Assembly (NCBI GenBank): GCA_021399435.1
Contig: JAJTUP010000129.1
Span: 1-64,000 of the forward strand
Source: Diaporthe sp. PMI_573
Taxonomy: Eukaryota; Ascomycota; Sordariomycetes; Diaporthales; Diaporthaceae
DNA: 64,000 nt
Direction of reading: 5' to 3'
Part shown: piece after piece, positions 1-64,000 of the stretch
Position numbering within the stretch: position 1 is the stretch's first letter
Layout of the letters: each line of letters opens with the position of its first letter
Position numbers and translations under genes: made by a program
The notes under the pieces: model-generated
The model's database searches: none
What the model was told of the DNA's origin: nothing
What the model saw: the letters and a program-made list of their open reading frames with translations, nothing else

Positions 1-459
1 TCCAGATCAGACTTGTGGGAAGCCCACCGACGGGATCATGACTATGAACCTGGATCTGCTTGCATCCGCAATATTCCTATCAGCGTTCCACTGCTCACGT
101 TTCACCTCGAAACCCTCACCAGTGATAGGTGCTCACAATCTCTTTTTTAAGGGACAGAATGTCGTTGATACTATTTGTTAGCATGGTCATTGAACTTAGA
201 GCCACTTCAGCGGAGAACATACATAATGATAATGAAGTTGCACTCGTTGATGATCCCTTCCATTTGCGATAAGTCCTGGAAGGCTTTTGTATTGTGTAAT
301 GTTGATGTTGGTCAAATTAAGGAAGAGTGCGAAAATTCGTACTCCGGTCACGCCGTAACGAATGCTCATATAGTCGTTGTAGTTGGGAATGCGACCGGCT
401 AGACGCTCGACTTGTTCGAGCCGGTTATGGTCGACGGAGTGCTTGATATTGGCGTACAT
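1..459 (-). pseudogene. terpene synthase C-terminal fragment, broken
   Basis: On the minus strand, the frame starting near 459 carries the helix-region signature RIPNYNDYMSIR followed by GVTGVR, typical of class I fungal sesquiterpene synthases. Further on, 166-137 encodes NDILSLKKE, which matches the NSE/DTE magnesium-binding triad (NDxxSxxKE) of this family. The two parts lie in different frames. A stretch between them reading KAFQDLSQMEGIINEC is also terpene-synthase-like but shifted, apparently at the A-run near 276, so I see a frameshift. A GTGAGC donor directly after the NSE motif suggests an intron. The aspartate-rich DDxxD half is absent and the gene runs off the left edge. Terpene synthases cyclise farnesyl or geranylgeranyl diphosphate; this copy could not do so. 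Confidence 0.7.
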
Positions 460-1138
460 GCGGCGCCGTCGCTATGGAGGTTGAAATGATCAGATTTACA
501 ATTCTGCAGACACCTGTGTGAAGAAATCCCACCGTCGCTAAAATCCTTGCAGAACCTGTCTAATAATACGTAGCCTGTATTTTCCCACCTAAGTTCGGGC
601 GAATTTCAGAAGCTTACATAATAGATTTGTTGCACCTGGATCTACGCTATGCCGTGAACGGTTTCTTAGAAACAAGTGTGGCAGTATATGTAACGGCCAG
701 TAATATCCAGCATGGAAGCTGTTGTATTGGCACTACGTACGAAGATTCTAAGCTTGAGGAGGGGAGAAGAAAGAAAAGAAACTCGCGATGTGCGACGCGT
801 TGGAGAAGTTTAATAACCGTGGTCCGTGCCTGTCGCAGGGGCCAGCCCCCCTGCCAGCACCTTGTGGTGGTGTCAGCCCGTCTAGTGGTGACAACCGCCA
901 CACCAGGAGACCGGGAGTTGCAGACACAGTTGAAACGCGTGACAATGAACATTCACTCAGTACATACGGGTTACATAGTCTACTTTTCCATAAGCCATAG
1001 AATCTTATGATTTGCTTTCTCTCCTTGATCTTCTCATACCGAGTCGTTGACTATCCGGATAGGCTATATTTGGTTAGCGAAGCAGCATAAAATGAGCTTC
1101 CTCGTAGTAGAGTAGCATACTTTTCATTCATGGTAAAA
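460..1138. other. intergenic, nothing recognised
   Basis: Short open frames occur on both strands but none has a recognisable domain or convincing intron structure. I see no RNA gene here. Confidence 0.4.
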
Positions 1139-1455
1139 TACACACACACACACACACACACACAATTTATTCCGCCCGCGGGCTTAACCCGAAAGGGCAA
1201 CTATTAACAATTTGACCATACATTTCCCAAGATATAGTTTTAATACACACACACACACACACAATTTATTCCGCCCGGCGGGCTTAACCCGAAAGGGCAA
1301 CTATTAACAATTTGACCATACGTTTCCCAAGATATGCCTTGATCTCCTTAAATAGTTTTAATACACACACACACACACACAATTTATTCCGCCCGGCGGG
1401 CTTAACCCGAAAGGGCAACTATTAACAATTTGACCATACATTAGTTTTAATACAC
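1139..1455. repeat. three tandem copies of an (AC)n + 3'-end-like repeat
   Basis: Three copies begin near 1139, 1240 and 1361. Each is an (AC)n tract followed by AATTTATTCCGCCCGG, then GGCTTAACCCGAAAGGGC and an AT-rich tail; unit length varies from about 92 to 120 bp. A fourth copy, split by a transposon, flanks 4283-6134. Read on the minus strand, each looks like a GC-rich hairpin 3' UTR followed by a (GT)n tail. The LINE at 42066-46283 ends in a similarly laid out CGCCCGG...CCC...AGGGC 3' region. I infer that these are 5'-truncated LINE 3' ends, but they could be an unrelated satellite. Confidence 0.6.
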
Positions 1456-2430
1456 TAAAGGGCGAAATGGGTGTCGCCAAAATCTTTAGTTAACATTTTT
1501 AGTAGTGGTGGTGTGGGTCTGTGGCTTGCGTGGCTTGGCAGGTTGCGCTTGTAGTGACGGGGTACTCGTGAAGAAACCGCTAACAGAGACAGAACTAGCC
1601 TACTGACAATCGGTTAGGGACCCAGTCTTCAAAAAAAAAACTTTTTGGCTCCTGTCTTTGCTCCCCATGCTTGATTCTATAGTTCTCCTATTTTATCTAT
1701 GTCATTGATTGATGATACTGTATATAGTAATGCTTGCTTCCACGACTTATGCTATGGTATTGTGCTGATATCGATGACATCTATCCTTGTGGCAGTGGCC
1801 ATACCGCTCTTCTCCATTTGTTCGGTTCTCTATGAATCTCCGGCTACTGTTCAGCACTGCAAGGATTTTATACTGTGATTATTGGCTAAGTAAACTTTAA
1901 GACCCCCTCGTGCAACAGTTCTGGAACATTCCATAAGTTATATGTTCAATATTGCTAATCTACTTTACTCAAGTTTCGATCTCACTCGATAGACTCCAAT
2001 GATGCTGATGTCTGACCTCAGAGACCCAAACAACTCAACCAACTCAACGGACGACCTATATTGAGTGAATTGGCTTAGTAATCGCCGACCTCTCGTTGAG
2101 TTGATCAACTGAACGCTTTCGTTGAATGGATTGACGTTGAGTTGGTGTGAGGGAACGATCATGTGACTTTCATACTTTATGAATAGTCTCACTTTATGAA
2201 TATTGTTTAAATAGCTTAAGTCGAAGTTTTCCTTAGGCGTCTCTTTCTTTACTCGTAAACAATCATTTTACCCAAGTCACACTCGACCTCGTTCGTGCTC
2301 TTGTCCAGCTGTTAAAGGAGATGTGGACAAGACCCTGGCGGCTTTCTAGGTAGGTGGCGATGGTGGCAGAATGTTTCTCGAACTTGGAGATGATCTTGCT
2401 GCGAATAGCGTCGCCAGATAGGTGTGCGTT
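1456..2430. other. non-coding stretch with short inverted GTTGAGTTG motifs
   Basis: At about 2025-2150 the motif CAACTCAAC/GTTGAGTTG recurs in both orientations, resembling subterminal repeats of hAT elements; the hAT relic at 2431-3056 lies just downstream. I see no gene in the rest. Confidence 0.35.
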
Positions 2431-3056
2431 TTATATGGCCACAGCTGGATTTAGGTATTCAAAGATCTGGCGCAACATGGGGTTCTCCGCCTCGGTAAAT
2501 GGCTTATTGCCCGATACAATATAATGTACAAGGAGTTGCCTGAACTTGCTTCTGTTAAAGGACTTGATAAACATGTTGGCGATTGCCTGGTTACGTGGCT
2601 GGGAGACGTCTAATTTGAAGACGTCTGCAATTGATCTCTGTGTAGGCCGTGGTGGTTGGCTAGATCTATGCTTCTCCATTACCCCCTTGGGCTGGCTGGC
2701 AGGTGCGGTGATCTGGTGGGCTTTGTAGAGGTGGTCCATCATATTTACTGTGCCTTTTTCCTTGTACGCAGCTGGCTTGTGGCTTCTCATTTACACACAG
2801 AGTTTGCAAAGCCAGTGGCGGTCTCTGCCATCTTTCTCGATGTCATAATCGCGTGTGCGCTCGCTGTGGGTCCAGCCAGCCCAGCGAGCTGTTTCAAAGA
2901 GACCATCCAAGGCCTGGACGTCGTCAGGAGGAGGAGGAACGAGGGGATGATCGACAGGAAAATTAACGGGAGATACGTTGTCATCCATAATATAGGCCTG
3001 TAGGCATTGCTTGGTGTCACAGAACGAGGGAGATCAAAGGGTCTGGCAGGCATCAC
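2431..3056 (-). pseudogene. hAT transposase N-terminal relic
   Basis: Minus-strand frames carry a BED-type zinc finger split over two frames: a Trp-rich segment ending in HWLCKLC (C-x2-C half) at 2988-2791, then in another frame MMDHLYKAHQ (HL-x3-H half) at 2790-2431. The following TQRSIADVFKLD and NQAIANMFIKSFNRSKFRQLLVHY segments match the region after the BED finger in fungal hAT transposases. The catalytic and dimerisation regions are missing. The break between the two zinc-ligand halves makes this a dead copy. Confidence 0.7.
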
Positions 3057-3179
3057 GCGTACATCACGCGTGTATGTCGCGCCAAGCCTCTATCGTGGTT
3101 GTATTGACCGGCTATATTTGAGCCTATATGGCTGACTCAGGGGACCAAGGGCTCAAAAAGCATAAAAAATGGGTCGACG

Positions 3180-3285
3180 GCAACGAAGGCAACGTAAAGG
3201 CAATATTGCCTATCTGAGATTGCGTTGCGTTGCGTTGCCTTAGTAATCGCGATTCCCCCATTGCGTTGCGTTGCGGCAATATATT
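3180..3285. repeat. short GGCAACG/TTGCG repeats
   Basis: GGCAACG and AAGGCAA on one side and tandem TTGCGTTGCG on the other are reverse complements. Such dense short inverted motifs are typical of hAT subterminal regions, and this block lies next to the hAT relic. Confidence 0.5.
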
Positions 3286-3289
3286 GCTA

Positions 3290-3566
3290 AACTATTTTTA
3301 GTCTTTGTAAGCCCCTTGATCTGACCTTTTTGTGCATCGTGGCAGAAAGGGCTGCGTAGGATTGCTGGTGCTGTGCAGGAGGGACTGCCCACATCCACGG
3401 CGCCGACGAGGACGCCACCATGGACACGAACCACAGCGCGACCTCTGCGGCGTCTTCCTTGGCGTTGTTGAGGTTCTTGCCGTTGTACCAGAACCTGGCC
3501 TGATGGATCGTGCCGTTGACGGTCACGCGGCTCGACCAGGCTGTACAACCACCTATCAATTTCAAT
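3290..3566 (-). pseudogene. double-stranded-RNA-binding motif fragment
   Basis: The minus-strand frame contains AWSSRVTVNG, ARFWYNGKNLNNAKEDAAEVAL and then divergent sequence. The pattern W-x-S-x-V-x-V-x-G ... GK-x2-NNAKEDAAE-x-AL is that of a dsRNA-binding motif of small fungal DRBM proteins, with the final alpha-helix NAKEDAAEVAL intact. There is no upstream ATG in frame and nothing recognisable after the motif, so it is a fragment of a larger gene. It lies between hAT subterminal-like repeats and may have been captured or simply stranded. Confidence 0.55.
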
Positions 3567-3569
3567 TGA

Positions 3570-4280
3570 TTCTTCTGCCCTGGGTGGGTGCTAGGGTTGG
3601 CTAAAGTTGGTGGAGTTGGTAAAACTGTCCGGGCATGTGATATGTCCGGCTGACTGGTAAACCACGTTAGTGTACTTATGCTAATGTCTTATGCCCTGTT
3701 ATAGCAAGCGAGCCTTCTATGTACGTTACCTCATAGTGTATCTGCCGTACATAATAACGTACTATATTATCTAGACCCTTCATTCTAAAAAGAGTTACAA
3801 AGTACGGCGGACTTAATTAGTGTAAAATATGGTTTTCTTTACAGTTCTTTCTATGTTTTAAAGGTTGGTTCGACATTAGAAAACTAAAATTAACAATCAA
3901 TCTTATGTACTGTCTGTACATATGTACATAGTACTTGTGACAATTTGTATTCTTCAATTCTCTCCTAAGCTTGAATACAGTACAGTAACAATTATGTGCA
4001 GTACGCTACTAGGTATTCCCAAGTATTTCAGGAAAGTATCGTATTTGTTATGTATTAAAAATACCACAAATCCAAATAATATCGAATACTTAATAATGCG
4101 GTAATCTTACAAAGGCCTTTACATAGGAGAAGAACCTTACAGTAAATAGCTCGCCGAGCAATAGCAAAGATTCATGGTTGGATTAGGGATGCAGAAGCAT
4201 TATCGGTGGTATTTTTACGGTCATTATGCTAGAGCCCTTCGGTGTCACAAAAGGTTACACACACACACACACACACAATT
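3570..4280. other. AT-rich non-coding stretch
   Basis: No gene recognised. It ends in an (AC)n tract at about 4256-4277, which is the left half of a repeat copy interrupted by the pogo element. Confidence 0.4.
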
Positions 4281-4282
4281 TA

Positions 4283-6134
4283 ACGTGCCCGGCCCGGATC
4301 TCGGCCCACCCCCGATCTGGGCCCCCCTTCCGTCACGCACGCCGCCTTCGCCTTGACGACGACGTCGCCGCCACCACGATAGTTGACGCCGTTTCTGATG
4401 GTGTTTCTGACTCGTCTGACCCGTCGCTATCGTCTGGCACCACGCCGGCTTCAATTTGAGTCCTCCGTACCTCCTCAATGCCGGCGAAAAGCTCATTGGG
4501 GTCAAGTTGAACCTTCTTCCTCCGGACCACCCTGCTGACTTCAATCTGGCGTTCCAGCTGCTGGGCTTTTTGTGAGGACATCGTCAGATCAACGTCTTTC
4601 TGGTCCCAGCTCTTGAGAATCTTCCTGAAGAGGAGTCGTTGTGTGGGGCTCGATTGCTTCTGACGGGTGTACCGGGCCACCATGCCACGCAGCTCCTGGG
4701 ACCGCTTAGGGGTTGCAAAAACGGTCCCTCGAGGCAGACAAAAGCACTTATCGGTGCAAAAATGGCCGCTGAAGCCATCGCCGGCGCCTAATTCTAGTGA
4801 TCTTGCTTCCTTTACGCGGTTGTCTTCGATAAAGTGGCTTCCGAGTGCCCTATGCTTAGACAACGGCCAGAGACCCGTCGCCTGCCACCCCGAACGGATA
4901 TTTGACTCCGTAAGTGCCTCTATTCGGGCCTTGTGATAGCAATAAAGAAACCGTTTCTTTGCCACAACTGACGATGAGTTGTGTCCTCCTTGTCGGCCGA
5001 GATGCTTCTTGAAGGCAGCCTTCAGAGGGCCGAAGACCGCCACATCTAGCGGTTGAAGCATATGTGAGGTATGGGCCGGCAAAAAGACAATATATACGTG
5101 ATTTGAGAAGCACTCCCACATAAAATCAACCGTTGTATGTGTGTGGTGCCCATCTATCACGAGTAGGCGCCATTCAGATGGGTCCTCCGGCGCCGTCAGG
5201 GGAAGGAAGACCCTCTGCAGCCAGTGGATGGCGATAGGTTCCTCCATCCACCCCTTTTTCGTCGCCGTAAACTGCCAGCCGTCATGATCTTCAAGGGCAA
5301 TAGGAAACCACTGCTGCTGAACGCTTAGCCCTTTGAAAATAATCAGAGGAATCAGGGACCTGCCCGTGGCAGAGATACACTCAAGGAAGGAGGTCCACGC
5401 TCGTGAATTAAAGTCCTTCTGAAGAAGCTCGCTTCCGTCAGAATAGCCAATCGTCAAAGCTTTCTCAGACTTGCCCTCCATTAGCCCTCCCTCGTCGGCG
5501 TTCCAACGGTTGGCCGGCTTAATCGCCTTGACAATAGGCAGCTGCATAAAGTCAAACCACGACCCAACGTTTTGCTTGGTGGCTGCCCTTAGCCGTTTTG
5601 CTTCAACCCTCTGATACTTACGGCTTCGGAGAATAGGGTGACGAAGAAGGAAGGCCCTGAGCCACTTCTTTCCGAGCGGAGGGACCTCCTTCCCTGAGGA
5701 GCCCAGACGGGCCGCCAGAGCCCTGGTTTCCCAGCGAGTTAACGCATGGCCAAGGCTGCTTTGGTTGACCAAAAACATCGCCAATTGGTCCTCTTGGTGG
5801 TCAGAAAGAACCCTCTGAGGGTCGGCGGCGACCTTATGGCTTTGTCTGCCGGCGAGACGATTTTGAAGTGTTGAGCGTGGAATATGCCAGGTCCTGGAAG
5901 CCTGCTTAACAGACATCCCATCCCTGACCGCCACGATGGCGTCATGTACATCAATTTCGGCGTAGGGCTTCATGACAACAAGGATAATGTTTGGAAGAAG
6001 TTTGGTGATCAGAAAAAAAGTCCTCGTGGAGAAAACGTTGAGTTTATGTAGGGTGGGTACAGACGCGTGCACGCGTGAACGCGGGTGTGGGGGGGCCCAG
6101 ATCGGGGGTGGGCCGAGATCCGGGCCGGGCACGT
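4283..6134. mobile_element. pogo/Fot1-family (Tc1-mariner) transposon, apparently complete
   Basis: The element has terminal inverted repeats that match over about 45 bp: ACGTGCCCGGCCCGGATCTC at 4283 and its exact reverse complement ending at 6134. A TA dinucleotide flanks each end (4281-4282 and 6135-6136), the target duplication expected for Tc1-mariner. The host sequence either side (AATTTA | TATTCCGCCCGGCGGG) rejoins into the uninterrupted repeat at about 1163, 1262 and 1381, so the window holds unoccupied copies of the insertion site. Total length is 1852 bp with one transposase gene. Confidence 0.95.
4333..5973 (-). CDS. pogo/Fot1-like transposase (HTH + CENP-B-type + DDE_1)
   Basis: The 546-aa ORF catalyses cut-and-paste of the surrounding element. 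I chose the ATG at 5973 because the longer open frame extends through the TIR and outside the element. Residues about 6-45 form a psq-type helix-turn-helix (VKQASRTWHIPRSTLQNRL), and about 50-125 a CENP-B-like second DNA-binding domain. The catalytic triad is visible: D160 (NADEGG), D274 (LVIDGHHTH) and D310 (LQPLDVAVFGP), with 35 residues between the last two. The C-terminus is arginine-rich and the stop lies just inside the TIR. No frameshift or internal stop is present, so the element may be active. Relics of related transposases lie at 11285, 48400, 51455 and 55363. Confidence 0.93.
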   Translation of the reverse strand: MKPYAEIDVHDAIVAVRDGMSVKQASRTWHIPRSTLQNRLAGRQSHKVAADPQRVLSDHQEDQLAMFLVNQSSLGHALTRWETRALAARLGSSGKEVPPLGKKWLRAFLLRHPILRSRKYQRVEAKRLRAATKQNVGSWFDFMQLPIVKAIKPANRWNADEGGLMEGKSEKALTIGYSDGSELLQKDFNSRAWTSFLECISATGRSLIPLIIFKGLSVQQQWFPIALEDHDGWQFTATKKGWMEEPIAIHWLQRVFLPLTAPEDPSEWRLLVIDGHHTHTTVDFMWECFSNHVYIVFLPAHTSHMLQPLDVAVFGPLKAAFKKHLGRQGGHNSSSVVAKKRFLYCYHKARIEALTESNIRSGWQATGLWPLSKHRALGSHFIEDNRVKEARSLELGAGDGFSGHFCTDKCFCLPRGTVFATPKRSQELRGMVARYTRQKQSSPTQRLLFRKILKSWDQKDVDLTMSSQKAQQLERQIEVSRVVRRKKVQLDPNELFAGIEEVRRTQIEAGVVPDDSDGSDESETPSETASTIVVAATSSSRRRRRA

Positions 6135-6136
6135 TA

Positions 6137-7223
6137 TTCCGCCCGGCGGGCTTAACCCGAAAGGGCAACTATGGCTTGAAAATAAATAATATGATGCCAC
6201 AGTAAATTACCTCTAAAAATGAACATTTACATGCAACAAAGTTTCCTGCGTGCCACAAGTCCCTGTACTCAATCCAACAGCCATGATGTAACCTTTCAAA
6301 AAACAGGACTTCTGTCGAGTATTTGAATATACAGTACCGAAGCCTCAAATTCCACTGCTTTGGCATTCAAATTATTCGAGCAAGCAGCTCTCCTACCTCA
6401 TGTGAGCCCTTTGCAATGCCCAAGGAGGACTTTCATTTGTTGGCTTCTCAGAACTGTCCATCAAGGTAAGTGAGCATCAAAACCCACGCCACGAATAGCA
6501 TACCCTCGCAATATTTACTAATATTTTCTATGGCTTGAATGCACGGAGACTTTCCTTCAGGCATAATCAACGAATTTTATGAACCAGTTTGGGGATCGGA
6601 GTGTATCAGAAAGATGGTTAAGCGACATGAGGACTAGCATTTTTCTCAGTGTTCGTGCTGAGCACGGCGAAGCATCCGAAAACGACTCTATGTTGCTTAA
6701 CCGGCATGGGAGCCAGGCACCTTCGTCTTCCTCAACTGACCAGGCGCAATCAACTTTCAAAACCCTAGATCAGGATCCCCTACGGTCTAAGACTAGTGAG
6801 GTGCTGTGGGCATCGGAGCCGACGGTGACAATACAAATTATCAACGTTCTGTGGGCCCCTTGACGCCTGTACCGGAAGATGGGGATTTAGATGCCTTTGA
6901 GAGTTATAGAAATAGTTTTTATTATCTAATACTGAGCCAGCTACTCCTGGCTCATTATTAGTGGCATTTTGATCAATTATGAATAGCCTGGGGTCTAGGT
7001 CGCCGCTATTTAAATGATACACTTTCAAAGAATGTTCTGTCCTGGAGACAGGCTATGGATTTATCCTCGCATGATGCTCTGGAGACTGAGGTCTGGTTCG
7101 CGGCGACCCTGCACTACTGATCGTACGTACTTCTGTTGCAATTCTGAAACTGGAACTGCATTTTTTGAAAATCTCTCTGATTTTATGTGACTTCATTCCA
7201 GCCCGAGAGAGCTATGGAAACGG
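6137..7223. other. right half of split repeat, then non-coding
   Basis: The first about 40 bases (TTCCGCCCGGCGGGC...) complete the repeat copy split by the pogo element. Beyond that I see no supported gene. Confidence 0.45.
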
Positions 7224-7374
7224 AATATACGGCCATGAAACATACAGCCACGGAACATGCAGCCACGCAATCTACGGCCACGAAATATACAGCCACGCAA
7301 TCTACGGCTACGAAACATACAGCCACGAAGCGTACCTTCACGGAATATACAGCCACGAAACGTAAAGCCACGAA
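7224..7374 (+). repeat. 15-bp minisatellite, about 10 units
   Basis: Units of the type ATACAGCCACGAAAC repeat about ten times. Because 15 is a multiple of three, one frame stays open and would read a TATKH-like pentapeptide repeat (TATEH, AATQS, TATKY, TATKR, TFTEY). No domain, promoter or intron supports a gene, so coding status is open. Confidence 0.75.
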
Positions 7375-7624
7375 AGTGACTGGATTAGATTGCTCGTTCA
7401 ATTCTATAACTATCCACAGTATCACTCAAGATTGTCAACTAGCGGGGTGATCAGCCCGGCCTTTCTAACCGGGTGATCAGCCCGGCGAGAAAGCATGCAA
7501 TGCATATAGAGGACGAGAGGCCGATACGGTGCCAAAACCGTGACATCTACCACCAACGCCACCAGATGCTCTAACCAAAATCGCAGCCCCCAACCATCCA
7601 CCACCAACCAACCCCAGCTCTCAA
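7375..7624. other. non-coding, short GATCAGCCCGG repeats
   Basis: Two direct copies of GGGTGATCAGCCCGGC flank TTTCTAACC near 7445-7485, and the CCCGG-containing motif recurs in the fold-back element downstream. Confidence 0.35.
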
Positions 7625-7843
7625 GACAAGAAAATTATCTGTTTTTGTGACCTCGAATTGATCAGTGGTTGAAGCTGTGTTAGGAAGTACCCTATGCCAT
7701 GTTCCGGGCTTAGCTAGCCCGGAAGATGGTCCCGCACTATGTTCCCGGTCTGGCTAACCGGGAGGATGGCATAGGGTACTTCCTAACACAGCTTCAACCA
7801 CTGATCAATTCGAGGTCACAAAAACAGATAATTTTCTTGTCTT
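7625..7843. repeat. fold-back element with about 76-bp inverted arms
   Basis: Arms at 7625-7700 and 7766-7843 are near-perfect reverse complements (one 2-nt length difference near GCTGTGTTAGG), separated by a 65-bp loop. The loop holds two smaller stem-loops, GTTCCGGGCTTAGCTAGCCCGG and CCCGGTCTGGCTAACCGGG. Transcribed, it would make a long hairpin RNA. A relative of the inner part lies inverted at 8602-8694. It fits a MITE or fold-back transposon; no protein is encoded. Confidence 0.8.
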
Positions 7844-8601
7844 TTCTCTTTTTCCTCTCCGCCGCCCTCTCGAAACTTGCCCCGTTTGTCTCTTACTCCG
7901 TCTAATCATGTCGAATTTTCTCGAGGAATTGTTCCTTCTCCTTGGTAATCTCATTTTCTGGAGTGCGCCGAACAAATTGGTACATGGTTCTACGACCATG
8001 TTCTCGGCTTCCACTATGTCGTCGACATCCTCCTGTTCTTTCTCGATCTTGCATTGCAGGTGCTTGTCTCCTTGCTTGCAGCAGCTTCAGATTTGTAACG
8101 CCCACTTCCGATTGGCATGCATATGCCATCGCCTCATCGTCACATATGTCAGCCTCGCCCAGCAAGTCAATAGTGTCCCCAATGCTAGCAATTCCGTTGG
8201 TTCTCTAGCCTTGTATTGCCGCTCTTCTCGGTATTACTGTCGTCATCGGTCATCATAGTATAGAGGGACAGGGACGGGATTATGGCAGGGAGGGATTCAG
8301 ACATAACAGGCGAGATGGACTCGCTCCAGTCGGCGGGCGTTGTATTCCGGTCCCTTCGTTCGCTACAGCGAGAGACTAGTCAACCGGGATCGAGGTGCGT
8401 GTGTGTAAAGGCGATTGTGGTTTTGCAACGAATCCCACGGGTTTTTGGTAAAGAATTCTGGTTGTTATAGTTGTCGGAAGCGCCTGCCCCCAACTCTCCC
8501 CCTGCATATTTCCACCTGTCCGCCCACCAAGATACCGGACTCTCCCTGACCCAAATCCCACCGCCAAGCAAACAGTCAATCCACCACCAACTCCAGCTCT
8601 C
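7844..8601. other. non-coding, nothing recognised
   Basis: Short frames on both strands have no domain signatures. TC-rich tracts occur near 7841-7860. Confidence 0.35.
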
Positions 8602-8694
8602 TACCCTGCGCCATCCTCCCGGTTGGCCAGACCGGGAACATAGTGCTGGACCATCCTCCGGGCTGGCTAAGCCCGGAACATGGCGCAGGGTAGC
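8602..8694. repeat. second copy of the fold-back core, opposite orientation
   Basis: The segment starting TACCCTGCGCCAT and ending ATGGCGCAGGGTA is, when reverse complemented, closely similar to 7688-7778: same outer TACCCT-GCCAT arms, same two inner CCCGG stem-loops, same GATGGTCC-GCACTATG spacer. The long outer arms of the 7625 copy are missing. Confidence 0.7.
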
Positions 8695-8943
8695 GGGAGG
8701 AACAGGGAGGGGCGCGGGTTTAGGTTCAGACCTGAGTCGGCGTTGCATTCCAGTCTCCCCTTTTTTTTTTGGGGGGGGGGGTTGGTTTGTTCTTCTTGTT
8801 GTTGTAATTCAGGAGGCGGTGTGCCAGCAAGAAATTTGATTGCCATCTGGATCCAAACCAGCAGAAAGAATTATGTACATCAGCTTCCTGAGTGCCATTA
8901 CACACTGCTGAACATAATATCCGGATTCATTGTCCTTCAAAAT

Positions 8944-9201
8944 CTATCGAATGTTTGAGAGGCAGCTGGTAGGCTGTTTTGAATCTTTCTTGCGCTGCTT
9001 CGGCGTCTTTTTAACCTTGTCTGCTGGCGCCTCGTTATCGGTGTCACCTCTGGGGGCTCGGTGAGTGTCAGTAGTGCTAGTGCCAGCCTCTGGTGGCGGC
9101 GTAGCCAACTGCGCGGTCTTGAGAGGTTTCACAGCTTTCGAGCTGCTGCGGGTCTGCCTTCCTTGCATCTTTACTGCATTTGAGGAAGATGTTGTCGCCA
9201 T
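8944..9201 (-). CDS. possible small basic protein, unrecognised
   Basis: An 85-aa frame starts at an ATG at 9201 (MATTSSSNAV). It is rich in Ser, Thr, Pro and Lys, with a Lys/Arg cluster near the C-terminus (KVKKTPKQRKKDSK), like a disordered nuclear-type tail. I recognise no family. No intron or promoter is evident and it could be spurious or the end of a larger gene. Confidence 0.25.
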   Translation of the reverse strand: MATTSSSNAVKMQGRQTRSSSKAVKPLKTAQLATPPPEAGTSTTDTHRAPRGDTDNEAPADKVKKTPKQRKKDSKQPTSCLSNIR

Positions 9202-9528
9202 CTTCGGATTGGATGTTTTTGTAGAAATGACTTCTTCTGGTGAATGAATTGTGACGCAGGAATAATATGAATAAAAATGTTTCGAGAGTCTGTTTTCCTT
9301 CTTTTTTTCTGGCGACGGCGGCGGGATTGACTTATATTTATACTTGGTCTGCATCACAGTATAAAGCATTCATGGACAAATTAAACTTGCATTAAGACTA
9401 AGGAAAACGAGAAACCTCGTTTTGAATCTTTAATAGTAAATTTTAGAATATTAAGTCCCAAATAGAGTAATCATAAACTTTAAAAGCCAAAATATATGAT
9501 TTTAAAGTCAAGAAACAGAAATACTAGT

Positions 9529-9898
9529 TGTTGGAAGGCAGCACTTCGGGCCCGTCGGAGGCCCGGTGGAGGGCGCCGTAGCTGTCACGCCAAATCTGGG
9601 ACCTTACGGTACGTACCCAGATTTACACGTGATCACGCTCCGTCTACTTAAGACGAGCATCCATCGCATCTATAGCTTAGAGAGACTCAATCTCATCCAT
9701 ATCTACAATACTCACACCAAAGGCCATATCAAACATGTGACCAGTGAGCCGTGGTGATTCCGTGGAGCTCCCTCTACATCAGTCTCCTGTAGAGCACGAC
9801 AGTAGCATCGGCGAAAGGCACCGCAGCACAGCTCAGGCCCATACGGCGCCCAGGTCAGGGCTGAGCCTCGCTCAGGCCAGCGTGCATCGGGGAAGTTG
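9529..9898. mobile_element. LTR-like repeat (family B), interrupted by another LTR
   Basis: Starts TGTTGGAAGGCAGCACTTCGG and is collinear with the solo LTR at 17265-17562 up to GCGTGCATCG, except for the insertion at 9583-9801. After about 9898 the two copies diverge, so this copy is partial or has lost its 3' end; I find no matching 5-bp duplication. Confidence 0.65.
9583..9801. mobile_element. solo LTR (family A), nested
   Basis: A 219-bp segment begins TGTCACGCC and ends GCACGACA (TG...CA with TGTC/GACA ends) and is flanked by GTAGC at 9578-9582 and 9802-9806, a 5-bp target duplication. The uninterrupted sequence is seen at about 17313 (CCGTAGTATCGGCG), so the boundaries come directly from comparison of two copies. 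This is what recombination between the two LTRs of a retrotransposon leaves behind. Confidence 0.88.
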
Positions 9899-10626
9899 TG
9901 GGCTTTATGTATTATATATTCGGCATTGTACTAAGTTCCTAAACTTAGATAATGGAAAGGATGGCTACGCCGCTTTCCAAAGACCGAGGAATGGTGAGCA
10001 AAAGGCCGGGTGTTAGTTTAACCCAGCAGAAAAGATCAAACTCTCAAACAAACAGAACCTTGGACGCAACTACCTTTGATACATCCTGACGACGTCGAGG
10101 AGTGATCTCGCCGCCGCAATAATGTAAACAATGTTGGTCACGGTGACTGCACCGCTCATGCGTCTTGAAATGATCTTCCGGTCTCTTATTGAGGATTCAC
10201 TTGATTCAGGAACCAACTTTAATATCAACACCGAACTTGCCTCGAACGATCCGCCCGTCGTCATCGTTACGACCTCCAGGCAGTGCCACCAGAGGCCGCC
10301 CATTCCCTACTTACTGTGATTATTATACGTCAGGCGAAGGACTCCCCTGCTGCCTGGGTCTGTCTGAACTATTGCTACATGGAAGGTATCTTGCTGTACC
10401 CAGGACAGAAGTATATAAACTGGAGCTCTTGCTGCCAAACATTGCCCCTTTTTCTTCAAGTCCGTCCCACATCCACAAGCAAGTACGACATCTCCTGTCA
10501 CCAATAAAGACCAATAAAGAAAGCTTCTTTCTAAGTCTGCTTTGCCCAACTGCATCTGTATCAACAGTCCCTCTCGACCTTTGACTTCCTTTCCACTTGT
10601 CCTCGTCAATCGATATAACTATCGCA
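9899..10626. other. intergenic; upstream region of the J-domain gene
   Basis: A TATA-like TATATAAA lies at 10412-10419, about 210 bases before the ATG, followed by pyrimidine-rich sequence, which fits a fungal core promoter and 5' leader. Confidence 0.45.
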
Positions 10627-11274
10627 ATGCCTGCCCCTGCTCCTTTTGTCAACCACTACGCTACGCTCAGCCTTTTTAGCCTAACTGACGACTTGAGCCG
10701 AATCAAGCGAGCGTGGCAGAGAGCCTGCCTTGCTCACCATCCAGACCACGGCGGCAGTGACGAGAGGCAAGCAAAAGTCAACACAGCGTGGGAGATCCTC
10801 AGCGACACAAGCAAGCGCGAGCGGTTCAACGAAGAATACCGTCGCCATTTCTCCATCCATTCAACCCCATTTGGACAGCGCGAGTCGCGTCCTTACGCCC
10901 AGTCAAGGGGTGATAGCCCACACGCCCCAATCAATATAAATCTGTCTAACGGCATTCCAGATTTTACCCAATGCTATAGTTCAGCCAAGAATCCGGGCCC
11001 TAACGCTCCTTCCGGCAGAAGCACGCATCTGCGTCCTTCAACCTACGGCAATCCTTTCGGTGCTCCTAAGTTTGAGGCACCCATCCCTAACGAGGAGAGA
11101 CTGAAGGAGAAGTTTTTCGCTGCGTGGAGCAAGGTCCTCAAGGAGGAGGGCATGTCGCTGACCGAGCGCGCCGCCGTTCGGACAGCCTTGAAAGGGGGCG
11201 ACTCAGGCCCCGGTCAGATAATCAACCGCACGATCAGCACGCTGAAGGACTGCCGTCGCAAGGATAAGGAGTGA
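10627..11274 (+). CDS. J-domain (DnaJ/Hsp40-like) protein
   Basis: A single-exon ORF of 215 aa from the ATG at 10627 (context ATCGCAATGCC). Residues about 8-70 form a J domain: NHYATLSLF, helix II with KRAWQRACLAHHPDHGG including the HPD tripeptide that stimulates Hsp70 ATPase, then helix III (VNTAWEILSD) and RERFNEEY. The rest is Pro/Ser-rich with a short C-terminal helical region and no Cys-rich zinc-finger domain or CTD, so it is a class III-type J protein with an unknown client. No signal peptide or membrane segment is visible, so it is probably cytosolic or nuclear. It is intact although surrounded by relics. Confidence 0.85.
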   Translation: MPAPAPFVNHYATLSLFSLTDDLSRIKRAWQRACLAHHPDHGGSDERQAKVNTAWEILSDTSKRERFNEEYRRHFSIHSTPFGQRESRPYAQSRGDSPHAPININLSNGIPDFTQCYSSAKNPGPNAPSGRSTHLRPSTYGNPFGAPKFEAPIPNEERLKEKFFAAWSKVLKEEGMSLTERAAVRTALKGGDSGPGQIINRTISTLKDCRRKDKE

Positions 11275-11284
11275 TTCATCTAGG

Positions 11285-11696
11285 GCTTCCAATAGCTGGT
11301 TTTTTTGTGATGACATCGTCAAAGCAACGTCTTTCTGGTCATACCCCTTGAGAATCTTCCTAAGTAGTAGTCGTTGTGTGGGGCTTGAGTGTTTGAGATG
11401 GGCGTAACGGGCCACCAAACCTCTCATCTCTTGAGATCTCGTAGGTATCGCAAAAATGAGCTCTGACGATTTAAAAAAGACTGGCGTGTGCTAAATTGAC
11501 CGCTGAAGCTATTCTCATCACCAGATTGTCGTGATTTCGCCTAGTTCTAGTGGTTTTCGAGGATATGGGTGCTTCCCAGTGCTCTAACCCGTGACACTGG
11601 CCAGAGACCCGCTGCCCTCCACCCAGAACGTATATTTTTCTCCGTAATTGCTTCTTCCCGTGCCCTGTGATAGCAGTAAAGAAATCGTTTCTTAAT
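11285..11696 (-). pseudogene. pogo transposase relic (C-terminal part)
   Basis: On the minus strand LRKILKGYDQKDVALTMSSQ and RGLVARYAHLKHSSPTQRLL correspond to LFRKILKSWDQKDVDLTMSSQ and RGMVARYTRQKQSSPTQRLL of the transposase at 4333-5973. Similarity runs in DNA to about 11690 (TGATAGCAGTAAAGAAATCGTTTCTT). Frames are broken and no TIR is found, so it is an old truncated relative. It starts directly after the stop of the J-domain gene. Confidence 0.85.
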
Positions 11697-12157
11697 ATAC
11701 TGATTATATGTATCTTCAAACATTATATCTATACTTTCAGGTCTAATTTATACAATTGCATCGCAACAACTCCCTGCCAACGTGTGGGTCAGTCTGGACA
11801 GGGGTCAGAGGAGCAGATAAGGCAAATTAAGGAAAAGAGGAAGAAAATTAAAACAGATATTCGCTATCCTATAATGTCCATGATGTCTCTTCGTGGATAG
11901 GTGTGGGTTTGAGGGCAGTCCAAGAGGCCACACGCCCGGCCCGGCTGTGGCCAATCAGAAGGGCCGGTCTGGCTTAGTCAGCAGAAGGGCTGGCTACTAC
12001 ACCAAGCGCCTCGGCGCCCACGATGGCGATAGCTTCCCTTCTTCCTTCCGCAGCAAGAAAACCAGACCCGTACCCAGACGTACGGTTTCTTGCCCCACGC
12101 CTATTTGCACGTGCAAAGACCCCCTGACCTACGCCGTCAGGGCCGTACCAACAATAG
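11697..12157. other. intergenic, nothing recognised
   Basis: No domain-bearing frame. It ends at the first copy of a 12-bp direct repeat that flanks the P450 fragment. Confidence 0.35.
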
Positions 12158-12171
12158 GGAAATTCTAGAAT

Positions 12172-12899
12172 ATGTTAACAAATAAGTCTGCTGCGACGTA
12201 CTTCCTAACTACCCACCCCGACGCATTGGCTCGCGCCACGGCCGAGGTGCGCGAATCTTTTGCCAGCGACGATGACATTAAACTGAGTCATGATGTGCAA
12301 ACCCCCTACGTGCAAGCCGTTGTCGAAGAGACGCTTCGCCTATTCCCCGCAGCGCCCGTCGGCAGCCCCCGTGTGATAAACAAGGATGGCGAAATCGTCG
12401 ACGGGAAATTTATTCCACCTGGTGTAAGCAATCTAGCCCCTTTTCATGTCCCCACACCTGGTTTTCCGTCCTCTTTTGATCCTCTAGGTGCCTCTGATTT
12501 GGTGAGCTGATGATATAAACAGACCCTGGCCGAGAGTCCCATTTGGGCCATCAACCGCCACCCAACCCTATTTCACCGCCGCGACGAGTTTGTCCCTGAA
12601 CGATGGCTAGGTGACGAGCGTTTCAAGAACGATCGTCTTGATGCTGTTATGGCGTTTGGACACGGCCCGCGGGTCTGTCTCGGCAAGAAGTACGTTCTCT
12701 TCTCCCTGCAGCAAGACTATAGCTGACCCATGACAGCAGTCTCGCATATGCGGAACTACGCATGCTGATGTGCAAGGTGCTCTGGAATTTCGATCTGGCC
12801 TTGGCCGAGGACTCCAAAGACTGGGTTGCCCAGTGCAAGGCCTATCTCATCTGGGAGAAGCCGCCTCTACATGCGTATGTGAAGCCTAGGAAATTCTAG
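12172..12899 (+). pseudogene. cytochrome P450, 5'-truncated
   Basis: Three exons with clean splice sites are visible: up to 12423, 12523-12689, and 12740-12899, with introns 12424-12522 (GTAAGC...CAG) and 12690-12739 (GTACGT...CAG). They encode the region after the I helix (YFLTTHPDALARA), the K helix ExxR (EETLRLFPAAP), the PERW segment (FVPERWLGD) and the heme loop FGHGPRVCLGKNLAYAELR with the Cys ligand. The C-terminal layout resembles fungal CYP65-type monooxygenases. The N-terminal half, including the membrane anchor and the I-helix oxygen-binding motif, is absent, so no enzyme results. A 12-bp direct repeat GGAAATTCTAGA lies at 12158-12169 and 12889-12900, either side of the fragment. 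Confidence 0.88.
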
Positions 12900-12918
12900 A
12901 GCTACTAATCCCCCACGA

Positions 12919-13825
12919 GTGGCCGACTGTCATCCCCAACCCTCTCTGCGCTGGCACAGGCAGCGCTTGTCAACAATCAATCTGAACGATATACGAGGCC
13001 TCACATTGTTCTACTCGACAGGCCGCATTTACGGCATCTTCCCACATGAGTCACAAGAGTCGTGTGCCTTACCTCTGTACAAGCGCTTTGCACAAAGGCG
13101 TCAACAGTACACCGTATGGATCTACTTACCGATCGGTCGTCATGATAAGATCCTCGTGTTGGGGACACGACAGGACGACGAAGACGGACTATGTATTATG
13201 GTAAGAGATAAAACTGTGTTCAAGCCATGCCTTGACTGATAACTTGACTAATCTTATGACCCAGGTGCGCACCGAGCGAGGCGGTGATATCATCATAGGT
13301 CCGCAGTGTCGCAGCGTCAAGTGTGATCGCTTTCTTGCTAAAAGCGAGCCTTCGCTTCTCATCGTCAATGAGCCTTCAGGTGATGTTCCAGTGACGCCCG
13401 CAGCGTACGATCCCAACTGGTCCTCAACAGAGGATCCACGGCGATTTGTGTTTCCGCAGTATGCACCCAAACTCTTGGGCCTGAGCACCTACTTCTCATC
13501 TGCCCCCCTTGCTCAGATCGATTGCGCCTATGTATTTGAAGACGATGAACAGGGACTTTGCCGTGGGATACTGTTTGAGTATGCAAACGGTAGTTCACGA
13601 TCGGTCGGGCAGTGCCGTCTGGGCGTTGATCGCAGAAAGGAGTATGTAGAGCCGTTGAGTATCTATTGCCGCACGAGTCCGCGGAAAGATCAGTTTGAAT
13701 TTCACGTTGAAATGGAGACGCATCAAACTCCTGGCCATTTTCGAGAAGGCTGGAACTTTTGGCTCTTCCCGAAAACGTTATATTGCTGGTTCTCCGAGCA
13801 GTGTACAATATTATCGGTGAACTGA
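12919..13825 (+). pseudogene. C-terminal half of an uncharacterised fungal protein
   Basis: Two exons, 12919-13200 and 13265-13825, join in frame across a 64-nt intron (GTAAGA...CAG). The product contains RIYGIFPHES, WIYLPIGRHDKILVLGTR, VRTERGGDIIIGP, YFSSAPLAQI, GILFEYANGSSRSVGQCRLGVD and a terminal LYCWFSEQCTILSVN. I recognise this pattern from large hypothetical proteins of Aspergillus-type fungi, some with N-terminal F-box-like regions, but no function is known. There is no ATG in the first exon and the P450 remnant ends only 20 bases upstream, so the 5' half is missing. The retained reading frame is otherwise uninterrupted. Confidence 0.6.
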
Positions 13826-14774
13826 ACCACCGCTCGGTCCTTTCACTGTATTTCATAACCATTATGGCCTCAATGCAATCGTGTGTTTCTGGACTACTCA
13901 AACTCGTAGCATGGTTGTCGACTATGAGTTCAAAATGAAGGCCCATCACACGTTTAATGTTGCTAACCACAGAGTCCCCTGCTCCTCCTTGTATGAGCAA
14001 TTGTATCACTTCTCCATTACATATGTTCTCTTCTTCGTGCGATAACCCAAGGGGGAAATTTTGAAGATTTAATAAAAACACTTTTTCTTTCCCTGAATTT
14101 TGTTGTTTATATTTAGAATCTAAACACGCTCTGTTCAAGCTAAAGTCCCACGTGCAGCGCCTAAGTCGATGACCGTGGCTAATACCTCAGCCACAGAAGA
14201 GTGGCGCTGCTTCTCCAGCGCAGCCCGTCACGGTGGGGGTCAGGGCGGTAGACATAAGATCAACCGTTATGCCCCTTACAGTCACGGCCAGAGGATATCG
14301 GCGTGTGCTGGGAACCCACTGGTGCAGAACCATATCGCCTTATTGAGTCTTAAAATGAAGAATCTTATTTGGAGATTTAAACGACGATAAAACTAATTCG
14401 TACGTACAATACTATATATAGAATCTCTGTTTCCTTAATCTTGTAATCATTTTGCGTTTTGTGTTAACTAATTGCTGCACTCATTTTGTGATGGAGTTAG
14501 TTGCATTATTTAAGCCCGCGGTCTCCCTCTCAACTGCCTCAGTTCACGAGATGTGTGTTCTTTTTTACTGAAGTTATCACAACTCCTCGTAGAATCATAA
14601 TAATCACATCTACTAAGCCCAGCAACATATAACCTTACCAAGCCTATACTACTTAGCAGAATCACCGCTGATCCTGGTTCCAAAAAGCCTTACAATGCCG
14701 AGCACTCACTCGGCAGTCGGACCAAACCCTGTTAATGAGTTTGGTCAAGAGTCCTCTCAGAATCAAGAGGTGTT
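13826..14774. other. intergenic, nothing recognised
   Basis: No supported gene on either strand. A minus-strand frame over 13365-14138 is antisense to the preceding exon. Confidence 0.35.
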
Positions 14775-15250
14775 TTGCCGGCTGATACCTTACAGAATAC
14801 TTCAAGCGTCTTTGAACAGCGACCAGATGCTGACCTGTTAGACCTATCTTCGTCAGGAAATGAGAAGAACTTCGATAAATTAATCAAGAAATTCACCACC
14901 ATATATGATGATGATGGTCAAAAATTCTTGATTGCTGAGCAAGAGTCCTTCTCGAAGACTACACCCCGGGCTACTGATGGTAAAAACGGCATTAGGAATC
15001 GCATTGACCAGGGTGATAACGCAGCTACCACTCAAAAGACGAAGCTCAGAAAGACAGAAACACGACGAAGAACAATGAGGTAATCCTCGGCTACCACGAC
15101 CTCTCTACCGAGGGAGGAGTTTTTGTTGAGAAGTGCGGCGCAGGGGATGGAAGTCGTAATAAGAAGCCGCCAAAGCGGCACAAGAGAGTAATACACTGTA
15201 GCATATGCGGTAAAGAAGACCACAATAAAAGAGGACACCGGGATAATTAG
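14775..15250 (+). pseudogene. transposase C-terminal relic with CCHC zinc knuckle
   Basis: A frame at 15076-15250 reads EVILGYHDL ... KKPPKRHKRVIHCSICGKEDHNKRGH, a basic stretch followed by a C-x2-C-x4-H-x4-H zinc-knuckle variant, as found at the C-termini of Mutator-like and pogo-like fungal transposases. Upstream frame 14775-15083 is acidic and Lys-rich, in a different frame. No catalytic region is present. I favour a MULE-type relic but cannot exclude a pogo origin. Confidence 0.4.
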
Positions 15251-15572
15251 ACGTGTAGGCGTAAAGTCAAAGAACTGTACCATGCGTGCTTGGGATAGCT
15301 GTTCAAGAAAGACAGTGCAGGGTATTATACTGTATTTTAAATTCTAGTCTAAAGGACAAATTAGGATTCCATAATTATCGCTCTTACTATACAGATTCTG
15401 CGGATTGTGATTAAATTGAAGGTACTTCCCGAACTGTGTTGTGGTGATGCCTGTTGAGCAGGGCGTTTGCTAGGTTGGATGGAAGATTACAGTATCATCA
15501 GAAAAGTTTGTATGGAGAGGTAGTCCATGATCAGCCAAGACAGCGAGATTCTCTCCTAGATGCATATCGCGC

Positions 15573-16046
15573 TCAGCCAGGCGTCAAAGTTTTATGATAC
15601 ATTTCCTGTTGCTCTGGCGTGATGAAGAGATTTTTCGTATCATCATTCCTCTCCCGCTGCGCTCCCCGCCCATGGCACACGACAGGCTGAGGTGCAGGCA
15701 AATCAATTATAGCGCGCTGCTTGGTACTCGACTGCGACTTCCTAACGAGTAAATTGTCCGCGTCCGATATCCCCATCCCACCAGCTTCCTTGACAGCAGA
15801 GTCGGTGCTGATAAACGAGGGACGAAAGAACAGGTTTGAACTTCTGGACTTAACCCTTAAGTCAACCAGGATGAGAGAGGCTAATGTGTTTGCAGGCTGC
15901 CTCTCCAACGCGGGGATATCCATTGATGGCGTTGGTTGATATCCTGGAGAAGGTGATGACTGGGCTGAGTTGACTGAACCATTCTTGTTTTCCGAGCAAG
16001 CGTTGAGTTTTACATCGTTTCGTCGTTCTGCCTTGATCTGAGCCAA
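15573..16046 (-). other. unassigned 157-codon open frame
   Basis: The frame has no ATG at its start. It contains Ser/Pro-rich sequence and ends TPEQQEMYHKTLTPG; a further segment that reads like protein continues in other frames below 15573. It may be the remnant of a regulatory-type host gene; I cannot name a family. Confidence 0.25.
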
Positions 16047-16539
16047 CCGGCGGGCGAGCGCCAGCTGACGGACAGTGCATATGCATGCCGCGAACGCGTT
16101 TATCTGTGATGTTTATTGTTACAATCGTGTGACTTCCTTCGCTTCTGCAATACCACTATGGCGCGAAGTGCCCTGACACTCCACCTTATTCCTTCAAGAA
16201 CCCACAATCTAATATGGAAACATCATCTTTATACATTTCATCAAACCGGAAGGAAGGTCCCTCAGCCGCTCAGAAAGGCTGTTCACTGGCAGGTCGGAAG
16301 TCCGAACTTCCGGTCAGAAGTTGGTGTCACCTATCTTTCCCAAAAAGCAAGTTCTTCAACACAACGGCCCCGGAGGCCCTTCACCCTAGGTATAAGAAAC
16401 CGACATATTTTCCACTCATTAGATAGAGAACCGAGAGCTTCTATGACAACCAATTCATCCCTGAATGTGACGGCTTTTTATCGCCCCAGACATCACAAAT
16501 ACCGGAAGGTTTTATAGTTTTCATCTCATACCCATCATT

Positions 16540-17264
16540 ATGGCATCAGAAAGCGATATTTTATCGTCGACCGGCGACTCTAATTCTCAGGCATCTGATC
16601 AATTGCCTTCAAACTTCTTTTCTATTATGGATCGGCAGTATCCAGATAAGAATAAACCGCTTACCGCCGGCCGCAAACGAAAGACCAAAGGCACTGTGCT
16701 TTATGTGTGCCGATTATGCCCTAAATGGAGTCATGGGCATCGCAACAGCTGTACGGCATATCAAAAACCGCCATGCTGCACAGCTTCGACCGCCGCCGCC
16801 TTCGCCGATATCGTCGAATCAACGCTCATTAACCGCCATGTTTGCATCTATCCCTACACCTGATAATCTTCGGCAGGCTTTCAATCGGCAGGCATATAAT
16901 GAAGCTGTTATAGGACTGCTCACACGGCGGAGAGCTCCTTTTTCAGCTGTTGAATGGAACGAGTTGAAGGATCTCGCTTTGGCATGCAGTCCGACCATCG
17001 GTGATCAATTAATCACCTCCAGACGTCAGGCCATGCGTCACATTGCGGAAAATCACGTATTCTATAGAGATCAGATCAAAGGCAAACTAGCAATCGCGTC
17101 TTGGCCTATTCATATCTCCACCGATCTCTGGACATCGCCACATCGCCATGCTCTACTGGCTGTTTGTGCTCAATGGGTTGATCAGTGCCGGCTTAGTTAT
17201 GTGCGTCACTTTCAGTCTCATCCTGTGCCTGTCTTGTTACTTGCGATATTATTTAATTATATAA
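16540..17264 (+). pseudogene. hAT transposase N-terminal half, frameshifted
   Basis: ATG at 16540. The first frame carries the start of a BED finger (VLYVCRLCPKWSHG). From about 16735 the finger continues one frame over as AVRHIKNRHA, so a 1-nt shift splits the zinc site. The second frame runs on with RQAFNRQAYNEAVIGLLTRR, LACSPTIGDQLITSR and STDLWTSPHRHALLAVCAQWVDQ, typical of the region up to the first catalytic Asp of hAT transposases. Coding similarity fades just before the solo LTR at 17265; the C-terminal half is not found on the other side. Confidence 0.8.
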
Positions 17265-17562
17265 TGTTGGAAGGCAGCACTTCGGGCCCGTCGGAGGCCC
17301 GGTGAGGGGCACCGTAGTATCGGCGAAAGGCACCGCAGCACCGCTCAGGCCCATACGGCGCCCAAGTCAGGGCTGAGCCTCGCTCAGGCCAGCGTGCATC
17401 GAGATCCATGAGGGATGGGCAGGTCAGGTTTATAAGATGGGTGGCTAGACGCACTGGAATCACAATGTAGTTAGGTATCAATCGTAACATAGCACGGAAT
17501 GTTCAGATCCTGATCTGCCCTCAAGCAATCTTTGCACAGCATCTTCCCCTGACCTCTTGACA
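17265..17562. mobile_element. solo LTR (family B) with 5-bp duplication
   Basis: A 298-bp segment begins TGTTGGAAGG and ends CCTCTTGACA, flanked by TATAA at 17260-17264 and 17563-17567. TG...CA ends plus an exact 5-bp duplication are the hallmarks of a solo LTR. A second, interrupted copy starts at 9529. Confidence 0.88.
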
Positions 17563-17685
17563 TATAATAGTCAATTATGTATAAGATCAGCTGCCATCAT
17601 CACCGCCTTGAGCCCCTTCGCTACCAACATGTTGACTCTATTCACACAATCTTCATACCCAAGAGGCACTCCTACATACACGACC

Positions 17686-17990
17686 ATGCCACCGAATTCG
17701 GATATGATCAAGATTGCTTCCTGGGCGACGGTCTTTGCTTGGTCCATCGTGGTAATATGGTTGGCATACAAGCACTATCGCCGAACGCGCTCCTCTAGAA
17801 TTCAACAAGAGCGGCCCATGCCTCACGCTGTCGAGCTCCCCACAGACAAACAGGTCAGTGCAAACCGTTTCAGCACTAATTGTTCTATTTTCCTGCGTCT
17901 AATGCAGCTTCGATCACAGGTCCTTCAACTCGGAAAGGTTCCGATCAACTCCATCAACTCCACGAATTGCGTATATGGAGTGGAGGTGTA
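17686..17990 (+). pseudogene. start of a single-membrane-span protein, truncated
   Basis: From the ATG at 17686 the protein has one hydrophobic helix (IASWATVFAWSIVVIWLAY) followed by a basic stretch (KHYRRTRSSR), as in an N-terminal signal anchor. A likely intron (GTCAGT at 17853 to CAG at 17908) leads to a short second exon that runs into ATCAACTCC-type repeats at about 17942. Only the anchor remains, so the identity of the gene is unknown. Confidence 0.35.
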
Positions 17991-19004
17991 GGTCCACCAA
18001 TCCGAGCGCGTGGAGTGTAGTAGGTTGATCAATATAAGGGTCAAATGGAGTGTATGTACACCGTGGACATAGCGACGCTATTCTAGAATAGGAAAAGGAT
18101 GAAGGCTGAAATTGTATGGTCTTAGTATCACGACTTCGTTTTCTGGAGGTTGATACAACTCCACCAAATACAACTGCAGCCCTTATTCAGCCACGCAACC
18201 ACGCACTGCTTTTATCGTGAACCTCACCGTCGCCCTTCTCGTCGCCGTCGCCCCAGGGGTGGTCATCAATTCAACTCAATCGCCCCTCCGGTGGACAAAA
18301 GATCACTATGTGCACCGTGCGAGCGTGCGCGTGCCATAAAACAGACCGTGCCACCCCTGTTTCAAACTTCTGCATGCATAGAACATCCTCAATAATACCA
18401 AAGACACCTTGAAGAACATCCGCAAACATGGGGACAATGCTATGGCTTCGTGGCCAAGTCAGCTCACAGACGATCATGCTGACTTCCAACGAGACATGGA
18501 TGGTATATCTGCAGAGGTTAACGGCTATATCGGCACAGTGAACAAGCAACTTGAGACGGTGTCTAGCTGAAGTCGATGGTAAGTGTCTAGAGGCCCTAGT
18601 GGTGTCTCACTCATGGGTACTTGTATTGAAAGTAGTCTAACTCGTTGTCGTGCAGTACGAACACGTTCTCAAATCTCGAGACCAGGAGCGCCATATAAGA
18701 GATATGGAAGCAATGGAGCGTTTGGACAAGGTGGATGATGTTGAAGAACGGCTCACTGTCTGTTGTGTCCTATGAACCCGGCAAGGCGGACGCGTCCCGC
18801 GCGCCGACAAAGAAAAGAGAATGTGGGACCCCTCTCTGCCACATGGCTACTTCCCCGCAAGAAATCCGTGTCACTGTCTATGGTGACTTCGGTTATTACC
18901 TGATGATGCCCGCCAGGCACACCAATTTTAGCACGACTCCCCCATACGTGTGTCTCTCGGGCGTCCGGATCAGCACGCCAGAGCGTTTGGCCGCGCCCTC
19001 CTCT
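17991..19004. other. repeat-derived and relic sequence
   Basis: 17942-18170 has AACTCCA/TGGAGT motifs in both orientations, like a hAT-derived non-autonomous element. At 18390-18770 a plus-strand frame (TLKNIRKHGDNAM, ISAEVNGYIGTVNKQLETV), a possible intron from 18582 to 18655, and then EHVLKSRDQERHIRDMEAMERL resemble a helical host protein. It contains stops and I do not recognise it. Confidence 0.35.
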
Positions 19005-20887
19005 TTACCTCCTTCGTTTCTTCGTCTTCCTGAAGCGATCGGCGGCCGGAGGGATGGTGGCGATCAGAGCCATACGGCAGAACACAACATCAGGCGGCTC
19101 GGCTTTGTCTCCGTAAATCTGATGGTAGGATCAATCAGTCATCACATCCTTCCCTTCTCACAAAAAGCGACCTCGTTGCTGAGGGGAAAGGGAGGAAGCG
19201 GGGTGCAGGGCGGACTCACGTAATGCATCCAGGCCAAGCGTCGCCAACATGGCTCGTTGACCCATTCGACGTCGTGTAGTTTATCACCCAGTCGTTCCGC
19301 AAGCTCCTCCGCATTGTCATGAGCAGCCCGTGATATCATTACCGTGCCATTCTCGCCACCGGTTATCTCAAGCGGGAAATGGTCGCCTTCGTACCACTTG
19401 AACGTGGATGTTTTGGGGGGCGCCGGGACAACCGGCGTCAGACGGACGTCGAGGTTGAGATGACGAAGGGCGGCGAAGGTTGACAAGTCGATACCCTTGA
19501 GAGCGTTAATTTTGTCGCTGGGGAGGGTTTCACTTTCTGGTGGGTTTTCGTCTTCGTGGTGACCGGCTTCGTAATTTATCCGGCTTCCCCTTTTAATTTC
19601 CGGGACCTTCGAAATCGTAGTCGGGTATGCGTGAACGCAGTAGATGCCCAGTTTTCCGCCTGCACGCCAATCAACTTAGCAAAACTCGTCGTCCAGTGAG
19701 CCGGCGTGCACCATGGTGGCGCGCCTCCCTCTTTGGCAGTTGGACTGCTGCTAGGAATGGGATTGGGGTTTTTGACTTACCCTTCGGCATCCACTGCGAC
19801 CCGGCGAGCAGATTTTGCAGGATATCGTACGACGTAAGGCTTGAAATGTTCACCGGCGCCGTCCCGCAGCACAGTCCGGAGAGAGAGTCTTCTTCACTGC
19901 AGGCTCGTGGCTCGTAGTACAGCTTGTACTCCAGCATCACGACTTCTCCCGAGACTATTGCCTCGTAGCCGCTGGAGAAAGCGGCCCAATACAAGGCCTC
20001 GGTTTCTTGCGTCGTTTCCCAGTCATACGTCTTGTAGCCCTCGGGGTGGCTCACAGTCAGCTTTCCGCCTTCATACGGGCTCGGCAGGCATAGAACCAGT
20101 GACCCAAACGGCGCCTTCCCAGAGGAGGGTTCGGAATCGCTCTTGAGGGAGCCCGGGGCTCCTTTGTACACCTGCCGTACGCAGCACGTTAGCGCCAATT
20201 TAAAAAACCTGCATGACGGCCGGTGGAAAGGTTCAGGCCGCACGCTCCTCCTCTCGTCCCCCTACTCACGATGATCTTGGCAATCTTGGCCACGACAGAG
20301 CCTCCGTCGTTGACGCCCCCGCGCCCGATGTCTGCAATATTAGGCAGCAAAAGCTGCTCAATCCGAGGCATGATGCCCAACTTGTACGGACACAGATTGG
20401 TGGAGAACCTGGAATCATCCATGGCCGAGGCCTTGCTCACGCTTGCGTCGTCCACGTCTTGTCCTTGCGACCCAGATGCGGCAGACTCACAGTCGCGCAC
20501 AAGGTCCTCGAACGTCTCCGTGTGATCCTTGATCGGGAACTTCAGCTTAGCCGCTGAACCGTCGGTGCGGTCCCAGCGGATCACGATAGGACGTGGGTCT
20601 ACCACTGCCATCATTGCCGGCGCTGGAGTCGACTTCCTTTTCTCCTTGCTCTTTTTCTTCCCTATGTTAGCGTTGTTGACTGGACCACCGGCCTGGCTTG
20701 GAGGGTCTTCTCCCCCCTTCAGGAGCCGAGCGACATCCTCCAAGGCGATGGAGCCACCAAAAGTCGCGGTCGAGTTTTGTGGCGACGAAAAGTGATCGAT
20801 CAGGGCTTTGTGGTAGTCTTGGGAGCTGAGATCATTTGGAATCTCGGCCGGAGTCACCGGTGGGGCCTTTCTTTTTCTAGGAGGCAT
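19005..20887 (-). CDS. 2OG-Fe(II) oxygenase-like (P4H-type) fungal protein
   Basis: Four exons join in frame: 20887-20270, 20171-19781, 19659-19220 and 19118-19005, all with GT-AG borders (GTGAGT, GTAAGT, GTGAGT donors), giving about 520 aa from the ATG at 20887. The order PRIEQLLLPNIADIGRGG, VYKGAPGSLKS, FGSLVLCLPSPYEGGKLTVSH, ALYWAAFSSGYEAIV and GGKLGIYCVHAYP follows large fungal proteins annotated as 2-oxoglutarate oxygenase/prolyl-4-hydroxylase-like. In that family the segment after VYK normally holds the iron-binding HxD (FKxHVDTP) and the WAAF segment the distal His (CEHEV). Here both places lack His (LKSDSEP, YEAIVSG). I therefore infer a catalytically dead or divergent member. The N-terminus has a KRK-rich nuclear-signal-like start and a Lys-rich tract. 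Confidence 0.72.
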
Positions 20888-22446
20888 CTTGTTTCGGCCA
20901 AGTGTTGTGTGTCTGTATCTGAAAGGTAGTCACACAGTGCAGTGCAAGAGGAAGGGGTAGTAGGAGGACTGGAGATACAACTTTCTGTTCGCCGGTTGTG
21001 GTGGGGATGCGCACTTATATACTTGGTAAGCAGGGCATTATTGGTAGAGGAGCCAAGTAACACGCGTCTCGAGGGCAACAAATGAACCTGGGCCGGGGGG
21101 TCGGAAAGGGCGTTATATTAGTAGAGATTTTCACCCACCTACGATTTATTCTCCAGCACTATGTTAGGAGAGGTTAGACGCATTAGATCCAATCGTACAA
21201 GCCTCACTACCTCTATTTTTCTTGCTCGGGGGGACTGGCGCAGTCCAAGGGCAGGAGTGCCCATTGTACACCCCCCCTATAAACACTAACCCCCTCCCCC
21301 TCGCCCCTCCCCGGCCCCGCTCTATCCCTCCTTCCCTTCTCACTAAGTGGCACTGCCAAGGTACGCCCGCGCAACACGGTTCCCTGTGCGACAAACAAAC
21401 ATGTCGATCAGCCGCTATCGTATGGAGGTTGGCGGTCAGGGGTGATATGTTTTTGGCTTTTCTATCTCCCCACTTCCTACATCGCGAGGCTCTGTATCAA
21501 CCATCTCTCTGTCGCCATCAAGGGCCCGAGACAAGCGATATGGGTCAGTGGCAACAAGGGCCTGTGGGCAGGGACGATTAGCAAATGTCGAAGGCGTTTT
21601 CCAGGGCCTCTAGGCAGTCGGCGTGTTCGCACTGAACGCCGCGAATACATGGATGATGTTTCTTCTGGCTTTCATAATAACCATTCGTTTCCGATATTGC
21701 CGCCCCATATGGCGTTAGCTCAGCCGTATCGCCGGCATTGATGTCCCATTGCACAGGACGCCGTAAGCCGTAGGTAATGGTGCCATCATGACGCTATATA
21801 GTATAGACAGCTCTTCAGCAGTTAATCTGGGTTATCAACCCGCGCCCAGAGGCGGATCTCGCTGGTACAGGGCGGGAGCGGGGTTTCAGGGATGGCGACA
21901 CCCCTAATGCTATCCCAGGGATGGGCGGCAAGTGGAGGGCTGCAAGTGGAAGGCTGCAGGTTGGGGTGTAGGCGGAGACGGGGCAAGCTGGCAGAGTCCC
22001 GTATCACGACTGGGTCAGGGGTATGTTGCTCACCGGTGGGTGTCTCTTAAGGACTGGCCACGGCCACAGAGAGGAAGGTTGGGATTCCAGCCCGGTGGCT
22101 GGCTGCACCGCGACCCGGCCAAATGTTTGGCAGCCGAAGGCACCGCCACACTTGAATTCAGAGCAACGATACCGATCTGAACCTTCTCAAGGCGACATTA
22201 GGACCGAATACCGACCCGGCAGTAATAGGAAGCATCAAGAAGTACCGCGGCCCATTCCATTGTCTTAGATCGTGAGACAGTACAGTCAGTGTTCGTGGCA
22301 GCGGCTTCTCATCTCACCTCCCAAATTGGGTCCCCTGGGTGCCATCGTGTTGGTTTATAACAGATAGTACAACATCTTATCTAATATGAGAAACATTATG
22401 ATTAGCTGTAGGTCCTTTTTGTCGGACGTATTCACCCCCTTGCAGG
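20888..22446. other. intergenic, nothing recognised
   Basis: No domain-bearing frame; a C-rich plus-strand tract lies at about 21270-21320. The first bases upstream of 20887 are the presumed promoter of the oxygenase-like gene. Confidence 0.4.
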
Positions 22447-22896
22447 GTGGTCATCCACTCCACCATTTCTACACTTGCTGTCCGAATCTTTGGAACCATA
22501 GCCAATTCAGTTCCCTCAGAGAGATCATTCTCGGCGGTTAACTTCCTCCACAGCAAGGCACGCAACAGGCTCACACCAGCCAACGCTGACAAGTTGGCGT
22601 TCATCTACATGAACGAACGGGTGCTAGAGAGGATAACACAGTCTCAGAATCAACCTCTTGATCATCGCAATGAGGTTGATTCTACGGTGGTTAGCTGGGA
22701 AGATTTGACAGAAGACGGTTGGCTTACTCTCGAAGATACGTATATGGAAATCCATTGCGCATCAAGTCTGGAAGTTGACGCTGTTATCGGCGAGTTCACT
22801 CACCAACCCGCCTCCGACGGAGAAGAGACAGTTGTGGACACATTTGAGGTCCAAGATGGGTCAGAGAGCGAAGGAACGGGGAAAAAGTTGACCTAA
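22447..22896 (+). pseudogene. hAT transposase C-terminal dimerisation fragment
   Basis: The frame contains ANSVPSERSFSAVNFLHSK, RNRLTPANADKLAFIYMNERVL, the conserved hAT C-terminal dimerisation region, followed by an acidic tail to a stop at 22896. It is close in sequence to the tail of the hAT copy at 53439-54353 (ANSVPSERSFSATNYLHCK). Nothing upstream encodes the rest, so it is a 3' remnant. Confidence 0.85.
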
Positions 22897-22959
22897 TTTG
22901 GCTTGGTTATTTGTATTATATGACCCTTGGGCAGCTTCATATACGGGTAGTTATATTGC

Positions 22960-22981
22960 AATAAAAAGCGCGCTTTTTATT
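22960..22981. repeat. 22-bp perfect palindrome
   Basis: AATAAAAAGCG and its exact reverse complement abut without spacer. It lies about 65 bases after the hAT stop codon and may be part of the element's end. Confidence 0.9.
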
Positions 22982-23016
22982 CGGAATAAAAAGCTGCTTC
23001 ATTATAATAAAAAGCA

Positions 23017-23040
23017 GTTTAATACACATGTGTATTAAAC
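23017..23040. repeat. 24-bp perfect palindrome
   Basis: GTTTAATACACA is followed directly by its reverse complement. AATAAAAAGC motifs from the first palindrome recur between the two. Confidence 0.9.
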
Positions 23041-24321
23041 ACGTGCCCATCCCTACTGCTATGCGGACGCGCCCCCTCCTTCACGACGGCCTCATCTTGT
23101 GGTCCCACGCTGCCCTCGTGTTATCACGGCCCTCGCGCGCGCCCCGGGCTGCCCGCGGCCCCCGTGTTGGTTGGCTGGCTCCTCCTCATCAGCCGGAGGG
23201 GGCGCAGCAGTCCCAACAGTTGCGGTCTTGCAGCTGGCGGCCAAGTGGCTCGGGTTCGTCTTCTTTTCTTTTCTTTCTTTCTGCTCGTCAGACTGCGGTT
23301 TTCTATATGTTGTAAATAAACTTACGTGCTATGCTCTAAACCACGGTCTCACAGTACCCTCCAAAAGCATCAAGTGGACATCCGGTGGACCAGCATTTTC
23401 AAATGAAGTCTCCTGTATTGAAGAGGACATAGAACTGCTGGCACATTAGAAACGCGATCGGGTTTTGTGGAGATGAACGCTGTCATGTGCCAGCTGCTGC
23501 AGCCCCATCAGAAGTGCGTGATATACGCACCTCCACCGGTAACAAAGTTATGGCCTTAACAAAGCTCGGATACCGCGGCTGCGTGCTTGCTTGTGACACA
23601 CCTGCAGGCAGGCGCTGCACCCTAGTGGGTGCTGGGACACTCCGACGGTCGATGCCAACCAGCAACCAGAGTGTTCTCACTCCTAGGCCGGACAATCCAC
23701 GGGAGTCACTCTTCCGCACTGAGGTGTGCAGCCAGATCCTCGATCAAGACACGACAACCTCTCGAGACACGATCGCGAGGGTGCACAACTCAGGGTGACC
23801 TTGTCACGCAACCACACCACCCAGGAGACACCGTGCCCACCTGTTATTAGGCACTTGCTGTTGAGTGAACCTTGGCGGTATGCCCCCGCGTTCCTCGCCT
23901 CCGGAATACCTTGTCCGCTCACGCGCCTCCGCGCACAAACACAAATAGCACGATGGCCTCGCGATGGTGCCTTGATTCGGTCGTTAACCCTGTGGGTGGC
24001 CAAGCCGTATCGTCGCATCGCGGCGCAGTGTACAGTTGGTCCAACCCCATAGGCTGGCATCCCCGGGAAGAACTGCCTTGTTAGACTTGTGATACTGATT
24101 CTGCCTCATGGTAGCCTGTTTTCGTCGCGTCCAACGCGCGGAAGGAAGTCCAGAACCATCCCCGGGGACACTAATAACCGACGCGTCTCTCGATATGTTC
24201 TACTAGTAGACGAGCATGTGAAGTTTCCCTGGTGCCTAAATCAAGCCTAATCAGATTACTAGTACCAGGTGTTCTATCTCTGAGTAGGTTACTGGCAAAC
24301 AAATGTGTTGCCCACTTATTG
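23041..24321. other. intergenic, nothing recognised
   Basis: Several 60-125-codon frames overlap on both strands of this GC-rich stretch; none shows a family signature. Confidence 0.35.
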
Positions 24322-24981
24322 TTACCAGTACATGATTGATGTATTGACCCAGCACATTGTGACTATTAGTACGACGATGAGTAGGATCGATGGCCATCGA
24401 GACCCCCCCTGCCGGCGACCGGGAACCAGATTGCACCGCTCGCAGCGGCAGCGAAAATCCACGAGTCTGTGCTGGTCCACTGCGACTGGCCAGATAGATT
24501 CACACACTGGCTGAAGAAGTTGGAAAAGCCAATCGTCATGATTCGTAAGCACCACATCGATCAGCTTCGAATAGCAATCCAACCAATAGTGGTTGCCGGC
24601 CCAAAGCTCACCAGCAATCCGTCTGGCTACCTCTTCGAGGCTCCCGTCATGTGTTTCGTTCCGAAATTTCTCTGGAAGGTAGGGACTCATAGCTTCGAGA
24701 TATCTGTAGACATCACCGTATTGCTCGTGGATGTAGTTGTCCGGCAGATGGAAGTTCTCCATCTCTCGGTTGTGTCGTTGTATGAAACGGCCGTAGTGCT
24801 CTTTTGATTCTTCAAGCCACTTATGAATGGCGTCGACAGTGCGTACCCACTGAAGAAGCTTGGGTGATTCTTCATGGTTTTGCCAGAATGATGACCCCAA
24901 GGACGCGTACAGTCTGTCTTGGAGACACTGAGTATCTTTAACGCCCTCGAGGTCCATATTGATGGGTTTGGTGGATTGCAT
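24322..24981 (-). CDS. uncharacterised protein with C-terminal membrane anchor
   Basis: A single-exon 219-aa frame starts at the ATG at 24981. The body is soluble-looking and rich in aromatic and acidic residues (SLGSSFWQNHEESPKLLQW, WLEESKEHYGRFIQRHN). The last 25 residues form a hydrophobic segment (ILLIVVLIVTMCWV) ending NTSIMYW, so it resembles a tail-anchored protein facing the cytosol. Upstream sequence to 25020 is consistent with a short leader. I know no family for it; it could be an orphan gene of this lineage. Confidence 0.5.
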   Translation of the reverse strand: MQSTKPINMDLEGVKDTQCLQDRLYASLGSSFWQNHEESPKLLQWVRTVDAIHKWLEESKEHYGRFIQRHNREMENFHLPDNYIHEQYGDVYRYLEAMSPYLPEKFRNETHDGSLEEVARRIAGELWAGNHYWLDCYSKLIDVVLTNHDDWLFQLLQPVCESIWPVAVDQHRLVDFRCRCERCNLVPGRRQGGSRWPSILLIVVLIVTMCWVNTSIMYW

Positions 24982-25944
24982 AGTGATTGGTTAGGTTTGA
25001 TAATAGGTCAAGCAGGTTAAGTCAGGTAGTAGAGAGGAGCTCTGCCATATCACAGTTAGAATGATGGAATGGGAGGGATCGAGCCTTTTTATAATCCGAA
25101 CTACATTCAATCACTGGTGCAATAGCCTTGTCAAGCCACTGGTCACCATCCAAAGGCAACATGCCTACAATATTCCTGCCGTTCGACAGGCAGATGTGCA
25201 TAGTTCTTGACCGGCTGGACAAACTACGAGCAGCCACTCAGGGTTATTGTGGTAGCCGCCATCTATATTTCACACTGCATCATGTGTGAGACGTCAGGAG
25301 GCCACGAAAGGACCGTCCTCAGTGACGACCAGGGTCACCCCAGGCATCGTGTATTTTACATGACCTCTATTTAAGCGACGAAACATACCTAACATGAAAC
25401 TTTCTATGACCACAGAAAAAAAAAAGAAATCATCTCTGTTCACAACCTTGATGCTTTCTACATAGTGTAGAAATACTCACTAGCAATGGTGTTCCTGTTT
25501 TACACTGCTTCTACGGCACTAAAGTCCAGCATTCAACAGTGCGATGGTCGGGGCCAACCCAGAGTGCGTAATCAACCAACTACTTCTGTCAGATGTGACG
25601 GGTAGCCAAGAGGTGTGTGCCTGAGGCATCAATATGTCCGTCACGACAAAACCAGCCCCCAACGGGAGGGGTCGCGCTAGAGAACCTAGACAAGACATCA
25701 TCACAACACACACAGTGACCACCCCATCAATTGGACCATAATTACACGTCCCATATACCTAAAAGGGTGATAATCTGGCACTGGTAGTGTTGATGCTTAA
25801 CACTTTGTCGATTAGCTTTCAGAACCATGTATGCATCGAGTCTGATGAATTTCCACGACCAAGCGACAGCCTCAACCATGAGGCCGGCGATCTTGCCTCT
25901 GTTAAAAGTGAAAGAAAGACCTGGTTCCTGGCGGGTCTCGTCAT
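24982..25944. other. intergenic, nothing recognised
   Basis: No supported gene. A frame stop at 25909 closes the reading frame of the next gene on its 5' side. Confidence 0.35.
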
Positions 25945-26763
25945 TTGGCATGGTCCCAGAGTAAATTGAAATTACCAGAAAGGTCTGAGCGCTACGTAAA
26001 GGAATCGAAAGGCAAGATCCGCACAGTCATCGGCATCAATTTGAATGACATTTATAAGGGCGGGCGGGGTGCCTGGTTCTCCGTATGGCAGGCCCGGTTT
26101 GATGCAAAAGACGAGAAGTGTACCCGAGTCATATTAGTTGACCAACAGGTAGGTGTGATTCCTGGAGTGCTGTGCCGTGCCAGTTCTAATGATGAATATA
26201 TAATCCAGCTGTTCATTGGCGATGATGGAAGTCCCATCAAGGCCTCCGCTTTGATCCTTTCCCTCAAGGACTTCATATGCGAAGAGGACGCCAATGAGGA
26301 GGATGATTTTGAAGACGTGATGCTTGAAATCACTTGGAAAGAGCTTCATCGTTTCTATGAAGACTCGTTACAGCCTCATGTGTGTGCCGAGATTGATGAT
26401 GAGAAAGAACTAGTAATCAAAGATATGAAAGAAGTCCTCAAAAAGACCATCGAGTTGGAAAAAGCCCTACACGAGTTGAAAACGCCATCCTCGGAGGAAC
26501 AAAAGGTCTTGGGATCTGAACACTCAGCGAAAGCTAGGAAGAGGCTGGATGACTTGTCAAAAGAGTCCCAAAAACACGCGAAGCAGAGGAGGCAGAATAT
26601 GGAGGTCCTGAAGAGGAATTTGGAGAGGGTCGGCGACGGTAAAAATAAGGACGTAGAAAAAGCAAAGCAAGTGCTTGTGGAGGCAGAGAATGAACTGGCC
26701 GCACTTGAAAAGAGGATAGCAGGGATTAAATCTGAAGTGGAGGGACAGGTAATCCCGGAATAG
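25945..26763 (+). CDS. uncharacterised protein with C-terminal coiled coil, 5' end missing
   Basis: About 270 codons are open. The first part (GKIRTVIGINLNDIYKGG, GAWFSVWQARFD, SALILSLKDFICEED) has the look of a beta-rich domain repeatedly seen at the C-terminal side of fungal hypothetical proteins. The rest from about residue 150 is a long Lys/Glu-rich coiled coil (KEVLKKTIELEKALHELK, ENELAALEKRIAGIK). There is no early in-frame ATG, and a stop sits at 25909-25911. A CAG at about 25960 could be an acceptor of an upstream intron. So the N-terminus is missing or in an exon I cannot define. Confidence 0.5.
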   Translation: MAWSQSKLKLPERSERYVKESKGKIRTVIGINLNDIYKGGRGAWFSVWQARFDAKDEKCTRVILVDQQVGVIPGVLCRASSNDEYIIQLFIGDDGSPIKASALILSLKDFICEEDANEEDDFEDVMLEITWKELHRFYEDSLQPHVCAEIDDEKELVIKDMKEVLKKTIELEKALHELKTPSSEEQKVLGSEHSAKARKRLDDLSKESQKHAKQRRQNMEVLKRNLERVGDGKNKDVEKAKQVLVEAENELAALEKRIAGIKSEVEGQVIPE

Positions 26764-26968
26764 ATCAGGAGGCAGGACGGCGAGAGACAAATGGGCAGGG
26801 GCGAATTAGGCCAGAGGGCGAATTGGGCCAGAGGGCCAGAGGACAATGAAAGCTGTAATTAACAAACTTTGGGTAGGATACAATCAAGTACTTTCAAGGT
26901 ACCTCTTGTTCATCTCTGACGCAATTCCTAGCACGCATTAAAAGTTTAATGCATACAGTACTTACACA

Positions 26969-27524
26969 TAGGAGAGGGGGTTTTAAAAGGCAGGAGAGGG
27001 GGTCCTGAAAGGCAGGAGGGGGGGTCCTGAAAGGCAGGAGAGGGGGTCCTGAAAGGCAGGAGGGGGGGTTTTAAAAGGCAGGAGAGGGGGTCCTGAAAGG
27101 CAGGAGGGGGGGTTTTAAAAGGCAGGAGGGGGGGTCCTGAAAGGCAGGAGGGGGGGTTTTAAAAGGCAGGAGGGGGGGTTTTAAAAGGCAGGAGGGGGGG
27201 TTTTAAAAGGCAGGAGGGGGGGTTTTAAAAGGCAGGAGAGGGGGTCCTGAAAGGCAGGAGAGAGGGTCCTGAAAGGCAGGAGGGGGGTTTTAAAAGGCAG
27301 GAGGGGGGGTTTTAAAAGGCAGGAGGGGGGGTTCTGAAAGGCAGGAGAGGGGGTCCTGAGATAGAGGGGTCCTAAAAGGCAGACCCCCTCTCCTACCTTT
27401 TAGAACCCCCCCTCCTGCCTTTTAAAACCCCCTCTCCTGCCTTTTAAAACCCCCCCTCCTGCCTTTTAAAACCCCCCCTCCTGCCTTTTAAAACCCCCCC
27501 TCCTGCCTTTTAAAACCCTCCAGT
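26969..27524. repeat. 22-bp G-rich minisatellite with orientation switch
   Basis: About 18 units of the type GGCAGGAGGGGGGGTTTTAAAA or GGCAGGAGAGGGGGTCCTGAAA run on the plus strand from 26969 to about 27380. The array then flips and about 7 units continue as CCCCCCCTCCTGCCTTTTAAAA on the same strand to 27524. Each unit carries a run of 5-7 G, so the array is a strong candidate for G-quadruplexes on one strand in the first part and on the other in the second, and the two halves can pair as a long hairpin. Confidence 0.95.
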
Positions 27525-27529
27525 CGGTC

Positions 27530-28541
27530 CGCGAATTTGGGCACGAGATTCTCCGAATTCAAGATGAATCCATCAAAGTCGACAAAAAACACGCACTCCC
27601 TGACTCGCACAACGTCCTGAAATTCGTCAATGGACTTGGAAATGAATTTAACCCCTGGAAGACCGGCTTCTGGGGGAGACAAGACACAAAGGAAGCCACT
27701 ATTCCGAACTTCCAAGACACACTACGGCAAGCCGAAAACGAGGAAGGACGACTACGCTCAGAAGCAACACCTGCGCTAATTGCGAGACCGCCAACAACAA
27801 GTGCCAACAAGCAATGGGTTGAAATGGATTTTTGCTCCTACTGTAGAGAGAAGGGATTTCGGTCAATCGGACACAATCAGGAGACATGCTTCCACCTACA
27901 CCCTGAACTTCGAAAAAACAAGCGCCCTGGACGACCAAATAAGCGGAGGAGGACCGACAAGTCAGGGGAGAGCTCCAAGGACTCAAGGCCTGACGAAGCA
28001 GACCAAGTGGTCGAGACTGCAAACTTTGCCCAGACGGAGTTCAGTTTTCATGGCCAATCAGTGGCATTTATGGCCTCAATAGGCAAGGAGTGCTCACTAC
28101 GCACCCAGTGGTGTGTGGATTCAGGGGCTGGAAATACAATGGGGCACTGCAGAGAGGACTTTGAGGACTTCCGGCCACTGGAAGGCACTGTGACAGGCAT
28201 AGGAGAGTTTGAACTGCCCATCCGAGGATGTGGTACAGTTCGACTTAAGTGCCAAACACGCGCAGGAACAGTGGTGGAAATGTGCCTCCGAGATGTCTAT
28301 TATGTCCCGGATGTCGGCGTGAATCTCCTCTCTGTCACCCACCTACTGCGCACTGGAGCCGAGCTTACAGTATCACTGGACGGGTGGTATATCAAGAAGC
28401 TGGAATGGTACGGGTGGAATACGTTCCAACGAAGGAAATGGTGGCTGACGGGCTGACAAAGGCCCTGAGTCGAGATATGTTCACAAGGTTCAGAGCAGCA
28501 CTGGGATTGATCGGGACCGCTGATGAGGCAACTGAGGAATG
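27530..28541 (+). pseudogene. Copia retrotransposon gag-protease fused to pol end by deletion
   Basis: A continuous frame to 28456 gives the end of Gag, a zinc knuckle (CSYCREKGFRSIGHNQETC), a basic linker, then the aspartic protease active site WCVDSGAGNTMGH and the typical YVPDVGVNLLSVTHLL. At about 28400-28412 it joins, out of frame, to EYVPTKEMVADGLTKALSRD, the RNase H-proximal end of Copia pol. Integrase and reverse transcriptase are therefore deleted. The 5' end is cut by the G-rich array and the 5' LTR is absent. The 3' LTR follows at 28580. Confidence 0.88.
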
Positions 28542-28579
28542 AGATGTATAATTTCAGTGGGAGTGATGTTGAGTGGGAG

Positions 28580-28699
28580 TGTTGAAACAAAACACCATCA
28601 CACCCACTACCGCTCCATCTACATATAGACCGTAGGCCCCAGCACCCTCTGAAGGGCCTACTCTCACTTGAATTAACTCAATTCTTCTCTCATTTGACA
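28580..28699 (+). mobile_element. 3' LTR of the Copia remnant
   Basis: A 120-bp segment begins TGTTGAAAC and ends TTTGACA, directly preceded by the purine-rich GAGTGGGAG polypurine tract. TG...CA ends, position after the pol stop and the tract support the call; the 5' partner is missing so it cannot be confirmed by comparison. Confidence 0.7.
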
Positions 28700-30260
28700 G
28701 GGTTCTGAGTGTGCTTACTGCTGGAATTGCTCAGGACTTCAAATGTTTAGATCCTGAGGAGATGGCATTCGTGGAAGAGGAAGAGCACAAAGGCAGACTC
28801 TATGTGCGCCGCAGGCGGAACAGCACGCACAAAAAGTTTCATTTTCTTGCCTAGTTCTCCACTGTTCGACAGCGGGAGGCCAGGGTGGGGTGAGAGGTAT
28901 CGTCGCGCAGGATGTTAGAGGGTGGATTGTGCTCGACCGCCAGCGACTTTGAGTCAGCGTGGAGCCCTGCTCATCCACACTGCGAATGTGGGCGGACTGT
29001 CGTTGTATAATTTGGAAGTGGGTTTAAAATGAGTTGTAGTACCCTGCCAATTGCACAGCGTCCTTTAGAGGCAAGGCCGAATCTGCTAGATGGTCAGCTC
29101 CCGCAGAACAGAAACATGGCCCCCAGTGTCAAGCAGTACAACAACCCTGCCAAATATTTGCCCTCTACCCCGATGCCGGACCTGGCCGAGCCAAAGTACC
29201 TAGGTAGTGCCAAATATAAATACATGTATAAAGACCGCTCCTCAAAGGACCATGTTTATCACTACCAATGTGCATTCCATTCACATCCACAATGTCAAAA
29301 GACACAGCGGCTGTACGCGAGGCGCGTCGAATCTTGTTACTTGAGAGAGATCAGCACACAAGCAGCCGTGAAATACCCCAGAGACACAATATTATCACCT
29401 TGAGAGACTGTGATACCACGTTGTGCAATGAACACCACACCGAGCGGCCCAAACAGATCCAGACCCCCGGATCTGGAGACGAATACCAACGGATTGAGAC
29501 ACGCCCTCTCAGCCAGGCGAGCCGGGGCAAGGAGCATGATGGCAATAAGAGGTCTATCATTGGATGCTTTGGAATACGGGCCTGGATCATTCGTTTGTCT
29601 TGTCGGCGAAGCGGGGCAGAGTAATCATTTGGATTCGCTGGGGACGCGACAGTTACTTCGATGTTGGAACTTGGTTCTGGCGGCATTCATGGAAAGAGGG
29701 TGAAACACCGTCAGAGGAACGGATGATTCGACGGCTAACCATGTTCAAAGTGATAATCGCCGTCAGGCTCGCTTGATCATGATCAAAAACTGAGACAATT
29801 ACGCTTCACATCTGGCCAGACCTCGTGATAATGATAGGCTGTAAATGCCGCCACGGCGGACTTACACTGTAGCGCTAGGTAGGCCACGCTGGCAAAACAC
29901 TTAATACGGCATGGTCGCTGGTGAAGTCCAGAGCGACGGAACTCAAGCAGGCAATCGGATTAGACCAGTGCTCGGTCCGTTGGGTGTGCCACCTGCATAT
30001 GCAATGAGCGATTATTTGATTTTACTTATTGCATGGTGCGCGCCACTGAACACACCCTGATCACATTACGTCACATGCTGGCGTGGCAGGTGGCCGGGCA
30101 GCCTCTAGCGCCAGGCGCGGGGCGGACTGCAGACTCCTTGCCATAGGTACCGCAATCCCCTTTTCACCTCCTCATCTTTTCTGAGGGTCCAAACGTCGTC
30201 CGTCTAAATTCTATTATTCTATTCAAATTTGCCACCGAGCACAGTAACAATCCACCCGTC
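28700..30260. other. intergenic, nothing recognised
   Basis: Frames around 29029-29403 (plus) and 29351-29686 (minus) overlap each other and lack family signatures. Confidence 0.35.
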
Positions 30261-31971
30261 ATGGGTGAGAGACGTTCGAAACGCCAGGCCAGCCGGAAGG
30301 CTACGGCTTTAATAAAGACGATGAGTGTTTCGAAGCCCAAGCTTCCGAAGGGCATGCTCAACGCCCAAGAGACGAGTCATACCAAGCGCCTCGCCAAAGC
30401 TGTATACGCCGAGAGACTGTCCTGGGTCATCGGGTCTGCACAAGATCCGATCGAATCGTTCAATAAACGTATTATTTTCCTGCCCGTCTCCTACACTCGG
30501 CAGATAGCTTATTTACAACGAGGATACTAGGCGACGACAGTGAAAAGGGGCTTTTGATGGAACACCTTTTGCTGAGTTATTGCAAGTTCTATCATGAACA
30601 TGGCGCAAACTTGGCACCGGCAGACAGCCGGTATTTCTCTGAGACGGGCCTACCAAGTGCAGATTGGGCCTTGATGCGTGGGTCACAGCTTTTTGTGGCG
30701 GACGACGACGCGAATGAAGAGCTCCAGATGCCACAGCCCGAACGCAGCGACGAAACGATACATGGAGAACCGTGCTGGCCGCCAAGCTCAATCACTGGAA
30801 TTTGCTCGAGCCCTGTCACTGTGGACAACGCAGGCCGTGTCAATTTGCAGCATGACCCGTACTGTCTTCGCAGACACTTCACAACGCAGTGGGGCGTGCT
30901 AAAGGACCCACATAACGGTCGACCGCAGCTGGGCCACGCCGTGAGATGGTCTGATAGCGACTGGTATTTTGAGGTAGAGGGCGAACACCCTGGTCTCCAG
31001 GTTAATCTCAGCAATCCACTGTGCATTGGTGGAAGAAAGGAAGTGGATTTGAGTGACCTCATATCCTCACCACTTCTCCTGTACCGAATCACCGCCAACT
31101 TTGGTGCCCCGCCGTCTACTAACGATGATGACAATAAGTGTGCTTGGACATTTGTAATCTGGAACCGGGATGACCCTACCTGTAGCCTAGAAATCCGCGA
31201 CCACAAAGGGTGGCCCATGGCGGTGTTCTACGGTGGGACAGAGGCCAGCACGGCGGCTTTACAGCTTTTTGACTGGTTGACTGGTGGAAATTGTCCCCAT
31301 TCGTATTCAAGTTTGGCTGTGACGACTGGCACATGCGGAAGCATATTACGGATGAGATGAAGAGGCAAAGACAAACCTCCGACACAGACCACCAGGGCAT
31401 TGTGGGAGCACCTTGCTGGATTTCTTCAAGGCTGATAGCTGTCTGCTCAGAATATCCTACTGAGTATGATGATCTGTGTGGAGAGAGCTGCGCAGAAGAT
31501 AGGCCTGATGCCGGACAGACCGCCGGAGAGGGTGCCTATGGCTACAAAAGCCGTTGGCAGAGAAGAGGAGGATGTCGCGGCTCGTCCGACGAAGAAGCGC
31601 ATCAATCTTCGAATAAGCAGGGAGGCCAAAGGACCGAACGCCGTCAAGACCTCTATGTTTGGCTGGGTCTCACCAATGATGAACTGGATGCTATGAGAGC
31701 ATGGAATCTAGTCCCTCGTCAAAATATGAAGAGCAATCCAAAGGGCGAAATGGAGAACAATCAGAATGGAAAGGAGAAGACCGCCGAGGAGACCACTGAG
31801 ACTTTGACGCCTAATGAGAAGTGGTGGCACGAGTACTGGGAGAAGAGAAAAATACACGAGGAGCGGCTGAGCGGTAGGGAGAGACAAGAGCGGAATCTCA
31901 GCGGGCAAATGCCCGAACCAGAGAAGAAGCTCAGCGCGGTTGAGGGCGTCCAGTCTACTATGCAGGGTTAG
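30261..31971 (+). pseudogene. uncharacterised fungal gene, frameshifted
   Basis: ATG at 30261 (MGERRSKRQASRKATALIK). A 62-nt intron at 30469-30530 (GTATTA...TAG) joins it in frame to DDSEKGLLMEHLLLSY and about 250 further codons (RWSDSDWYFEVEGEHPG, WTFVIWNRDDP). At about 31285 sense continues one frame over as SPFVFKFGCDDWHMRKHI. The tail is a basic/acidic helix (TLTPNEKWWHEYWEKRK, ERLSGRERQERN) ending at 31971. Between 31380 and 31690 two frames both look protein-like, so further shifts or introns are possible. I know similar C-terminal sequences from fungal hypothetical proteins but no function. Either a gene with unresolved introns or, more likely, a recent pseudogene. Confidence 0.45.
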
Positions 31972-32176
31972 GACGGCGGAACAATCCACAATACATGCGA
32001 ACGTGCTCAGCTCAATGCATTTCCCTGGCTGGTTGGTGGCAGCTTATGTAGCCTCTGTGAAGGTGAACGTTCGCTGTGGCTCTCATGTACTAGTGATAGT
32101 TATTTCAGAAGAGTAATGGCGCCAAAAGACAAGCGCCAACATAAAAGCCTGACAGAGAAACAATCCCTTATCTCTA

Positions 32177-33517
32177 TTATGCTGACTTCGCAACTGCGCT
32201 TTCCGGCACCTTTGTTCTCTCCAGGATTCCGGGATCTTGTTGAAACGCACGACTTTGAACAACGTCCTTCACTACCCAGAGAACGCTTCGCTCAACTACT
32301 ATAACTCGGCCATTCGGTTCGTCCGTCAAGCTCATTACGCGCGCTAAATATTGCAAGATACTCTGCAGCCTTCGCGCCTTGTCTCTCCATAACGAACTCG
32401 CTTCGCCAACTCCTTGTGCAAGCATGGCCGGCATATACGTCGGCTGAACGGCAGGCTCGGCAATTGACCCATCGGCATTCAGGGAGTGGACAAGGGAGCT
32501 TTTCGTTCTGTCATCAAGAGCTCCCCAAACAGAGCGATACAGCTCCGCCGTCTCCGGATTGGCGACCCCGCCCATGCAGAGCAGTCTCATCAGCGCGCGA
32601 TCTTCAGGGCTTCGAACATCGAGTGCTCTAAACCCCATTTCGTTGAGCATTCCACCGCGCCGGGTCAGAATCACATCATAGCCTTCGCGCAACCCTTGCT
32701 CGCCTAAGATAATCCCAATTGCCACCTCGTACACGTTTCGGTACGCTTCGAAGATTGGCTGGATGAACTTCTTGGCGCACGTCCAGTCCTCATGGCCCGC
32801 CGCGCCGGAAATGTCGAGCAGCTGCTGCATGAAGTGGAAATCGAATACACGCTCCTGCCCCCTCATATCCTGGAGGCTCGCTAGGCACGCAGGTGCGTTT
32901 TCCGCCTGCGCTAGCTGACCAACGTTGAACTCCGCACCGAGCCCCATGCTGCGCGTGACGTTGGCTTTGTGCGCTGGCGGAAGGTGGTCGACACAGAGGA
33001 CGAGGCCGGCCTCGAGAGCTTTGAGGAGGATGATGTCGTGGTTGAGTGGCGAGATGTCTTCGCCTGTCTTGGAACGATAGTCGGATGCGAGCTGGGGATC
33101 TTTGCCGAGATCGTTGACGACGATGTATGTGAGCAGGGCGTAGAGGTCCATCGGGGTTTCGAGCCCCTTGGTGAAGATGTCCCGAATCCAATTGAAGGAC
33201 GAACGCGTCAGTACGACTGGGTCAGTTTGTGTTCCTGTGAAGGTCTTGTACTGGCCACTGTAGATCCATCGGAGAGAAAGGACACCGACGAGGGTGCGGT
33301 TGACTTCTTCATATTGCGTTCCGTAAAGGATTTGGGATGGAGATGGCGTAGAGGGACGGATTGTGTTCGTATCCGAAATAGAGTAAGCACGCTTGAGACG
33401 GTCCAATTCGTGTGGAAATTCACCATGAACCTGATGGAGAAGTTCGGCGTCGCTTATGTTGAAGAATAACTCCATGTCAATTGGATAAACCCGAAAGATC
33501 GAGTCAGACGTCGCCAT
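32177..33517 (-). CDS. uncharacterised fungal protein, intact (446 aa)
   Basis: A single uninterrupted frame starts at the ATG at 33517 (MATSDSIFRVYPIDMELFF) and ends at 32177. Mostly helical with conserved-looking blocks YALLTYIVVNDLGKDPQLASDY, DIILLKALEAGL, GQERVFDFHFMQQLLDISGAAGHEDW and LLCMGGVANPETAELYRSVW. It is similar to intact Aspergillus-type hypothetical proteins that may correspond to a DUF6829-like family; I hold that name loosely. The ND-x2-KD block resembles metal-binding motifs but I cannot assign an activity. No membrane span or signal peptide is visible. It stands out as one of the few undamaged genes here. Confidence 0.75.
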   Translation of the reverse strand: MATSDSIFRVYPIDMELFFNISDAELLHQVHGEFPHELDRLKRAYSISDTNTIRPSTPSPSQILYGTQYEEVNRTLVGVLSLRWIYSGQYKTFTGTQTDPVVLTRSSFNWIRDIFTKGLETPMDLYALLTYIVVNDLGKDPQLASDYRSKTGEDISPLNHDIILLKALEAGLVLCVDHLPPAHKANVTRSMGLGAEFNVGQLAQAENAPACLASLQDMRGQERVFDFHFMQQLLDISGAAGHEDWTCAKKFIQPIFEAYRNVYEVAIGIILGEQGLREGYDVILTRRGGMLNEMGFRALDVRSPEDRALMRLLCMGGVANPETAELYRSVWGALDDRTKSSLVHSLNADGSIAEPAVQPTYMPAMLAQGVGEASSLWRDKARRLQSILQYLARVMSLTDEPNGRVIVVERSVLWVVKDVVQSRAFQQDPGILERTKVPESAVAKSA

Positions 33518-34403
33518 GGCATCCGTCTTGGGCTTTTGATGGTGAGCCGTTGGTGAGTTCCGTCGTTTGCGGGAAGATGGAGTGAATCAGCAGCAGAAAT
33601 GAGACACATCAGCCAGCCCTTGGACAACACTTTCAGGCTACGTACGAGATCGGCGCTTGATAGACAAGGCAAATCAACCCCGCAGTCGGTACTGCATCGG
33701 CTGAAGACGATAGCTGCGCGTGCCTACGCTACTTGGGCTCGAAAGACAGCTAGACGTCTAGGTCTCCCGCACTATGAGAAGAGCCAAACTTACACTCGGC
33801 TCGTGCATTTCGCTTACGTGCGACTTGGAGAGTTCACCGTCCCATTTTGACGGACGGTACTGGTACCGGTCCCATCACGCGCAGAATCTTCTGGGTGGCT
33901 GCGGCGGCGTCGCATCCGTCCGTACTAGTGGCGACCTGAGCGAGCCTGTCTGCCTTCATCCCGGCGATAACCGCTTGAGGGTCGAAGCTATGCCGCTATT
34001 GCAGCTTGCGACTCGCCGTGCTGCAAAGATTTTTCGGGCATTGACGGCTCAGGGACAGATGGGCCCGCCTCCACTTGCGACAATTTCCACATGAGGCCAG
34101 CCACGTTTAACGAAAAGCATGTGGATCTCGACCAGCGTGTCGCGACGCTATTCGGTGGAATTTACCAAGGGCTGAACATGTGGTTACAATTGGGCTTGCA
34201 CGATCGCCGTGGCTTCCAATCATGCTATTTACTGGGCTGTGCCATGCCTAATGAGTGAAATATATCCTGGTGAGCATTTGAGACCGTTCTCTGCGGTGGT
34301 CCCGGGGCTGTGCTGCGTGCAGCTCGTCCCTCCAACTCACTCTCCTGCACGCAGCCCAGTGAGAGTCCGTCTACTCCACACTCGTTGCACAACCCGTCCA
34401 TCC
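33518..34403. other. intergenic, nothing recognised
   Basis: Likely shared upstream region of the gene at 32177-33517 and the array gene. No family signature in either strand. Confidence 0.35.
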
Positions 34404-34409
34404 TATAAA
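34404..34409 (+). promoter_or_regulatory. TATA box ahead of the micro-exon array
   Basis: TATAAA occurs in TCCTATAAAGAG. The first ATG downstream on this strand is at 34525, 116 bases on, and there is no intervening ATG. Confidence 0.45.
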
Positions 34410-34524
34410 GAGCGTGACGGAAGGACATCTTTGCACAAGCCAGCTTCATCGAGAAACGCTGTCCTAGTTGTGCCTATTGCACGCAACCAGATTCACGGAA
34501 GGTCTTGCAGAGATTTCCGCGCAT

Positions 34525-37500
34525 ATGGACACTACGAACACAAGGAAGGAAAACATATATTTTCCGGTGAGTTCTCTGGTGCGTTGAGAACCGAATGACA
34601 ATTGTTGCTAACTGGGTCCTTTCCTTGATGTAGGCTGTAAGTGACTAAGACGAGCAGAGGGATGATTGCTGACCCAGTTTTGTTCATGGCTGTAGGAAGT
34701 AAGTGAAGCTATACAGACGAGACCGAGAGATGATTGCTGACCCAGCTCTGTCCATGGCTATAGCGTGTAAGTGAAGCTATGCAGACGAGACAAAGGGATG
34801 ACTGCTGATCCAGCTCTGTTCATTTCTGTAGGACGTAAGTGAAGCTATGCAGACGAGACAAAGGGATGACTGCTGACCTAGTTCTGCTCATGGCTGTAGT
34901 GGGTAAGTGAAGCTATGCTGATGAGACCGAGAGATGACTGCTGACCTAGTTCTGTTCATGGCTGTAGGAAGTAAGTGAAGCTATACACACAAGACAGAGG
35001 GATGATTGCTGATCCAGCTCTGTTTATGGCTGTAGGAAGTAAGTGAAGCTATGCAGCCGAGATAGGGATGACTGCTGACCTAGTTCTGTTCATGGCTGTA
35101 GGAAGTAAGTGAAGCTATGCAGACAAGGCAAAGGGATGATTGCTGACCTAGTTCTGTTCATGGCTGTAGTGGGTAAGTGAAGCTATGCAGATGAGACAGA
35201 GGGATGACTGCTGATCCAGCTCTGTTCATGGCTGTAGCGTGTAAGTGAAGCTATGCAGACAAGGCAAAGGGATGATTGCTGACCTAGTTCTGTTCATGGC
35301 TGTAGCGTGTAAGTGAAGCTATGCAGACGAGACCGAGAGATGACTGCTGACCTAGTTCTGTTCATGGCTGTAGTGGGTAAGTGAAGCTATGCAGACAAGG
35401 CAAAGGGATGATTGCTGACCTAGTTCTGTTCATGGCTGTAGCTTGTAAGTGAAGCTATGCAGATGAGACAAAGGGATGATTGCTGACCTAGTTCTGCTCA
35501 TGGCTGTAGCGGGTAAGTGAAGCTATACACACAAGACAGAGGGATGATTGCTGATCCAGCTCTGTTTATGGCTGTAGGACGTAAGTAAAGCTATGCGAAC
35601 GAGACCGAGAGATGATTGCTGACCCAGTTCTATTCATGGCTGTAGGAAGTAAGTGAAGCTATGCAGATGAGACCGAGAGATGACTGCTAACCTAGTTCTA
35701 TTCATGGCTGTAGAGCGTAAGCAAAGCTATGTAGACGAGACAAAGGGATGACTGCTGACCCAGTTCTGCTCATGGCTGTAGTGGGTAAGTGAAGCTATGC
35801 AGATGAGACCGAGAGATGATTGCTGACCTAGTTCTGTTCATGGCTGTAGCTTGTAAGTGAAGCTATGCAGATGAGACAAAGGGATGATTGCTGACCCAGT
35901 TCTGTTCATTGTTGTAGGAAGTAAGTGAAGCTATATAGACGAGACAAAGGGATGACTGCTGATCCAGCTCTGTTCATTTCTGTAGGAAGTAAGTGAAGCT
36001 ATGCAGATGAGACCGAGAGATGACTGCTGACCCAGTTCTGTTCATGGCTGTAGAGTGTAAGTGAAGCTATACAGACGAGATAGAGGGATGATTGCTGACC
36101 TAGTTCTGTTCATGGCTGTAGGACGTAAGCGAAGCTATGCAGATGAGACAAAGGGATGATTGCTGACCCAGTTCTATTCATGGCTGTAGGACGTAAGTGA
36201 AGCTATGCAGACAAGACAAAGGGATGACTGCTGACCCAGTTCTGTTCATGGCTGTAGGACGTAAGTGAAGCTATACAGACGAGACCGAGAGATGACTGCT
36301 GACCTAGTTCTGTTCATGGCTGTAGGAAGTAAGTGAAGCTATACAAACAAGACAGAGGGATGATTGCTGATCCAGCTCTGTTCACGGCTGTAGCGCGTAA
36401 GTAAAGCTATGCGAACGAGACCGAGAGATGACTGCTGACCCAGTTGCGTTCATGGCTGTAGGAAGTAAGTGAAGCTATGCAGATGAGACCGAGAGATGAT
36501 TGCTGACCTAGTTCTGTTCATGGCTATAGCGAGTAAGTGAAGCTATGCAGATGAGACCGAGAGATGACTGCTGACCCAGTTCTGTTCATGGCTATAGCGT
36601 GTAAGTGAAGCTATGCAGACGAGACCGAGAGATGACTGCTGACCGAGTTCTGCTCATGGCTGTAGTGGGTAAGTGAAGCTATGCAGATGAGACCGAGAGA
36701 TGATTGCTGACCTAGTTCTGTTCATGGCTGTAGCTTGTAAGCGAAGCTATGCAGATGAGACAAAGGGATGATTGCTGACCCAGTTCTGTTCATTGTTGTA
36801 GGACGTAAGCGAAGCTATGCAGATGAGACAAAGGGATGACTGCTGATCCAGCTCTGTTCATTTCTGTAGGAAGTAAGTGAAGCTATACACGAGATAGAGG
36901 GATGATTGCTGACCTAGTTCTGTTCATGGCTGTAGGACGTAAGCGAAGCTATGCAGACGAGACAAAGGGATGATTGCTGACCCAGTTCTGTTCATGGCTG
37001 TAGCGTGTAAGCAAAGCTATGCAGACGAGACAAAGGGATGACTGCTGACCTAGTTCTGCTCATGGCTGTAGTGGGTAAGTGAAGCTATGCAGATGAGACC
37101 GAGAGATGACTGCTGACCTAGTTCTGTTCATGGCTGTAGCTTGTAAGTGAAGCTATGCAGACGAGATAGGGATGACTGCTGACCCAGTTCTGTTCATGGC
37201 TGTAGAAAGTAAGTGAAGCTATGCAGACAAGATAGATGGATGATTGCTGACCCAGTTCTGTTCATGGCTGTAGGAAGTAAGTGAAGCTATACAAACAAGA
37301 CAGAGGGATGATTGCTGATCCAGCTCTGTTTATGGCTGTAGGAAGTAAGTGAAGCTATACAAATGAGATAGAGGGATGATTGCTGACCTAGTTCTGTTTA
37401 TGGCTGTAGCTTGTAAGCAAAGCTATGCAGATGAGACCGAGAGATGATTGCTGACCCAGTTGCGTTTATGGCTGTAGGATGTAAGTGAAGCTATGCAGAC

Positions 37501-40132
37501 GAGACAAAGAGATGATTGCTGACCCAGTTCTATTCATGGCTGTAGGACGTAAGTGAAGCTATGTAGACGAGACAAAGGGATGATTGCTGACCCAGTTCTA
37601 TTCATGGCTGTAGTGGGTAAGTGAAGCTATGCAGATGAGACCGAGAGATGACTGCTGACCTAGTTCTGTTCATGGCTGTAGAAAGTAAGTGAAGCTATGC
37701 AGATGAGACCGAGAGATGACTGCTGACCTAGTTCTGTTCATGGCTGTAGAAAGTAAGTGAAGCTATGCAGATGAGACAAAGGGATGATTGCTGACCCAGT
37801 TCTATTCATGGCTGTAGGACGTAAGTGAAGCTATGCAGATGAGACCGAGAGATGACTGCTGACCCAGTTCTGTTTATGGCTATAGCGTGTAAGTGAAGCT
37901 ATGCAGACGAGACTGAGGGATGACTGCTGACCTAGTTCTGTTCATGGCTGTAGGCTGTAAGTGAAGCTATGCAGACGAGACCGAGAGATGAATGCTGACC
38001 CAGCTCCGTTCATGGCTGTAGCTTGTAAGTGAAGCGATGCAGACGAGACCGAGAGGGAGCGCCATCATTGCTGACCCAGTTTGTGCACCCTGGTAGATGG
38101 TGAGCTATCCCCGTGTCAACTGTCATTTTGTCAATTATCTGTCGTTGGACTGACCAAAACCAAGGATTTGTCTAGTCCGTGGAAGTACCCCGTGGACAAT
38201 CAATTCGCCAAACCCTTTGTCGAGAGCATTCCGCCACCGGATCGTCTCTCTCCATATTCATCCTCTTCGGAACTATGTGATCGCTGCTGCACTGTCGATC
38301 TCAGAAAGCCGATCAGTCTGTCTGACTTACGAGAGACAACGAGGTCTTGTGACCTCTGCAGAATGCTTTCTCAACGCTTTCGGCAACGCAAGGGAGAGCT
38401 CAAGCTCCTCGACCATCGGTCCGGCCTCAGGATATGCGCTGATCCAGGTTCGTGAATACTGCCTCGGATTTAACACAAACGACTCGGCTGATTGCCTTTT
38501 CATAGAAACCCAAACCGCGGACAGTGAGATCCAAATCGGGTTTCCCGTATTACCAGAGTCAGGGGGTCCCATTCACTTCGAATTGATACGTGCATGGCTT
38601 CGAGACTGCGACAAAGACCCCCTTTGTCGCGGCAAATCCAGTGCGAGACTGCCCACCAGAGTCCTTGATGTGGGATTTGACAAAACCTCTGATACCGTGA
38701 AGCTTCATATTTCAAAGCTGGACGAGCCGGGAAAGCCGGAGTACATTGCGCTGTCCCATTGCTGGGGCAACTTGACTAAGCAAGAGAAAGACAAGATATC
38801 TACATCCCACGACAATTGGAAGTCCCGGGAACAAGGTTTCGACATGAAAGAATTGCCACAAACATTTCAAGATGCGATCATAATAACTCGAGAGCTGGGC
38901 AAGCAGTACCTCTGGATTGATGCAATTTGCATAATCCAAGCGGATAACGATGACTGGGCAAGAGAGTCTAAGCTGATGGAAACGGTCTTTGAGAATGCTT
39001 ATTGCACGATTGCTGCTACCTCAGCTGAAAACTCCACGACAGGATTTCTTACGCGGCCGCCTGAGCAGCACGAGTATGTCAGGGTGCCGTCGTCCTCGCA
39101 TGGTCCGGTATACGTTTGTGCAGATATCGATCAGTTTGACGCCGACGTGGAGAACGGTCCCTTGAACCAGCGAGCGTGGGTCTTACAAGAAAGAGCCTTG
39201 TCCCGGCGAACGATTCATTTCGCAGCAAGCCAGATATACTGGGAATGTGGTCATGGGATACGTTGCGAAACGCTGACTCAGATGCGCAAGTAAGTATGCT
39301 CGACCTCAGTCTAGTTCCTTCGGAACAAAGAAGTATTTGGCCATTCCTTCCCCCTTGTTATTCTAAGCTGTATTGTTACACAACACGATGAGCGGATCGC
39401 TAACTTTCTGACCCTAGCACAAAAGCGCTCTTTTTGAGCGACCCGAAGTTCCCCGAATCTCTCTTTCGCCACGGCGATGAAGGCAAAATCCAACTCTTTC
39501 AGTCTCTCTTTATAAGATACACGCATCTCGGTCTTACAGAGCCCACCGACCGGCCCGTCGCGATTTTTGGACTGCAGGAGCGGCTAGTAACGAAGCTTCG
39601 AACGCAAGGCAGACACGGTGTCTTTGAAGATTACCTCCACCGAAGCCTCCTGTGGGAGCGATCTGGGCCTAAAAGGATGAGTCGGATTTTGTACGCAACC
39701 AATCGGAAAGTGCCATCATGGTCCTGGATGGCATACGATGGACAGATCGCCTATATGAAAATTCCATTCAATCAGGTTGAATGGAGCAAAGACATCCTGT
39801 GGCCAGAACAAGCATTGAAGGCTGAAGTGATGGCCTTCCAGCCTTGCAAGATCAAACGGAAGGATGATGAAACATGCGTCATAGAGGATGAGACGGGTAA
39901 TGGTGAAAGAGGGTGGTTGAAATTCGACGGGGCCGATAGCACGGATGTGCGGACGCTTAAGTGTGTTATCGTTGGAAGGGAGAGTAAAAATGCTGGACGG
40001 AAATATTATGTATTGGTTGTTACGCCAATATGCTCCGAAGGATGCAGAACTTTTGAGAGAGTCGGGGTCGGTTCCATTCCGGAGAGGTTCATACTGTTCG
40101 AGAGCAGAAAGGTTGACAGGCGTATCCTTTAA
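34525..40132 (+). CDS. candidate HET gene with an array of one-codon micro-exons
   Basis: Proposed model. Exon 1 is 34525-34566 (14 codons from ATG, ending in phase 0 at a GTGAGT donor). Intron 1 is 34567-34633 with branch site GCTAAC and acceptor TGTAG. Then 51 triplets, each followed by an intron of about 65 nt, run from 34634 to 38024. The last array intron is 38025-38096, then the triplet ATG at 38097-38099. A further 65-nt candidate intron, 38100-38164 (GTGAGC, branch CTGAC, acceptor AAG), joins in phase 0 to the HET exons. All triplets are sense codons in this phase. The AAG acceptor is the weakest point. Alternatives are a one-codon first exon at 38097, or a non-coding satellite beside a HET gene. 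See the separate entries for the array and the HET body. Confidence 0.5.
34634..38096 (+). repeat. 68-bp tandem array of intron-like units (51 variable triplets)
   Basis: About 51 units of typical length 68 bp. Each begins GTAAGTGAAGCTATGCAGA (GTAAG always kept), contains GATGA(C/T)TGCTGA(C/T)C with the fungal branch consensus CTGAC or close variants, and ends TTCATGGCTGTAG. Between the terminal TAG and the next GTAAG sits one triplet. The triplets differ from unit to unit while both splice borders are nearly invariant. Thirteen different triplets are used: GAA, GAC, GAT, CGT, CGG, CGC, CGA, TGG, CTT, AAA, AGC, AGT, GCT. Each unit has a second AG (CCTAG or CCCAG) about 4 bases after the branch site, too close to be the usual acceptor. 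Confidence 0.97.
38165..40132 (+). CDS. HET-domain (heterokaryon incompatibility) protein body
   Basis: Exons 38165-38447, 38506-39289 and 39418-40132 join in frame (introns GTTCGT...TAG, 58 nt, and GTAAGT...TAG with branch GCTAAC, 128 nt), about 593 codons. The N-terminus has paired cysteines ELCDRC and SCDLC as usual ahead of HET domains. The HET domain follows: YIALSHCWG, LPQTFQDAI, YLWIDAICIIQ, ENAYCTIAA, NQRAWVLQERALSRR and WECG. HET proteins trigger cell death on non-self recognition in filamentous ascomycetes. The first exon's frame is closed by TGA at 38072 and its first in-frame ATG is 38363, inside the cysteine region, so the start must be supplied by an upstream exon. The core appears intact. 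Confidence 0.88.
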
Positions 40133-40578
40133 CTGCATGTCTGGTAGTGGGTTGACTCTGTCAACGTCTGAATATGATTTCTCTTGTTTCCCTAAGCAGA
40201 TGAGCAGTATCGTTTCAAATTTCAATGTGGATTTCGCTGCGGTGAGAACCTCAAGTTTCGCAGTATGCTCGATCGCGGTGCCTGGCTTCGGCGTAATTGA
40301 CTGGACGAAAGCATCCGCGGTGGCGGACACCTGGCATGTTCTGCGTTGGTCGCGTCGTTGGACCTTACTGGCGCGACGTCTGGTCAGGCCGATCGTCCAC
40401 GAGAAGCCTTGTTGAGGATTCATAATCAGGGTGGCGAATCTATCTACATCTATCTACCAGGGCCTCAAGTAGATAGATGTAGACGATTAGTAAGCATCTC
40501 TAATGTAGATAGATAGATGTAGGCTACATGTAGATGTAGATAGATTTAGTAGATAGATGGTGCACGGACCGTGATACC
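40133..40578. repeat. TAGATAGATGTAG subterminal repeats
   Basis: From about 40436 to 40560 the motifs ATCTATCTAC and GTAGATAGATG recur in both orientations around CAGGGCCTCAAGTAG. This is directly 3' of the hAT transposase stop and fits the subterminal transposase-binding region of that element. The bases between 40133 and 40435 hold nothing I recognise. Confidence 0.55.
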
Positions 40579-42032
40579 CTAGCCCACAGCCTCGATCATG
40601 TCGTCACCCATCTCCTTCAGCAACCCATCATATTCCTCCAACAGCCCTGCTCTTAGCCATGATCTCACCGTCTGAGTAACAGCAATTGTGCTCGCATCCA
40701 GCCGGTGTCGTCTAGGTGAGACCATGCTACCAGCAGAGGAAAACGTCCTCTCACACTCGGCAGCCATTGCGGGAATTGATAAGACGTCGATCGCCATTTT
40801 GGCTACACGAGGATACTCAAACCGCTTAGCAGACCAGTATTCAAGAGGGTTGTCATGCTTTGAATACACATCGTTCTTGGTAGATAACCACCTCTCGAAC
40901 TCATCTTCAAGGAGCTCATGTCCATGGTTTGTACTGGACATAAGCTCGTCCTGGAATGAATCAAACGGATTGTACTCTCGCGCCCTCACAGCTTCGGGAA
41001 GATTGCTGTTTGCAATCTCCCACTGTGCAGGAAGGTCGCGATACTCCTCATCCCACAGCGTTTGGACAAGCTGCCGAGCCGTACGCAGCCAGTCCTCCTT
41101 TCCGCCGTACGCCTTCGTCAAGAATGCCCATTGTATTCCGGGATGAAGAACCGTGGCCGCATAATATATCGGCGTCTCGTCAAGTTTCGTGTAGTACTTG
41201 TTGAGCTTAGCCCAAGCAGAGTTGATGCAGGAGGCATAGTAGTTGGGTTCTGGCCGACCTATAGCCTCGATCTTCGCTTTCTCGAGCGTCGTAAGAAGGA
41301 ATTCGTAGGCAACAGCTACCTGCCAGATGCTCCCGTACTGTGCCTCGATTCCTCCCTTACGGACCCGGGTTTGGCCATCCCCTTCAAGCCGCAAAAGACA
41401 AGATTCGAATATGCTGAGAATATCCTTAAACCAATTCAGTGCATCCCAATCCGCATCGGAGAGGAGATTTGCTTGCTCGAGACACGGAGGAAGCGAGCTG
41501 CGCAGCTCCGTCGATTTCGGTCGAGCCCGTGAAAACTTTTTGCCCGACTGTATGGTTATGTCGATAAGCTCTTCGAGGTAGCGGCGGAGCTTGATAGCTC
41601 GCTCAATCATGTAATATTGCGAGAGCCAACGCGTACTGTTATCGAGAACTGCGTCAAGAGTACCGGGATAGCTCTTGTCAGGATCTTGCGCAGAATAGAA
41701 GTGGCCTTGTTTGATCGATGGACCCAAACTACAAGGTTGTGTAGTTTTCCAACTGGACCTCTCTTCGTCCACTCGCTGAAGTCATCCGGATCAAGGTCCT
41801 CGAGAGTATCTTCATCGTTGACAAAGAGCATGGCCTTCGCAACAAGGTAGAGCTAGCCCAGTGCGAGTCGAGAGGATCCATTGGCTCCGGACAGAGTCGG
41901 ATACTGTGTCCCAATCTTTCGTCGTCGCAGAACAGCTAGATGACGACGGTAGCGTGGGTGTGCTTGACTGGCTAGACATCTCTGAGGAGTTGTAAGTGTC
42001 GGGTGAAGGCCCGAAAATGTCGGCTTGCGACG
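40579..42032 (-). pseudogene. hAT transposase, internally deleted and frameshifted
   Basis: The minus-strand ATG at 42032 opens MASQADIFGPSPDTYNSSEM, a Ser/Thr-rich N-terminus as in full-length fungal hAT proteins. After about 50 codons the sequence jumps to AKAMLFVNDEDTLEDLD and GPVGKLHNLVVWVHRS, so the BED finger and first catalytic Asp are deleted. At about 41715 a shift moves to IKQGHFYSAQDPDKSYPGTLDAVLDNSTRW, then an uninterrupted run to the stop includes YGSIWQVAVAYEFLL, YYAATVLHPGIQWAF, EYWSAKRFEYPRVAKMA and the dimerisation block AAECERTFSSAGSMVSPRRHRLD. It cannot encode a working enzyme but retains coding sequence near both ends, like a precursor of a non-autonomous element. Confidence 0.88.
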
Positions 42033-42322
42033 CCATCTTGAGGAGCTGCATCGACTTGACTGTATGGATGGATTTTATTTCGCCCGGGGGGACACACCCC
42101 AGAGGGCCTTTGCGCTAAGCTATTTTCGTTTCGTACGGTTCTTCCATAATCACCCGAAGCCCCACAATTTCACTCTACTGACTGGTCCAATCTGATGTAT
42201 ATGCAGTGACAGGCCTGCTTGAAGGCCAACTTCTCCAAGTGTTCAGCATCCTATCCTCAGCAGCTGAAGCACGGTCTGCCAAAATGAGACTGTATGATGT
42301 TAGTAGGATTCAATCTGAATAG

Positions 42323-45300
42323 TTAGTGTGCCTGAGGCTTCTGGTCCATATCAAGCCTCCCCGTTGCAATGGCAAATTTGATCGTCGCCCGTACTGCCCG
42401 CATGTCTGGTGTCCATTTGTCACCGTCAGACGCCGCCTTTCCCCCCAGGAAGTATGATAGGTTTCCCATCTTTGCCTGTGAGCATCGCAACATGCCTTCC
42501 CGTTGCGCGGTCCATTTTGCACAGCGGAATAGGAAGTGTTCCACTGTCTCTGATGCTAGCCCGCATTCGCAAGTGTCCGATTCCACCGTTCCTATCTTGC
42601 ATAGAAAGCTGTTAAGTCTCACCATTCCGGTGCGGAGCTGTGATAGTACGTCTGCTTCCTTCCTCTTCAGCGGGTCATATAGAGTACGGGTATGCTTGCC
42701 TGGCAGTGCCGTATCTATCTGCTTCGAGCATTTCCCGACTCTTTCTGGTAGTGTTCTTGTTTGCCGCTGCTTGGTTATCGCTAGTCTTATCCTTGTGGAT
42801 CTTGCTAGATGTGGTGGCACATCTGGTCTGCATTCTCCTTCTGTGGCCTTCCGCGCTGCTGCTTTGGCTTTTGGTCCCAGCGCAAAATCCTCTTCTCCTG
42901 CTGGAACCCACAACATCCGGAGAGAGTGGCCCTCGTCTTCGAGACGCTTCATATGGTCGTATATTTGCCGTATGATCTGTTGGCCGGATTGTTGTCGTGG
43001 CCGCCGTATGGCTTCTAGTGCGGAGCGGCTGCTCGTCATGACAGTCACATCCCGCCAGCAGAGTCCAGACGGCATACATCTCAATACCATCTCTATAGCT
43101 CCCAACTCGGCGATGTATAGGTTCAGCTCCTCCGTCAACCCGAGAGTGATGGAGTAGCTGGCCACTACCTCGTCATCTTTGTTGATCGCCGTATCTCGTA
43201 CGACACCTCCCATGCCTACCATGCCCCTTCTCTGCGAGGAGCAGGTGGCAATAACTATGCCATCCACCCTCTTTGCTTCTTCCACCGCTCTCTCCCGGTC
43301 AGGGTCGCACGACACCGGGATACGGTTCCTCCATGGCGGTAACGCGTACTCCCGAATGATCTCCATTCGTTCAGTGGCTGTTTCCCCTTGTACTTGAGCA
43401 ATCCTCTGCATCGGCGATACGAATCGGCGACACACTTTCACTTTCAGTGTCGCCAACGGGTGTGTCCTGGGAAGGGTCCGGAGGTTGATCCAAAACCTTG
43501 TTGCCGCTTGCGCATGCCGTTCTTGCACCGGTTGGATGCTAGCTTCGGCCTCTGCCACCGCCGTTGCGACGGTCCGGAAAGCCCCCGTGATCGCCTGTGC
43601 TCCGACCATCTGTGCCTTGTCCAGCCAAGCAGCTTCTCTGATGCCACATGAGTGCGCCCACACGCTGGACGCATAGTCCATGGTGGGAGCTACTGTTGCT
43701 ACGAACAGTTGTCTCGCAGTCCGCGGTGACAGCATCTTCAGTCTTCTCAGACACATAGCAGCCGAGAGCCCCTTTGCGGCGGCTCTAGCTATGTGTTCCT
43801 TGTACCGCAGTTTCGCGTCCATGACCACTCCCAGGATCTTGGCGCTCGCCTTGGGCTTGACTACTTTTCCTTTGATCATGAACGCTTTGTCGCTGGTACG
43901 CGCGGCGTTTCGCGTGAAATGCACGATGGTCGTCTTGTCTCCGTTGAACGTCGCACCGCTCCGTCTTTCCCAGCCCAGTGCTTCGTCTATAATTGATTGG
44001 ATGCCGGCTCGATTCTCCTCCGCTGTTGGTCCCACCACCCAGGCTGAGTAGTCGTCCACGAATGCCATCGAACCACCTCTTGCGTTGATTCTTCTCTGCA
44101 CCAAATCTGCATTGAAGAACAGGAACAACACCGGCGACAGTGGTGATCCTTGCGGGAGACCTGCCTGTGGCAACTCCCGTAGCTGTGACTTGTACCCATT
44201 TACCACCACGGTGGCCATGCGTCCAGAGCAGAAGGCGTCAATCCATCTCAGCAGTCCACCAGGTATGCCTCTCGCCTTCAGCCTCTCCAGTAGTCGTTCT
44301 TTGAACACTCCGTTGTAAGCACCCTTGACGTCGAAACTGATCAGACTGAGCACCCTGCCGGCCCTCCATGCCTTGTAGATCTGCTCCTGCAGCAGTATCA
44401 GTGCTTGTTCGGCTGACCTTCGCTTCCTTGCCCCGAAGTGGTTTGCAGGCAGCAGTCCATAGCTTTCCACTACATAGGATACCCGCTCTGCAACGGCTGC
44501 CTCGAGTATCTTGCCCAGTGTTGACAGCAGGGATATCGGTCTCCATGCCTTGGCCACTGTGTAGTCTCCCTTGTCTGCTTTCTTTAGCGGGATGATCTTC
44601 GCACTCCTCCACTGGTGGGGTACCACACCGTCCCTGAGGGAAGTGTCGAAAAGGTGCAAGACACGGTATCTAACCACTGGCCAAAGCTGTTTCCACACCA
44701 TTGCTGGCAGACCATCCTCTCCAGGTGCTTTCCAAGGTTTCGCTGCTAGCACTTTTTCTTCAACTTCCTCCATGGTGAGGTCTGGCATGTGCACTTCCGT
44801 CCGTTGCGGTCGCTCGCCTTCATCGTCAATCTTAGCCGGCAACGGGGGGAAGAACGTGCTGAGCAGCTCCTCTGCCTGCTCCACCGTATCTTCCGTGGTG
44901 GAACCGTCTTCCCTCTTCAGAGGGGGCACCCTGTCGTCCATAACACCTGTTTCTGGTTTTAAGTACTTGGCCGCCTTCCATATGTTGACATCTTCTGCCA
45001 GGAAGTCGTCCCAGTGCAGTTTTTTCTGTTTCCGGATGGCATCATGGTACTCCTTGGATGCTTCCTTGGCCCGTCTTTCCAGGTCGGGCCTCACTTGGCC
45101 TGCTCGCCGTTGTGCCCTGGCCTGATTTCGCCAGAATGTGTACACCCGCCGAAGTCCTGTCAAATCCTTCGTCCACCAGCGCTTCGCGTACGGTACTGGT
45201 TGTGCTCGGGGTGTCAGATCGTGGATCGCCTCGAGGACGACCCTCATTAACTGGTCTGTCTGCTCCTGCACACCGACAGTCCAGGGGAGCTCTCGGAGAT

Positions 45301-46102
45301 TTTTCTTCACCCTGGTTCTGATTGTTGTCCATGGTGCGTTCTTGAACGACAGTCTTTCCGTGACAATCCGATCAGGCATCGCGAGATCGAACGTCGTTTG
45401 GATCGCCCGGTGGTCCGATCCGTGTTCTGTCGGGTGTATGGAGCACGTCACCATTTCGTCTGCCAGTTTTGCCGTCGCCAGCATCAGGTCGATTGTGCTT
45501 TCCTTGTCGGGGCCTTGCCATGTCTTTGTGCCTCTCGGGAGGAGGCTGCATAGGCCGTGCTCGTTCATGACGTCGATAATCGGTTCGGCCTCGCCTTGCC
45601 TTGCCAAGGCCACGTCGTCTCCTCCCCATAGCCGGTCGTGCTGATTAAAATCTCCGGCCAGAATGACGTCCACCGCCATCCCTGACCTGCTCCTGAGGTC
45701 GAGGATCACCTGGTGCAGGGTATGGCATGTATTTCGAAGAGCCTGGGGCTTGCGTCCCGGCACATACACTGACACAACCAACATTATTCGGTCCGGAAGT
45801 CGTATGGCTGCTGCTGTCAAGTCCGAGGACTGTATTGGTACTTGGTCGGCCCCCAAGTCCCTATTCACCCACAACATGCTCCGGATCGGCCATCTGCCAT
45901 CTCTCCAAATCGTAGGGACCATTTTAATCCATCTGGGATGCCCCATAGGGACTGTTAATAGTTTGCCGTCACTTTTCCATGCCTGTGGTTCTTGGACTGC
46001 CACAACTGCAAAATCCTGGAGTCGCGTATCGTTCATTAGGCTCTCGTGTACCGTGTCCTGTTTTCTTACATTCAGTTGGATGACCTGGAATATTCTACTC
46101 AT
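42323..46102 (-). CDS. LINE ORF2: endonuclease, reverse transcriptase, RNase H
   Basis: The ATG at 46102 (MSRIFQVIQLNVRKQD) starts a 1259-aa uninterrupted protein. I prefer it to the longer frame because it begins at the usual start of the apurinic-type endonuclease. Endonuclease motifs AVQEP, LAGDFNQHDRLW and GSDHRAIQ lie in the first 250 residues. The reverse transcriptase has WRPISLLSTLGKILE, SFDVKGAYNGV, GLPQGSPLSPVLF and the active-site box AFVDDYSAW. An RNase H-like region follows, then a Cys-rich C-terminus (CECGLASETVEHFLFRC). All catalytic motifs I can judge are present, so the protein could be functional even though this copy lacks most of ORF1. Confidence 0.92.
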   Translation of the reverse strand: MSRIFQVIQLNVRKQDTVHESLMNDTRLQDFAVVAVQEPQAWKSDGKLLTVPMGHPRWIKMVPTIWRDGRWPIRSMLWVNRDLGADQVPIQSSDLTAAAIRLPDRIMLVVSVYVPGRKPQALRNTCHTLHQVILDLRSRSGMAVDVILAGDFNQHDRLWGGDDVALARQGEAEPIIDVMNEHGLCSLLPRGTKTWQGPDKESTIDLMLATAKLADEMVTCSIHPTEHGSDHRAIQTTFDLAMPDRIVTERLSFKNAPWTTIRTRVKKNLRELPWTVGVQEQTDQLMRVVLEAIHDLTPRAQPVPYAKRWWTKDLTGLRRVYTFWRNQARAQRRAGQVRPDLERRAKEASKEYHDAIRKQKKLHWDDFLAEDVNIWKAAKYLKPETGVMDDRVPPLKREDGSTTEDTVEQAEELLSTFFPPLPAKIDDEGERPQRTEVHMPDLTMEEVEEKVLAAKPWKAPGEDGLPAMVWKQLWPVVRYRVLHLFDTSLRDGVVPHQWRSAKIIPLKKADKGDYTVAKAWRPISLLSTLGKILEAAVAERVSYVVESYGLLPANHFGARKRRSAEQALILLQEQIYKAWRAGRVLSLISFDVKGAYNGVFKERLLERLKARGIPGGLLRWIDAFCSGRMATVVVNGYKSQLRELPQAGLPQGSPLSPVLFLFFNADLVQRRINARGGSMAFVDDYSAWVVGPTAEENRAGIQSIIDEALGWERRSGATFNGDKTTIVHFTRNAARTSDKAFMIKGKVVKPKASAKILGVVMDAKLRYKEHIARAAAKGLSAAMCLRRLKMLSPRTARQLFVATVAPTMDYASSVWAHSCGIREAAWLDKAQMVGAQAITGAFRTVATAVAEAEASIQPVQERHAQAATRFWINLRTLPRTHPLATLKVKVCRRFVSPMQRIAQVQGETATERMEIIREYALPPWRNRIPVSCDPDRERAVEEAKRVDGIVIATCSSQRRGMVGMGGVVRDTAINKDDEVVASYSITLGLTEELNLYIAELGAIEMVLRCMPSGLCWRDVTVMTSSRSALEAIRRPRQQSGQQIIRQIYDHMKRLEDEGHSLRMLWVPAGEEDFALGPKAKAAARKATEGECRPDVPPHLARSTRIRLAITKQRQTRTLPERVGKCSKQIDTALPGKHTRTLYDPLKRKEADVLSQLRTGMVRLNSFLCKIGTVESDTCECGLASETVEHFLFRCAKWTAQREGMLRCSQAKMGNLSYFLGGKAASDGDKWTPDMRAVRATIKFAIATGRLDMDQKPQAH

Positions 46103-46283
46103 GCCGAGTAGGGTAGAGTTTCGGGCAGCTGCGACTGAACGACTCGTGCGGTCCACCACAGGGTACGCACTTGCGTACCTGCGTCTGGCACTCACTATGA
46201 TGGTGGTCTTCGGCAGCGCACCTCGCACATACCCGATTCTTGCTGCACGAGAAAGCCTTGTGGCCGAGCTCCTTTGTCAATTA
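46095..46283 (-). pseudogene. LINE ORF1 3' end with CCHC knuckles
   Basis: About 60 codons remain: LGHKAFSC, VCARCAAEDHHHSEC and CVPCGGPHESFSRSC are three zinc knuckles of a Gag-like nucleic-acid-binding protein. Its stop overlaps the ORF2 start as CATGAGTAG, where ORF1 reads CAT GAG TAG and ORF2 reads ATG AGT AGA. Such an overlap is compatible with termination-reinitiation for ORF2. The 5' portion is missing. Confidence 0.85.
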
Positions 46284-46539
46284 GGATAGAACAGGGCAAG
46301 TCAGGATTAAGGTATAGGAGTAGCATGGCCGCATTTATAAATTAGATGGTAAAAGTTGGCGCCTAGCTAGACTGGCTGTTGGTAGAAGGCTTAATGCAAT
46401 TACTATCACATAGTCTAGCAAGCTATAGGATACATGCCAACAACAGATACTAAATCTATATCTACGTGTAAAGCTTAATTTGGTAACATTCAGTAAGCAG
46501 GTATTGGGATAAGACAGCTTGTCAAGCTTGATGAAAAGT

Positions 46540-47260
46540 CTATTCCCATGGTGTGCTCTCAGACATATGCTTTCTCATATCCTGCAATGTAGGCAAGACT
46601 CTCTCCATGTCGGTCGCGCATTTCGTAACAATATCTTTAAAGAATGCTGCTAAACCTGCACATCTCTGAAAATCTTTCTCTAGCTGTGCTTGATAACTGC
46701 GAGATTGGCGGTTTCCTTCCTCGGCGATTTTTCTTTGTTCGTGTTCTGTTTCTGCTTTTCTTGTTGCTTCTTGAAGCTGTTGTAACAGGTTTGCGTTTTC
46801 TTCCCTTAGCTGATCGATAATGCTACTAAAGCTGGGCTCTGTGGACATCTAACAAAGTTAAGTAAAAGTTGAATAAAGGTTTGATCTTCTAACATACTGA
46901 TAGAATTTTGCCTCCTGTTGAAACCTGTACACAAGGCGGTACAGCTTCAAAGGATTTCCCAACTTCTCTACATAAAAGTCTATAGGTACCAGTAGAATGG
47001 TCGCTTAAGTTCTTTGTGAACATCTTAGAGTAGAGCTCCTCCTTGCCTTGGATAACCCTCCACGAGTAGAAGTCTGTCTCTCGAGGATTAAGGCGAACAT
47101 CTATAGGCTTTATTTTAATTCCCAATCTACTGTCTGGGCAGATTAGCTAGGCTTGTCTAAATAAGGGTGAATTATTCATACAAATATGCTGGGCCAGTTT
47201 CTCTCGACACTCATCCCTTCCTCGGCGGCGATCTATGTTACTCTGGCGCATGGGTGACAT
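46540..47260 (-). pseudogene. two-exon coiled-coil gene with one premature stop
   Basis: The ATG at 47260 (MSPMRQSNIDRRRGRDEC) reads 37 codons to a TAG at 47149-47147 and then continues in the same frame without loss of sense: NPRETDFYSWRVIQGKEELYSKMF, LSDHSTGTYRLLCREVG, VPPCVQVSTGGKILS. A spliceosomal intron (GTATGT at 46902 to TAG at 46849, branch TTAAC) joins in frame to a coiled coil (SIIDQLREENANLLQQLQE). I recognise this arrangement from fungal hypothetical proteins of unknown function. The single nonsense codon suggests recent loss; a true intron over the TAG cannot be excluded. Confidence 0.55.
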
Positions 47261-48399
47261 CCTTAAAATTGATTAGACAAAGGTGTATACATTCCTGATT
47301 GTAAATTACTCTCATGGAACCATACATAGTTCAGCCTCTTATATTGGTACTTCAGTAACCAGAATCCAGGACTTGGTGTCTGTCTGCCTGGAAGCCATGC
47401 ACCTGGCGGCCAGCCCACGATCCGGGCTGCCGGCATATGCCGATACAGGCGCGATGTCTGCGGGGCAAGTTTAGCCGAACCCAGCCACACTCAGTGAAGC
47501 TCACTTTAGACTCACCCCACCTCACCTTCAGCACAGGCAGATTCTGACCTCGTGACTATTCCGGATTCAGGGGCAGCTCAACGCAAGGGACGAATATACA
47601 GGTAGTAGGGTCTTACTGATACGACTGAGGGAGAGGTGTTTTTGGGTGTGTTTCTTTGTTTCCTCTTCGCAGCTGATTCGATGTGCGGGGCTAATGCTTT
47701 GGTGTTGGTTGACAGGCTTCTCTGTTCTGCTTTCATATTTAAAATCGGAAATATGTGTGAGCAGTACCAGGAAAGACTTCGTCGCACTGTATGAAAACGG
47801 CAATGATGTTGAGCTGGATGGCGAGGAACAAAAGATTCTAAGCTGCGGACGGCTGGAAATTGGATCTCCGAGAATATAGAGAGGAATTAGAAATGAAAAC
47901 CGCTTGAGTTGCCGGGGCGTCGCTACGACGTTCCGTCTTTTTACCTCAGGCACTCAGACCCACTGGGCGCGCTGACGCCTTCCCTAAAAGGTTAATGGCT
48001 CCCAGAGGGCCTGAGTGACACGATTTGGTGGGCCATCCCCCAACTTCGTAATGAGCTCACCAAACTCTGTGCAGCATCATACAATATAACAACAGCGTCC
48101 CTATATAATTCAACCAAGCCGAGACGTACAATGGAAACACCTACATCACCGCTTTCGTCCATCCGTTCTATAAGGAGGCCCATCGCCGAGAGAGGTGGCG
48201 GCGACTGCGACGATTGAGCTTTATATCCCATTCCACCACGTTTGCCAAGTCGCCGTAGCCTGAGCATAACAGCTCTTGAACGACCAACTTTCATCCGTGA
48301 CAACGCGCTGCCTCTTAGATGACGGATTCTCACGAAATGATGGAGATCTCCTTGTGCGGGGAGCTGCGATTTAATCTTGGTTGTGGCTGGATGTACTAC
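47261..48399. other. intergenic, nothing recognised
   Basis: A minus-strand frame extending from the next relic down to 47992 is of unclear status; the rest shows no supported gene. Confidence 0.35.
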
Positions 48400-48564
48400 G
48401 AACAATGATCCGAAAGAGACGTGGGAAGAGGCCGAGGATCTCGCTTCCTTCTGGCGGCTTTCTTCGATAAAGTGACTTCCGGGATCAATTGGATTGCAGC
48501 ATGAGCTTAGCAACCATTCCAACGCTGTCCTTCTCCTGCTGGGAGCTCTTGACATTTCATGCAT
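48400..48564 (-). pseudogene. pogo-like transposase relic
   Basis: The minus-strand segment PIDPGSHFIEESRQKEARSS corresponds to RALGSHFIEDNRVKEARSLE of the intact pogo transposase at 4333-5973. The frame continues to 47992 with sequence that may be a more divergent C-terminus, but only this short block is convincing. Confidence 0.5.
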
Positions 48565-49671
48565 AACTAGGACGCATGATCCCCTGCCTTACTAGATTGG
48601 CCGAGTCTTGTGCAGGACTCAGACTGGACTGGTCTTCCGGTACAAATTCAGGTGGGAGAGCATCTGAGAACCACAAGCCGGTGTCAAAGTCCGGGTCCGG
48701 GTTGTCAAACGCTGCTAATAACATCGCCTGACTGTTTCTTTTATTTTTGTTTTTGCAGGCTGCGATGAAATTCTTTAGCCAACCCCAACACCCACCCTTA
48801 ATTAAAACTTAAGGATGTAGTCAAGACCTTGAACTCAATTTCAAGGCTCCTCGTGGGAGAAGAGTGGCCTTGAACGGAGAAACGAGGTCGGAACGAGGAG
48901 TTCGCCCTTGGTTGGCGACTCGAATCTCATCGTGCAACCATGGTATGTGCATATGTACGTGCCGCCACTCGCGCGGACAACGTCCGGCCTCTAGGAGCCC
49001 GTATTAGGCCCTACGTGAAGTAAAGCTGCCCCTCAGCAAGGTTTCTTCTTTTCTGTGGAGATCTGCTTTGGCTGTGCTAGGCAAACCAGCAGGCGACCAA
49101 CCATTATCGAGCCCATTGACCACCCAATGTACAGACATGGGGCCAGGCGGGTCCAAACTGTTTATATTCCTCAACGACTTTACAGACTCGGATAATGAGG
49201 CTGCGGCTGAGCTCTGGGCATGGCTTCTAGATGTCGACCAGAAGATCAAGGGAATATAGTTCGCAGAGCCGCGATGGGTCAATTTCAGCTACTACATGAC
49301 CAGCTCGAAGATATTATTGTCGGGCTTGCTCTTCGATGGATTGTTACTAATAATTGGATTGCAATGCTTCCTTTGTTGCCTAGGGTGAATAAAATCCGAC
49401 TTCCTGAGTGCCTATGTGCAGCTTGGCGTGGATGAAGCGAGGATGTCGTGAATAATTCATCGCGCTTCTGGATTGGCTATGACAGCTGATCCCGGGCCGG
49501 AGAGCAGCGCAGAGGTGGCGCCTAATTGGGGGCCAAAACCCACCTTCTATTTTCCCATGCTCATATTTTATCATTTGTATTTCTCTTAATTTCTCCTTTT
49601 CCAACCATGAAGCTTCTAGTTGCCCCCGCGACATCCTTGCGCAAAACTACGGCCCGCATTTCCTTTCCGAG
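48565..49671. other. intergenic, nothing recognised
   Basis: No supported gene. The last few hundred bases are the presumed promoter of the importin-alpha-like gene. Confidence 0.35.
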
Positions 49672-51390
49672 ATGAGCGATCCGGGAGATAGATCAAGCGA
49701 GGAGGGAATCGGCAACTTGGAGCGTCTCCGGGAGGGGCTGCTTGATACCATTGACCAAGTTGAGGAGGCAGGCAATTTCGCGACTGGCGGGGCCATTGAA
49801 GAACATCCAAACCCTTGCATCTCGGTTCGCGAGGGCAAAGTCATGTCCCTACCACTCAGGGCAGAAGACGCGCGTGCCCTCGAGGCACTCTCTGACGTGA
49901 GTGATGATGCGGTTTCAGTTATTGACGCAAAGAACATCACGATCCAACAGTTAAGCGAGGATGTCTTTTCGGACCAGATCGATCTGCAGATCCAGGCTAC
50001 CAACCGGATCCGAAAGGTCTTGTGTAAGGAGCGCAACCCCCCTATCGAGGAGGTCATCAAGACCGGTGTCGTCAGCCGTTTCGTCAAGCTCCTCCGATCA
50101 CCTCACACCCCCCTGCAACTCGAGGCTGCATGGGCCCTCACCAACATCGCCTCGGGCAGCGCTGCGCAGACCCAGGTTGTTATTGAGGCCGGGGCCGTCC
50201 CAATCTTTGTCGAGCTCCTTGCCAGCCCAGAGCCCGATGTCCGCGAGCTAGCTGTTTCGGCCCTCGGAAACATTGCTGGTGACAGCCCACAATGCCGAGA
50301 GTATGTTTTGAGCTGTGGCGCTCTGAAGCCTCTGCTGGCTCTTCTTGGTGATAGCCGCAAGCTCAGCATGCTGCGCAACGCCACCTGGACCCTTAGCAAC
50401 TTCTGCCGCGGCAGGACTCCCCAGCCAGACTGGAACACAGTGTGTTTGAATCTGCCATCCTGGCACCGACTCCAGACCAAGGCTACAGCTAATACACTGC
50501 CACAGATTGCCCCTGCGCTTCCAGTGCTGTCGAAGCTGCTCTACTCTCTGGACGATGAGGTCCTGATCAATGCCTGCTGGGCTATCTCCTACCTGTCCGA
50601 CGGATCCAACGATAAGATTCAGGCTGTAATTGAAGCCGGTATCCCGCACCGTCTAGTCGAGCTGCTCATGCATGCCTCCACCTCGGTGCAGACTCCCGCG
50701 CTGCGCTCTGTCGGAAACATTGTCACCGGTGACGAAGTTCAAACCCAGACCATTATCAACTGCGGTGCCCTGCCCTGCCTGCTGTCCGTCCTAAGCTCCA
50801 ACAAGAACTCCATCCGGAAGGAAACGTGTTGGACCATCTCTAACATCACCGCCGGCAACTCTACCCAGATCCAGGCCGTTGTTGACGCGAACATCATCCC
50901 ACCTCTGATTCACCTGCTGTCAAACGGTGACCTTAAGACGCGCAAGGAGGCTTGCTACGCTATTACCAATACTATTAGTAGAGGTCTACTAAAGCCCGAC
51001 CAGATCTACTATCTTGTTGCTCAGGGTTGCATCAAGCCCCTATGCGACCTTCTTGGCTGCCCAGACAACGAGACCATCCAGATCGCTCTACACGGCCTCG
51101 AGAACATTCTTAAAGTTGGTAAGGCAGACAAGCAGGCTGCCGGTGACACACCTGACGCCTCAAACCGCTACGCCCTGTTCATTAGTGAGTGCGGCGGTAT
51201 CAAGAAGATTCAGAAGTGCCAGATCAACGCCAACGAGGAGATCTGTATAAAGGCCTACAACATCATCGAGAAGTACTTCTCTAATGAGGACAAAAAACGC
51301 GGACGATGGTATGGCACAGACACAAGGCCCCAATGGCACCTTCGGCTTTTGCGCTGGTGCCAACGGTGGTTGAGGCGCCGCGCCTTTTAA
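49672..51390 (+). CDS. importin-alpha-like ARM-repeat protein with replaced N-terminus
   Basis: ATG at 49672. The frame is open throughout, but a 66-nt intron at 50440-50505 (GTGTGT...CACAG) is evident because its removal restores the family sequence [13 protein letters not shown]. From about residue 92 the protein is a near-complete importin-alpha ARM array ([79 protein letters not shown]). The normal N-terminal importin-beta-binding domain with its RRRR-type cluster is absent. Instead residues 1 to about 77 ([33 protein letters not shown]) resemble the start of fungal 2OG-oxygenase-like proteins. At the 3' end an A-run shifts the frame, so the usual [12 protein letters not shown] tail is read out of frame. 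It is either a neofunctional paralog or a decaying duplicate. Confidence 0.82.
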
Positions 51391-51454
51391 CTTCTCCAAC
51401 GGCAACGAAAATGAGTCTATGGAGGACTTAATGTACCAGCCGGACACTTCAAGA

Positions 51455-51720
51455 GGCCAATATAGCACTCGCCAAACGCCGGAGGGCTAAAAGAAGTCGA
51501 GTCCAGCTCGGAGGAGCACTTAGTATTGAGGATTCCCAGGCAATAATCGAAGAAAAACAAAAGGGGAAGCGGCCAGCTGGTGAAATGGCTGGAGGTACTG
51601 AGGAGGCGGTTCGCGGCGGACCGTCTAAACGACAATGCAGCAACTGCAGCAAGACTGGGCATAATGTAAGGACTTGTAAGAAAGATGCAGAAGAGTCTAG
51701 TCACTCAGATTCGGAGTAAA
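51455..51720 (+). pseudogene. pogo-type transposase C-terminal fragment
   Basis: The frame reads ALAKRRRAKRSRVQLGGALS, a Lys/Glu-rich linker, and QCSNCSKTGHNVRTCKK (CCHC knuckle) with a Ser/Asp tail to a stop at 51718-51720, the standard C-terminus of fungal DDE_1 transposases. It starts right after the importin-alpha-like tail. GC-rich GCGGTCCGCGGCGGACCGC at about 51738-51756 is palindromic and may be the element's terminal repeat. Confidence 0.75.
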
Positions 51721-51897
51721 TAATAGCACATTTTCACGCGGTCCGCGGCGGACCGCCCAAATAGTTGGTCTGGATGGTGTAGATTGAGGTTGATCTCTCC
51801 CACCAAAAGTCAGCTACTTCAGACTGGCACTGCAGCCACGCCAACCCTTCTAAATTGACAAAATCAATTGAAAATAAGCAATTAAGAACAGTTGGCA

Positions 51898-52920
51898 CTA
51901 ATTGGTGCCAAATATAATCGACGAATAAGAAGCTCTTACCGCAGACTTCGCAGGACAATAAGTGAGTGCAAACGGACATACATTAAGGAAGGCCAAAGGT
52001 GAGGAGAACCTACGGTTTGCGGCTTCATGCTCCGCAGTGAGGAGGACAGGCACGACAGAGTAGGAGGCTCTGCAAGCTTGTGAAGTGAACTCGGCGTCAC
52101 ATTGTGGGCAGCGTGGTTTCGTCCCTTGAGCGGATTTCTCTCTTTGATGACGACGGAGGTTTTTGGACGCTGAGAATTCACGGCCTTTGCACCCGTGCTC
52201 CCAGCATATGAATCTGGGACGCCCTTGAATGGCTCTCACGTCGCTCTGACTAGGGCTCTTTTGCGCAAAACCAGTTAAATGATACGTAGGCACCGCTTTC
52301 AGAGCTACAATCCTATTATGTCCCTGCTCGTTTCGGCCACCTATGTCGTCTTTAAGTGGTGATAAGAATGGCTCTATTACCCGAGAGAGGTCGTCGTTTG
52401 TGACACACACGTTCCAATCAAGGAGAATGAGGAGGTTCGTCTCTGCTCGGTTTACGCTGACCGGGGAGAACCTAAACACATATCCCTGGCATGGAATGAT
52501 CGAGAAATCGGCCCATTCCTTGTTTGTGAACGTGATATCGTTCATCCATTTCGTCGCCACAACCAGTGAGGCCAAAATGATCCCATAGATAGAACTGTGA
52601 AGGTCATGTTCTATCGGGTGTATATAGGACGTAAGGCGGTTAAGATACACAAGTGTTGACATAAGTGTTCGCACTGTCGTATTTGAAGAGTTGAGAAGTT
52701 GCCCGATAAAATCCTCGAGGTAAGGCAGCTTTAGATCTTCTGCTGAGACGCCTTCGGAGCTGGTTTGTCGTGTGACCATTTTGATCGAGTTCTCCTGGGT
52801 AAGGCCATAAACCGCCGAGGCAGCATATGATACCATAGTCTGAGACACTGGTTGCGTGAAAAATTCATGTAGAGCTCTAGGACCAAGGCCTGCAATGCTC
52901 GGCGCTGATCGCGTTGACAT
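51898..52920 (-). CDS. Pho80/PCL-type cyclin fused to a degenerate C2H2 finger
   Basis: The ATG at 52920 (MSTRSAPSIAG) gives 340 aa. Residues about 45-160 form a cyclin box of the Pcl/Pho80 type: LPYLEDFIGQLL, TTVRTLMSTLVYLNRL, GIILASLVVATKWMND, NKEWADFS and NLLILLDWNVCVTNDDL. Such cyclins activate a Pho85-like kinase. After a linker comes CWEHGCKGREFSASKNLRRH, a C2H2 finger whose last zinc ligand (expected His) is Lys, then CPQC and the start of a second finger that breaks off into unrelated sequence. I infer a gene fusion or a read-through of two gene remnants. The upstream exon structure, if any, is unknown. Confidence 0.6.
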   Translation of the reverse strand: MSTRSAPSIAGLGPRALHEFFTQPVSQTMVSYAASAVYGLTQENSIKMVTRQTSSEGVSAEDLKLPYLEDFIGQLLNSSNTTVRTLMSTLVYLNRLTSYIHPIEHDLHSSIYGIILASLVVATKWMNDITFTNKEWADFSIIPCQGYVFRFSPVSVNRAETNLLILLDWNVCVTNDDLSRVIEPFLSPLKDDIGGRNEQGHNRIVALKAVPTYHLTGFAQKSPSQSDVRAIQGRPRFICWEHGCKGREFSASKNLRRHQREKSAQGTKPRCPQCDAEFTSQACRASYSVVPVLLTAEHEAANRRFSSPLAFLNVCPFALTYCPAKSAVRASYSSIIFGTN

Positions 52921-53438
52921 GGCTGAGATGTGCCCCGCGGGTGACAACAACTTCTTGGATGCTACAATAGATGTCATCAAACAGAACAGCAATACCCTTA
53001 GGTCTGTATAGAGTGATAAGGTTTGGATCCTGAAAATAATCAGTTAGACGTTTGCTGGATGGCTTAAGTACCACAAGAGGGGTCCCAGACGGGCGGTGCA
53101 AAGGCCTCCAGTTGGCGCCTGCTGCCGCGCAGCTGGCAGCTTAAGCGCGGTACTATGACGGAACTGTTCCCTGTAGGGTTCCGGTCGAGGTAATTTACCG
53201 AATGGTAATTTACCTATCTGACCAAAGTTTTTGACGTCATAAACTTCTAGGTATTTTACATGTCAAAAACCTCTCATTGGCCGATGTCCATATCATCCCC
53301 ACTATTTTCCAAATCGGTCTCTTCCCAACCCCAGCCATCGACAACAATAGAGTCTTGGTGTCAGATATGTCAGAGGCGAAAGTTGCCACTGGTTGCCACC
53401 TATTGCCACCTATCGCCACGAGGCTTAGCAATCAGCTT
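52921..53438. other. intergenic, nothing recognised
   Basis: Repeated TTGCCACC motifs at about 53383-53416 are the only structure I see. Confidence 0.35.
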
Positions 53439-54353
53439 CTAGCTGATTCTATACAGAAGAGAAAGGGTATATAAAGCTTGCCCTGAAACCTCAAGACAGA
53501 GGGGGCGGAGACACAATACAGAATATACAATTTTCACCCTAATATTTGACACTTGGAAGGCGTTTTCTATCTTTATCAGCCGAGCAACATCAACTGTCTC
53601 CCAGTTTTTGACAACCATCGGTTCTGCCAGATTATCTTTGGCCGTCTTGAGCCTCTTTAGCACCCGACTGTTCATATAGATGAAAGTGACCTTGTCAGTG
53701 CTAAGCGGACTAAGCCGATTCCGAAGCTTACAATGAAGGTAGTTCGTAGCGCTGAAGGAACGCTCTGAAGGGACAGAGTTCGCCAAGGATCCTAGAACTC
53801 TCCTTGCCAATGCAGCCAACTTGACTCCCATAGACCCAAAGTATCCCCACGCGCTTAGGACGTAATAGTGAGAAGGCGTATGAGGAGTCTTCGGCTGTTC
53901 TCGATAGATCCGCGAGGTTGGGCCAAAGAGAGCACCTTCGCGAGCACGGAATCGGCAAAACTCCCCAAAGAGCTGTTGGTACTCTTCGTTACTAGTGTTT
54001 TCTTCTAGGAAGCGATGTGCTCTCTCCATAGTGTCAAGCCCAAGACCCTCCCCTATTGTTGTCCGTGGGTCCAGGGCAAATGCGAAGTGGTGAATGTCTG
54101 TCGTTTGGCCTTTCATCCTTTGGACTCGCCATTGCCTCAGCTCCGAGTAGTTGATAAGAGGATCTTGGTTAGCCTCTTCAAGGGCATCCCATTTGCTCTG
54201 GATAGTCAACCAACGGGGAATAACCTCTCCAACGCACGAGTGATCTCGCTCCGAGCAACGTTGTGCGTTTTCGATAGGCCGAAGGATCTTAGCCAACATC
54301 TCTACCTCATGCCAAAACTCAAATTTTCCTATAGAATCGTTCAACTGACGCAA
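53439..54353 (-). pseudogene. hAT transposase C-terminal half
   Basis: The uninterrupted frame contains the insertion and C-terminal regions of a hAT transposase: LAKILRPIENAQRCSE, VIPRWLTIQSKWDAL, HHFAFALDPRTTIG, VLGSLANSVPSERSFSATNYLHCKLRNRL and KVTFIYMNSRVLKRL. The N-terminal BED finger and first catalytic Asp are missing, and the tail after about 53530 is not conserved. The 22447-22896 fragment is its closest relative in the window. Confidence 0.85.
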
Positions 54354-54794
54354 CTTGCTGTCAGCATAAATTTGGGAGAGCAGCCTTTAAAAAGACATCG
54401 CTCGCTTTCAGCGGCTCCGTAAGTGCCAATATGGTCCGCAGAATTTCGCAGAATCACTTGTGTACAGGAGGCGCCGCCGACGTTGAGATGTCACGATTTT
54501 GAGATTCTAGAAAAAAGGGGCCACAGTTATGTCCTCGATCTCTACTGTATAAGTTACTTGTGAATCATTTCATTTCAATTTAACATACAGCATTGGCTCA
54601 ATGTTGTCCTACTTCATGTCGTAAGTAATGTACTTTATACCAATCGGTAACTACTCGTCCAATAATGCGACCGCTTAAGGCAATTTTGCGTGGCAAGCCC
54701 CAAAGAATATGAGGCAGTGAATCCAAGTAGTGTTTTGCGCGTCTATATGTACTGTGGAGCCATAGCGACCTCAAAATCTATTATCACAAATTAA
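54354..54794. other. intergenic, nothing recognised
   Basis: No supported gene or repeat. Confidence 0.35.
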
Positions 54795-54998
54795 TCATCT
54801 ACGCCCTGCATCCCTGCATTCTTGCCTCAGGATGTGCAATATCTCGTGATACCCTCTTGACTCAGCGAATTCCATTGCACTCATATCGAACTCCCCTCTG
54901 ATTTCCATGTCAGTATCGCCTGCTCTATAGACCACTGAGCTGATACATGTCAAGAGAGGAAGGCACGAGGACGAAAGAACGACTGGATCAGCGGGCAA
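54795..54998 (-). pseudogene. possible ankyrin-repeat tail fragment
   Basis: The C-terminal 30 residues of this frame (SAMEFAESRGYHEILHILRQE) match the helix-turn-helix of an ankyrin repeat at a protein end. The preceding residues do not fit, so only a short relic is supported. Confidence 0.3.
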
Positions 54999-55141
54999 GG
55001 AGTGCGCAGGTCAGGATGAGGAATCACATGCCCAGTCATAGTCACAGAGTCGCCACAATTAGATAAAAGGAGCTTCAACCCCTTTCCCATCTACCTCCCT
55101 AGTCCAACAAAACATACACTCAATTTCTTCTTTTTTATGTC

Positions 55142-55551
55142 ATGAAACTCACTAAAGAACAAGTCGACCTATTCCACATAGCAGTGGGGATCCAGTTCCA
55201 TCTTCTAGAAGCCTACCGCAAAGCCCAAGAAGCCAAAACCCATTCGCCAGAAAATGTCTTCTTAGACTCTGGTGGTATGTCATCTTTTATGGCCTTGGTG
55301 TTAACAAAGAAGGCGGCAGGACGCCGTCGGCCTGTTAAAAGGGTGTACAATATATTTAAGTATTGACGACCTTTGGCGACCAGATCAACCTCTTTATCCG
55401 GGCTTCCATCAACCATATCACCAAGTCTGAGTTCTTCATTGCGTTCAAGGCAGCCCACGACAAGACCTTTACGGAGGATAATAGCACCGCAGCTTGTACA
55501 ACAGTCTTCAAACTCACGCCAGCGGAGCAGTTCAGGCCCTTGCGGCGATAG
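55142..55551 (+). pseudogene. pogo-type transposase relic (post-catalytic region)
   Basis: At 55363-55551 GDQINLFIRASINHITKSEFFIAF and AFT-like KTFTEDNS match the block INHITKxEFLxAFKxAF...FTxxN found after the last catalytic Asp in fungal DDE_1 transposases. The preceding 75-codon frame from the ATG at 55142 is not clearly part of it. Frames are broken downstream. Confidence 0.5.
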
Positions 55552-55937
55552 GCTGCCAAAGAAGCCAACACCAGTTAGGGTGGTGAAGCCCCAAGGGATA
55601 GCCCAGGCAAGCAGAGACAGGCCGTCGAAAGAGGTCGGCGAAAGGATCGAAGGGCTGAATACAGAGTAGAGGAGCAGGGCAGTCTATGGGAAGTGGGATG
55701 GCACAGTCTGACCAGCATCCTACCGCCACCATCGGGACCTAACACCACTACACCTGACACCGTTACATGGCAATACGTGCTGACTTGACATGCCGGCGAT
55801 CCTGGACGATGAGAACACCAAGCGTTCGGAAACTCGGCCGATGTAGCGGACACAACCGGCTTCTGTCAAGGTACCAAGAGACGTCATCGTGAAAGAGAAA
55901 CGAGGATTGGGGTTTGGCAGTGGGCAAGATTTTTATT
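55552..55937. other. relic continuation, nothing further recognised
   Basis: Several frames contain protein-like stretches continuing the pogo relic but with stops. Confidence 0.3.
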
Positions 55938-56700
55938 TTACCCCTGCTGCAGGAATGAGAAGTCTGTCCAGAATTTGAGTACCATTGCCTGTTTTGCCTT
56001 CACGGCCGGTGCCATGACCTGAACAGTTCGGGAAGCCCCTTTGCTCAACATCTCTCGCATGTCCGCCTTCGAGACCTGACAGAGCGCAACCAAAACCCCA
56101 CGGAGTGGATGGTGCTCGCCGTAGGTATCGCGTACCAGCCTCTGCAACTCCAGGAGAAAGTCTGTGACAAAGGAGTACTCATACTCTGGCCAGGCCAGAT
56201 CCAACTTGAGCAGTTTATAACAGATCCGCCAAAACCGAACAATGAAGACATGATGCCGCATACGCTGGCCCTCCATCGACAAAGGAGCCTTCAGATGTTC
56301 CAAACGTTGCAATGTCGATTGATCCTTCAAACGTCCGGATTTCAGAAGCCGCGATACCCATGGACTCGTCGACCGTACCAAAAACCGCAACTCTAGGTGC
56401 GCCTTGTTCCGACTGATCACAAACTTCCTCTTGCAGCCAGCCCGAAGATAACCTTCAGCCATGCAGTATAAGTCGGCTACCCTTTGCCATTGCAGGCTGG
56501 AATTCTCCTTCACTTTGGGGATCAACAAGTCACGGTATGTGAACCGTTGTATCGAGTCCTCGAAGACAACCCGAATGAATTGGTCGATTGAGTGAAGCAT
56601 CGATTCCTCCAGCCAATATGCATTGGCCCTCTGCAATGGACTAGGCCCCGGATCCGGGGCGATGCGCCGCAGCTGTTCGGATTGTCGGGATGCTAGGGAG
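55938..56700 (-). pseudogene. C-terminal part of a Clr5-like fungal protein
   Basis: The minus-strand frame (RKPLSLASRQSEQLRRIA, YWLEESMLHSIDQFIRVVFED, RDTYGEHHPLRGVLVALCQVS) resembles the helical C-terminal half of large fungal proteins with an N-terminal Clr5 domain; the Clr5 domain itself is not present. At about 56700 it collides with the plus-strand hAT sequence, so its 5' half is cut off there. Identification is tentative. Confidence 0.35.
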
Positions 56701-56714
56701 AGTGGTTTTCGGTA

Positions 56715-57514
56715 TTGCACTGTATTGAAGATCGCGACGAAGAGGGCCGGCCGCGAGAAGGCAAATTCGGCGCGATTTGGGAGGTTTTGTTGACAATGGA
56801 GTGGCTCCTGAAGCACTTAGAAGAGGCAAAGTTACAACATGAGCGAGACGAGGAGCCTTACCTGCGAATTGGCTGCAATCTCGGCTGGATGAAGCTGGAT
56901 CAATACTACGCCCTAACCGAGGACAGCCCTGCATACCTCGCAAGCCTCGTCCTCCATCCCGCATTTCGCTGGTCAACCGTCGAGTCACAATGGTCTGATC
57001 ATCCGGATTGGTTGGCCAGAGGAAGGGTGGCCGTGCAAGAGCTATGGGAGGAGTACCGAAGCCTCCCGGTCGAGCAAGATACGATACCGGAGCAGCCGAC
57101 TGTTGCAAGGAAGACAACGGACCTGGATGACTTTATGACTTCAATTAGAAAACTCGGCGCCCAGCCTGCGCCTTCAGTGTGCTCCATGCGTGACGAGTAC
57201 GCAGAATGGGTGGCCAGTACCGATCCGGGCGATTGTTTGGTAGACGACCCGATCCAGTATTGGCTTCTCCGCAGACGCCAATATCCACGCTTGTCGCGAA
57301 TGGCAATCGATCTCTTTTCCATTCCGGCTATGTCTTCGGAGCCAGAGCGAATATTTAGCCTTGCCGGACAGATGGTCACAGCTCAGAGAGGCCGCCTCAA
57401 AGCGGATCTTATAGGAGCTGCTCAATGTCTTTCGTCGTGGGAGAAAAGTGGGGTTATCCACAGGCCTCGCAATCAATCCATTACATCCACTCCCAGGTCA
57501 AGTGTAATGGATTG
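56715..57514 (+). pseudogene. hAT transposase C-terminal third
   Basis: The frame carries KFGAIWEVLLTMEWLLKHLEE, CNLGWMKLDQYYALTED, YLASLVLHPAFRWSTVES, DDPIQYWLLRRRQYPRLSRMA and SSEPERIFSLAGQMVTAQRGRLKADLI, the insertion-to-dimerisation part of a hAT transposase. Everything before the third catalytic region is missing. It ends tail to tail with the hAT copy on the other strand. Confidence 0.87.
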
Positions 57515-57618
57515 ACGCTTGGACGTAGTATTTTGCCAGTGGAATGGATCCATCCTATCCAGAATGGATGGATTGAGGATGGATTGATTCAAATGGATTC
57601 GGCTCCGTGAAATCCCAA
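57515..57618. repeat. ATGGATT-type subterminal repeats
   Basis: AATCCATT, AATGGATTGA, GAATGGATCCATCC and AGAATGGATGGATTGAGGATGGATTGATT crowd into this junction between two hAT copies, as in hAT subterminal regions. Confidence 0.6.
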
Positions 57619-59382
57619 TTAGGAAATAACTAGCTGGCTAACTTCTTCCACCAACTCACGCGTTTGAGGTGGCAACTCCCTGATCCATGCTGTCGCTCGC
57701 TTTTCAACTTCTTCAGCAGCCAATTTAGCCAAAGCAAGATCTTCTTGTTCTTCAAACCAAGAGGCTATCCTCGGATCCAAGTCCTTGATAATACCTGCTC
57801 TGTACCAAGAGCGAAGAACCTGACAAAGGCTGATCACGTCAGCATCCAGATTCCTTCTCGACGCCACCACCATCCTCTTAGCCGCTGAAAATAACCTCTC
57901 GCATTCAGCTGACATGCTAGGGGCTGTCAGGAAATCAAGGGCCATTAGTGAAAGACGAGGGTACTTGAATCGGCGGTCATGCCAGTACTGGATAGGATCG
58001 TCGACTTCATTGTCGCCTGGCTCATAGGCGGCCTGCCAAGCAGCAAATTCATCATCGCTTGGTCTAGGTAATGGGGAAGAAGCTGGAGGCTTGGTTCGTG
58101 ATCGGTTGACGTGCTCTTGGAAGGGATTCTTGAACGTCCTCCGTCGCTTAGGAGCATGTTTTTCAACGGCCACGATGTCAAGATTGCGGTATTTTTCGTC
58201 CCATACCTCTTGAACCAGATGTTTTGCCTTCTCAACCCAGTCAGGTCGGTGCTCCCAAGTTGATTCAAACCAGCCCCATCGGTATGCTGGGTGAAGTGCA
58301 ATTGCAGCATAATAGACGGACGTGTTGTTACACTTGTTGTAGTACTCATCCAACTTGTCCCAAGCTAGGTTGATACCTACCCTGAAGTGTTCAGGGTCAG
58401 GGAAATCATTAGCCACGGCCTTAAAGTGCTCAAGCTCGCCGAGCAAGAATTCAAAGCCTTAAAGGACCTCCCATATGTTGCCATAGGACCCGGTAAATCC
58501 ATGTTTGCGCTGACGGACATGGCCGTCACCCTCAAGTTGAATGACAGTTGCTTCGAACAAGGTGAGGATCTCCTCAAGGTGTTCAAGAACAGCCCAATCA
58601 TTGGCGGTGAGCTGGTTTTCTTCCTTGAGTATTCGCGGTATCTTTTGGATTGCCGCTTGTGTAACGCTGCCCGTCCTCTTCGATCGATTTTCTTGCTCCC
58701 ACTCGTGCTTGAACTCTACTATCATTAACTCAATATAAGGGCGAGGCTTCAAAGCGCGTCGGATCATGAACAATTGGGACAGCCAGCGTGTATCGTTGTC
58801 GAGTACAACGTGTAGGGATCGTTGGGTACGTCGTTCATCAGCAGGCAGCGCGTTGATCTTTTCGTCTTGGATTCGCAAAAGTTTATATGTCAACCTAACA
58901 ATTAACTAGCAAGTTAAATAATAGGTAAGCTTTGAGTAGGAAACATACCTATCTGACCTGTCGATATCAACAACCATATTATGAAGTTTTCCAACTGGTC
59001 CTTTGTCACGCCATAATGCGTACTCGTCTTTGGTTAGTGCGCGTTCACCAGACAACAACTCTTCGAACGCATCAGCGTTGTGGCCGAACAGCAACGCTTT
59101 TGCAGCGAGATTAATCGTATGGCCAATGCATCGGCAGCGACGGCTGTGGCCGAGGAACCCGAGTTCACCACCAATTGCCTCCATAGCTGTGTCATTATTG
59201 CTCGCGTTGTCAAGTACAGCGTAGCCAACCTTATCTTCAACACCAAATGCTTCGAGGATTTTGCATACCTCGTCCGCAATTCTGGTGCCTATATGCCTAC
59301 CAACCTCGGGGATTGCAAGTGTGATCTTGATCCTGAGCGGACATTTAGTGTCACAAAGTTGACAGTAAGTTCGCAAAGGCAC
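57619..59382 (-). pseudogene. hAT transposase lacking the N-terminus, with one stop codon
   Basis: The minus strand reads EVGRHIGTRIADEVCKIL, VGYAVLDNASNNDTAMEAI (second catalytic Asp region), CRCIGHTINLAAKALLFG and GPVGKLHNMV. A 54-nt intron (58948-58895, GTATGT...TAG) joins LTYKLLRIQDEKI, then VLDNDTRWLSQLFMIRRALK and NIWEVL. An in-frame TAA at 58461-58459 interrupts before FEFLLGELEHFKAVAND, after which the frame is open to the stop at 57619, including SAECERLFSAAKRMVVASRR. Apart from the TAA and the missing BED finger, coding sequence is well preserved, so this is a young relic. Confidence 0.87.
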
Positions 59383-59529
59383 AGTCTAAGGCCCGAGATA
59401 ATAGAGGAAATACAGTGCCTACGGAATTGGCTAGGCCATCAAGCGATCACTGTGGGCGAGGTCGTCAGTTTTGGTGGAGACCTGATGGGTTGGGATGGAG
59501 TGGAGGCGTGAGAGTACCAATAGCTTCAT

Positions 59530-59665
59530 CCTGACCTCAGGTCAGCTGGCTTCAATTCAAGTATATCAATTCAATTCAAGTTAAGTAAGTTCACAGACGA
59601 TTTTATTTCAAGTAATCAAGTTCGGGGCCCGAACTTGACTTACTTGAATTGAAATCAGCGCTGCT
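59530..59665. repeat. inverted CAATTCAAGTTAAGTAAGTTC/GAACTTGACTTACTTGAATTG
   Basis: The left arm at about 59571-59591 and the right arm at about 59630-59651 are nearly reverse complementary, and GTTCGGGGCCCGAAC between them is itself palindromic. The right arm overlaps the end of the BTB fragment. Confidence 0.6.
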
Positions 59666-61126
59666 GTCCAGAGCAGACCTGTCGTGAGTTTCCGCCAGGA
59701 GGCGCCGCCGCTTCTCGAGTGAGGTGTTATCATTTATTGGATTTTGGGTCTTGTTTGCATAGTGTGCAGGAGTATGCCCTGTCACCTTTCCGTTGTCCCT
59801 AGGCGGGCTAAAGTTCCCGGCGGGTAGCTCGCTGCGTGATGAATGCGGCTGGCTGGGTGACAAGTCAAAGCGATGTATCTGTCGCGGTTTTCTCGCGGGT
59901 AGCTGATCCATTGCCAATTGGACACCAGTCGTTCCGACCTCATTCAATTGTTGACCCGTCAGTAAAAAGGCAGGTTCTGTTGCAGTGCCCAATGGCGTAT
60001 AGACGTGCACTGCCTCTTGAAGTTGCCTGCCGTTGTGCGCTGGCCCTGGCTGAGGCACCTTGTCAGTGGTCCTCGATAATTCAGGAAGAACGCGGCGAAT
60101 GTGAGAGCGGCATGCGGGCAATCCATTGGCAGCAAATTCTTGGCAGCTTGGAACGGTGCATTCTAACCTTGTAAATAAGGACTGTTCCTCACCGCTCAGC
60201 AGGAAAGGAGAGATGGAAGAGCAAAGTCTCGCAGTACGGCGCGGCGCGTAAGAGGAGACGGACCGACCCCTGTGAGGATTGGAAGGGGGCCTGGTCGATT
60301 TGCCCGATAACAACAACCGCCCCAACAGCAACATTGTATTTAGTAGGTCTGAACAGAAATGCAGCTTCTGAGCGGTAGTGAATTCTTGGTCGCCACTCGC
60401 AGCACCATCAGACCGGCGCCGAGGTGCAGGCTTCGGCGCAGGTACCTGAGTCGTTGGCTTACAAGCTGCCACCTTCCGAGCTGATGGTGCCTGTGGCACG
60501 GGGCCACAACGGCGGGGCTTCTTATGCAGAGACTCTAGCTCGTCGTCTCCGTCCAGATCAATATAGTGTACTTGCTTCCGTAGGGGTGGTGCAGGCTTAG
60601 GATGGTCAGAACCACCGCGGAGGTCCAGTCGAGACGCGTATGATGGGACCATAGCTACCACCAGCTCACTAAGTACGTCTTGAGGTAAAGACTTGGCGAA
60701 TTCAGCCTTGGAATCGGAGGTGTGCATGTACTCTGCCGCCCAGTCAATGAGCAGCCTCCTGACGGAGCATCCCTCTGGGGTGTCCTTCCACAACTGTACC
60801 ATCAGCGGAGCAGAAGGTATTCTCATGGTAGCTCGCCGTACCAGTGTCATTGCGTCGAGAGTATGGTCGCAAAGACCGTCTATGCGAAGCTCATGTCCCA
60901 GCTTCCAAACTCCGATCAGAATTTCGTATGATGGAAAGAGGTGCTCATCAGGGATGACCACACCAGTGTACAGGAAATGTTGAACGAAGCCGAACACCTC
61001 GACGGGACAGTGAGGCAGTCGCTCGAGGTACGAATCCTCGACCGTGCCGGCAAATTTCTCGCGGTAGAAGGATGACTTTGGTTGAGGTAGTTCTTGATGA
61101 ACCAGATGCTCAAGTGGTACAGCCAC
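59603..61126 (-). pseudogene. BTB/POZ-like protein, N-terminally truncated
   Basis: The frame begins without ATG after a TTTTAG that could be an acceptor. EDSYLERLPHCPVEVFGFVQHFLYTGVVI and ILIGVWKLGHELRIDGLCDHTLDAM form the second half of a fungal BTB domain, which normally mediates protein-protein contacts. The first strand (DVxFxVG) is absent. A long Pro/Ser/Arg-rich region without clear domains follows to 59603, ending in the inverted repeat. Length of the open frame (507 codons) suggests it may still be expressed with an upstream exon I cannot place. Confidence 0.5.
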
Positions 61127-61549
61127 CTAAAAGCTGTGCCAATCAATTCCTACACTGACTTGCGGATCATCGGGGCGAGATGGGCAGTCATCTTCCGCAT
61201 CCAAATCGAAGACGAAAAAGAACAACAGTGGGAAGCAAGTGGCCAGGTACTTTTGGTACTGTGTGAGTGTATCCGTGGCACTGGAAACGTGATCCGGCGA
61301 ATCGTCAATATCTCTGACTTGAAGTAGTGTGTATGCTCTTGCGGGCCTCAGTCGATCAACCAAACCGCCTGCGCTGCATGCTATCTCGAGGTCCTGTACG
61401 TATTTACGCTCTGTATTGACTAGCTCATAGGTAATGCGGTCACGGTAGCTGATTTCCGCATGAGCTGTGCTATGTATCGGTGGAAGCAGTGTCGATTGAC
61501 TCTTGTTCGGGTTGGTTGATGTTTCCCCTCTTGACCGTGCACGGGCCAT
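61127..61549 (-). pseudogene. start of a RhoGEF (DH) domain protein
   Basis: The ATG at 61549 (MARARSRGETSTNPNKSQ) leads to RDRITYELVNTERKYVQDLEIA, the first helix of a Dbl-homology domain, which activates Rho GTPases. After about 25 more residues the sequence no longer resembles a DH domain, so only the beginning is present. It lies head to head with the HNH gene and just upstream of the BTB fragment on the same strand. Confidence 0.5.
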
Positions 61550-61760
61550 AATACGGTCTGTGCGCGTAATTTCAGTTTCCTCCGACCCCCTGAAATTCAC
61601 CGATTTCCTTCACGGGGGTCAGTGGGGACTGAATTTTCGCGCTAGCAGTCCTTCCCCACCCACTCCACCTGGCCGGGACAGCTTTGTCTGTATTCTCCAT
61701 TGCTCGACTCGACCATCGCGCCATAAACTACATCTTCCTCGTGCGCTTCGGCCTAAGCAT

Positions 61761-63194
61761 ATGATGGAGCCTGCTGTCTTACCGTCTGTTCGCATCTCTG
61801 CGACACCCTCGTGGGCAGATCGTCAGGAGCGCCATCGAAGCTTCAACCGAGTCGTCGAGTTCTGCCACCCCGGCTATGAGTACCCTCACAACGTCCTCTT
61901 AAAGCTGAATGCGATCGAGCCCGAGCCGGAGACACCGTCGAATGTTCGGAGGTTCGGAGTACACCATGATACGGCGCGCACCGCATGTGCCATCCTCGCC
62001 AACAACGCCTGGGAAGGCTACCTCACCGCTGACGAGCCCACCGGTACCCGAATCCCAATCGACGACCCCGAACGTGTTCTGATCAACAACCGCTATTACT
62101 TCCACCACCCTTCCTATCCGGCCTCCGATCCGAAGTACCCCATAGTTGCCGATTTTCAGTCATGGGAATTCCCTTCACAGCTCCCGTCATACTGGCACTC
62201 ACTTGTCATACCTCCCAGGGAGCCCTTACTTCAACCGCCGCAATGCTGTGTAGTCACGGGCCGCCATATACCACTAGAATCTGCTCACTTGGTTCCAGTC
62301 AATCAGACTTTTTGGTTTAATACGAATTCAATGGACAGGTTTCAACAACAGACGGGCCAGGAAAATATCAACTGGATCAATCAGCCCGATAATAAGTGTC
62401 TGCTGACAAAAGACCTCCATGCCCTCTCCGGCCAAGGCTATTTGGTTTTTGTTCCCCGTCCATGTACAAAACCTGGCGGCGAGTCGAGCGGGATTGCTAC
62501 TTACACTTCATCTCAGCCTCATCCGGGCTCTGCATCCTCCTACGTGCCGCCACGTCGACTAGCACTTGTCAACTACATACTAAGGCCCAATCCTTTCCAC
62601 GAGCTTGTCGACCTCTACCATCTCCGTTCCTTAGAACCCATCCAGGGCATTCCACCTGAATATATCTTCGCCCATTTCGCATACTCTATCTTCGGTACGT
62701 GCGTCTTCTTCAAGGACGATGGTTGGGCACGGAAATGTATTCAGCTGGAGGTGGAGGCCGGACGCCCCCGGTATAAGACCAGGGACAATCCGCAGACAGA
62801 CTTCAAGAAGCCCGGCAGGAGCCCGACCAAGCGACGCACAGCTTCGTACAGCTCACCTATAGGAAAGCGGACTCGCAGTAGCAGCACCAGCAGGCAAGGC
62901 GTCGCCGAATGGCTCTCATTTGTCCACGAGATAGACTCGAGCGAAGAGGATGAGCCGCCACGTGGTCGCTCACTCCGGCGGCATGGGAGGGTGCCAGGGC
63001 TTACTCGGTCCCCGTACTCACCAGAGCTCGATCACCTAGCGTTAAACACCAGCCGCACCGTCACGGAAGAACCGTTTCCGGTCGTTGTGGATGACGATGG
63101 ATTTGGTCTTGGGGCGCCTGCCGGTGACGGGCGGAAACGCTCCCGCTCCCACTCACGCCCGAGGAAACGCCTCAGGCGAGAAACAGATGCATAA
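61761..63194 (+). CDS. fungal HNH-endonuclease-domain protein
   Basis: The ATG at 61761 (MMEPAVLPSVRISATPSW) gives 477 aa; a longer open frame upstream overlaps the divergent gene start and is unlikely. Residues about 165-250 are the fungal HNH fold: CCVVTGRHIPLESAHLVPVNQTFWF, NKCLLTKDLHALSGQGYLVFV, with the AHLVP His as the expected general base and an Asn/His later. The N-terminal region (NAWEGYLTADEPTGTR) is typical of this family. The C-terminal third is disordered, Ser/Arg-rich and ends in a basic KRSRSHSRPRKRLRR tract that looks like a nuclear signal. Function is unknown; such genes are common in accessory regions. It appears intact. Confidence 0.83.
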   Translation: MMEPAVLPSVRISATPSWADRQERHRSFNRVVEFCHPGYEYPHNVLLKLNAIEPEPETPSNVRRFGVHHDTARTACAILANNAWEGYLTADEPTGTRIPIDDPERVLINNRYYFHHPSYPASDPKYPIVADFQSWEFPSQLPSYWHSLVIPPREPLLQPPQCCVVTGRHIPLESAHLVPVNQTFWFNTNSMDRFQQQTGQENINWINQPDNKCLLTKDLHALSGQGYLVFVPRPCTKPGGESSGIATYTSSQPHPGSASSYVPPRRLALVNYILRPNPFHELVDLYHLRSLEPIQGIPPEYIFAHFAYSIFGTCVFFKDDGWARKCIQLEVEAGRPRYKTRDNPQTDFKKPGRSPTKRRTASYSSPIGKRTRSSSTSRQGVAEWLSFVHEIDSSEEDEPPRGRSLRRHGRVPGLTRSPYSPELDHLALNTSRTVTEEPFPVVVDDDGFGLGAPAGDGRKRSRSHSRPRKRLRRETDA

Positions 63195-64000
63195 CGTAAT
63201 GGTATGGAGGGCACATCAGTCTTGAGGTTTCGTAATTTAAGTGCAAGACATGAATAACGTATGGGGAATAGATCCGCGGTTACTACGAAGAGGATTTCTG
63301 AAGCGCATGGTGCACAAGGTCAAGGTACACACTCGCCCCTTCTATAGAGCAGAAACACCATAATGGAACGACGCTGATAATCCTTTGACTGTTGCAGGGC
63401 ACTTACCCTTCGAGATTCCCAAGGCTCCTGAAAAGAAGAAGGATTGTTGGGACCTGTTTATGACAAGAGATTGCAATATCCTCTCCGTTCAAGCTGTCAG
63501 TCCATCAGAGTCTTCCGAGCACGGGCAGTATATAGGGACACTCGATCTACATCAACACGGCTTCTGGGACAGAAGGAAAAGAAGGAATGGAAACCTCGGG
63601 CAAGTCCGTACAGCAAATACAAAATGACGGCAGTACGTCATCAGGGAGCATATGATGAGCAACCACGACCACTAGAATTCGAAGCCTATTCAACGTCTTG
63701 AAGCAGCCGGCGAGGCTGAAATCGTGGTGGGAGTGCGGATTTCCGGAAGTGGGTATGTAAGCATCTTGAACGGATTAGGGTTGATACTGTAAACCTGAAA
63801 TTCGACTAATACTCACAATGTCTCCCAGAGCTGGCGACCTATCTACCATTCCATTTCCTTCATACAACCTTCTTTGCAGACCATTTTGCTACAAACCTTA
63901 TTTTTTATGTCAACCGCTCTTACAACACAATAGCCTTTAACACCGCCGGCCAAAAGAGTGCAGCAATTTATACGCCCTGGATAACAATTTGTATGCCTTG
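63195..64000. other. right edge; possible small spliced gene, unresolved
   Basis: At 63250 ATG opens MNNVWGIDPRLLRRGFLKRM, followed by a possible GTACAC donor near 63324 and a TTGCAG acceptor near 63398, but neither downstream frame continues convincingly. I do not call a gene. Confidence 0.25.

Follow-up and report, generated by a model that had tools for sequence, protein, structure and literature searches.

A tandem array of putative single-codon exons in the 5′ part of a HET-domain gene of Diaporthe sp. PMI_573

The window, a 64,000-nucleotide stretch of contig JAJTUP010000129.1 from Diaporthe sp. PMI_573 (GCA_021399435.1, as a published table also lists this strain, PMC12526002), carries on its forward strand a HET-domain gene whose 5′ part is predicted to contain an array of exons of one codon each. 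The features of this gene model are as follows.

34404..34409, forward strand: candidate core promoter TATAAA, from sequence
34525..34566, forward strand: exon 1, 14 codons, MDTTNTRKENIYFP, phase 0
34567..34633, forward strand: intron 1, 67 nt, outside the repeat family
34634..38024, forward strand: predicted array of 51 single-codon exons and 50 tandem introns (59–65 nt), AERDWEEEWRRWLRDESWLEESDDDERERRWLDEDRWLKEELDDWKKDRAL
38025..38096, forward strand: intron 52, the diverged last unit
38097..38099, forward strand: 52nd putative single-codon exon (ATG); alternatively a start codon with an intron directly after it
38100..38164, forward strand: intron 53 (GTGAGC ... CTGAC ... CCAAG)
38165..38447, forward strand: HET gene exon with a conserved W...DN.F motif and Cys pairs
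38506..39289, forward strand: HET gene exon with the HET domain (PF06985), E 2.1e-33
39418..40132, forward strand: final HET gene exon, ending at the stop

The PF06985 match scores 116.2 bits against a curated cut-off of 22.5, which identifies the product as a HET-domain protein. HET is the only domain found (two exon ORFs were searched, with HET in one and no domain in the other, and the Pfam annotation of the public protein P0001 gives PF06985), and the same sources gave neither a NACHT nor an ankyrin domain. Immediately 3′ of the gene lies a hAT transposase C-terminal dimerization region (40579-41772, reverse strand) and, also on its 3′ side, an open frame of 1301 aa that encodes endonuclease and reverse transcriptase domains and is, by these, LINE-type (42323-46228, reverse strand). 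Elsewhere in the window, two arrays of 22-bp units adjoin each other (26970-27359 and 27383-27518), the second apparently the reverse complement of the first when their consensus sequences are compared by eye.

The ATG at 34525 is the only one within 34381-34594 and the first 3′ of the TATAAA (34404), with an in-frame stop on its 5′ side at 34465. From this ATG, the 51 single codons, the 52nd codon (ATG, 38097) and the first codon of the HET part (GAT, 38165) follow in one frame, all in phase 0; none of the 51 triplets is a stop, and every one is flanked by splice signals. The sequence places the array in the 5′ part of a HET-domain gene with a continuous frame from ATG 34525. The assembled protein would have 659 residues, 14 from exon 1, 52 from the single codons and 593 from the HET part. 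The HET frame itself is open from 38075, with a stop upstream at 38072, and its first ATG occurs only at 38363, within the conserved N-terminal part; because it has no ATG from 38072 to 38363, it must be entered through a spliced upstream start. P0001 (‘heterokaryon incompatibility protein-domain-containing protein, partial [Diaporthe sp. PMI_573]’) is identical to the 593-residue HET part and starts at codon 38165, so the public model reaches no further than the border of the single-codon exons. When the HET part served as query, 3499 of 8000 scored proteins had E ≤0.001; among the best 120 of the 3499, which were examined, 38 other proteins have a tryptophan aligned to the W motif of the window gene, and this conservation leads us to expect translation to start upstream of 38180. 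The assembled N-terminus has no annotated homologue in the protein search, and a search with the region matched P0001 only.

The array comprises 51 AG-N3-GT junctions (34634-38024), whose 50 spacings are 68 bp except for one of 62 bp and three of 66 bp, and TRF independently returned a period of 68 bp with 50.2 copies. About 51 single codons between tandem introns had been proposed by the first-pass annotation, and this count is borne out. The array that it placed at 34567..38164 is likewise present, but 38164 is the end of the 53rd intron, which is preceded by a 52nd exon (38097-38099). Since the unit lengths of 62, 66 and 68 bp are not all multiples of three, an unspliced reading would shift frame. 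When columns are ordered by entropy over the 46 units of full 68-bp length, those of the triplet take the first three places (mean 1.74 bits versus 0.26 in the other 65 columns), and the GTAAG donor and the final TAG do not vary, in agreement with the earlier description of the triplet as the most variable part of the unit and of the splice signals as nearly invariant. The mean pairwise difference within the array is about 0.68-0.69 per triplet site versus about 0.11 per intron site. Introns identical across 65 nt adjoin differing triplets, one such intron being followed by TGG, CGT or CTT, and the linkage of triplets to neighbouring intron variants is weak (p<0.05 in 8 of 47 columns).

A neutral satellite or minisatellite was rejected as a description of the array, its variation following splice phase instead of spreading regardless of it. 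Duplication of higher-order blocks was also rejected, the order of units giving 7.0 against a null mean of 6.6, a value reached by 139 of 300 shuffles. The introns gave no Rfam match up to E 1 across 34300-38500, and on this result a snoRNA host array was rejected, which leaves room for an undescribed RNA. Within the array, glutamate is spelled GAA in 12 of 12 cases and lysine AAA in three of three. A rule against codons ending in AG (NAGNAG acceptors) was considered and rejected, GAG being used seven times in two paralogous arrays (L022 and L025, see below); because these paralogues use it, the avoidance of AG in the window looks like a founder effect of its array. An amphipathic helix in the 51-residue peptide was rejected, with p 0.15 and 0.21 for the Eisenberg moment taken at 100 degrees, and a W/L/A/M indicator revealed no significant helix periodicity (p 0.53 and 0.45). 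When the order of residues in the peptide was compared with the N-terminal extensions of 25 homologues, no p was below 0.05 (best P0071, p 0.053), the likeness being one of composition only; these extensions are somewhat more charged than the remaining protein (0.34 versus 0.26).

The window array is one of a family, which, like its place in a HET gene, had escaped the first-pass annotation. A chain pattern of three GTAAG donors and two TAG-N3 joints matched 119 times in 83.7 Mb, overlaps included, with about 50 of the matches inside the window array, and its reversed control gave none; a narrower version gave 70 matches, again with none for the control, and added further contigs. Together the two patterns identify at least 12 loci (C8, C28, C34, which is the window, C79, C136, C139, two on C153, C161, C163, C183 and C206), and in 10 of the 12 a HET match lies just 3′ of the chain, the exceptions being C139 and C153:521 kb. 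HET loci were also ranked by a six-frame search with a relative, P0018 of Fusarium oxysporum, in which 70 of 258 candidates were scored. Among the matches listed, 21 loci have E below 1e-53, and all of these, the window included, were examined, some as 3-5 kb only. Of these 21, 14 hold runs of at least three single-codon exons according to one script or more, and 11 according to the strictest (the window, L017, L018, L022, L024, L025, L026, L031, L032, L033 and L035); other scripts added L019 and L020 (one script) and L034 (another). Shorter or decayed traces of an array occur in L027, L028, L036, L037 and L038. L030 has no array, its W motif lying inside an ordinary exon, and L029 has none within the stretch examined; L021, L023 and L039 are array fragments with no recognizable HET frame within the stretch examined.

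These counts come from scripts of differing stringency. Walking backwards from the conserved W exon under strict rules, which were written after the outcome of a looser version had been seen, recovered at least three single-codon exons at 11 of 18 loci. Applied to 3577 other AGs in the same loci (minus L020, L021, L023 and L027), the strict walk found none at 3530, one at 41 and two or more at 6; each of the last 6 sits 52-60 bases into the W exon of an array, which the walk reads a second time. The looser walk found just one single-codon exon in each of L017, L018, L022, L025 and L026, an undercount because its branch-site rule missed their last introns; among its 3827 control AGs, 98 had one and 6 had two or more (up to seven). 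A third script, for which the shuffled maximum was 1.6 (20 shuffles per locus), gave 4.0 for L034, 3.6 for L037, 2.0 for L036, 2.0 for L038, 4.0 for L031, 7.0 for L032 and 5.0 for L033, and 1.0, no better than shuffles, for L035 and L030. The scripts disagree on L035 (none by the third script versus three by the strict walk), on L034 (three by the third script, none by the strict walk and a TGA-ending chain by the looser walk) and on L019 (three by one script versus one by the strict walk), and two of them read L032 differently; the exon boundaries in L031-L038 thus rest on consensus and are in places ambiguous.

Exon 1 of the window gene bears a loose likeness to the translated first exons of paralogues (MATADNEKDHGTYIP and MGHNGTDNGKYEA). 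The first residues of P0018, P0019 and P0056 (Fusarium, Dactylonectria) read EKDHGEY, EKGEY and EENHAGY; these starts resemble the first exon of the Diaporthe paralogues, which suggests that other genera may share the architecture. The first codon of the array encodes Glu or Asp in L017, L018, L019, L020, L022, L024, L025 and L026, and is GCT in the window and AAA in the relic L023.

Evidence that single-codon exons are translated comes from the more distant paralogues. In the 500 bp 5′ of the W exon, L031-L038 have no clear mutual DNA similarity over their 28 pairs, the best being L031-L038 (58 bp, 71%, E 0.009). Nevertheless, in seven of these eight loci the single codon next to the W exon encodes proline, the exception being L036 (ACC). 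By the strict script it is spelled CCA in L031, CCC in L032, CCG in L033, CCT in L035 and CCG in L038; in L034 and L037, where that script finds none, it reads by eye as CCA and CCT. One residue in four synonymous spellings argues for selection on the protein, that is, for translation of the single-codon exons. Proteins P0061 and P0081, from other organisms, read TPLDDNW and TPLDDRW at the W-exon junction, which may be compared with P|LDDNW in L033.

The signals of the array fail where the HET frame has stops. L020, with 12 stops along the matched part of HET, lacks both the ATG at the usual start and an acceptor; L027 has 12 stops and lacks one donor. A donor is also missing from L019 and from L028, the latter with a spacer of 4 nt as well, although read-through of introns may account for some of the stops counted in the HET stretches of these two loci. 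L024 runs against this pattern, its HET frame and array being intact, yet with no ATG at the usual place. In L020 and L027, the many HET stops are accompanied by changes towards A/T that by their look resemble repeat-induced point mutation.

These observations bear on the possibility of a HET gene start at ATG 38097, with the array as an upstream satellite or a block of 5′-UTR introns outside the protein. Such a start is compatible with the ATG|GTGAGC there, which comes into frame with HET once spliced to 38165, and with the beginning of P0001 at 38165. It would, however, leave the exact 3-nt spacing, the absence of stops and the excess of triplet variation unexplained. Moreover, single-codon exons lead to the W exon in L017, L018, L022, L025 and L026, and the last array codon there is not ATG but TGG (L017, L018, L025 and L026) or TTA (L022); the proline spellings likewise point to translation. 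We consider a start at 38097 unlikely.

The seven arrays with an open HET frame together contain 133 triplets of 27 kinds and no stops (window 52, L017 11, L018 23, L022 8, L025 16, L026 16 and L024 7), although the lack of stops carries modest weight by itself, the units being copies of one another. In six of these seven, L024 being left out of the comparison, triplets differ far more than introns (intron/triplet: window 0.112/0.693, L018 0.104/0.615, L025 0.120/0.708, L026 0.097/0.558, L017 0.161/0.642 and L022 0.150/0.667). The contrast first seen in the window array thus holds across all six arrays, that one included (0.56-0.71 versus 0.10-0.16). It also appears between near-identical paralogues. 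Identity among L017, L022, L025 and L026 is 96-98.5% upstream (200 bp), 92-100% for intron 1 and 91-96% downstream (1.8 kb), yet their codon strings differ (ESWSSWGRNAW, DELERHRL, EREELPPGWEWERLPW and DHYDRRHYVAYYHYRW, respectively). Between L025 and L026, dS is 0.049 in the HET exon, and divergence is 0.077 in the array introns and 0.668 in the triplets. Over ten pairs, dN/dS of the HET exon ranges from 0.22 to 1.05, low in distant pairs and higher in the closest. With the introns as the neutral reference, and within this one genome, these values suggest positive selection on the codons. A direct case of unit gain or loss is provided by the close paralogues L024 and L019, of which L024 has three more codon–intron units.

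The introns fall into families found, at E ≤0.001, at such loci only. A 91-base stretch of the window gave at least 50 matches in the genome (E ≤0.001), all in the window array, and the unit of the other large family gave at least 83 (E ≤0.001), all in HET-array loci and array relics; on these counts, membership of the introner-like element class was rejected, the intron not occurring in many unrelated genes. A more sensitive comparison of the L024 and window arrays revealed 67.5% identity over 320 bp (E 1.6e-18), which makes the two intron families distant relatives.

It is also improbable that the intron load itself is the function, with dozens of introns throttling or conditioning the expression of a toxic HET protein while the codons drift freely. 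HET domains can indeed cause cell death (PMC4986451, PMC10197012), and long chains would require dozens of splicing steps. Drift, however, predicts codon divergence equal to intron divergence, whereas that of the codons is 4 to 6 times higher (raw pairwise values), and the number of exons ranges from 8 to 16 among close paralogues, with only a few in distant ones. A dispersed introner-like element inserted between successive codons, which would leave old, differing codons between new, agreeing introns, fits the identical introns between different codons and the absence of higher-order blocks, but is very improbable, given that the matches of the units at E ≤0.001 lie only in their own array or in HET-array loci and relics, that close paralogues should share their old codons and do not, and that insertion at every phase-0 codon boundary is hardly to be expected.

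The explanation that we favour, and hold to be probable, is that the array consists of real single-codon exons, joined by stepwise splicing, which give a HET protein a rapidly rewritten N-terminal segment. The core of this reading, that the triplets are one-codon exons, was put forward in the first-pass annotation and gains support from the open frame that runs from ATG through 52 codons into the HET protein, from paralogous arrays that keep their introns around unrelated codons, from the decay of splice signals where the HET frame is broken and from the proline in four synonymous spellings. Each repeat would supply one codon and one short intron to the 5′ half of the gene. The introns may be removed one by one in the 5′-to-3′ direction, in a manner resembling recursive splicing, zero-nucleotide recursive sites being the known analogue (PMC13149111); after each removal the next donor would already stand at the end of the growing exon, so that a 3-nt exon would never have to be defined alone. 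The near-identical introns would also supply homology for unequal exchange and conversion between units, a mechanism by which units could be gained or lost one codon at a time. As each unit is exactly one phase-0 codon, the peptide could lengthen, shorten or be reshuffled without a frameshift. The earlier proposal that a peptide would be edited one codon at a time as units come, go or are shuffled fits the 8-23 codons of the paralogues. Selection would then favour change in the codons and preserve function in the splice signals.

By analogy with the repeats of fungal NLR/HET proteins, the segment is likely to be a fast-evolving recognition or regulatory part of a cell-death protein. Cell death and incompatibility in fungi are described as processes in which HET domains act, and positive selection as driving change in the repeats of related proteins (PMC4986451, PMC10197012). 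An allorecognition role is known for only a small fraction of HET genes (PMC10197012). More tentatively, alternative splicing of the 52-unit array could generate a very large N-terminal repertoire at the somatic, RNA level, beside germline rewriting between paralogues. We regard this as possible but doubtful; one-codon exons in phase 0 would be individually skippable, and such a repertoire could arise from one gene.

The first-pass statement that no described gene with such an array of one-codon exons was known needs amending. As the citing papers describe them (PMC4986451, PMC10197012, after Iotti et al. 2012), NACHT-ankyrin genes of the truffle Tuber melanosporum owe diversity to 3-bp microexons, one codon in size, that are alternatively spliced. 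Exons as small as a codon are thus already on record for immune-type genes of fungi. Like the Diaporthe genes, they are of fungal STAND/immune type and have multiple 3-bp exons said to diversify the protein, and several 3-nt exons in one gene are likewise predicted from the Diaporthe sequence. The truffle genes, on those descriptions, encode NACHT-ankyrin proteins diversified by alternative splicing, whereas the Diaporthe genes are HET-only, with N-terminal arrays of near-identical introns and up to 52 codons, whose rewriting shows between paralogues.

Other systems share single aspects. Podospora HNWD genes and other fungal NLR genes have homogenized internal repeats, positively selected change at few positions and a link to the HET domain, but there the repeated unit spans tens of residues of protein, whereas the Diaporthe unit is one codon and an intron, and its homogenized part is predicted to leave the mRNA (PMC4986451). 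Introner-like elements of Dothideomycetes are also near-identical introns within one fungal genome, whereas the Diaporthe introns are tandem and found in HET loci and array relics only (PMC4457414). Very small exons are spliced in Fusarium CYP621A (a single-nucleotide exon, PMC12940212) and in Trichoderma Xlr2 (a microexon, PMC11121469), where they are single and do not form arrays. Schistosome micro-exon genes have many short exons, but these are described as 3-81 bp, not one codon each, with introns of up to 5 kb and secreted products (PMC10526429). In the open-licence papers that our searches listed, we found no description of single-codon arrays in HET genes, of tandem near-identical introns in such a setting, of runs of dozens of single codons or of wholesale codon replacement between near-identical paralogues.

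If the favoured reading is true, tens of consecutive one-codon exons would vary a protein, an extreme of exon structure. The array may also explain the truncated public annotation of the HET gene. It belongs with the HET genes, and how these diversify is an open question according to a recent review (PMC10197012). The array would offer a candidate recognition segment that is easily compared between strains, by counting units and reading triplets.
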